DNA of 33,302 nucleotides from Armatimonadota bacterium (lineage in GTDB: Bacteria > Armatimonadota > Chthonomonadetes > Chthonomonadales > JAMCWF01): positions 1 through 33,302 of the forward strand of contig JAMCWF010000005.1 of NCBI GenBank assembly GCA_023481295.1, written 5' to 3'. Numbering within the stretch: the stretch's first letter is position 1; each line of letters begins with the position of its first letter. Of the stretch, positions 1-33,302 are shown one piece after another. The notes under the pieces are model-generated. The model did no database searches. It saw only the letters and a program-made list of their open reading frames with translations, and was not told the origin of the DNA. The position numbers and the translations under genes are program-made.

Positions 1-108
1 CATAATGAATTCATTGACGATATTGACCAAGCGACTGATAAGTTTGTCAAATATTTAAACGAAACTAAATTTCATTATTCCTTTTTAAATCTTAGTGCGG
101 AGTCATAA
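1..108 (+). CDS. C-terminal fragment of an unknown protein (cut by window edge)
   Basis: Frame 1 is open from the first base to a TAA at 106-108 and encodes 35 residues ending in NLSAES. The peptide is rich in Asp, Lys, Phe and Tyr and has no motif I recognise. The stretch is more AT-rich than the rest of the window. It could be the tail of a real gene entering from the left, or chance, because a 36-codon open frame in AT-rich DNA is weak evidence. No function can be given. Confidence 0.35.
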   Translation, partial: HNEFIDDIDQATDKFVKYLNETKFHYSFLNLSAES

Positions 109-122
109 TGACTCTTCTATAA

Positions 123-239
123 ATACTAACTCGGCAAATAAATATCTCGAATTTGTCATTCCCGCGAAAGCGGGAATCCAGAAAGCGCTGGATGCCGGAT
201 CAAGTTCGGCATGACGGTATTTAATCGCCGGATTAATAA
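123..239 (+). repeat. MITE-like element, family A copy 1 (117 bp)
   Basis: It aligns without gaps over its whole length to the copy at 25885-26001. The core has two tandem hairpins. The first is an 8-bp stem ATTCCCGC/GCGGGAAT closed by a GAAA loop. The second is ATGCCGGA/TTCGGCAT with a 5-nt loop. The right end is TTAATAA; the left end is degraded compared with copy 2. No coding capacity. This is the widespread class of bacterial repeats whose chance translation reads like 'IPAKAGIQ'. Confidence 0.75.
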
Positions 240-360
240 TCTACGTAATTATTATCTTCTGACACATAATTAGCTTCTTCTAGTGTTAAGGACATGATGC
301 TCTGAATAATAATGCCGATTAAAATGTACGTCATCGAATGATCTCGAACCCCTTTTTGGA
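240..360. other. AT-rich intergenic stretch, nothing recognised
   Basis: This lies between the two repeat elements. I see no credible reading frame, promoter or terminator in it. Confidence 0.5.
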
Positions 361-524
361 GACTGTTGAAAAATACGGTAGCAACTCCTTGGTCGTCATT
401 TCGGGCCGCAAGGTGGAACCCGGAATCCTGCCCATCAGCACCCCTGTCTGCCGTTGGGCAAGGGATTGGATTCCTGATTTCGCGGGGGTGACGAAGTAAC
501 GGGATCCTACGGCTTTTTCAACCA
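361..524 (-). repeat. MITE-like element, family B copy 1 (164 bp)
   Basis: Its reverse complement aligns end to end with the 165-bp element at 20392-20556. The ends are imperfect inverted repeats of the form GGTTGWTRAAAAA. The interior carries the CTTCGTCA...CCGCGAAA and CCGGGTTCC...GACGACC segments shared by both copies. The open frame it contains encodes no protein (chance peptide FVTPAKSGIQ). It lies just beyond the 3' end of the S9 peptidase gene. Confidence 0.7.
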
Positions 525-557
525 CCTCTTATAAGACTGACGCCGAATCGAGGTAAG

Positions 558-3047
558 TTATTGATTTCCATCGTCACTGTGTCCCTTTTTATCACCTAAG
601 TCGACCGCGAACTGAACCGGCGGAAAGTCGCCTAATCGGAATTCGTAATCGGCCGCCCGATTCGGTACTGGAAAGAGCAAGCCGCCGGCAACTGCAATCC
701 GCCCGGCACCGTCATCGGCAAAAGTCTTTAACTTGAGGTAGTTGCTGAGCACCGGCGTCACGGTATCCAACACTTTTACCGGCACACCAATCGGCTTTAA
801 CCACTCGCTCCCGTTGTGTTGGCCGTCGGTACGCCGCAAGCCCGCGATCAGATGAAGCGGCAACTCCAGCTCCGAGCCCGCCAGATTATCTTCGATCAAG
901 GTAAATTCCACTTTGAGCAGCGCCATACTGTCAGGTTTCCATTTAATATCACTCAGCTCAGCCGAGGTGACGATAAGTTCCGCCTGAGACGACGTTTTAT
1001 CAATTCGCCCGATTATGCGGTCTCCAACCCGCTGCCGTAGGCCATCCTCCGTATTTTTCAGATAGCGATCCACCCAGGAGAGCGCTTGATTCATCTCGTC
1101 AACTCGGTGATTGGGCTCCTGCAGTCCATGCCCTTCTCGAGGATAGTGAATAAATCGGCAGGGAATCCCCCGCGCGTGCAACGACTGGTACATCTCCTTC
1201 GAGTTGCTGATGAAGGTGTTATTATCGCTTTCACCATGGATGATCAAAACCGGCGTTTGAATGCGATCCGCATAGGTGGCCGGCGATAGGCGCCGGTAGA
1301 TATCCGGATCCTCCCAGTAAAAACGCTCCAGATAGTCGGTGTCCCATCGCCAATAGTCGGAATTGCTGAAATCGGTGAAGAGGCTGAAAATGCCGAACAT
1401 CGAAACGGCGACCTTGAAACGATCGGACTGCGAGATGGCCCAGTTGGTCATATAGCCGCCGTAAGACCCGCCCATAATCGCGATGCGTTCGGGGTCAGCC
1501 AACCCTCGATCAACTAGGTAATCAATTCCGGCCATTACATCGCGAAAATCGCCGCCGCCTAGATCGCGCGCATTCGCCGTCGCAAAATCGTTGCCGTAGC
1601 CCTCGCTTCCCCGATAGTTCGGGCGAAAAACTAGATATCCCTCATCCGCCCATAGCGGATGCATGCAGTAGCTTCGCAGTGAATTGGTGGACCTACCTTT
1701 CGGCCCTCCATGAACCTGTACTACCAATGGACAGCGGTCTCCTTCCCGGTAATCTTGTGGAAAGGTAGCGATCCCCTCAATGGTCAGCCCGTCCTCCGAT
1801 TGCCAGTTAATGAGCTCGTGCCTCGGTGGTGCGTGATTGTCTAAAAAGCTACGGTTTAAAGATGATAGAGGCTTGGCTTCCCCGTTCTTTAGGTTCAACC
1901 AAACTAATTCCGGCGGCTCCGAACCGGTTTCGCGCACCAGCGCCAGGCCGTCTAAGCCGACGGCGAGATCGGTCGTGTCGAATCCTTCCGGAGCGCGGCG
2001 TACGGCCGACCCGAGCTGGGGCTCAATTTGAATCACATTGGTGTTGACACCGGCTGCAGCCAGGATATAGATATTACCGTCGTATCTTGACCAGCACATG
2101 TGGAGGACGTCATTACCCAGCGCACAGCAGACGTTCCGAAACTCACCCGTTTCGACCGAGACCATAAAGGCGGTATCAGTGGAAAAATTGCAGTTGGGAT
2201 CTGATATTGAAATGAAGGCGATCCACTGGCCGTTCGGTGACCAGCACGGCTGTATTTTACTTCCCGGCCGCTCCACCAGTTTTTTCGTCTCGCCGGTCTC
2301 CATATCCAGCAGCCATAAATCGAAACGGTGATAATCGCAGCCCTCACCGGTGTAATTGGTGATGAAAGCGACCCGCTTCCCATCAGGAGAAAGCACAAAG
2401 TAGGCGACTCCGTAATCCCCGGTATAGATATGTGTCGGTTCGTCACCTTCGATCGAGATGAGTTGAAGCTGCATCCTCAGCTTATCTTCGTTCTCAACCA
2501 CCGGATCAATCTTACGCTCACGCCGATTTTCGGTGCGCAAATTTTCGACCGGTGTTGGCCGTGGTTGAGGAGAGAGGATCATTAGCCTCGATCCATCCGG
2601 CATCCAGTGGAAGCGCTTGACTCCTTCGCGCTCATGCGTCACCTGCCTCGCCTCTCCGCCGTCGAGCGGCAGTACCCACAACTGCTCCTTGGGATCGCCA
2701 TCTTCGTCATCGGCCTCCTCGTCGCGATGATTTCCGGAGCGGGCTGAAAGAAATGCAAGTTTCCGACCATCCGGCGACCATCGCGGTGAGTGTTCCCCCT
2801 CCGGCGAAAAAGTGATTTGGCGGGAAGTACCGGCTTCAATATCGGCCAGCCACAGATGATCAACCCGCCTGCTCTCCTTAAAGTCTGCCTCGTTCACCGC
2901 GAATACGATCCGATTGCCATCCGGGTTGACCTCTGCGCTGTGCGGCGTCTTAATTCCGATCAAGGAGCGAGCGATTATCTTTTTCGCACCCCTCTTTTCC
3001 GCATGCACCGATTTACGACCGCCGGAATCCCCTCTTTTGGAGATCAA
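558..3047 (-). CDS. S9 family prolyl oligopeptidase / acylaminoacyl-peptidase-like serine peptidase
   Basis: 829 residues. Residues about 30-390 form a TolB/WD40-like beta-propeller with repeated WSPDGRKLAF-type PD40 motifs. Residues about 410-665 are the alpha/beta-hydrolase catalytic domain: nucleophile in GGSYGGYM (Ser528), acid in HGESD (Asp608), base in REGHG (His640). Enzymes of this family cleave short peptides or remove acylated N-terminal residues. No signal peptide is seen, so it is probably cytoplasmic. The last 160 residues form an extra, probably beta-rich domain beyond the usual family end. The start is TTG (3045-3047), chosen because a full AGGAGG (3054-3059) sits 7 nt upstream; no in-frame ATG lies nearby. 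It follows mutY by 58 bp on the same strand and is probably co-transcribed. The family is certain; the substrate is not. Confidence 0.93.
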   Translation of the reverse strand: MISKRGDSGGRKSVHAEKRGAKKIIARSLIGIKTPHSAEVNPDGNRIVFAVNEADFKESRRVDHLWLADIEAGTSRQITFSPEGEHSPRWSPDGRKLAFLSARSGNHRDEEADDEDGDPKEQLWVLPLDGGEARQVTHEREGVKRFHWMPDGSRLMILSPQPRPTPVENLRTENRRERKIDPVVENEDKLRMQLQLISIEGDEPTHIYTGDYGVAYFVLSPDGKRVAFITNYTGEGCDYHRFDLWLLDMETGETKKLVERPGSKIQPCWSPNGQWIAFISISDPNCNFSTDTAFMVSVETGEFRNVCCALGNDVLHMCWSRYDGNIYILAAAGVNTNVIQIEPQLGSAVRRAPEGFDTTDLAVGLDGLALVRETGSEPPELVWLNLKNGEAKPLSSLNRSFLDNHAPPRHELINWQSEDGLTIEGIATFPQDYREGDRCPLVVQVHGGPKGRSTNSLRSYCMHPLWADEGYLVFRPNYRGSEGYGNDFATANARDLGGGDFRDVMAGIDYLVDRGLADPERIAIMGGSYGGYMTNWAISQSDRFKVAVSMFGIFSLFTDFSNSDYWRWDTDYLERFYWEDPDIYRRLSPATYADRIQTPVLIIHGESDNNTFISNSKEMYQSLHARGIPCRFIHYPREGHGLQEPNHRVDEMNQALSWVDRYLKNTEDGLRQRVGDRIIGRIDKTSSQAELIVTSAELSDIKWKPDSMALLKVEFTLIEDNLAGSELELPLHLIAGLRRTDGQHNGSEWLKPIGVPVKVLDTVTPVLSNYLKLKTFADDGAGRIAVAGGLLFPVPNRAADYEFRLGDFPPVQFAVDLGDKKGHSDDGNQ

Positions 3048-3105
3048 CTGGTTTCCTCCTCATCAATTGACATAGGTAGCGGATATATTATACAGATTCG
3101 TTTAC

Positions 3106-4221
3106 TTAATCTAGTGCTGTCCACAAACCGACTGCTTTCAGCGCCCGCCGCTGGGGTGAAGTGATGGCCAGCTCGTGAAATTGATCCGGTTGTGCCCATC
3201 TTATCCGGCTACAGCCAATCGGTACCGGATCCCCATCTCCAACAGCAGTTATTACATATAGTTGGATGCGGTGATGGGTTACTGTGTGGCTTATATTGGC
3301 CACGATCTCATGGGGCGTCAAATGCATACCGACTACCTCAATGCCGGCTCGTACCGCCGCCGCTAAAACTCCCTCACCGTCATGGCATACGACCCGCGGC
3401 ATCTCCCACATACCCGCCCACCACCCGCCGTTAGGCCGCTGGCAGAGCAACAGATCGCCGTTTTCCCGCCGGATCATTGCGCTGACATGGGTCTGTTCAA
3501 CAATTAAGCGCGATTCCAGTCGTTCAGGGTATTGGGCTGGATTCCCATTAATGTAGGCCCGGCAGCGGTCAGCAAGGGGGCATTCGCTGCACCGAGGACG
3601 AAGCGGCAAACAGATCGTTGCGCCTAAATCCATCATCGCCTGGTTGAAATCGCCAACCCGCCGTTCGGGCAAGATACGGTGTGCAATTTCCAGGATTTGA
3701 TTTCGAACGCGGCCGGATTTACGGGGATTACCGGCGATTTGAAAGAGCCGCGCGACCACTCGGCTTACGTTTCCATCCACCGCCGGCACCCTCACACCAA
3801 AAGCGATTGAGGCGATCGCCCCCGCCGTATAGCAGCCGACTCCGGGCAGCCGTCTTAACAGCACTGGATCAGAGGGGATTTGGCCTTCGTACTGCTCCAC
3901 CACCACTTGGGCCAACCGCCGGATGGCGCGTGCCCTGGAGTAGTACCCTAACCCCGCCCAAACAGAACAAACCTCCAACTCGCTTGCAACGGCCAAAGCT
4001 TCCAATGTTGGAAATCGGCTGAGGAAGCGGCGGTAATAAGGCTCGACGGCCGCAGCTTGCGTCTGCTGCAGCATAAACTCGGCAACCAGCGTGGCATATG
4101 AGCTGGGCGATGGTCTCCAGGAAAGTGGACGTGAATTACGGTCATACCACTGTAGCAGCGGCTGCCCGATATCCTTCGAGGTTAGATTGGTGTCATCCAA
4201 GTGAGTGGAAGTAGCTTTCAA
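3106..4221 (-). CDS. mutY: A/G-specific adenine DNA glycosylase MutY
   Basis: 371 residues, about the usual MutY length. It removes adenine mispaired with 8-oxoguanine in base-excision repair. The HhH-GPD core has EFMLQQTQ with catalytic Glu48, the helix-hairpin-helix LPGVGCYTAGA (about 125-135) and VPAVDGNV with Asp149. A [4Fe-4S] motif C-X6-C-X2-C-X5-C is formed by Cys204, 211, 214 and 220. The C-terminal part (about 235-371) is the NUDIX-like domain that reads 8-oxoG. The frame starts at TTG (4219-4221) with no good Shine-Dalgarno; another TTG at codon 8 is possible, and the nearest upstream ATG is out of frame. It is divergent from the DUF4177 gene and first in a likely two-gene unit with the S9 peptidase. 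Confidence 0.95.
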   Translation of the reverse strand: MKATSTHLDDTNLTSKDIGQPLLQWYDRNSRPLSWRPSPSSYATLVAEFMLQQTQAAAVEPYYRRFLSRFPTLEALAVASELEVCSVWAGLGYYSRARAIRRLAQVVVEQYEGQIPSDPVLLRRLPGVGCYTAGAIASIAFGVRVPAVDGNVSRVVARLFQIAGNPRKSGRVRNQILEIAHRILPERRVGDFNQAMMDLGATICLPLRPRCSECPLADRCRAYINGNPAQYPERLESRLIVEQTHVSAMIRRENGDLLLCQRPNGGWWAGMWEMPRVVCHDGEGVLAAAVRAGIEVVGMHLTPHEIVANISHTVTHHRIQLYVITAVGDGDPVPIGCSRIRWAQPDQFHELAITSPQRRALKAVGLWTALD

Positions 4222-4246
4222 ACGGCCGTCTCATGCCAAATCAATT

Positions 4247-4269
4247 GGTTGCCAGAGTGCAACCTTTTT
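4247..4269. promoter_or_regulatory. Hairpin in the mutY / DUF4177 divergent intergenic region
   Basis: GGTTGC (4247-4252) pairs with GCAACC (4259-4264) around a 6-nt loop and is followed on the plus strand by TTTTTA. The shape is that of a short intrinsic terminator. No plus-strand gene ends here, so it may instead be a leader hairpin for mutY on the minus strand or a barrier to antisense transcription. Confidence 0.35.
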
Positions 4270-4370
4270 ATCTATTTTATCGTCTAATTTCTTAGTGCTG
4301 ACGGTATTTTTGCAACCCGCAGCGCTCACCAGACACTATAAGGACGGATCACGTCAAGGAGGTAACCCGG

Positions 4371-4577
4371 ATGGCCGAGTCGGCGACGGTGGAACCAATC
4401 AGTGGCGTCGGGCAACGCTGGGAGTATCTGGTTGAGAGCATTCATGCTCGCCAATTGAACGTATTGCAGCAGGAGTTGACCCAACGGGGCGAGCAAGGTT
4501 GGGAGCTCGTCTGCATGCAAATACCGGTTGGAAATGAGTTTGAATGCATCTTCAAGCGGCCTGTATCGTCCACTTAA
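4371..4577 (+). CDS. DUF4177 family small protein
   Basis: 68 residues. The pattern RWEYLVESI...LNVLQQELTQRGEQGWELVCM...FECIFKRP matches DUF4177: WEY at the start, a helix, GWELV, then a closing FKRP strand. The family is a small single-domain fold of unknown function. The start is supported by AAGGAGGT (4356-4363) 7 nt before ATG, one of the best ribosome sites in the window. A weak TTGCAA (4310-4315) and a TATAAG-like box (4337-4342) may be the promoter but are poorly spaced. It is followed by a terminator-like hairpin and, beyond that, by the cassette's attC site. Confidence 0.88.
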   Translation: MAESATVEPISGVGQRWEYLVESIHARQLNVLQQELTQRGEQGWELVCMQIPVGNEFECIFKRPVSST

Positions 4578-4612
4578 TCTTCAAAAACACAACGTCTCAG
4601 AAATCAAACCGT

Positions 4613-4664
4613 GGCGCTATTGAGATGTTCGCTTGCAAAGCAGCATACCAATAGCGCCGTTTTA
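4613..4664 (+). terminator. Intrinsic terminator-like hairpin after the DUF4177 gene
   Basis: A perfect 10-bp stem, GGCGCTATTG (4613-4622) with CAATAGCGCC (4649-4658), encloses a 26-nt loop that holds a small inner GCTT/AAGC stem. It is followed by GTTTTA. It lies 35 bp past the stop codon. Before the cassette inserted, it would have lain between two convergent genes. Confidence 0.6.
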
Positions 4665-4681
4665 CTCTCGTGCCGAAAACA

Positions 4682-4745
4682 ATCCAACGTTTGAGTTCAG
4701 CGGCGCGCCGCTTTTTGGCGCGTCCGCTGGAACGATTTGTTGGGC
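4682..4745 (-). other. attC: Integron-type attC recombination site (64 bp)
   Basis: Read on the minus strand the site starts with R'' GCCCAAC (RYYYAAC) and ends with R' GTTGGAT (GTTRRRY). Between them a 15-nt arm, GTTCAGCGGCGCGCC, pairs perfectly with 4695-4709 once two bases (4723 and 4729) are left out of the helix. These two extrahelical bases on one arm are a hallmark of attC sites recognised as folded single strands by integron integrases. The loop is AAAAAGC, and unpaired spacers separate the R and L boxes. It lies directly 3' of the methyltransferase gene, the normal place and orientation for a cassette attC. This rests on sequence pattern alone; no covariance search was run. Confidence 0.85.
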
Positions 4746-4757
4746 GTCTTTGGATGT

Positions 4758-5807
4758 CTACCTCGTTTCTGCCCCAGAAAGAAACAGCGCTCCTTGCACC
4801 AGAGACTCATCTTTTGACTTTGCTTTCTTGGCGGGCTCTAATGCGCAGACTGTCTCATCAATAAAGAAATTGGCATGACTATCGTTCATCTCTCCCAATA
4901 CTCGCTTCACGGTCTCAGAACTATGCCCATCAAGGAACCGAAATACCGATGGAGCAAGATATTCCTGATTCATCTCAAAGGTTAGCCACGTGCGCTTTAG
5001 AGCTTCGGCGGTAAATCCAGTGGTGTTTGATCCTCCAAAAATATCAAGAACGATATCGCCCTCGTCGGTCAGCAACTTGATAAAGAACGCTGGAAGTTCT
5101 GAAGGGAATCGCGCCGGATGGCGTTCAAGTCCTAGTTCCTTGCAGAGTCGGAGATAACTTGAGTTGCTGTCGGTGTTCGGTATAGAAAGAAGGTTGGAAG
5201 GAATGGCCCCTCCATTATCTTTGCCAAACCCAGCACTTATGTCATGACCTGAAGGGCGTTTTTTTGGCGTGTAGAAGCTCTCAGGATCCTCAATCAACTT
5301 TTTCATCCGATCTGAATATGGCGCCAGCACTTTTCGAACGTCGGCTTTCGGAAAATCAGTCTTACTAAACCACCACACAGTGTTAACGGAATCCTTTGCT
5401 CGTATTTTTCGCTTGTTTACCCATTCAATTGGTGACGGTAACTTTGCCGGATTGAACCAGTAGAAATCTTCGGCAAGATGAAACCCAATTTCGTCGCAAA
5501 ATGCCAAGAGTACGCGGAAGTTATATAGAGAACGGGATGGCATACCTAAGCGATATGCTCCCCCTAAATCGAGAACAAAGCTTCCGCTTTCCTTGAGTAC
5601 GCGGAAGACCTCTTGGCCAAATGGTTTTATCCATTGAACGTACTCTGTTTCCTCGACGTTGCCATAGCTCTTTTGCCGCCGAAGCGCGAACGGTGGCGAA
5701 GTCATGACCAGATCAATGCTATTGTCGGGCAATTCCGCGAGAAGATTAAGAGAATCTCCAACATAAGCCTGGCCTTTAGCGGTGCGGTAAAGCGGTTTGC
5801 TCTTCAT
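4758..5807 (-). CDS. Site-specific DNA methyltransferase, N4-cytosine type, PvuII-like (class beta)
   Basis: 349 residues. Catalytic motif IV TSPPF (36-40) precedes the AdoMet-binding motif DIFGGSNTTG (255-264), the class-beta order. SPPF rather than DPPY points to cytosine-N4 methylation. From memory, long stretches (VMTSPPFAL, LPSPIEWVNKRKIR, VNTVWWFSKT, LAPYSDRMKKLIEDP) strongly resemble M.PvuII, which methylates CAGCTG; that this enzyme shares the target is inference. The ATG lies 1 nt after the TGA of the upstream gene (TGATATG), so translation is probably coupled. It is the last gene of the putative cassette, 12 bp before attC. The 30-residue tail after about 310 diverges from the family. 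Confidence 0.93.
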   Translation of the reverse strand: MKSKPLYRTAKGQAYVGDSLNLLAELPDNSIDLVMTSPPFALRRQKSYGNVEETEYVQWIKPFGQEVFRVLKESGSFVLDLGGAYRLGMPSRSLYNFRVLLAFCDEIGFHLAEDFYWFNPAKLPSPIEWVNKRKIRAKDSVNTVWWFSKTDFPKADVRKVLAPYSDRMKKLIEDPESFYTPKKRPSGHDISAGFGKDNGGAIPSNLLSIPNTDSNSSYLRLCKELGLERHPARFPSELPAFFIKLLTDEGDIVLDIFGGSNTTGFTAEALKRTWLTFEMNQEYLAPSVFRFLDGHSSETVKRVLGEMNDSHANFFIDETVCALEPAKKAKSKDESLVQGALFLSGAETR

Positions 5808-5808
5808 A

Positions 5809-7284
5809 TCAGTATTCTCTAAGGTCGTTTACCCAGCTCGACACGATCTGCCACAACACACTTGCAGCAAAATAGACTTGCGGGTCTGCCTTGCAGATAG
5901 CTTCAACATCGGCCTGAACGAAGTTATCTTTCCCATAGCCGACGATATAACTCAGCCACTTTCTTAGGTTCTCATCAGCCCCGGTAACGATCTCTGATGG
6001 ATCGAATTGGCCAATTCTAGCAAGTACCCATGATAGGCCATCGCGCTTGGTAGGGTCACCGTTCTTCAGAAGATCAATCAGGTGAGGAATTTGTGGCTCT
6101 GCAATCCGCAAAAGCGCACGCGCAGCCTCGACCTTGATCTCTAATGGGCTTGAGTTGAACATATCAACAAGTGCTGTTGCTGATGTGGCAGAAGCGAATT
6201 GACCAAGTGCCCATGCTGCACCAGCACGCAGCTCGTCGTCTCGTTGGGTATCTCGCAAGACTTCGATCAGCAGCTGTTCGCTCCGGCTCTTGGGTATTTC
6301 GGATGTGACAATGACTGTTTCAAGCTGCGTTTCAAGGGGAATCGTCATGACCGGACTACGTAGCTTGTTTTCTATGAACTCCCAGCCGTTTGGGTCGTCA
6401 TATGCGGCAAGTGCAGCCGCTGCCTCCAGTTGGACGTAAATATCCTCATCAACATCACGCATCCTGGATTCGAGCACTGGCTTGGCGGTGGTGTAACCTC
6501 TGTACCGTAACGCTTTGGCAGCAGCATACCGTTCGCTCAGGTTGACGCTTGCAAGTTTGTCTATGAAATATGCCTCACTGACCGAAGTGGGGCATTGAAT
6601 CACGGTGCTGACCGGCACGACCGCCGCAACGATCTGATTGGTCTCAACAATTTCACCAACGTTGACCTGTGGTAGCAAGGTTATCTTGCCTTTGTTCCGG
6701 CTCAATTGGATTGATTGTTTCCGTGTCTCCGTGATAGGGGTAAGGCTGATCCTACCGGGTTCTATTGCCGTAACAACTGATTGCAGGTTGGCGGCAGCAC
6801 ACGTCCACATCACCCGTATTTCTGATCCTTCCTCAACCCCTTTTGGCTGAGTGATGGATACCTGTCCTACAGTAAATGCCCTCCGCATGTCTCTCACGCT
6901 GACGAAGTGGACAGGTGAGACTTGCTTAAGGTCTATCGGGGAATCGTCGTTTTGCTCGAAGACAACGATTGAAACAAGGTCGTCATCACGCATACCCGCA
7001 TCCCAAGCCCGCTTCGGGTCATTGAGAGAATGGGACATTGATATTTCAAGCTTTGTCTTTCCTCGGGATTCAAATCGCATTCCCGTGTTCAAACAGAGAA
7101 CGTCAGGAACCCGTACACGTTTGATTTTTATCTTTTTCCATATCTTGAAACCTGTTGAGCCACGTTCAAGCTCAATGGGGTTGAATCCCATCGCTTTTAG
7201 TCGATTAATTGTCGCATTTGTGCCTGCTGCTCCAACCGCGAGCTTTCGTAGGAAACTATCGTCACTTTTGAAGTTATTTGCCAC
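5809..7284 (-). CDS. HEAT-repeat protein with a possible nuclease-like N-terminal domain; candidate restriction partner
   Basis: 491 residues, no recognised family name. The N-terminal part has a Lys/Arg-rich stretch followed by RVPDVLCLNTG (Pro60-Asp61) and RFESRGKTKLEISMSHS (Glu72, Lys76, Lys78). The spacing recalls a PD-(D/E)XK nuclease, but I cannot confirm the fold. Residues about 230-485 contain HEAT-like helical repeats such as RYAAAKALRYRGY, LRAGAAWALGQFAS and IKVEAARALLRIA, usual in protein- or DNA-binding scaffolds. The start is GTG (7282-7284) with a weak ribosome site; no in-frame ATG lies upstream. It overlaps nothing and couples to the methyltransferase through TGATATG. A restriction role is inferred from that pairing; it could also be a DNA-binding accessory protein. 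Confidence 0.8.
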   Translation of the reverse strand: MANNFKSDDSFLRKLAVGAAGTNATINRLKAMGFNPIELERGSTGFKIWKKIKIKRVRVPDVLCLNTGMRFESRGKTKLEISMSHSLNDPKRAWDAGMRDDDLVSIVVFEQNDDSPIDLKQVSPVHFVSVRDMRRAFTVGQVSITQPKGVEEGSEIRVMWTCAAANLQSVVTAIEPGRISLTPITETRKQSIQLSRNKGKITLLPQVNVGEIVETNQIVAAVVPVSTVIQCPTSVSEAYFIDKLASVNLSERYAAAKALRYRGYTTAKPVLESRMRDVDEDIYVQLEAAAALAAYDDPNGWEFIENKLRSPVMTIPLETQLETVIVTSEIPKSRSEQLLIEVLRDTQRDDELRAGAAWALGQFASATSATALVDMFNSSPLEIKVEAARALLRIAEPQIPHLIDLLKNGDPTKRDGLSWVLARIGQFDPSEIVTGADENLRKWLSYIVGYGKDNFVQADVEAICKADPQVYFAASVLWQIVSSWVNDLREY

Positions 7285-7351
7285 TGCACCACCATAAGGA
7301 ATTTATTGGATAAATCAGTGTAGCTACATGTGCCATCTTGACGCCCAACCA

Positions 7352-8062
7352 TTAATTGATTTGCTGGCCCGGCTCCAACACGATGATTTCCAAATCGTGG
7401 AGATGGGACGTCAATTTCTTTAACTGCTCTACCGTGCCGGTAAGCAGCGGAAATGTACCGTAATGCATGGGAATGACGCAGGGTGCCTTTAACAATTCAA
7501 TCGCCTTGGCCGCCTCGAGCGGTCCCATCGTGAAGTGATCACCGATCGGCAGCAGCGCAACATCGGGGTGGTACAGCTCACCGATTAAGGCCATCTCACT
7601 GAATACGGCAGTATCCCCTGCGTGGTAGATGGCCATCTCGTTGTTGAATCGCACCACGTAGCCGGCCGCCTCGCCGCCGTATAGGATTTGCTCCCCATCG
7701 GAGATACCGCAGGAGTGCAGGGCGTGGGTCATCGTCACCGATACATCATCCACCTTCTGGGTGCCGCCCTTATTCATGGGTAACAGGTTGCCGACGCCCT
7801 TTTTGCCCAACCATGAGATGGTCTCGACCATCCCCACCACCTTTGCATTGGTCTCTTTAGCCAACGAAACAGCATCCCCGATATGATCAAAGTGGGCGTG
7901 CGTGATCAGCATTGCGTCGAGCCGGCTCAGCTTTTTGAGACTGGCGGGGCAAGCCGGATTGCTGGCGACCCAAGGGTCAATCAGTATCCGCATCCCAGCC
8001 GGCTCCTCAAGCAGAAAAGTGGCGTGCCCCAACCAGGTTATTGAAATTCCATTCAGTTGCAT
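7352..8062 (-). CDS. UPF0173 family metal-dependent hydrolase (metallo-beta-lactamase fold)
   Basis: 236 residues, close to the usual family length. The metal site is seen in THAHFDHIGD (about 54-63), with further ligands in the HAGDT and PMHYGTFP stretches. The N-terminal ITWLGHATFLLE is typical of the YtkL/UPF0173 group. The physiological substrate is unknown for the family. ATG at 8060-8062 is preceded by GGAGGG at 6 nt. It follows mazG by about 60 bp as the last native gene of this operon. The gene stops three bases before the putative cassette junction, so the insertion spared it but separated it from any original downstream terminator. Confidence 0.92.
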   Translation of the reverse strand: MQLNGISITWLGHATFLLEEPAGMRILIDPWVASNPACPASLKKLSRLDAMLITHAHFDHIGDAVSLAKETNAKVVGMVETISWLGKKGVGNLLPMNKGGTQKVDDVSVTMTHALHSCGISDGEQILYGGEAAGYVVRFNNEMAIYHAGDTAVFSEMALIGELYHPDVALLPIGDHFTMGPLEAAKAIELLKAPCVIPMHYGTFPLLTGTVEQLKKLTSHLHDLEIIVLEPGQQIN

Positions 8063-8121
8063 GACGATCCCTCCATCAAGCGTCGCAGATTTTCAATGAT
8101 ACGATTCATAGAGAATTCGAG

Positions 8122-9597
8122 CTAACGAGTTTCAACCGATGAAGCGATACCCTCTTGCGCCTTGACCATCTCCCAGAGCTCATCGAGCTTTTCGGGTCCC
8201 AAATCGCTGAGGTTTATGCCCCGCTCCTGCGCATCATTCTCCATGCCTCGGAACCGGCGCTCAAATCGTCCGACCATCGTCCGCAGGGCATCCTCCGGAT
8301 CAATCCGGCTCCATCGCGCTAAATTTACTATCGTAAACAAGAGGTCTCCCACCTCCCACTCCACCGCTTCATGATTATCGTTTATAATCGCCTCTTTCAG
8401 CTCCGCTACCTCTTCATCCAGCTTCACCAGCACCGAATCGCGATCCGGCCAATCAAATCCGACCCGCGCCGCCTTCTTTGAGATTTCCAGCGCTTTCATC
8501 AGCGCAGGAAGGTCTTTCGGTACACCATCCAGCGCAGAAGGTCGCCAGTTCTCGCCCTTTTCCGCTCTCTTAATCTGCTCCCAGTTTCGAAGCACGTGCT
8601 CCGCGCTCTCCACCTTGACATCGCCGAACACGTGCGGATGGCGGTTTAACAATTTGACCGTGATGGCCTCGATCACATCGTCTATGTCGAAGTAGCCTTC
8701 CTCACTCGCAAGCTGAGCTTGAAATATGGGCTGCAACAGCAGATCGCCCAGCTCTTCACAAAGGCTCTCCATCTCGATCCGGTCAATCGCCTCGATGACT
8801 TCATAAGCCTCTTCAATCAGATAGCGCCGCAGGGTTTGGTGGGTCTGCTGCCGATCCCAGGGACAACCGCCTTCCCCGCGCAGCCGCGCCATGATCTCTA
8901 CCAGGTCGGCAAAGCTTGGCCTTCTCCTCTCTAACGGAACCGGCGGCAGATAAAGGCTGGTTAGATAGTTGAAGTTTCGGCGATCGAGCTGGAATAGGGG
9001 GATTTTTTCAATTCGCTGTTGTCCCTCCACTCCAGCCGCATCCACAACCGTAATTTCCCAATCATCCGGGTATATCTGTTGAAGGGTGAGCTTCACCTCC
9101 GAGGCACTGCTCTGATCCGGTACCTGGAAGATGACGGCCGGCAGCGCTGGGTTCAGATTCGTTCGTTTGAGGGACAGCCCATCCAACAATTGGACGCCAT
9201 CCCCCACCGATAGATTCAACGCGGCGCATACGGCCTCAAAGAAGCTGGGTGATGCGACCACTTTCATCTCAATGCCCTGGGTATTTGCCATCTCGATGAT
9301 CAACTCCACCGATTTCTCGGCCACCAGTGGATGGCCAGGCACGGCATAAACGACATCGCCACCAGTTGCTTCGGTGAGTACCCTATCGGCGATGCTCCGG
9401 TAGAGCGATTCGTAGTCCAGCGCATCATCATAAAGGTAGTCCAGATCGGCAAATTCAATGCCCTGTTCGCGAATCCAATCAACGACTGGGTGTCTGGAGG
9501 TTCGCAAGATCACTTTGCGGGCACTTTGCAATGAATTTAGGGCAGCCGAACTGATATCGTTACGGCCGCCCGGCCCCAAGCCAACGATCAGGATCAT
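8122..9597 (-). CDS. mazG: Tetrapyrrole methylase-MazG fusion (YabN-type nucleoside triphosphate pyrophosphohydrolase)
   Basis: 491 residues in two parts. Residues 1-220 are a SAM-dependent tetrapyrrole (corrin/porphyrin) methylase-like domain starting MILIVGLGPGG, with AVPGHPLVAE near 85-94. Residues 228-480 are MazG, with GGCPWDRQQTH and two EExxE...ELGD-type metal sites (Glu262/263/266 with Asp285; Glu395/396/399 with Asp418). MazG hydrolyses NTPs to NMP and pyrophosphate and cleans the nucleotide pool. The fusion is typical of Gram-positive bacteria and Armatimonadota-like lineages; the methylase part is often regarded as non-catalytic. ATG at 9595-9597 has GAGGCG upstream. It lies 22 bp after the foldase gene in one operon. 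Confidence 0.95.
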   Translation of the reverse strand: MILIVGLGPGGRNDISSAALNSLQSARKVILRTSRHPVVDWIREQGIEFADLDYLYDDALDYESLYRSIADRVLTEATGGDVVYAVPGHPLVAEKSVELIIEMANTQGIEMKVVASPSFFEAVCAALNLSVGDGVQLLDGLSLKRTNLNPALPAVIFQVPDQSSASEVKLTLQQIYPDDWEITVVDAAGVEGQQRIEKIPLFQLDRRNFNYLTSLYLPPVPLERRRPSFADLVEIMARLRGEGGCPWDRQQTHQTLRRYLIEEAYEVIEAIDRIEMESLCEELGDLLLQPIFQAQLASEEGYFDIDDVIEAITVKLLNRHPHVFGDVKVESAEHVLRNWEQIKRAEKGENWRPSALDGVPKDLPALMKALEISKKAARVGFDWPDRDSVLVKLDEEVAELKEAIINDNHEAVEWEVGDLLFTIVNLARWSRIDPEDALRTMVGRFERRFRGMENDAQERGINLSDLGPEKLDELWEMVKAQEGIASSVETR

Positions 9598-9619
9598 TTC
9601 GCCTCTAAAACTGAAGGGG

Positions 9620-10621
9620 TTATGGTGCTGCCGCCGGTTGTGGTTGCAGCAGGTTCTGATATTTTTTTAGATATATCTCGATCTTAGATTGCTTTCTGAA
9701 ATCGCTCAGCATTGTGCTCTCCCGCTGCGCCAGGTTCGGCACCTTCTGCGAGAGAAGTGTATGCTCGATCTCCACCTGCACGTCGGAAAGCGGTTGTAGC
9801 ATCGCTGGAATTTCGTCCACCAATTGAGCGATCACATAAACCGTAACGGGATGACTGCCGGTCGGACCGCTCGCATTCGCGACCAGCTTAATCGGATTTG
9901 TATATTGCCCCGGCTTTAATTTTTGAACCGCATTATAGAGCGGTGGAGGCATGGTTGCTTGAGTTTGCAATCCGATATCTCCGTTTTTAGAGCGCGAAGC
10001 TGGATCATCCGAAAGCTGCATCGCCACGCTCTGAAAAGCGACACCCGATTTCAGTGATGCCAGCGCCTCTTTGACTTTTGATGGATCCGCCATTTCAATG
10101 GCTCGCAAATGATATGTTTCCGGCATCGTAAACCCGGCTTTATTCTGCTGATAATACTGTTGAATTTCTTGGGGCGTCACCGTTATACCTTGCGTTGCGA
10201 TGTTGAGCAGCGAGCGGCTGAAGGTGACCAACCTATTGAGCTCAGCATTGGTGGTTCCAGGAAACAGTCCCGATTGGTTCGGAAATTTACGGGCGAATGC
10301 CATCTCGGCGCTGATCTGCTGAGGAGTGGGCGTGACCTTATCTTTTTTTGCCAACTGAACCGCCAACTCGTAGTTAATGAGGTCGCTCAAAGCAACCTGG
10401 CCGGCCGTTAACAAATGGCCTTGTTGAGCGACTATGTCCAAATCGCGGACATTGACATCCTGGCACTGCTGATCGAACTCTTTAGCCGTAATGGCATGGC
10501 CGTTCACGCGAGCAACAACCTCTTCCCGTTTGCATCCAACCAGAGTCACGGTTGCAGCCAACAGCCCAATCACCACCATCTGTTTGGGTCGGCGAATTTT
10601 AATTAATTTCAATAAGATCAA
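9620..10621 (-). CDS. PpiC/PrsA-like peptidyl-prolyl isomerase lipoprotein
   Basis: 333 residues. A lipoprotein signal (basic LKLIKIRRPKQ, hydrophobic stretch, lipobox LVGC with Cys30) places it on the outer face of the cytoplasmic membrane or in the periplasm. A SurA-type N-terminal chaperone region (about 35-150) is followed by a parvulin domain (about 165-275) with SDDPASRSKNGDIG and LKPGQYTNPI. It likely helps exported proteins fold. The start is TTG (10619-10621), overlapping the TGA of the upstream gene, with AAGGGG just before. An internal ATG at codon 15 would remove the basic n-region and is less likely. It sits between the SwrB-like gene and mazG. Confidence 0.9.
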   Translation of the reverse strand: MILLKLIKIRRPKQMVVIGLLAATVTLVGCKREEVVARVNGHAITAKEFDQQCQDVNVRDLDIVAQQGHLLTAGQVALSDLINYELAVQLAKKDKVTPTPQQISAEMAFARKFPNQSGLFPGTTNAELNRLVTFSRSLLNIATQGITVTPQEIQQYYQQNKAGFTMPETYHLRAIEMADPSKVKEALASLKSGVAFQSVAMQLSDDPASRSKNGDIGLQTQATMPPPLYNAVQKLKPGQYTNPIKLVANASGPTGSHPVTVYVIAQLVDEIPAMLQPLSDVQVEIEHTLLSQKVPNLAQRESTMLSDFRKQSKIEIYLKKYQNLLQPQPAAAP

Positions 10622-11049
10622 TCCCCTTCTTTATTTACTTGAAGCTCTTTTTCCCGCATACCGATAACTACCTCGACCTCTCCCTCCGATAACCCGATTT
10701 GCCTGGCAATGACAGCGGCCGGGATTCCGCCATCGGCTAAGGTGAAAATTTTTTGTTGGATGTCCTCATCCTTTGATTCAAATACGTCATTGCCGTTCCT
10801 ACCGGTGTCCGAAATGCGCCTTTCAATTTCATCCAGCGCCGTTCGAAGCTGCGCCTCTCTCTTCTCATTCTCAATCCAGCCCTTTTCGCTCTCATCCTTC
10901 ATCTGCCGAGGTAGATCTTCGACTGCCGCTTGAATTGATCGCAATTCGGCCATCATCGCGTTCAGCTCCGATTTGGCTTGTTGAAAAAGGACCCAGCCAC
11001 CAATCAGTAGTAATGTGTTAGCGGCCAGTACAATTAAACCCCAATTCAT
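10618..11049 (-). CDS. Membrane-anchored coiled-coil protein with C-terminal helix-turn-helix, SwrB/DUF6115-like
   Basis: 143 residues. One N-terminal transmembrane segment (about 4-22) is followed by a charged coiled coil (about 25-80) and a C-terminal motif IPAAVIARQIGLSEGEVEVV resembling a helix-turn-helix. This layout is that of SwrB/DUF6115-type proteins, which in Bacillus influence flagellar assembly. No flagellar gene is in the window, so that role is not implied here. ATG at 11047-11049 follows AGAGGAAGAGG. Its stop overlaps the start of the foldase gene, and the 95-residue acidic protein gene lies 40 bp upstream. Confidence 0.8.
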   Translation of the reverse strand: MNWGLIVLAANTLLLIGGWVLFQQAKSELNAMMAELRSIQAAVEDLPRQMKDESEKGWIENEKREAQLRTALDEIERRISDTGRNGNDVFESKDEDIQQKIFTLADGGIPAAVIARQIGLSEGEVEVVIGMREKELQVNKEGD

Positions 11050-11089
11050 CCTCTTCCTCTACCGGCGGCGCCATCCGAAACCGACCGAA

Positions 11090-11377
11090 TCAAGCCTGAA
11101 TGTCCACGTGTGGAACCGGTGCTTCTTTTTCTTCGTCTTGGGATTCATCATCTTCATCCTCGTTGGGTTGAGCGGCCTTTTTATACTCCTCACTGACCTC
11201 AACTCTATCCACCGCTACCTTATCGTCGCCATTCTCGGTTTGCTTCTTGCCATTATATGGCGTATCGGGGCGCTGTTCTTCATCGTCTCGAACGTCGGAG
11301 TCCCGCTCCACCTTTCTTAACGTGTCGGGCGGGGTGGGTACTGGAGCCTGAATGCGATCCGTCGGTCCGATTCCCAT
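11090..11377 (-). CDS. Small acidic hypothetical protein ending in HVDIQA
   Basis: 95 residues, very rich in Asp, Glu, Lys and Pro, and probably disordered. It has no membrane segment and no domain I recognise. It ends in PHVDIQA, a hydrophobic tail that stands out from the acidic body and may be a short binding motif. ATG at 11375-11377 has AAGGA about 9 nt upstream. It is the first gene of the operon leading to the SwrB-like protein, foldase, mazG and UPF0173 genes. An overlapping plus-strand frame looks like a membrane protein but lacks a ribosome site. Position and start signal favour this frame. Confidence 0.6.
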   Translation of the reverse strand: MGIGPTDRIQAPVPTPPDTLRKVERDSDVRDDEEQRPDTPYNGKKQTENGDDKVAVDRVEVSEEYKKAAQPNEDEDDESQDEEKEAPVPHVDIQA

Positions 11378-11701
11378 CTCTTCATTCCTTTACCGTGCCG
11401 GAGCTGATTCACGCTTCTCTTCGTTTCAAACAGTGGAAGAGACAACCATCGGTTTCATTGAAACCATAACCATTGAATAACGGTAATGAAAGAAACGGTT
11501 GCATTTTAACGTTTTTCCATCTTCGTGCTATTTTATCACAAAAATGCCATTTCAACACTTTAATTCCACGCTTCCTTGGTCTATAATGTGTTATTCACCG
11601 TTCGCTTCAAGTTCAAAACGATGATGGTGACCATCGGATAAAACCCGGCGACTGAGCAGCTCGGTTTATCGCTGCCTATTAAAGAAAGGAGAAACGAACC
11701 G
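11378..11701. promoter_or_regulatory. Divergent intergenic region with palindromes
   Basis: This 324-bp region separates the foldase/mazG operon from the secreted-protein gene. It holds two short palindromes: GGTTTCATTGAAACC (11451-11465) and GATGGTGACCATC (11623-11635). The second lies between a TATAAT box and the start of the plus-strand gene and could be an operator or leader element. I see no clear minus-strand promoter. Confidence 0.4.
11559..11587 (+). promoter_or_regulatory. Candidate sigma-70 promoter for the secreted-protein gene
   Basis: A perfect -10 box TATAAT (11582-11587) lies 17 nt after a weak -35 (TTTAAT, 11559-11564). Transcription would start near 11594, giving a leader of about 105 nt that contains the palindrome at 11623-11635. 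Confidence 0.5.
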
Positions 11702-12781
11702 ATGCGTAAGCTGTTTTTTGTTGTGGCCATTGGTCTAACCATGCTCGGAGTGACCGCTATATTTGCCCTCGCATCCCCCATACAACCACCGCACGCTCAA
11801 CCGATAGCGCTCCATTTCCAGCCGATACCCGATTCGAATCAATTGGCTAGGGCAACCATTTCACCCACCTCCACGCTTCCCATACTGGTTGCCCTGGATC
11901 AAACCTCGCCAAGCGGCGGTCAAACCAGCGAAAATGCGAAGCCAAGCTGGTCCCTCTCCTGGACCGAGCCGATTTCGGCGGCCATCAGCCGCATTGCGGT
12001 GGGCAATACGGTAGCCGATGGACTGCCCCGGATCGTCGCTCTCGGTGCGGATAAAACAACCTTGAGCATCTGGAAATGGGATGGAAGCGCCTTCACTCAG
12101 GAGGCCACTGTCAACGGCGGCTCCCATGCGGATCAATACGTGGTGGGCAACTTCACGCCCAACAAACCGGCCGAAATCGTGGTGCCGGGACGTTATTTTT
12201 ACTGGAACGGCAAGAAATACACCGGCTTCACCGACAACGATCTTACCTCAATCACTGGGCTCGCTCGATTCTCCGATGGAACCGAAAACTTCTTTTATTT
12301 CGATGGATCCAGCACTCCAGCAACCTTCTCGATTGACCTCAAGTCGGGCAAAAACTGGCTCACTTACGGCCGCATGATGTCGCAGCCACTCCCTACCGGT
12401 AGTGATTACCGATTACTGATCACCCATGGCTCGCCCGAAATGTTGCAAAACTTCGCGCCGGTGCAGATGGCTCAAGCCGGAGTTCTGGGATACATTGATC
12501 CGAAAAACGACGGCAACCTTTATGGATTCGGCGGCTGGATGAGCACGGAAGGCCCTAATGCGGGAAACTTTTTAGTGGTTACCGATGCCTCTATGTTCGG
12601 CCCGATGGGAATGAACCCCAGCGCACCGATCTACTGGCGCAGTCCCAAACTGGACGGCAAGCTGCTGGATATCGCACCTTGCCTGGATCCAAAGGACGGC
12701 AAGACCAAAGGTTTTCTCGTTTTATTGGCCACCGGCGCTAATGGCGATAGCCGCACCGTTCAGTTCTATAAACTTGATTAG
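11702..12781 (+). CDS. Secreted protein of unknown function (possible beta-propeller / FG-GAP-like)
   Basis: 359 residues. A clear signal peptide (MRKLFFVVAIGLTMLGVTAIF...ALAS) suggests export. The mature part has repeated segments such as GLPRIVALGADKTTLSIWKWDG, VGNFTPNKPAEIVVPGRYFYWNG and KTKGFLVLLATGANGD. These resemble the strand patterns of VCBS/FG-GAP-type propellers, without the canonical calcium loops. ATG at 11702 is preceded by AAAGGAG (11685-11691). It is a single gene, bounded by the TATAAT promoter and the strong terminator at 12814. I do not recognise its family. Confidence 0.85.
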   Translation: MRKLFFVVAIGLTMLGVTAIFALASPIQPPHAQPIALHFQPIPDSNQLARATISPTSTLPILVALDQTSPSGGQTSENAKPSWSLSWTEPISAAISRIAVGNTVADGLPRIVALGADKTTLSIWKWDGSAFTQEATVNGGSHADQYVVGNFTPNKPAEIVVPGRYFYWNGKKYTGFTDNDLTSITGLARFSDGTENFFYFDGSSTPATFSIDLKSGKNWLTYGRMMSQPLPTGSDYRLLITHGSPEMLQNFAPVQMAQAGVLGYIDPKNDGNLYGFGGWMSTEGPNAGNFLVVTDASMFGPMGMNPSAPIYWRSPKLDGKLLDIAPCLDPKDGKTKGFLVLLATGANGDSRTVQFYKLD

Positions 12782-12813
12782 CCGCTAACCTGGTTGACCA
12801 ATCCGATCTATTG

Positions 12814-12849
12814 AAAGGTGCAGTCGATGTAAAGGCTGCACCTTTTTTC
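12814..12849 (+). terminator. Strong intrinsic terminator
   Basis: A perfect 10-bp stem AAAGGTGCAG (12814-12823) / CTGCACCTTT (12836-12845) with a 12-nt loop runs into a TTTTTT tract. It lies 33 bp after the stop codon of the secreted-protein gene. Confidence 0.9.
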
Positions 12850-12875
12850 TTCCTGATGATGCTTCCCCATACACT

Positions 12876-13060
12876 GTAACAGTTCAGTTTTACGGGAATT
12901 TTGGGAGTTCGGAAATAATCACCCCCATCCTCTCCTTCCTCCATCAAGGGGAAAGAACCCCTATGCGGAGTATTTTGGCTCCCTCCCCCCTCCGCGGGGG
13001 AGGGTCAGGGTGGGGGGGGCAATATAATCAAGAATCATTCCCACAAGACTGAACTCTTAC
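12876..13060. mobile_element. MITE-like element, family C copy 1 (185 bp) with target-site duplication
   Basis: The ends are imperfect inverted repeats of about 24 bp: GTAACAGTTCAGTTTTACGG... and, read inward from the right, GTAAGAGTTCAGTCTTGTGG.... The interior contains a CCCTCC/GGAGGG-rich palindrome (about 12980-13019). It is flanked by CATACACT on the left and CATACACC on the right, an 8-bp repeat with one mismatch that suggests transposition. A second copy lies at 32921-33168. No coding capacity. It occupies the gap between a terminator and the yyaL-like gene. Confidence 0.75.
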
Positions 13061-13143
13061 CATACACCACAACCGCATGCGACCACCCATAAATATGCTA
13101 TGCTAAATATTAATGTCTCCCTCGAAATGGAACCAATGTCGAA

Positions 13144-15210
13144 ATGCCCAATCGGTCCGCCAATCGCTTAATTAACGAGACCAGCCCCTATCTGCAACAA
13201 CACGCCTATAACCCGGTTGATTGGTATCCTTGGGGCGAAGAGGCGCTGCAGCGCGCCAAACATAATAATAAGCCCATCCTGCTCTCCATCGGTTACTCGG
13301 CTTGCCACTGGTGCCATGTGATGGAGCGGGAATCGTTTGAGGATGAAAATACCGCTCAGCTTATGAACGAGCATTTCGTCTGCATCAAGGTGGATCGAGA
13401 AGAGCGCCCTGACCTGGATGCGGTCTATATGGCGGCCGTTCAGATGATGACCGGTCGCGGCGGCTGGCCGATGACCGTCTTTTTGACGCCGGAGCGGATA
13501 CCGTTTTACGGGGGCACCTATTTCCCGCCGGAAGATCGTTACGGCATGCCTGGCTTCCGTCGAGTTTTGGTCGCGGTTTCGGAGGCATATCAGCAACGTC
13601 GCGATGAGGTTGAACAGCAAGGCAAAGCAATTGCTGGTGAGATAAATCAGCATACGGCAAACCGTTTGATACCAGGATTGGTTACCCATGAGATGCTGGA
13701 TGAAGCATTTCAAGAGCTTTCGACCAAATTAGACGCGCGCGAGGGCGGTTTCGGCGGCGCCCCGAAGTTCCCACAACCGATGATTCTTGAGTTCCTCCTT
13801 CGCTACACTCATAGAACCGGCCGGCCTGTCCCGATGGAGATGGCGGAGCTTACGCTGAGTAAAATGGCTTACGGCGGCATTTACGATCAAGTGGGCGGCG
13901 GCTTCCACCGCTACTCGGTGGATGACCGCTGGCTGGTACCCCACTTTGAAAAGATGCTCTACGATAACGCCCAAATGTCGTCACTTTACCTTCATGCCTA
14001 TTTAATGACCAAGAAGCCCATCTACCGGCGTATCACCGCCGAAACGCTCGACTATCTATTGCGTGAAATGCAGCATCCGGAGGGCGGGTTTTGCTGCAGC
14101 CAGGACGCCGACTCAAATGGAGAAGAGGGGGTTTACTTCCTTTGGACCGCAGATGAAATTGAAGCGGTCTTGGAGGATAACGCGTCTGACATTTGCCGGA
14201 ATTTCGACGTTTCCGAGAGTGGAAACTTTGAAGGAAGGTGTATTCTTCACTGGACCGGTGATGAGAAGAAATCAGAAGAATCGGAGGCGAACGGATTTTA
14301 CTCCGAGGAGCGGAGTAAATTGGCGCAAGCTCGCGAGCGCCGCGTCATGCCGAATCGTGATGACAAGGTGCTGGCAAGCTGGAACGGCCTGGTCATCTCG
14401 ACATTGGCCGAGGCCGGCGCCGCCTTAAACCGCTCCGACTACCTTGAGGCTGCAACCACCGCTGCGCATCGTCTGCTACGAGCAATGACGAGCTCAGCGG
14501 AAGGCGACTACCCACACCTTCCGCATGTCATATCCAACTACGAGCGCCGCGATGTAAATCTCAAGGCGCCTGCCGGTTTTTTAGAGGATTACGCTTTCGT
14601 CTCCGACGGCCTTCTGAGCTTGTTTGAAGCGACCGGCGAACCACAGTGGCTGAACGGCGCAGTCCAGCTTGTGAAAACGATGAACACGTCTTACGCTGAT
14701 CCAAACGGTGGTTACTTTAACACCGCCGATAGTGCCGAGACATTGATTAGCCGCCCCAAAGAGTTGATGGACAACGCGATCCCTGCCGGTAACTCGGCGG
14801 CTTGCGAGGTACTGCTGCGCCTATCGGCATTGACTGGAGATCGTTCGCTTGAAAACATTGCGGCAACTTATTTGCGATCGCTGCGAGCGGCGATGGCACG
14901 ATATCCTTCCGCGTTTGGGCGCCTTCTCTGTGCTGCCGACCGATTTATCGGTCCCCTTCAGGAGTTGGTGATTGTGGGACGCCGGGAGTGGCACTCCACC
15001 AGAGCCTTGCTTCAGACCGCCCGTTCTCAATATCAGCCAAATTTAACAACGGTTTACTGGGATAAGGTGGCACATCTCGACCTGCCGCTATTGGAGGGGC
15101 GGGATGGCGACGAAAACGAAGCCGTCGCCTACCTTTGTGAGGGCGGCCTCTGTCGTAAGCCAACCGAAACGCCTGAGGAGCTGACGGAGCAGCTTTCCAA
15201 CACCCTTTGA
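13144..15210 (+). CDS. Thioredoxin-domain protein, YyaL/DUF255 (SSP411-like) family
   Basis: 688 residues, the usual length for the family. The N-terminal thioredoxin-like domain (about 1-165) has the invariant [19 protein letters not shown] and a CHWC active-site-like motif (Cys54, Cys57). The rest is an (alpha/alpha)6-barrel related to N-acylglucosamine 2-epimerase, with [12 protein letters not shown] and [19 protein letters not shown]. The biochemical role of the family is not established. ATG at 13144 gives the conserved N-terminus, although the ribosome site is weak. It stands alone, downstream of a MITE and convergent with the DHA2 transporter genes. Confidence 0.95.
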
Positions 15211-15237
15211 ATAGAGGGATCCAGCCCCCTTAGTAGG

Positions 15238-15267
15238 TAACTCCAGCCGACCTTTCGGGTGGAGTTA
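15238..15267. terminator. Hairpin between convergent genes
   Basis: TAACTCCA (15238-15245) pairs with TGGAGTTA (15260-15267), and an inner CCGA/TCGG stem extends it. It lies between the converging yyaL-like and DHA2 genes. There is no clear T-tract, so termination in either direction is inferred from place and shape only. Confidence 0.4.
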
Positions 15268-15309
15268 GGAAGGGTCGCCTGACATCTCCGCAATGGTTAC
15301 AGCCCGTCT

Positions 15310-16992
15310 TCAATCCTGAATTCCTTCCCCCGCTACCTTGTTGCGCTGCATCATCGGCGATGCTTTTTCAAATAGCAGAAATAGGGGAATCATAAAAAGA
15401 AAGACGAGAAACATGATGTGAAAGAGATCGCTATAAGAGAGAAGGGCCGACTGGGTTTGGACCGAAAGGTCCACCAATTTGTAGGCTTGCTGTGTGGCGG
15501 TTGCGGCCGCAAAGCCGGGATGAGGATAGATGGAGATCGCCGACATCCCTAGTGTGGATGATGGTAGAGGCGCTCCATGTCGAAACAGATAGTTACTCAG
15601 ACCTCCAACGCGGGCGAACAGCTCCGGATTTTGCAGGGAAGTATGACTGACCAAAACGGAACGATGAAAAGCCTCCCGCTGCGTCAGGATTGTGGTCAGT
15701 ATGGCAATGCCGAAGCTGCCACCTAACTGGCGCGCCAACTGATAGATGCCGGAACCGTGCGAGATATCACTTGGCGGCAATCCGATCAGTGCGGCCAGCG
15801 TTACCGGGATAGCTAGAAAAGCCAGCGACACGCCACGTAAGGCTAATGGAATTAGAAGCTGACTGGGCCCGGTGTTCGGCGCCAAGTTGGAAAACAATAA
15901 CATCGTCACCATCAGCATAAAGGATCCAAAAATGGCCAGCACCCTTGGTGGGTACCGGGTAAGCAACATCCCGACGAAAGGCATACTGACGGCGGTTGCG
16001 ATCCCACTGGGAATTAACGCCAAACCGGTGTTGGTTGCGTTGTAGTTCTGCACGTTCTGGAGGAAGAGGGGGAGTGCGAAGGTGCTCCCATACAGTCCAA
16101 AACCAATTGCCAGCCCGGCCACTAGTCCAACCGTCAAGCCGCGGTGTTTCAATATCTTAAGTTGAACGGCAGGTGCCGAGGTTATTATCTCTCGAATGAC
16201 AAATATAATCAGCGCGATGATTGAGGCAACGGTCAGCCAGATAATCAGTTGAGATTCAAACCAATCCAAGCGTTCGCCGCGCTCTAAAACGGTTTGCAGA
16301 GATCCCATTGAGATGGCCAGGAAGATGATGCCGAACCAATCCGCGCCGGTTTTTGGGCGTTTTTGGTATGGGGAATTTCGAACAAAGAGCCAGGTAAGTA
16401 TGATAGCAGCGGCTCCAACCGGCAGATTGATAAAAAATATCCAGCGCCAGCTAAAGTTATCGGTGATCCAGCCGCCTAACGTAGGACCCAATGTCGTGGC
16501 GATCACCACCCCGGAGGTTCGGATCGCCTGGATCATCGGGATCTGTTGGGGAGGGGATATCTCAAGCAACGCAGCTTGGCTGGTAGTCATCAGCGCAGCG
16601 CCGCCTCCACCCTGTATGATTCGAAAGAAGACCAACTCGTATAGAGTGTGGGCGTTCCCACAGAAAAAACTGGCGATGGTGAAAATCAGCATCGAGCCGG
16701 CGAGGTAGCGCTTACGCCCGAAATAGGCGGATAACCAACCGGTTAACGGCAGCATTATAGCCATGGAGGCGATGTAACCGGTTGCAACCCATCCGATTTC
16801 ATCAATCGTGGCGCCTAGGGTGCCCATCATGCTCGGTATCGCGACATTAACGATGCTGGTGTCCAGCACCTGCATCATAACGGCCACGCTCAACGCCAGC
16901 AGCGCAAGAACGCGTTCAGCAGTTGTGTAGTTGAGATAATCTGGACGAATGGTGTTACCTTCATCCGGACTATTGGGTTCTTCGTTACGCAT
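15310..16992 (-). CDS. MFS transporter, DHA2 (EmrB/QacA) family, second paralogue
   Basis: 560 residues, consistent with 14 transmembrane segments. The DHA2 motifs are clear: LDTSIVNVAIPSM in helix 1, the loop LSAYFGRKRYLAGS, RIIQGGGGAALM in helix 4 and LGPTLGGWITDNFSWRWIF (motif C region, helix 5). Proton-driven export of drugs or other amphiphiles is the family role. It is a close paralogue of the next gene upstream, with the same order and near-identical motifs throughout, so a tandem duplication is likely. ATG at 16990-16992 has a weak ribosome site, 22 bp after the upstream stop. It is the last gene of the efflux block and ends in EGIQD. Confidence 0.93.
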   Translation of the reverse strand: MRNEEPNSPDEGNTIRPDYLNYTTAERVLALLALSVAVMMQVLDTSIVNVAIPSMMGTLGATIDEIGWVATGYIASMAIMLPLTGWLSAYFGRKRYLAGSMLIFTIASFFCGNAHTLYELVFFRIIQGGGGAALMTTSQAALLEISPPQQIPMIQAIRTSGVVIATTLGPTLGGWITDNFSWRWIFFINLPVGAAAIILTWLFVRNSPYQKRPKTGADWFGIIFLAISMGSLQTVLERGERLDWFESQLIIWLTVASIIALIIFVIREIITSAPAVQLKILKHRGLTVGLVAGLAIGFGLYGSTFALPLFLQNVQNYNATNTGLALIPSGIATAVSMPFVGMLLTRYPPRVLAIFGSFMLMVTMLLFSNLAPNTGPSQLLIPLALRGVSLAFLAIPVTLAALIGLPPSDISHGSGIYQLARQLGGSFGIAILTTILTQREAFHRSVLVSHTSLQNPELFARVGGLSNYLFRHGAPLPSSTLGMSAISIYPHPGFAAATATQQAYKLVDLSVQTQSALLSYSDLFHIMFLVFLFMIPLFLLFEKASPMMQRNKVAGEGIQD

Positions 16993-17014
16993 GTTATGAT
17001 CTTATCGCAATGCG

Positions 17015-18685
17015 TTATTCTATCATTCCCGACCTCATTTTGGCGGGATGACCCTTCTTGAACAGCAGCAACAGTGGCATCGCAAACAGAGAGATCATCG
17101 CCATAACCCAGAACGCATCGGCAAATGATAGCACCGCCGCCTGCTGTTGAACCAGGTGGTCTAAAATCAGGTAAGCCTGCTGAGGCGCTGTATGCGAAAC
17201 ACCGCTGCCGGTATGGGGATAGATGTAGCCATAAAATGCGGCAAGTGGATTGCTGCCGGTTAGCGGCATCGGAGCCCCACCGGCAAAGTAGAGATGCTGG
17301 GCGATACCGCCAAATCGAGTGAAAAAGTTTGAGCTCTGAGGGTTGATATAGCTGACCAGCACCGCGCGATGGTAGGCTTCGCGCCGATCCAAAAGCGTGG
17401 CGAGAAAGGCGATCCCCATGCTGCCGCCCAGCTGGCGCGCCAGGTTAAAGAGTCCGGTGCCGGACGCGATCTGCTGTTCTGGCAAATCCAGCAATGAAGC
17501 GATGACGAGCGGCGTATAAAGAAATCCCATCGATGCTCCCCGCACAATGAGCGCCCATAGCATCTGTGATGGACCGGTCAAAGGAGTAATTGCGGCCAGC
17601 ATCAACATGGCGACAACCACGCCAAACGCGCCGATCAGCGCTAGATTACGAGGCGCAAAGCGGCCGAGCAGCTTGCCTACGATGGGGAGTGCGATGGCGG
17701 TCGCCAAGCCACCTGGGAATAATATCAACCCGGTCTCTTCCGCGCTAAATCCCTGTATAGTTTGTAGGAATACGGGAAGAATAAAAACGGCCCCGTAGAG
17801 TCCGAAGCCTAATACGAGGGCATAGAGCGATCCAGCCGCCAATCCTCTATCTTGCAGCACATTTAAATGAACCGCCGGATGTTCCACCCTCAGCTCCCAT
17901 ATAACAAAGATAATCAAGAAAACAATGGAGGTGATAATCAGCACGACGATCAGATGGGATTCCAGCCAGTCCAATCGCTCGCCGCGTTCGAGAACCGTCT
18001 GTAAAGACCCCAGCCCAATCGCAAGAAACGCAATACCGATCCAATCCGCCCGCGCGCCCGATCTCCTTTGGTAAGCCGAATCCTTGACGAAGAGCGTTGT
18101 AAGGATAGCGGCCATCGTGCCGGTAGGGATATTCACAAAAAATATCCAGCGCCAAGTGTAGTTATCGGTAATCCATCCGCCAAGGGTGGGGCCAAGGGTC
18201 GGCGCCACCATAATACCGATGCCGAAAATCGCTTGGACCATTGGAACCTGGTTTGGTGGGAAAATTTCAATCATGGTCGCCTGAGCGGTCGAGAGCAAAG
18301 CAGCGCCCCCTGCGCCCTGTAAAACACGAAAGAAAATGAGCTCGTAAAGAGTGTGGGCATTACCGCAGAAGAAGCTGGCGGTGGTGAACAAAATGATCGA
18401 GCCGGCCAGATAGCGGCGACGACCGAAATGAGAGGAGAGCCAGCCGGTGAGCGGCAATATAATCACGTTTGCGATAATGTACCCGGTCGAAACCCAACCG
18501 ATCTCATCCAGCGTAGCTCCCAAATTGCCCATCATATCGGGGATGGCCACGTTAACGATGCTGACGTCCAGCACTTCCAGCAAGGTGCCAAGCAGCACCG
18601 CCGACATGATCACAAGCCGGGCCGCGGTGGTGTAGTTGAGGTACTCAGGGCGGTTATTTAGTCTCGGCTCAGGTTCGTCAGCCAT
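17015..18685 (-). CDS. MFS transporter, DHA2 (EmrB/QacA) family, first paralogue
   Basis: 556 residues with the 14-helix DHA2 pattern: LDVSIVNVAIPDM, LSSHFGRRRYLAGS, RVLQGAGGAALLS and GPTLGGWITDNYTWRWIF. It likely forms the inner-membrane pump that works with the HlyD/EmrA-type adaptor encoded just upstream. Its ATG (18683-18685) shares one base with the adaptor's TAA (TAATG), which means tight translational coupling. The downstream paralogue is 22 bp away. No TolC-type outer-membrane channel is encoded in the window. The drug specificity cannot be read from sequence. Confidence 0.94.
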   Translation of the reverse strand: MADEPEPRLNNRPEYLNYTTAARLVIMSAVLLGTLLEVLDVSIVNVAIPDMMGNLGATLDEIGWVSTGYIIANVIILPLTGWLSSHFGRRRYLAGSIILFTTASFFCGNAHTLYELIFFRVLQGAGGAALLSTAQATMIEIFPPNQVPMVQAIFGIGIMVAPTLGPTLGGWITDNYTWRWIFFVNIPTGTMAAILTTLFVKDSAYQRRSGARADWIGIAFLAIGLGSLQTVLERGERLDWLESHLIVVLIITSIVFLIIFVIWELRVEHPAVHLNVLQDRGLAAGSLYALVLGFGLYGAVFILPVFLQTIQGFSAEETGLILFPGGLATAIALPIVGKLLGRFAPRNLALIGAFGVVVAMLMLAAITPLTGPSQMLWALIVRGASMGFLYTPLVIASLLDLPEQQIASGTGLFNLARQLGGSMGIAFLATLLDRREAYHRAVLVSYINPQSSNFFTRFGGIAQHLYFAGGAPMPLTGSNPLAAFYGYIYPHTGSGVSHTAPQQAYLILDHLVQQQAAVLSFADAFWVMAMISLFAMPLLLLFKKGHPAKMRSGMIE

Positions 18686-20271
18686 TATCGTTGTTTCGTG
18701 TTGATGGTAACCACCGCCGACATTCCAACCCGGATGCGATTCTCGTCCTTTTGGTTGGGATACAAAACAACCTTTACCGGGATGCGTTGCACGACTTTGG
18801 TAAAGTTTCCGGTTGCATTATCCGGTGGAAGTAAGGCAAAAACCGCCCCCGTTCCACCTGCAATGCTTTGGAGGTAGCCATTGAAAACCCGGCCTGGCAG
18901 CGCATCAATCGTGGTCGTTGCCTTCTGTCCGGAGTACATATGGGTGAGTTGTGTCTCTTTGAAATTGGCGGCGATCCATGGCAAGTCGGTCGGTACCAAG
19001 GCCAGCAGCGGTTGAGAGGGCAGCACCGCCTCACCCACCGTCACCGTCTTCTCGCTGACGATTCCATCGCAAGGGGCGGTGATCCGGGTCCAGGCCAGAT
19101 TAATTTCAGCCGTGCGCAGCGCCGCCTCCGCCTGTTTAATGTTGGCAAGCGCGTGTTGGCGCTGCGCTTGTAGCATAGAGATCTGCTTTGGCAATGCATC
19201 GGCCTGATTTAATACACCTAATGCCTGTACCTGATGGGCGACTTGCTGTTGCTTTGCCTGCTTAGCCGCAATAAAAGCGGCTTGGCTCTGCTTTAGCGCA
19301 GCCCGCACCGATGCCGCTTTACGCTCTGCATAAGTGAGTCCAGCCTCAGCTTGAGCTACCGCTGCTCGGGCGGCCTCTATTTGTTTGGTTGCGGCCGCTT
19401 CCTGGGCTTTACGCTGAATCACATTTGCCTTAGCTTGTTGAATCTGCTCCTGTTGGCTCAGATAGGCTGCTTTGGCCGTATCGTAAGCGGTTTGAGCATT
19501 GTCAGAATCCTGCTGGCTTACCGCCTCTTGAGCATAAAGCGTTTGGATGCGGTGATTATTTCGTTTACTTTGGAGCAATTGGGCGGCATCCGACTGCAGC
19601 ACCGCCTCGGCCGTTTTAACCGCCGCTTCGCTGGCGCTGGTTGCAGCCGCATTCGCGTCCTCCATCTGCTGCGCTTGCGCTAAATTGGCCTGCGCGGTCG
19701 CTATTTGCGACTTTGCGCCCGCCACATTGGCCTCCGCACCGAGCAGATCGGCCCTGGCGCCTGTAATGCCCGCTCTCGCCTGCATGACGCCGGCGTTTGC
19801 GGCTGCAATGGCGCTGTCAGATACCTCCACTCCGCCTTGTGCCTGCATGATCTGCGCCGATCCGGTCGACTGGGTGTAGCTGACCTGGATCCCGGCGCTG
19901 TTTGCAGTGGAAATTGCCATCGCCAGATTCGCTTTTGCCTGAGCAACAACAGCCCGGAAGGGACGGTCATCAATTAAGATTAGTAACTGCCCTTTCTTGA
20001 TCACCTGATTATCTTTTACTAATACTGACTTTACATATCCGGAAACTTGGGGCGCAATATTGTAAATATGGTCGGTTACATAGGCGTCATCGGTGCTTTC
20101 ATGGGTGGAACTGAATAGGTAGTATTTGTATCCATACCATCCTCCGACAATCAAGACGATCGGAAGGATCACTCTCAACACAAGCTTTTTGATTGTACCG
20201 TTACGCCCGTTCCCGTTCCCCAACGAGGATTCCGAATTAGCATTCGGTCCGCTTTCGCTCGATGGATTCAT
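18685..20271 (-). CDS. HlyD/EmrA-type membrane fusion protein with an extended coiled coil
   Basis: 528 residues, clearly longer than E. coli EmrA (about 390). A Ser/Asn/Gly-rich N-terminal tail is followed by one transmembrane helix (about 29-47) and the first half of the lipoyl-like domain (DDAYVTDHIYNIAPQVSGYV, about 61-80). A long Ala/Gln-rich coiled coil fills about 105-400. The second lipoyl half and beta-barrel (TRITAPCDGIVSEKTV, about 405 onward) close the chain. It should link the DHA2 pump to an outer-membrane channel. ATG at 20269-20271 has AGGAG 11 nt upstream. Its stop overlaps the first DHA2 gene. Extra Ala/Gln-rich repeats in the coiled coil probably account for the length. Confidence 0.94.
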   Translation of the reverse strand: MNPSSESGPNANSESSLGNGNGRNGTIKKLVLRVILPIVLIVGGWYGYKYYLFSSTHESTDDAYVTDHIYNIAPQVSGYVKSVLVKDNQVIKKGQLLILIDDRPFRAVVAQAKANLAMAISTANSAGIQVSYTQSTGSAQIMQAQGGVEVSDSAIAAANAGVMQARAGITGARADLLGAEANVAGAKSQIATAQANLAQAQQMEDANAAATSASEAAVKTAEAVLQSDAAQLLQSKRNNHRIQTLYAQEAVSQQDSDNAQTAYDTAKAAYLSQQEQIQQAKANVIQRKAQEAAATKQIEAARAAVAQAEAGLTYAERKAASVRAALKQSQAAFIAAKQAKQQQVAHQVQALGVLNQADALPKQISMLQAQRQHALANIKQAEAALRTAEINLAWTRITAPCDGIVSEKTVTVGEAVLPSQPLLALVPTDLPWIAANFKETQLTHMYSGQKATTTIDALPGRVFNGYLQSIAGGTGAVFALLPPDNATGNFTKVVQRIPVKVVLYPNQKDENRIRVGMSAVVTINTKQR

Positions 20272-20567
20272 ATTTCAGCTATCTCCTGAATTGAAAGATT
20301 GATGCAGCAATATCTCAGCATAAACAATTGAGCCCCCTTTTCAAAATTAAAAAGTCAGTCCCAGCGAGCATTAAACATAGTTCCTCTAAGCGGTTGTGAA
20401 ACGCTCGCGGAAGTCTCACGCTTCGTCATTCCCGTGAAAGCGAGAATCAGGTCCCTGCCTACCGGCAGGCAGGGATGCTGATGGACTAAATTCCAAGTTC
20501 CGCTTTGCAGGTCCGGAATGACAACCAGAGGGGTGTTACCGTATTTTTTAACAACCATCTAAAGCAA
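20272..20567. other. Gap inside the efflux block, mostly a MITE
   Basis: These 296 bp separate the ABC permease from the HlyD adaptor; 20392-20556 is the family B element. The remaining 120 bp in front of the adaptor start are AT-rich. I could not identify a convincing separate promoter for the emrA-like gene. Confidence 0.5.
20392..20556 (+). repeat. MITE-like element, family B copy 2 (165 bp)
   Basis: The ends are GGTTGTGAAAC on the left and TTTTTTAACAACC on the right, imperfect inverted repeats. It aligns end to end with the inverted copy at 361-524, including GTTACCGTATTTTT near one end. The centre carries a nested palindrome CCTGCCTACCGGCAGG. It lies between the ABC-permease and HlyD genes and could form a strong hairpin in a read-through transcript. 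Confidence 0.7.
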
Positions 20568-21422
20568 TTAGGTCACCACTCGTGGATATAATCGAGCGCC
20601 CAGTATCACCAGAACGATGGTTGCTAAAAATAGAACCGTTAAATCCAAAAAGAGGCCTTGGTTTGCCACCCCGCCGACCAGCATCATCGAGCGTAAGGCA
20701 TCAACTTCATAAGAGAGCGGGTTGGCTTTCGCCGCATACTGGAGCCAGGTCGGCATCATCGCGATCGGATAGATTGCGTTGCTAGCGAAGAAAAGCGGCA
20801 TTGTCACCAACTGACCGATTCCCATGAATCGCTCCCGTGTCTTTACGATGCAGGCCACGATCAGTGAAAACGTCGAAAACAACGAAGCACCCAATAATAC
20901 GGTAAACCCTACCCCGATCAAATCAAGAGGGTTCCAGTTCAAATGGACATCAACCAGCAGCGCGAGCAGATAGACCACCACCGCCTGCGCCAGTCCTCTT
21001 ACACCGGCAGAAATGGCTTTGCCCAGCACAATCGCCGACCGAGGAGTTGGGCTGGCTAGCAGCTTGTGCACGATGCCCAAATCACGTTCCCAGATAATGG
21101 CGATACCGTAAAAGATGGCGATAAAGAGCACGCTCTGCGCCAAAATTCCAGGCGCCATAAAATCGATGTAACGCAAACGGCCGGTCGGGATGGCGCGGGC
21201 GCGGGTAAACACCTCGCCGAATATCAGCAACCAGAGGGCCGGCTGAACCGCCCTGGATAGTATCTCGCTTGGGTCATGCCGTAGTTTCCTGGCTTCCAGC
21301 TCCGCAATGACAAATGTCTTGGAGAAAAATCCGGATACCAACGCCAACGGAGAACCGGATTTTGACTGCGGTAAATTCTCAGCCGACCCGCCTTGCCGTG
21401 CGTCTAGCTCTTGCTGTATCAC
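20568..21422 (-). CDS. ABC-2 type permease, DrrB-like drug exporter subunit
   Basis: 284 residues. A 45-residue N-terminal tail is followed by six predicted transmembrane helices. The ABC-2 signature is seen in the segment LASPTPRSAIVLGKAISAGV (about 120-140) and in NAIYPIAMMPTWLQYAAKANPLSY (about 215-240). It is the membrane half of a daunorubicin-resistance-type exporter. The start is GTG (21420-21422), chosen for AGGAGG about 7-8 nt upstream. It lies inside the 3' end of the ATPase gene (44-bp overlap), which signals coupled translation. Confidence 0.92.
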   Translation of the reverse strand: MIQQELDARQGGSAENLPQSKSGSPLALVSGFFSKTFVIAELEARKLRHDPSEILSRAVQPALWLLIFGEVFTRARAIPTGRLRYIDFMAPGILAQSVLFIAIFYGIAIIWERDLGIVHKLLASPTPRSAIVLGKAISAGVRGLAQAVVVYLLALLVDVHLNWNPLDLIGVGFTVLLGASLFSTFSLIVACIVKTRERFMGIGQLVTMPLFFASNAIYPIAMMPTWLQYAAKANPLSYEVDALRSMMLVGGVANQGLFLDLTVLFLATIVLVILGARLYPRVVT

Positions 21423-22185
21423 GGTAGTTCCCTCCTAAATCATCGTCTAAACGATCTCCGGTAAAATGAATGAAGACTTCATCGAGCGTAGCATTTGGGT
21501 TGCCCATGGCTGACTTCAGCTCATTGGGAGACCCGATCGCCACCACCTTCGCGCGATGCATAATCGCCACACGGTCACACAACTGCTCCGCCTCCTCCAT
21601 ATGATGGGTAGTCAACAATAGGGTAACGCCCGCCTCCGATTGCAACTGTCTCAGATTGTCCCACACCGCCTTTCGTGCCAGCGGATCCAATCCCACCGTT
21701 GGTTCATCCAGAAAAAGCATGGGGGGGCGATGCAATACCGATTGGGCGATCTCGAGCCGTCGGATCATGCCGCCGGAATAGTCACGCACCATCTTGTCGG
21801 CGGCTCCATCTAAACCCATAAATTGGAGTGCAGCCCGCACTCTGTCTTCTCGCTCTTTGCGCGGCAGGTCATAGAGCTTGGCGAATATCAGCAAGTTTTC
21901 ATAGCCGCTCAATGCCCCATCGGACGACAGACCCTGCGGCACATAACCGATCACACGCCTCACCGCTCCAGCTTGGCGAACGATATCCAGGCCAGCTACT
22001 TTCGCGGTGCCGGATGTAGGCGACAGTAATGTGGTGAGCATCTTGAGGGTCGTGCTTTTACCGGCGCCGTTGGGTCCCAGTAGACCAAACATCTCACCTC
22101 GACCCACTGAAAACGAAACCTCATTCACGGCGACAAAGGAACCGAAGCATCGCGTTAAATTTTTAATTTCAAGAACGCCGGACAT
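21379..22185 (-). CDS. ABC transporter ATP-binding protein, DrrA-like
   Basis: 268 residues. Walker A is GPNGAGKST (about 38-46), the signature is YSGGMIRRLEIAQS, Walker B is MLFLDEPTVGLDP, and the switch His lies in LLTTHHMEEAEQL. The C-terminal NPNATLDEVFIHFTG is typical of the DrrA branch, which exports drugs or lipids together with a DrrB permease. The last 20 residues (ARARRTARRVG) are coded within the overlap with the permease gene. ATG at 22183-22185 lies 18 bp after marR. The three genes almost certainly share the promoter at 22687-22716. Confidence 0.95.
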   Translation of the reverse strand: MSGVLEIKNLTRCFGSFVAVNEVSFSVGRGEMFGLLGPNGAGKSTTLKMLTTLLSPTSGTAKVAGLDIVRQAGAVRRVIGYVPQGLSSDGALSGYENLLIFAKLYDLPRKEREDRVRAALQFMGLDGAADKMVRDYSGGMIRRLEIAQSVLHRPPMLFLDEPTVGLDPLARKAVWDNLRQLQSEAGVTLLLTTHHMEEAEQLCDRVAIMHRAKVVAIGSPNELKSAMGNPNATLDEVFIHFTGDRLDDDLGGNYRDTARARRTARRVG

Positions 22186-22203
22186 CAGTTCAATTTACTC
22201 TCT

Positions 22204-22650
22204 TTAGCTGCAGTGTGAAGTTTGCTGAAACAGCGATTGAAGGGTTCTCATCGCTTCGGCAATCTGAGTTCGGTCATCATCGTTGAGCGTAGCAATCGCC
22301 TCTCGTATCCGTAATCCGACCAACTTCTTCGCTTCCAACATTATTTTCTCTCCCACTTCGGTTAGCGTGATCGTCACACAGCGGCGATCGGTTGAGGACT
22401 CCACCCTCACAACGTAATCTTTTTCAACCAATACTTCAACATGCTTCGACATAGACGGTAATGAGTAGCCAAGATCCGCTGCGACCGAAGATAGTGAGGC
22501 TCCGTTAAAACGATTGAGGTAGAACAGTACTCGCAATTGAGGCAAACCCAGACCCAAGTAGTGGTGCTTTTTTACCGTCATGCGAATAACCGTCATAATG
22601 GCGGGGATCGTCTCGAGAACCAGCTCAGAGCATTCCTGGATAGCATCCAT
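22204..22650 (-). CDS. MarR family transcriptional regulator
   Basis: 148 residues, the usual MarR length. The winged helix-turn-helix spans about 35-100: recognition region ADLGYSLPSMSKHVEVL, then the wing VESSTDRRCVTITLTEVG with the family's DRR and LT positions. Members bind palindromes near their own promoter and are released by small phenolic or drug ligands. As first gene before the ABC exporter and the EmrAB-like genes, it probably controls all of them. ATG at 22648-22650 has only a weak ribosome site. Confidence 0.94.
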   Translation of the reverse strand: MDAIQECSELVLETIPAIMTVIRMTVKKHHYLGLGLPQLRVLFYLNRFNGASLSSVAADLGYSLPSMSKHVEVLVEKDYVVRVESSTDRRCVTITLTEVGEKIMLEAKKLVGLRIREAIATLNDDDRTQIAEAMRTLQSLFQQTSHCS

Positions 22651-22664
22651 ATCAATACTTTCAC

Positions 22665-22687
22665 TTAGAAACTATTTCTTTATCTAA
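22665..22687. promoter_or_regulatory. Candidate MarR operator palindrome
   Basis: An imperfect inverted repeat with perfect outer arms TTAGA/TCTAA (read TTAGAAACTATTTCTTTATCTAA in two parts) covers the region from the -10 box toward the start codon of marR. Place and size suit autoregulation by MarR; the match between inner arms is only partial. Confidence 0.4.
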
Positions 22688-22716
22688 TTATACGCAAGTT
22701 GGAAGTAAAAAGTCAA
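22687..22716 (-). promoter_or_regulatory. Sigma-70 type promoter of the marR efflux operon
   Basis: On the minus strand the -35 box is TTGACT (22711-22716) and the -10 box is TATAAT (22687-22692), 18 nt apart. These match consensus at 5 of 6 and 6 of 6 positions. It is the best promoter in the window, placed about 37 bp before the marR ATG. Confidence 0.85.
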
Positions 22717-22802
22717 TGTGATTTGGAATTATCGGCGGAAATCATTTAGGGGTTGAAATACAAAAGGAGATGCTGAAAACAGATAATCCAGATATTCGAG
22801 TT

Positions 22803-23927
22803 TTATAACAGATGGACGTTGGGTGGGCTGACGTAATTCAGGTACTGTTCGCGCGCACCGCCGTGCTGAGCATCGCCCCGATGCAGTACTAGGCGATACC
22901 GGAACTTCAGCACCTCGCCTCGCCGCACTAGAAAGCTTCCATCTTTTAAACCGTTTGTATAGGCGCTGTAGGCGAAGGGGTTGGCGGCCATTAACCCATA
23001 GTCTCGAACGTGCCAATGGGTGGGGTACCGAAAGCTGAGCGGATGATCCATGACCGCGATCCCCCCGTGACAACCGTCCACCAGTCCACTGTAATCGCAC
23101 CAGTGGGCGGCTTTCCCCCAAGTTTCGGCTTCGTTAATCCCACCGTAACAATTTTCAATCCGGCCTCCGTGATTCACATCCATAGAGGTTGCAACCCGTA
23201 TTGCAACCATGCCGCCCTCTTTAGTATCCCCAAAATGAACGGCGCCGTAAGCCGCCTTAAACTGAATCCCGAAATCGAGCAACACCAGGTCCTCTCCGGT
23301 ATTCCACAGGCCAGCCTCAAGTCGCTCCTGGAGCAGCGGCTTTCCTCCCGCGTCGGCCCAATCGGCGGTCGCGGCAAAACCACCATAGGCCGGTCCTTCT
23401 TCCACCCACTCCAGATGCTGATGCCGAGTATAGCCATGACCGGTCTCTTCCGACCAATTATCAACCTCGTTCACATTGCCATAAGCACAATAAAGCGACC
23501 GGTGATGCGGGTGATCGTGTACTTCACCCGGCACATCTTGGCGCATCGGAAAGTGTCTTGTCATAGAGACACCATCCGGCCCGATCAGCGGATAAAAGTA
23601 GGGCCTCGCCGGCCCATTCAACCAATATGAAGTGACCAGCCGACCGTTCAACCGCATCTCGATGTGATCATCGCATCGCTTGATTTCAACACCGGGGGAT
23701 ACATCCGCTACCTTCTCAACCTGCAGTTGAACGGTCTCTTCCGCCCTGCTCTTCGGCAACACAAAATACAGCACTGATCTATTATCAATGGTTACAATTT
23801 GCCCGATTAAGTCATAACCCTTCTCGACCAATCGCACCGGTTGAGCTGTGGAAGCACGCCAGGGAACTGTGAGTGGACAGCTTCGGCGGGGATGGGCGCC
23901 GGATGCGATCTCGATCGCTTCAGACAT
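22803..23927 (-). CDS. DUF6807 / PmoA-like family protein
   Basis: 374 residues. The segment DVPGEVHDHPHHRSLYCAYGNVNEVDNW (about 133-160) with several His is the hallmark of DUF6807, often labelled 'PmoA family' although unrelated to catalysis by methane monooxygenase. Other conserved parts are HFGDTKEGGMVAIRV and GIAVMDHPLSFRYPTHWHVRDYGL. Family genes usually accompany oxidoreductases and sugar isomerases in polysaccharide or cyclitol use. No signal peptide. ATG at 23925-23927 follows GGAGG and overlaps the upstream stop by 8 nt. The exact reaction is unknown. Confidence 0.9.
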   Translation of the reverse strand: MSEAIEIASGAHPRRSCPLTVPWRASTAQPVRLVEKGYDLIGQIVTIDNRSVLYFVLPKSRAEETVQLQVEKVADVSPGVEIKRCDDHIEMRLNGRLVTSYWLNGPARPYFYPLIGPDGVSMTRHFPMRQDVPGEVHDHPHHRSLYCAYGNVNEVDNWSEETGHGYTRHQHLEWVEEGPAYGGFAATADWADAGGKPLLQERLEAGLWNTGEDLVLLDFGIQFKAAYGAVHFGDTKEGGMVAIRVATSMDVNHGGRIENCYGGINEAETWGKAAHWCDYSGLVDGCHGGIAVMDHPLSFRYPTHWHVRDYGLMAANPFAYSAYTNGLKDGSFLVRRGEVLKFRYRLVLHRGDAQHGGAREQYLNYVSPPNVHLL

Positions 23928-24795
23928 ATTTTCCTCCGCAAGTTGATTTGGCCGCTCCGCCGATCATCATCTGGCCGCCAACGCTGACCAAGGCGTGACA
24001 GAGAGTCAGTAGACTCTCCCTAGCAATGGTTTCTGGATCCGGCGAATAATCGAACACCTCCACCGAGACAAATCCACCGTAGTGAATGCTCCCCAGTGCC
24101 TGCATGATCGGTACGAAGTCGGTTTCTCCGAAGCCCGGTCCGCGGCGATTGGCATCGTTGGCATGGCAGTGGGCAATCAAGGGGCCATGCTGGGCGATGA
24201 GTTCTGGGATGCTTTTACTTTCCGAGCAGGCGCTTTTTACATCGAGGATGGTTTTCAATGCAGGATGTTGCGTGATCTGGATCACCTTTAGCGCTTCATC
24301 TAGCTTATTGATGAAATCGGCCTCCGGGGCGGGCAACGGCTCGAGGCAGATGGTGATATCACGAGACAGTGCGCGATCGAGCGCCGGGCGGATCGCCTGG
24401 ACGAGACGCTCGGCCGCTTCGTCCCAGGATGATGCCTCGCTGAGCCGGCGCTGATTGGGAGACCCCAATACCATAATGTGGCCGCCCAAATCGTAACAAA
24501 AGTCTACCAGCGATACCAAGTACTCGCCGGTCGTTTCTCTTTTTTCCTTATCGGCGGACGTGAGTGACAGCCCTTTCGGGGAGACCAGCAGCCAGTGCAA
24601 TCCCGCCACTTCCAGTCCGACCTGTTCAGCGCATCTTCTCAGATGCAGGCGAGCGCGCTGGTTCAGGTTCCGCACATCATCGGCTAAGGTATAGGGCGCA
24701 ATTTCGATTCCCTGATACCCGAGCTCCGATGTCTTCCGACACGCCTCCGACCAGCCCCAACCTTGATATGTTTCATTGCAGATTGCTAGTTTCAT
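23920..24795 (-). CDS. Sugar phosphate isomerase/epimerase (xylose-isomerase-like TIM barrel)
   Basis: About 291 residues from MKLAICNETYQGWGW. The AP-endonuclease-2/xylose-isomerase-like TIM barrel shows metal and sugar ligands in CLEPLPAPEAD (Glu), ILDVKSAC (Asp), HCHANDANRRGPG (His/Asp) and FVSVEVFDY (Glu). It probably interconverts or epimerises a keto-sugar or cyclitol. I chose ATG at 24793-24795 over an in-frame start 33 bp upstream because AGGAGGTG (24801-24808) sits 5 nt before it and the longer form adds an unrelated FGGAGGGK leader. The gene overlaps the DUF6807 gene, and the pair forms one operon. Confidence 0.9.
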   Translation of the reverse strand: MKLAICNETYQGWGWSEACRKTSELGYQGIEIAPYTLADDVRNLNQRARLHLRRCAEQVGLEVAGLHWLLVSPKGLSLTSADKEKRETTGEYLVSLVDFCYDLGGHIMVLGSPNQRRLSEASSWDEAAERLVQAIRPALDRALSRDITICLEPLPAPEADFINKLDEALKVIQITQHPALKTILDVKSACSESKSIPELIAQHGPLIAHCHANDANRRGPGFGETDFVPIMQALGSIHYGGFVSVEVFDYSPDPETIARESLLTLCHALVSVGGQMMIGGAAKSTCGGKYV

Positions 24796-24813
24796 CTTGC
24801 CACCTCCTGCACC

Positions 24814-24837
24814 ACCGAAGTATTTCAACTCTTCGGT
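24814..24837. promoter_or_regulatory. Inverted repeat before the isomerase gene
   Basis: ACCGAAG (24814-24820) and CTTCGGT (24831-24837) form a perfect 7-bp inverted repeat just upstream of the ribosome site of the isomerase gene. It could be an operator for a sugar-responsive regulator or a leader hairpin. Confidence 0.4.
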
Positions 24838-25009
24838 TTCAATGTTGGCTGCATATGGGATTGATCATCTAGCTTAAAAAGCAGGCTCCAATCAAGTTAC
24901 CTCTGATTCCATCTCAACCTTCACAACATATCCTTTTGTAATAGGCGCCTCGCCCGTCGCCCATCTCATCGGCTTGAGTGCGCGGTTGAGCTAACAGGCC
25001 GATCCCATT

Positions 25010-25850
25010 TTATAGTGGGATTTCTCCCTCAAACACTTCCTCGGCTGGACCGGTCATTAACACGCGATTGTCGCCGCTCCATTCAACCAGCAGGTCACCG
25101 CCCGGCAGGTGCACCAGTACTTTTTTGCCGGTACGATTGTTTAAAACCGAAGCGACCACCGAGGCGCATGCCCCGGTTCCACATGCCAACGTTTCTCCGG
25201 CTCCACGTTCCCATGTCCTCAACACGATCTCCGAGTTATTGCAAACCTTTCACGAACTGAACATTGATCCGCTTTGGAAAGGCCATATGATGCTCGATTT
25301 GAGGACCGTAGCGGCAGACCGGGAAGGTTTCTAGCTTCTCTTCATAAATCACACAATGGGGATTGCCCATTGAAACGCAAGTGATTTCAAATTTCCGTCC
25401 ATCCGCCCGCAGCGTCTCTCCTATCACCGGTTGATTGCCATCGCCCCGCATCGGTATCTCGGAGCGCTGAAGCAATGGAGTTCCCATATCCACCCGCACC
25501 GATTCCACTTTCCCGCCATTAACCTTGAGCCAAACCGGTTTAACCCCGGCCAGCGTCTCAATCGTGAAGGCGCTATCGGTCGTCATCTTGCGATCATAGA
25601 GGTACTTGGCAAAGCAGCGGATTCCGTTCCCGCACATCTCCGATTCGCTGCCGTCGGGATTGAACATTCGCATGCGGAATTGAGTGATCTTGGACGGCAA
25701 CACCAGTATCAGACCATCACCGCCGATACCGAATTTCCGATCGTTCAGTTGGCGGCTGATTCTCGGCAACTGCTCTTCATCCAGAGCCTGTTCGATGGCA
25801 TTCATCACCACGAAGTCGTTGCCGATCCCATGCATCTTGGTAAACTTCAC
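25010..25850 (-). pseudogene. dapF: Diaminopimelate epimerase, split by a single-base frameshift
   Basis: DapF turns LL- into meso-diaminopimelate for lysine and peptidoglycan. The N-terminal part (25236-25850, 204 residues) has the family start KFTKMHGIGNDFVV and the first catalytic Cys in MCGNGIRC (Cys73). It then runs to a premature TAA after FVKGLQ. The C-terminal part (25010 to about 25247) continues in another frame with [17 protein letters not shown], the second catalytic Cys. Removing one G of the GG at 25246-25247 gives [22 protein letters not shown], exactly the family spacing. The break is therefore one extra base, either a true mutation or an assembly error. Everything else looks intact, which favours error or a recent event. 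It follows hfq across a 117-bp MITE. Confidence 0.9.
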
Positions 25851-25884
25851 CGTACTAAAACTCCTGAAGCGTTACTATTCTTGG

Positions 25885-26001
25885 TTATTAACCCAGCAAG
25901 TAACTACCCCGAATTTGTCATTCCCGCGAAAGCGGGAATCCAGAAGGCTTTGGATGCCGGATCAAGTCCGGCATGACGGTATTTAATCCCCGGATTAATA
26001 A
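25885..26001 (+). repeat. MITE-like element, family A copy 2 (117 bp)
   Basis: The ends are inverted: TTATTAAcCC on the left and, read inward from the right, TTATTAATCC. It contains the two hairpins ATTCCCGC-GAAA-GCGGGAAT and ATGCCGGA-TCAAG-TCCGGCAT. It is a gap-free match to 123-239. It lies between hfq and dapF, so a shared transcript would carry both hairpins. Confidence 0.8.
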
Positions 26002-26071
26002 CAGGCTTATTTGTCTGCTGCAGCACATGTCCACCTGGACTGTTGGTATGTTTTCTCTGCGAGATGTCGAA

Positions 26072-26413
26072 TCAAGATTCGACGGACGTCTCTTCCTTCT
26101 CAAGCGCTCCTTTCGCTTCGGCCTCCCTCGCACTGCCCGATTCGACGATTTCCCGGTGCGACTCGGCGCCTTCCCGGTGCGACTCGGCATAAAAATTCGC
26201 GACCGGCCGCGTGGGTACGATGGATGCCACCGCGTGCTTGTAGACGAGCTGGGTGGGTTTCCCCTCCGAATCCAGCAATATGGTAAAGGCATCAAATCCA
26301 CGAACCATCCCGCGTAGATGAATACCTCCGATTAAATAAATCGTAACCGGGATGCTCTCTTTTCGCACGTGATTGAGAAAAACATCCTGCAAATTGATCT
26401 GTGGTTTATTCAT
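26072..26413 (-). CDS. hfq: RNA chaperone Hfq with an acidic C-terminal tail
   Basis: 113 residues. The Sm-like core is residues 5-70: [29 protein letters not shown] and the Sm2 motif [11 protein letters not shown] with Tyr58, Lys59 and His60. Hexamers of Hfq pair small RNAs with mRNAs. The tail (about 74-113) is charged and contains a doubled 7-residue unit, [14 protein letters not shown], coded by an 18-nt exact repeat (26150-26167 and 26171-26188). ATG (26411-26413) overlaps the miaA stop in ATGA, so the genes are coupled, the common miaA-hfq arrangement. Confidence 0.95.
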
Positions 26414-27378
26414 TGCGCACTCGCCTCCTCAGTTTTTAGTGCTTGATTTTGATGACACCTATAATTCAATTGATTGATAATTTCACCGGCAATCGAATCA
26501 GCACTCTTGTCTGATGCTTCAATCCATATAATTCGAGGATCGGCTCGAAACCAGGTCATTTGTCGTTTCGCGAATTGGCGGGTCTCTTTTTTTATCTCGG
26601 GCACTAGGCGTTCCCACTCCAAACGACCCTCAATCGCATCGCAAACTTGGCGATACCCAAGCGCCTTCAATCCAGCACACCGGTTGGAATATCCGCGATC
26701 CAGCAGTGAACGCACTTCAGCGACCAATCCAGCCGCCATCATCCTCTCCACACGCTCCTCAATACGGCGATAGAGTTGTTCGCGGGGCATCATTAATCCG
26801 AATCGAACGGAGTCACTCTTTTCACCCGCCTTATCGGCCTGGTGTTGTAAGTGCGTGATGGGTTGTCCCGTCGCCTCGTATACCTCAAGCGCACGGACGA
26901 TCCGGCGCCGATCATTGGGATGAATTCGGGCACCCGCCACTGGGTCCATAACCTGCAAACGGCGGTAAAGAGCGGGCAAATCAGCACCGGCTAACCGATC
27001 AATGCGGGCGCGAAGCTCAGGGGATGGGGCTGCCGCCAGCGAATAGTGATCCAGCAGTGCCTTTGCGTAAAGTCCGGTGCCGCCAATCAGAATCGGGACG
27101 TGGCCCCTCACACGGATATCGGCAATCACCCTTTCAGCGCTTTTCTTGAAGGAGGCAACATCGTAGGATTCATCGGGATCGACGACATCAATCAGGTGAA
27201 ACTTCACTCGATACCGCTCATCAGGCGTAGGTTTGGCCGAGCCGATATTCAGCCCGCGGTAAACCTGCACCGAATCGCAGGAAATGATCTCCCCCTCTAA
27301 TCGCTCCGCCAGCGATATCCCCACCGCCGTCTTCCCAACTGCAGTCGGCCCCAGAATAGCGATTAGCGGAAGGTTCAT
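26410..27378 (-). CDS. miaA: tRNA dimethylallyltransferase MiaA
   Basis: 322 residues. It prenylates A37 of tRNAs reading UNN codons. The P-loop is GPTAVGKT (10-17). Family motifs follow: [65 protein letters not shown] and [14 protein letters not shown]. Length and order are normal. ATG at 27376-27378 has a modest ribosome site. It is the first gene of miaA-hfq-dapF, with a candidate promoter just upstream. Confidence 0.96.
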
Positions 27379-27412
27379 TTTGGTAGCACCGCTTCTTTGT
27401 TATTTTAAACAA

Positions 27413-27441
27413 AGTATAGCACACGCATCGCTCAATTGCAG
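27413..27441 (-). promoter_or_regulatory. Candidate promoter for miaA-hfq-dapF
   Basis: On the minus strand TATACT (27413-27418) is preceded by TGC, forming an extended -10 box (TGCTATACT). The -35 region 17 nt upstream (CTGCAA) is weak. It lies about 35 bp before the miaA ATG. Confidence 0.45.
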
Positions 27442-27504
27442 GTGCGCCCAATTCCATAAAACCGGATTACGTATTTTATTGGATGGGTCGTTTATACCGC
27501 CCGA

Positions 27505-28617
27505 TTAGTTATACACGCACTCCCGCGCGGCTTTAGCGTAAGCTTCCAGATTGCAGGTCGGAACCTTGAAGAAATGATCGCTGGGGCTTAAGATGTAGCC
27601 GCCTCCAGCACCGAAATCCCTAAACATCGCGTGCACGTGCTGTCGCACATCTTGTTCGGTTCCTACCTCCAGCACCGTGTTTTGATCAAGCCCGCCGATT
27701 AAGGCTAATTGACTTCCAACCCGCTTCTTCAATTCAGCCGGTCGAACATCGCCGCCCATGGTCGGTGGTGTCAAAGTTTCGCAAGCATCGCACCGATTTT
27801 CGGCGATCAGCTCCAGGATCGGCATCATGCCGCCGCATGTATGATAGACAACTCGGTGACCGATTTGATGCAGCGTATCGTGCATTTCCTGGTCGTACAG
27901 CAGGCAAAACTCACGATAGTAGTTGGGCGAAATCACGGTGGACGAGGCGGCGCCCCCACCGGTCTCGATGAGGTCATAGGCGGCGCCGACCAGGCTTTCT
28001 TCAATGAAACGCGCCTTCTTGCTCCAGAGAACTGCCAAAAAATCCTTCACCCATTTTGGATTATCGGCCGCTTCAAGTATCAGCTCTTCGGTACCGTACA
28101 AACAGGTCGCATCCTGCCAGCACCCGCCCTGCTCTCCGAAAACAAACCCGCGCATAATCCCATCATTACCCAGCTCGTCATAGCTCTTCTGAAGCGCCGA
28201 TCTATCCAGCTTCGGCACTGGCATATATCGCTCGATGAGATCTAAATCTTCGTGGCGCTTCATGAGAGGAGTGACGTTCCACCGGGTAATCTCGTTTTGT
28301 GCCACGATGTTTTCCAACGTCCCACCCGGCGTTTCGACGGTCACCTTATATCGCTTCTCTCCGTAACGCTCTTCTCCGGTCGGTGCCTCGACCTCTGTGT
28401 ACTTGACAACCCACTCCGGATGTGGTTCCGGTATAAGTGGAAATCGAGCCAGCGAAGCATCCAGCCCAAAGCGCCGAAAAGCCTCCAGATCGCTGATACC
28501 GCCGAGATAGTGATTTAGGTGATACGGTTGCCATTGATGCACGCTGGCCGGCGCCCGATCCGGCACTCCCCGTTCCAATGCGATGATCATCCGCTCTTTC
28601 GAATTCAACTTTATCAC
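27505..28617 (-). CDS. Uroporphyrinogen decarboxylase (URO-D) family protein
   Basis: 370 residues. The N-terminal MIKLNSKERMIIALERGVPDRAP and the segments HTCGGMMPILELIAE and LIGGLDQNTVLEVGTEQDV mark the URO-D superfamily. The closing GGGYILSPSDHF is the family's typical C-terminal stretch. The canonical HemE residues are not evident. It is more likely one of the many catabolic or methyltransferase-like URO-D homologues than heme synthesis. The start is GTG (28615-28617). AAGGAGG lies so close to it that TTG at codon 4 (28606-28608) may be the real start. It is a single gene on the minus strand downstream of the amidohydrolase pair. Confidence 0.9.
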   Translation of the reverse strand: MIKLNSKERMIIALERGVPDRAPASVHQWQPYHLNHYLGGISDLEAFRRFGLDASLARFPLIPEPHPEWVVKYTEVEAPTGEERYGEKRYKVTVETPGGTLENIVAQNEITRWNVTPLMKRHEDLDLIERYMPVPKLDRSALQKSYDELGNDGIMRGFVFGEQGGCWQDATCLYGTEELILEAADNPKWVKDFLAVLWSKKARFIEESLVGAAYDLIETGGGAASSTVISPNYYREFCLLYDQEMHDTLHQIGHRVVYHTCGGMMPILELIAENRCDACETLTPPTMGGDVRPAELKKRVGSQLALIGGLDQNTVLEVGTEQDVRQHVHAMFRDFGAGGGYILSPSDHFFKVPTCNLEAYAKAARECVYN

Positions 28618-28985
28618 TCCCTCCTTCGATTACCTTGCCGACCGGCAATTCGTAACGATGAATTTACATCCAATCGAAAACTCGAAACCCAACCCAATCG
28701 AAAACCACCGATGGCCGCACGGATCGATGCCCTCACCCGTTTGAGACTTACCGGCGCGATCGAGCCGCCATCCTTTGAACTTTCAATGATGAACGAGATA
28801 ACGCCGCGCATTCCCTGCCGATCAATTCATTTTGTCTGGTTTTCGAGGAGAAACCCTACCGGGTATTTGATATTGTCCAGTATCAGTTTTACTTAAACAC
28901 CGGCTCAGCAAACTCCTTCTCAGAGCCGGGTGGAAGCTCGAAGCCTGTTTGGATCGCAGGCATCCCATGTGCGAAGGATCTTCCC
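28618..28985. other. Intergenic region without a credible gene
   Basis: This 368-bp stretch lies between the amidohydrolase end and the URO-D start. The only open frames are short, run opposite to the operon and have no ribosome site. Apart from the hairpin at 28900-28929 I see nothing certain; a promoter for the URO-D gene may lie here. Confidence 0.5.
28900..28929 (-). terminator. Hairpin after the amidohydrolase gene
   Basis: CCGGCTC (28900-28906) pairs with GAGCCGG (28923-28929) over a 16-nt loop. On the minus strand it is followed by TGTTTAAGT, a poor T-tract. It lies about 57 bp past the amidohydrolase stop and may end that transcript. Confidence 0.45.
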
Positions 28986-29858
28986 TTAAAAGGAATGCAA
29001 GGGAACCAGCTTCAATGCATTCTCGGAGTAAATTTTGGAAAGCACCTCTTCCGGCAACCCCAGTGAGTTGATGAACTCTTGGTGGACGTTGTCGAAATTG
29101 TCGCGGCCATACAGGATACGATCCTGGAACTCGAGCAGGAATTGTTTGGCGAAGTCGGGGTCGCGGGCCAAGGCATTATGGCCGGAGCCGGCGGAGACAT
29201 CGCAGTATAGATTAGGATATCGGCAGAGCATATCAACGACCTTGCTGCCGGGCAACACCTTACCGGTTGGATAGGCCGCCTTTTTGTACTGGTCGTCCCC
29301 TGATATGTGCGACCAAAATCCGGGCGCATGCCCTAGGAATTGGGTTTCCGGGCACAATTGAATCGCCCGTTCGAGCGCCTCGATGCCGCCGCCATACCAA
29401 TAACTGGAGCGGGGATATTTCAGCTTGGTTTCAAGCTCATAATCAATGTGCACGATAACCGGCAATCCCTTTTCACCGCAAAAACGGAACATCCGCACCG
29501 CATCTGGGTTATCGTACATCATCCGCAGTTTCAACTCACCGCAGACGCGCACATCATAAAGGCTGATCGCCGATTCCAACATGGCGATCGCTTCCGGGCG
29601 CCGAGGATCCGGCGCGTAACCTAGAATAAACCGATCCGAGGCGCGCTCCATATAAGAAACGCACCGGCTGAACGGTATCGGACTCCCGAAATCGATCATT
29701 GAAGGCAAAACGCGCCAATATGACGGATCGAACTCATCCGCCGGACATTCCCAACTCAGCAGCCAGGTCTTATCAACGCGGCACCGATCCATATTCTCGA
29801 TGAAACGCTTTAAATCGTGACCGTGCCAATCCGGATGGTTGTGCGCATCAATGATCAT
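28986..29858 (-). CDS. Amidohydrolase family protein (COG2159-like TIM barrel)
   Basis: 290 residues. The metal motif DAHNH is at 4-8. Further candidate ligands lie in VIVHIDYELE, FLGHAPGFWSH and the C-terminal ILYGRDNFDN (Asp), as in amidohydrolase_2 enzymes that hydrolyse or decarboxylate small ring compounds or lactones. ATG (29856-29858) lies inside the 3' end of the DegT-type gene (11-bp overlap) with GGAGGGG upstream, so the two are translated together. The substrate is unknown; the pairing suggests sugar or cyclitol derivatives. Confidence 0.88.
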   Translation of the reverse strand: MIIDAHNHPDWHGHDLKRFIENMDRCRVDKTWLLSWECPADEFDPSYWRVLPSMIDFGSPIPFSRCVSYMERASDRFILGYAPDPRRPEAIAMLESAISLYDVRVCGELKLRMMYDNPDAVRMFRFCGEKGLPVIVHIDYELETKLKYPRSSYWYGGGIEALERAIQLCPETQFLGHAPGFWSHISGDDQYKKAAYPTGKVLPGSKVVDMLCRYPNLYCDVSAGSGHNALARDPDFAKQFLLEFQDRILYGRDNFDNVHQEFINSLGLPEEVLSKIYSENALKLVPLHSF

Positions 29859-31119
29859 CCGATTCCCCTCCCTTCAAATAGGCGGATTCGACCTTCCGCA
29901 TCGCTGCGATGGTGTCCGCTACCTCCTGCTCCCCCCAACCCTCATGGAGATTGAGGTTGAATTGAGCATTAACGGCGGCTTCCGCATTGGGGCAAAGGAA
30001 AATACGGTTTGGATCACCCCGGTATGAAGGAGAGGACCACGGCAACCCGCTCGATCCAAATACGCGGCGGTTTACGCACCAGTCTTGGGTATGGGGCAAA
30101 TGTCGATAGCTGGGGCTGATTGGAACGCCTTCCGCCAGCAGCGCTTTGCAGAATTCATCCTTGCTGCAATTAAGCTTCTCCACCGCTACCTCCAGTCGAA
30201 CGAACCAGTAGGAAGGCTCAACGCCAGGCGTAGTCGGGGGCGGTCGCACCGCCTGGATTGCGGAAAGGCCGTCGAAAAGCCTCGCGGCCAGTTCACGGCG
30301 TTGCCGCACCACTCGTGGCAGCTTCTTTAACTGCTCTCGCCCAATTGCGGCTGAAAGATCGTTGAGGTTAAAGTTCAACGAGGCTATCGAGTTCGAGCAT
30401 CCTTCCGGCAGGCCGAATGGCTTTCCACGGTCGGATGCCCGCTTCGTGTTGAGGTACAGGCCTTCATCTCGGGTGTATACAACTCCACCTTGGCCGCCGG
30501 TGCAGAAATGCTTTCCGAACATGGTGGAAAAGGCGGCGATATCGCCGAACGTTCCCACCAGTCGACCGTTCAACTTCGCGCCGTGCGCCTGAGCGCAGTC
30601 CTCAATCACCGGTATTTTGTGCCGGCAGGCGACGGCCATAATGCCGCTCATATCGGCCGGCTCGCCACCGATATGAGCAACAATGATCGCGCTGGTCAGC
30701 GGCGAAATCATCGCCTCTATCTGCTCATGGCCGGTATTGTACTGCCCTGGCGCGCTGTCGGGCACAACGGGGATGCAGTTGATCAACGGCACTGGCATAA
30801 ACCCGCCCGCATCGGTGATCGGCCCCACGATAACTTCCGAAAACGGTTCCAACTCGAGCGCCCGCAGCGCGATATAGACCGCGCTTGTTCCCGAATTCAC
30901 CGCGTCGGCATAGCCACCATCCAATGACTCCGCAAATTCATTACAAAATGCCTGCTCCGCCGCCCCATCGTAGCCTATTGGCGGCCCGCCGGCATTGGCA
31001 TCATCGAGCAGCTTATCTACTGCCGCCTTTTCTTCCGGCCCCAACACAATCCTCGGCGGAAAGGGTGCGGCGCGAAGCTTCGGCCCGCCGTTGATCGCAA
31101 GGCTCGATTGGCTAGACAT
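29848..31119 (-). CDS. DegT/DnrJ/EryC1/StrS family aminotransferase (PLP-dependent)
   Basis: 423 residues, fold-type I PLP enzyme. PLP contacts are seen in NSGTSAVYIAL (about 75-85) and VIEDCAQAHGAKLNG (Asp174 holds the pyridine nitrogen). The Schiff-base Lys is Lys203 in FSTMFGKHFCTGGQGGVV. Enzymes of this family aminate keto-sugars or cyclitols. No nucleotide-sugar or cell-wall glycan genes lie nearby, so the role is probably in catabolism or a small metabolite. ATG at 31117-31119 has a weak ribosome site. It is upstream of and overlapping the amidohydrolase gene. Confidence 0.92.
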   Translation of the reverse strand: MSSQSSLAINGGPKLRAAPFPPRIVLGPEEKAAVDKLLDDANAGGPPIGYDGAAEQAFCNEFAESLDGGYADAVNSGTSAVYIALRALELEPFSEVIVGPITDAGGFMPVPLINCIPVVPDSAPGQYNTGHEQIEAMISPLTSAIIVAHIGGEPADMSGIMAVACRHKIPVIEDCAQAHGAKLNGRLVGTFGDIAAFSTMFGKHFCTGGQGGVVYTRDEGLYLNTKRASDRGKPFGLPEGCSNSIASLNFNLNDLSAAIGREQLKKLPRVVRQRRELAARLFDGLSAIQAVRPPPTTPGVEPSYWFVRLEVAVEKLNCSKDEFCKALLAEGVPISPSYRHLPHTQDWCVNRRVFGSSGLPWSSPSYRGDPNRIFLCPNAEAAVNAQFNLNLHEGWGEQEVADTIAAMRKVESAYLKGGESDDH

Positions 31120-31191
31120 CGTTGATTTCTTCAGTACGTTGCGTTGGTTTTTTAATAATATGGCCTAATTTCAATGTGACCGAAATTCACC

Positions 31192-32397
31192 CTATTTACC
31201 GGGCGCAATCAAAGGCGCCGACAGCCACCGCTTTATGGCTGCCGGCGCACCGGTGCTGCGAACCGCAAACATCTGCCCCTTTGGTTCCCCCCATCCATAG
31301 AGGCAGAGCACCATAGCGCCGTGAGAAGCGAGCCAATTAAACTGCTCGAGGCAAGCCCGCTCCGTGTTTGCACCGGGCACAATTTCCATCTCCACCGCGC
31401 CCCATTTTCGCCGCCCCGACTTATGAATCTCGGAAACCACTTTATCCGGGTTCATCCATCCGTGCGTCATGGTATAGCCAGGTCGGGAATAAGGGTTTAC
31501 TGCGGTGCTCACCGGCAGAAGGCGTCCATCGGACGCGATTTGGGCCGGGCTCATGACGGTCGAGGAGGGGGTGTAGTGGGTATAGATTCGGTTTCGTGGA
31601 ATACCGCCGCGGACGCAAACACGGCAGAGGAACTCAGTATAGTTGTGCACGACCTTAATCATCAACCGGCGAAACAGTGTCTGCTCGGTAATTCCCTCCG
31701 CTTTTGCCTCGTTGGCGAGCCGCTTGGCCGTATACCCAAGATGGGTCAGCGCGGCGTAACCGGTGGTAACCACTTCGCTGTTGTTGAAGGTTTCTTTTCC
31801 GGAAACCGGTCGCGGATGGGGAATTGACGACATAGTGTAATATCCGGATTCCCACCCAACAACCAGACCAGCGAAGAGATAGGCGCGCGCCTCCTTCCGC
31901 CATTGGCGCAATCGTGCGGCTAAGGGCTTAACGACTCCATCCTCGATCTGTTTGCGCATAAATGCCTTGAACGTGGGGCTTTCGTAGTCAGGCGGCGGCC
32001 CAGTATCGGTCCATTGGCCCCAGTTGAGCCAGCGCCGCTTCACCAACGGTCCATGCTTCTCACCGGGTTGGGGAAATCCAGTCCACTCCACCCAATTCGG
32101 ATCGGAGCTTGGTGGCGAGAAGTTCCAATCATCCAAATGGATGAGCAGGGGGTAACCGGTCTTTTGCGAGGTATTCAGCGCCGCCACCACCTGACACCTG
32201 AGATCGGCCACCGGAGTGCTAAGTGTAAAGAGCACGATCCCGAACCCCAATTGTCGTGCGCTTTCGGGTGAACGGGGCGGAAACTCGCTTGAAAACTGAT
32301 CCGGCGTGCCAAGTATCACAAAATAGGTTGGATCTGACGGCGGCTTGCGAACGCCGCCGCTCGACATAACGGCTAACATTAACAACAGTCGAAACAT
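31192..32397 (-). CDS. Secreted protein of unknown family, possible TIM-barrel glycosidase
   Basis: 401 residues from MFRLLLMLAVMSSGG, a short signal peptide. I chose ATG at 32395-32397 over an in-frame start 75 bp upstream because GGGGAGG lies about 7 nt before it and the longer form hides the signal peptide. Strand-like stretches ending in acidic residues (LLIHLDDWNF, YLFAGLVVGWESGY, GAVEMEIVPGAN, MVLCLYGWGEP) recall a glycoside-hydrolase TIM barrel. Glu in GWESG and Glu in VEMEIV are candidate catalytic residues. This is inference only; I do not recognise the family. It precedes the aminotransferase/amidohydrolase pair on the same strand. Confidence 0.8.
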   Translation of the reverse strand: MFRLLLMLAVMSSGGVRKPPSDPTYFVILGTPDQFSSEFPPRSPESARQLGFGIVLFTLSTPVADLRCQVVAALNTSQKTGYPLLIHLDDWNFSPPSSDPNWVEWTGFPQPGEKHGPLVKRRWLNWGQWTDTGPPPDYESPTFKAFMRKQIEDGVVKPLAARLRQWRKEARAYLFAGLVVGWESGYYTMSSIPHPRPVSGKETFNNSEVVTTGYAALTHLGYTAKRLANEAKAEGITEQTLFRRLMIKVVHNYTEFLCRVCVRGGIPRNRIYTHYTPSSTVMSPAQIASDGRLLPVSTAVNPYSRPGYTMTHGWMNPDKVVSEIHKSGRRKWGAVEMEIVPGANTERACLEQFNWLASHGAMVLCLYGWGEPKGQMFAVRSTGAPAAIKRWLSAPLIAPGK

Positions 32398-32920
32398 AAA
32401 AAAACCTCCCCACAATCCACTTTCCCATGATCCGGCTGTTGGAGGGCGGAATTGGGCTCCATTTCCCCGCACTCAGTGGAACCAAATAATCGCGCAATCC
32501 CAGCCGCCGGAGTCCACAATCGCTTGATTGCCGGTATCATTTCAAAATAGCGCCGCCGAAATCCTTCATAGAAGCGCTTTTAATCGCATGATACATGTAG
32601 CCGAGAAATTTATCTTCATCATCCGGCCACCAATTCTGGTTTGACAGTTCTTTGAAAGCTCAATCCGGTGAATATCGCTTAGGATGTCGGCGATTCAGAA
32701 AGACTCCAGTTCTGCGAGAGAGGTTTGCTACCGAATTGTTTTCCTGCATCCCAACTCCTCGACGTGATGATAGGTGACACCATCACCAAGCGTTGTGAAG
32801 AGGAATTGGATGGAATTGGATTCAAAGCCCCCCCGCCAAATTTAGAGAGGTGGCCAAGGGGTGAGGCGATTTACTGGCTAATATTTAATCCCACAAAACC
32901 GATCGGTTGCACCCCTATTA
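32398..32920. other. Intergenic stretch with no recognised gene
   Basis: No reading frame here combines a start signal with plausible protein sequence. The region directly before 32397 should hold the promoter for the secreted-protein gene, but I found no convincing boxes. A CCCCCCCGCC tract near 32828-32840 suggests degenerate repeat DNA. Confidence 0.5.
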
Positions 32921-33168
32921 GTAACAGTTCTGCTCAGCGGGAATTTTTGGAGGGCGCTCGATTTCACCACCATCCTGATTTTCCCCCTGAGAGGTGGTAA
33001 AAAGATAGGGTCAAGCCTTGAAGGACAGCCGACGATCCCCATCCTCACCTTCCCCCTAGGAGGGGGAAGGGATTCACTCGCGGATAGTCTAATCCCCCTC
33101 CCCCTCAGAGGGGGAGGGTGGGGTGGATCGTGTAATCGAGAATGATTCCCGCAGGACTAAACTCATAC
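32921..33168. mobile_element. MITE-like element, family C copy 2 (248 bp)
   Basis: The left end GTAACAGTTCTGCTCAGCGG and the right end, read inward, GTATGAGTTTAGTCCTGCGG are imperfect inverted repeats that match copy 1 (12876-13060). The right halves agree closely (AATCGAGAATGATTCCCGCA against AATCAAGAATCATTCCCACA). This copy is 63 bp longer and contains two CCTCCCC/GGGGAGG palindromes (about 33044-33071 and 33092-33119). No target duplication was seen directly at its ends. Confidence 0.7.
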
Positions 33169-33180
33169 ATGCCCCTACGT

Positions 33181-33250
33181 ATTGCCTCATTTAAGAATCC
33201 ACACGAAATGATTTCATTGCCTCATTTAAAAAACCACACGAAATTATACT
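33181..33250 (+). repeat. Tandem repeat, two 35-bp units
   Basis: Units 33181-33215 and 33216-33250 both begin ATTGCCTCATTTAA and share CCACACGAAAT; six positions differ. They start 12 bp after the right end of the family C element. Two adjacent units with no spacer do not make a CRISPR array. Confidence 0.75.
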
Positions 33251-33302
33251 CCTGCTGCATCCCCCGCTGCCGTCTTCTGGTGGCTTTTAACTCCGGATAG
33301 CG

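What the first reader, a model, noticed from the sequence alone, without database searches (positions are those of the whole stretch)
4682..7348. Lone integron-type cassette between housekeeping genes, with no integrase
A 64-bp site on the minus strand has every attC feature visible by eye: RYYYAAC and GTTRRRY ends, a 15-bp imperfect hairpin and two extrahelical bases on one arm. It directly follows the methyltransferase gene. The predicted 5' boundary GTTGGGC is the exact complement of the site's R'' box, as expected for a cassette that was once a free circle. Removing 4688-7348 restores a compact junction right after the UPF0173 stop. This suggests insertion of a single 2.66-kb cassette at a secondary GTT site in a chromosome.
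Basis: partly seen in the sequence, partly recalled or inferred. Interest (0 to 1): 0.87.

Follow-up and report, generated by a model that had tools for sequence, protein, structure and literature searches.

The report
Lone integron cassette carrying restriction-modification genes
A two-gene DNA module, probably a restriction-modification defence system, was inserted base-precisely as a single integron cassette into the chromosome of an Armatimonadota bacterium with no detectable integron integrase; near-identical copies sit in integrons of other phyla, and a sister genome shows the empty site.

Summary
A covariance model built from 18 other attC sites, this one excluded, hits 4682-4745(-) at 67.4 bits (E=3e-14), the best of the attC hits listed from 291 Armatimonadota genomes. 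A same-genus genome (97% complete) has the empty site: with 4688-7348 removed, the joined flanks align to it without a gap at the junction. The insert (HEAT-repeat protein plus M.PvuII-like methyltransferase) recurs at 82-87% DNA identity in Nitrospinae, Brocadiaceae and Betaproteobacteria, several with the same attC and the same GTTGGGC 5' boundary; in the Nitrospinae contig it lies beside an integron integrase. Nine of 14 tested carrier genomes encode an integron integrase; none of 31 genomes of the window's order does. The sister carries its own lone cassette (methyltransferase plus NotI-like nuclease) at another GTT site, empty in the window. This is a SALIN (single attC lacking integrase), best explained by attC recombination at a non-attI (attG-like) site, leaving a probably immobile defence module transcribed with upstream genes. 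The kind is known; new are the double empty-site proof, the host lineage and the cross-phylum spread.

The parts
4682..4745 (-). attC site: R'' GCCCAAC (4745-4739), stem with two extrahelical bases, R' GTTGGAT (4688-4682)
   Evidence: attC covariance model R1, window site excluded from training: 67.4 bits, E=3e-14, full length; folding z -4.0/-4.5
4688..7348 (-). complete inserted cassette, 2661 bp, from TTGGGC (7348) to G (4688) on the minus strand
   Evidence: absent from sister genome G001; joined flanks align without a gap at the junction; L052 matches the cassette over 2657 of 2661 bp at 85% DNA identity
4758..5807 (-). DNA methyltransferase, 349 aa, closest solved relative M.PvuII (N4-cytosine)
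   Evidence: Pfam N6_N4_Mtase; PADLOC MTase_II E=1e-156; PDB 1boo E=6e-138
5809..7284 (-). 491-aa protein: alpha/beta N-terminal half with invariant P60-D61, E72, K76, C-terminal HEAT repeats; putative restriction partner
   Evidence: HEAT_2; 24-sequence alignment; AlphaFold pLDDT 88.9; nuclease fold not confirmed
7343..7349 (-). 5' boundary box GTTGGGC, exact complement of R''; G is the host base, TTGGGC begins the cassette
   Evidence: sequence; same box at the matching place in L037, L039, L042, L051
7349..7354 (-). insertion point just after the UPF0173 stop codon; reconstructed target TCAATTAATGG^TTGGATTG
7352..8062 (-). upstream host gene (UPF0173 / metallo-beta-lactamase fold), 93% identical in the sister
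11445..11466 (-). empty site (TTCAATG^GTTATGG region) where sister G001 carries its own lone cassette of about 2.1 kb

Best explanation
This is a single integron gene cassette (SALIN). It once existed as a circle excised from an integron and was inserted by an integron-type tyrosine recombinase, through its folded attC strand, into a non-attI GTT site (attG-like, G^TTGGAT) just behind the UPF0173 gene. The recombinase is not in the part of the genome available and was probably supplied from outside or lost. With only one attC and no integrase the cassette is now essentially immobile. It lies in the same direction as the upstream operon, so its two genes are probably transcribed by read-through. 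The genes most likely form a type II restriction-modification system: an M.PvuII-like N4-cytosine methyltransferase and a HEAT-repeat protein that is the presumed endonuclease. Shown: the attC site, precise insertion, same cassette in integron settings, second case in the sister. Inferred: the enzyme that did it, transcription by read-through, and the nuclease role of the HEAT protein.
For: Blind attC model 67.4 bits, the only attC hit in the 1.23-Mb assembly and the top score among the listed phylum hits. Empty site in the sister, gap-free junction. R'' and the 5' boundary are exact complements, as a free circle requires. Same gene pair at up to 90-92% protein identity in many phyla; near-identical attC behind the pair in L066, L035, L039; integron integrase on the same Nitrospinae contig, divergent from the cassette; integrase in 9 of 14 carrier genomes against 0 of 31 in the order. 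Sister cassette B (methyltransferase plus NotI-like nuclease, attC-like end, G^TTATGC...G^TTATGG), whose site is empty in the window. GC of the insert 48.8% against 53-54% in the flanks.
Against: No integrase was found, so the enzyme is inferred. The host assembly is only 65% complete. Restriction activity is untested: the N-terminal half of the HEAT protein matched no solved nuclease. CAGCTG, the expected target if M.PvuII specificity is kept, is rarer in the sister (9 in 3.5 Mb) than in the host (35 in 1.23 Mb), so site avoidance gives no support.
Confidence: 0.9

Rival explanations
1. Remnant of a degraded integron: an integrase and more cassettes were once here and were deleted, leaving one cassette.
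For: Integrons occur in 10 of 291 genomes of the phylum, and arrays are known to decay.
Against: The empty site in the sister and the gap-free rejoining of the flanks leave no room for attI, intI or other cassettes; no integrase in the order; no other attC hit in the host assembly.
Confidence: 0.04
2. Ordinary horizontal transfer (homologous or illegitimate recombination) placed an R-M operon here, and the attC-like hairpin is a terminator or chance palindrome.
For: R-M genes move often; some copies (for example in Chlorobiaceae) have no attC behind them.
Against: The insert ends exactly at the attC cleavage point on both sides; the attC sequence is conserved with the genes across phyla and lies in arrays; sister cassette B shows the same geometry at another site.
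Confidence: 0.03
3. The insertion happened in another lineage with its own integrase, and the flanks plus cassette entered this genome by homologous recombination.
For: Explains the absence of an integrase in the genus; cannot be excluded with two genomes.
Against: The flanks are 86-87% identical to the sister on both sides, in step with much of the rest of the contig; two different cassettes at two sites would need two such transfers.
Confidence: 0.08
4. Metagenome assembly chimera.
For: The genome is a fragmented assembly, 65% complete, 71 contigs.
Against: A chimera would not join precisely at the two attC cleavage points, and the sister shows an independent case of the same geometry.
Confidence: 0.02

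Closest known systems
SALIN / CALIN (single attC, or cluster of attC, lacking integron-integrase; IntegronFinder terminology, PMC12690207, PMC9024848)
   Same: One attC behind a gene, no integrase nearby.
   Different: Here the insertion itself is documented by an empty site in a sister genome, and the same cassette is found in integron settings elsewhere. IntegronFinder reports single sites only on request, to limit false positives.
attG insertion of cassettes into bacterial genomes (Loot et al. 2024, doi 10.1038/s41564-023-01548-y; known to me through PMC12901181 and PMC12444791, paper itself not held)
   Same: Cassette in a non-attI, non-attC chromosomal site cut at G^TT.
   Different: Experimental work cited there was in E. 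coli; this is a natural case in an order without a detectable integrase. The published attG consensus could not be compared here.
Integron cassettes as phage-defence libraries (Darracq 2025, Kieffer 2025, Getz 2025; cited in PMC12444791 and PMC12409362)
   Same: Defence genes, including type II restriction, carried as cassettes.
   Different: Those lie in integrons; here the defence cassette stands alone in the chromosome.
M.PvuII (PDB 1boo)
   Same: Homology of the methyltransferase over residues 3-299, E=6e-138.
   Different: The partner is a HEAT-repeat protein of 491 aa; R.PvuII was not among its listed sequence or fold matches.

Membership tests
integron attC site | R'' RYYYAAC and R' GTTRRRY boxes, paired | tested here: met
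   GCCCAAC / GTTGGAT
integron attC site | imperfect stem with extrahelical bases on one arm, spacers of 5-6 nt | tested here: met
   full-length match to a covariance model of 18 attC sites, 67.4 bits against 16.2 on the other strand
integron attC site | recombines as folded bottom strand with an integron integrase | not testable with these tools
   needs a recombination assay
integron gene cassette | 5' boundary complementary to R'' (free-circle origin) | tested here: met
   GTTGGGC at minus 7349-7343
integron gene cassette | same unit found between attC sites or next to an integrase elsewhere | tested here: met
   L066/L120 with intI on the same contig; L037 with attC on both sides (downstream one weak, 15.8 bits); attC behind the pair in L035, L039
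SALIN | exactly one attC and no integron integrase nearby or in the genome | tested here: met
   one attC hit in the assembly; no TIGR02249 hit over cut-off in host, sister or order; host assembly only 65% complete
complete integron | intI gene plus attI | tested here: not met
attG-type insertion | precise insertion at a G^TT chromosomal site shown by an empty site | tested here: met
   G^TTGGAT, gap-free junction with sister
attG-type insertion | match to the published attG consensus | not tested
   the defining paper is not in the library
type II restriction-modification | site-specific DNA methyltransferase | tested here: met
   (homology; activity not tested)
type II restriction-modification | adjacent restriction endonuclease | tested here: inconclusive
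   HEAT protein beside the methyltransferase in most intact loci; invariant P60-D61/E72/K76, but no nuclease match by sequence or fold

The most novel reading that the evidence does not exclude
Bacterial lineages without an integron repeatedly capture single defence cassettes from other phyla at scattered GTT sites, with the integrase supplied transiently from outside (or with a host Xer recombinase acting on attC), so that much more of the chromosomal R-M repertoire than recognised is of integron origin.
Probability: 0.3. Interest if true: 0.75.

Novelty: new member of a known kind. Interest (0 to 1): 0.58.

Why it matters
Insertion of integron cassettes outside integrons has been shown experimentally and inferred from single attC sites, which are usually set aside as possible false positives. 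Here two sister genomes give reciprocal natural empty sites, and both carry probable R-M modules in an order with no detectable integrase. The same cassette can be followed across phyla at 82-87% DNA identity. That makes lone attC sites credible marks of real transfers, offers a way to trace R-M genes between phyla, and raises the testable question of where the integrase comes from.

Tried and rejected
Rfam scan of the locus: nothing. BLAST of the attC against plasmids: two weak partial hits, uninformative. HEAT protein against plasmids: none. One viral contig carries the pair at 76-80% protein identity with no attC hit. The TIGR02249 hit at C67 in the host is rejected as an integron integrase: it is below cut-off, broken into pieces and XerD-like, beside a deoB-like gene. 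CAGCTG avoidance as support for an active PvuII-like system: rejected, the sister without the cassette is more depleted. Foldseek of the whole HEAT protein listed only repeat proteins, and of the N-terminal half mainly a small barrel shared with RNA polymerase beta.

Full report
What was checked. The claimed 64-bp attC-like site is at 4682-4745 on the minus strand, exactly as described. To test it without bias I collected 18 attC sites, most from contigs that carry an integron integrase and one from a related locus. I left the window's site out, drew the known attC pairing (paired in 90.7% of cells against 72.4% in shuffles) and built a covariance model. It finds the window site at 67.4 bits, E 3e-14, over its whole length, and on the strand expected from the gene direction; the opposite strand scores 16.2 and the next place in the window 10 bits. 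In the 1.23-Mb host assembly it is the only hit, and among the hits listed from 291 Armatimonadota genomes it has the highest score.

Host. A genome of the same order, G004, is a single contig of 3,437,861 bp, the exact published size of Chthonomonas calidirosea T49 (PMC4959169). The window's organism is therefore an Armatimonadota bacterium of that order. Its assembly is 65% complete. A genome of the same genus, G001, is 97% complete.

Empty site. In G001 the flanks of the insert are contiguous: window 3215-4667 and 7351-9565 match one stretch at 86-87% identity with 21 bp between. When 4688-7348 is removed from the window and the flanks are joined, the two sequences align with no gap at the junction. 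The target on the minus strand was ...TCAATTAATGG^TTGGATTG..., directly after the UPF0173 stop codon. The seven bases at the 5' boundary, GTTGGGC, are the exact complement of R'', as expected if cassette start and attC were once joined in a circle. An assembly chimera would not produce this.

Second case. The sister has its own insert at another place. About 2.1 kb begins at G^TTATGC and ends with an attC-like hairpin at G^TTATGG. Its R'' box has lost one base and the model scores it 36.5 bits over positions 6-60. The insert encodes a DNA methyltransferase and a NotI-like nuclease. At this place the window has the empty site, and the rejoined sister flanks align to it without a gap at the junction. 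Two related genomes thus each carry a different lone cassette where the other has none, and both are probable restriction-modification modules.

Origin of the cassette. The methyltransferase search returned 52 loci from Betaproteobacteria, Chlorobiaceae, Planctomycetota, Nitrospinae, Brocadiaceae, Desulfobacterales, cyanobacteria and others. In most loci intact enough to judge, the same HEAT protein lies just upstream, often at 84-90% identity. The cassette DNA is 82-87% identical in the closest dozen, and the Brocadiaceae copy matches over 2657 of 2661 bp. Almost the same attC follows the genes in L066, L035 and L039, and the 5' boundary GTTGGGC lies at the matching place in L037, L039, L042 and L051, behind unrelated upstream DNA. 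On the Nitrospinae contig the cassette lies divergent from an integron integrase, as in an ordinary integron. Nine of 14 tested carrier genomes have an integrase over the family cut-off. In the phylum 10 of 291 do, none of them among the 31 genomes of the window's order.

Function. The methyltransferase is homologous over residues 3-299 to M.PvuII, an N4-cytosine enzyme. The HEAT protein has a conserved N-terminal half with invariant P60-D61, E72 and K76, which resembles a PD-(D/E)XK arrangement. The AlphaFold models are confident, but neither sequence nor fold searches confirm a nuclease. That it is the restriction partner rests on its regular pairing with the methyltransferase and is an inference. 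Expected CAGCTG avoidance gave no support.

Mechanism. Shown: a genuine attC, precise insertion at a G^TT site, the same unit in integron settings, and a second independent event. Inferred: insertion by an integron integrase acting on the folded attC strand and a non-attI site, as described for attG sites (Loot et al. 2024, known here through PMC12901181 and PMC12444791). The source of the enzyme is open: transient supply from a plasmid or phage, loss after insertion, or import of the inserted segment from a relative. With one attC and no integrase the cassette should be stable. It lies in the same direction as the upstream genes, 3 bp behind the UPF0173 stop, so read-through transcription is likely but untested.

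Novelty. Single attC sites without integrase (SALIN) are a named category (PMC12690207), and IntegronFinder 2.0 hides them by default to limit false positives while noting they can be real (PMC9024848). Defence cassettes in integrons are also known (PMC12409362, PMC12444791). I found no report of integrons or lone cassettes in Armatimonadota in the library searched, which is limited. The case is a well-documented new member of a known kind.

Noticed in passing
G048: L144 5560-5643, L145 5044-5129, L146 5324-5437, L147 5308-5391: An Armatimonadota genome with an integrase has attC sites alone on separate large contigs; each has the exact R'' complement 318-743 bp upstream, mostly enclosing one short gene. 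These look like scattered single cassettes; empty sites were not checked.
   Followed up: partly
L139 (G021:C709) 1073-5123: Four attC hits in a row, no integrase over cut-off in that genome, a few kb from ribosomal protein genes L10 and L7/L12 by eye: a possible CALIN in the window's order. The genome has 5% contamination.
   Followed up: partly
L140 5460-5522 and 9046-9099; L141 5144-5207: Three attC hits at separate places in G003 (same order, 99% complete, no integrase), each behind a short accessory gene by eye. Candidates for further lone cassettes.
   Followed up: partly
L120 3770-5347: In the Nitrospinae integron the region in front of the HEAT gene starts with GTTGGGCGTC and holds two more genes, one TIR-like and one a short membrane protein by eye, before the HEAT and methyltransferase genes; it may be a larger four-gene version of the cassette.
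   Followed up: no
G000 and G001 whole genomes: CAGCTG is very rare: 35 in 1.23 Mb in the host and 9 in 3.5 Mb in the sister, which lacks the M.PvuII-like gene pair at this locus; G005 has 125 in 4.5 Mb. Unexplained.
   Followed up: partly
L049, L050, L068, L075: Chlorobiaceae genomes carry several full and broken copies of the methyltransferase within a few kb of each other; no attC was found behind the copies examined (L043, L049).
   Followed up: no
window 352-428 and 20454-20565: Short stretches of the window match a stretch at L033 3748-3859 in the sister although they lie at different places: a small dispersed repeat.
   Followed up: no
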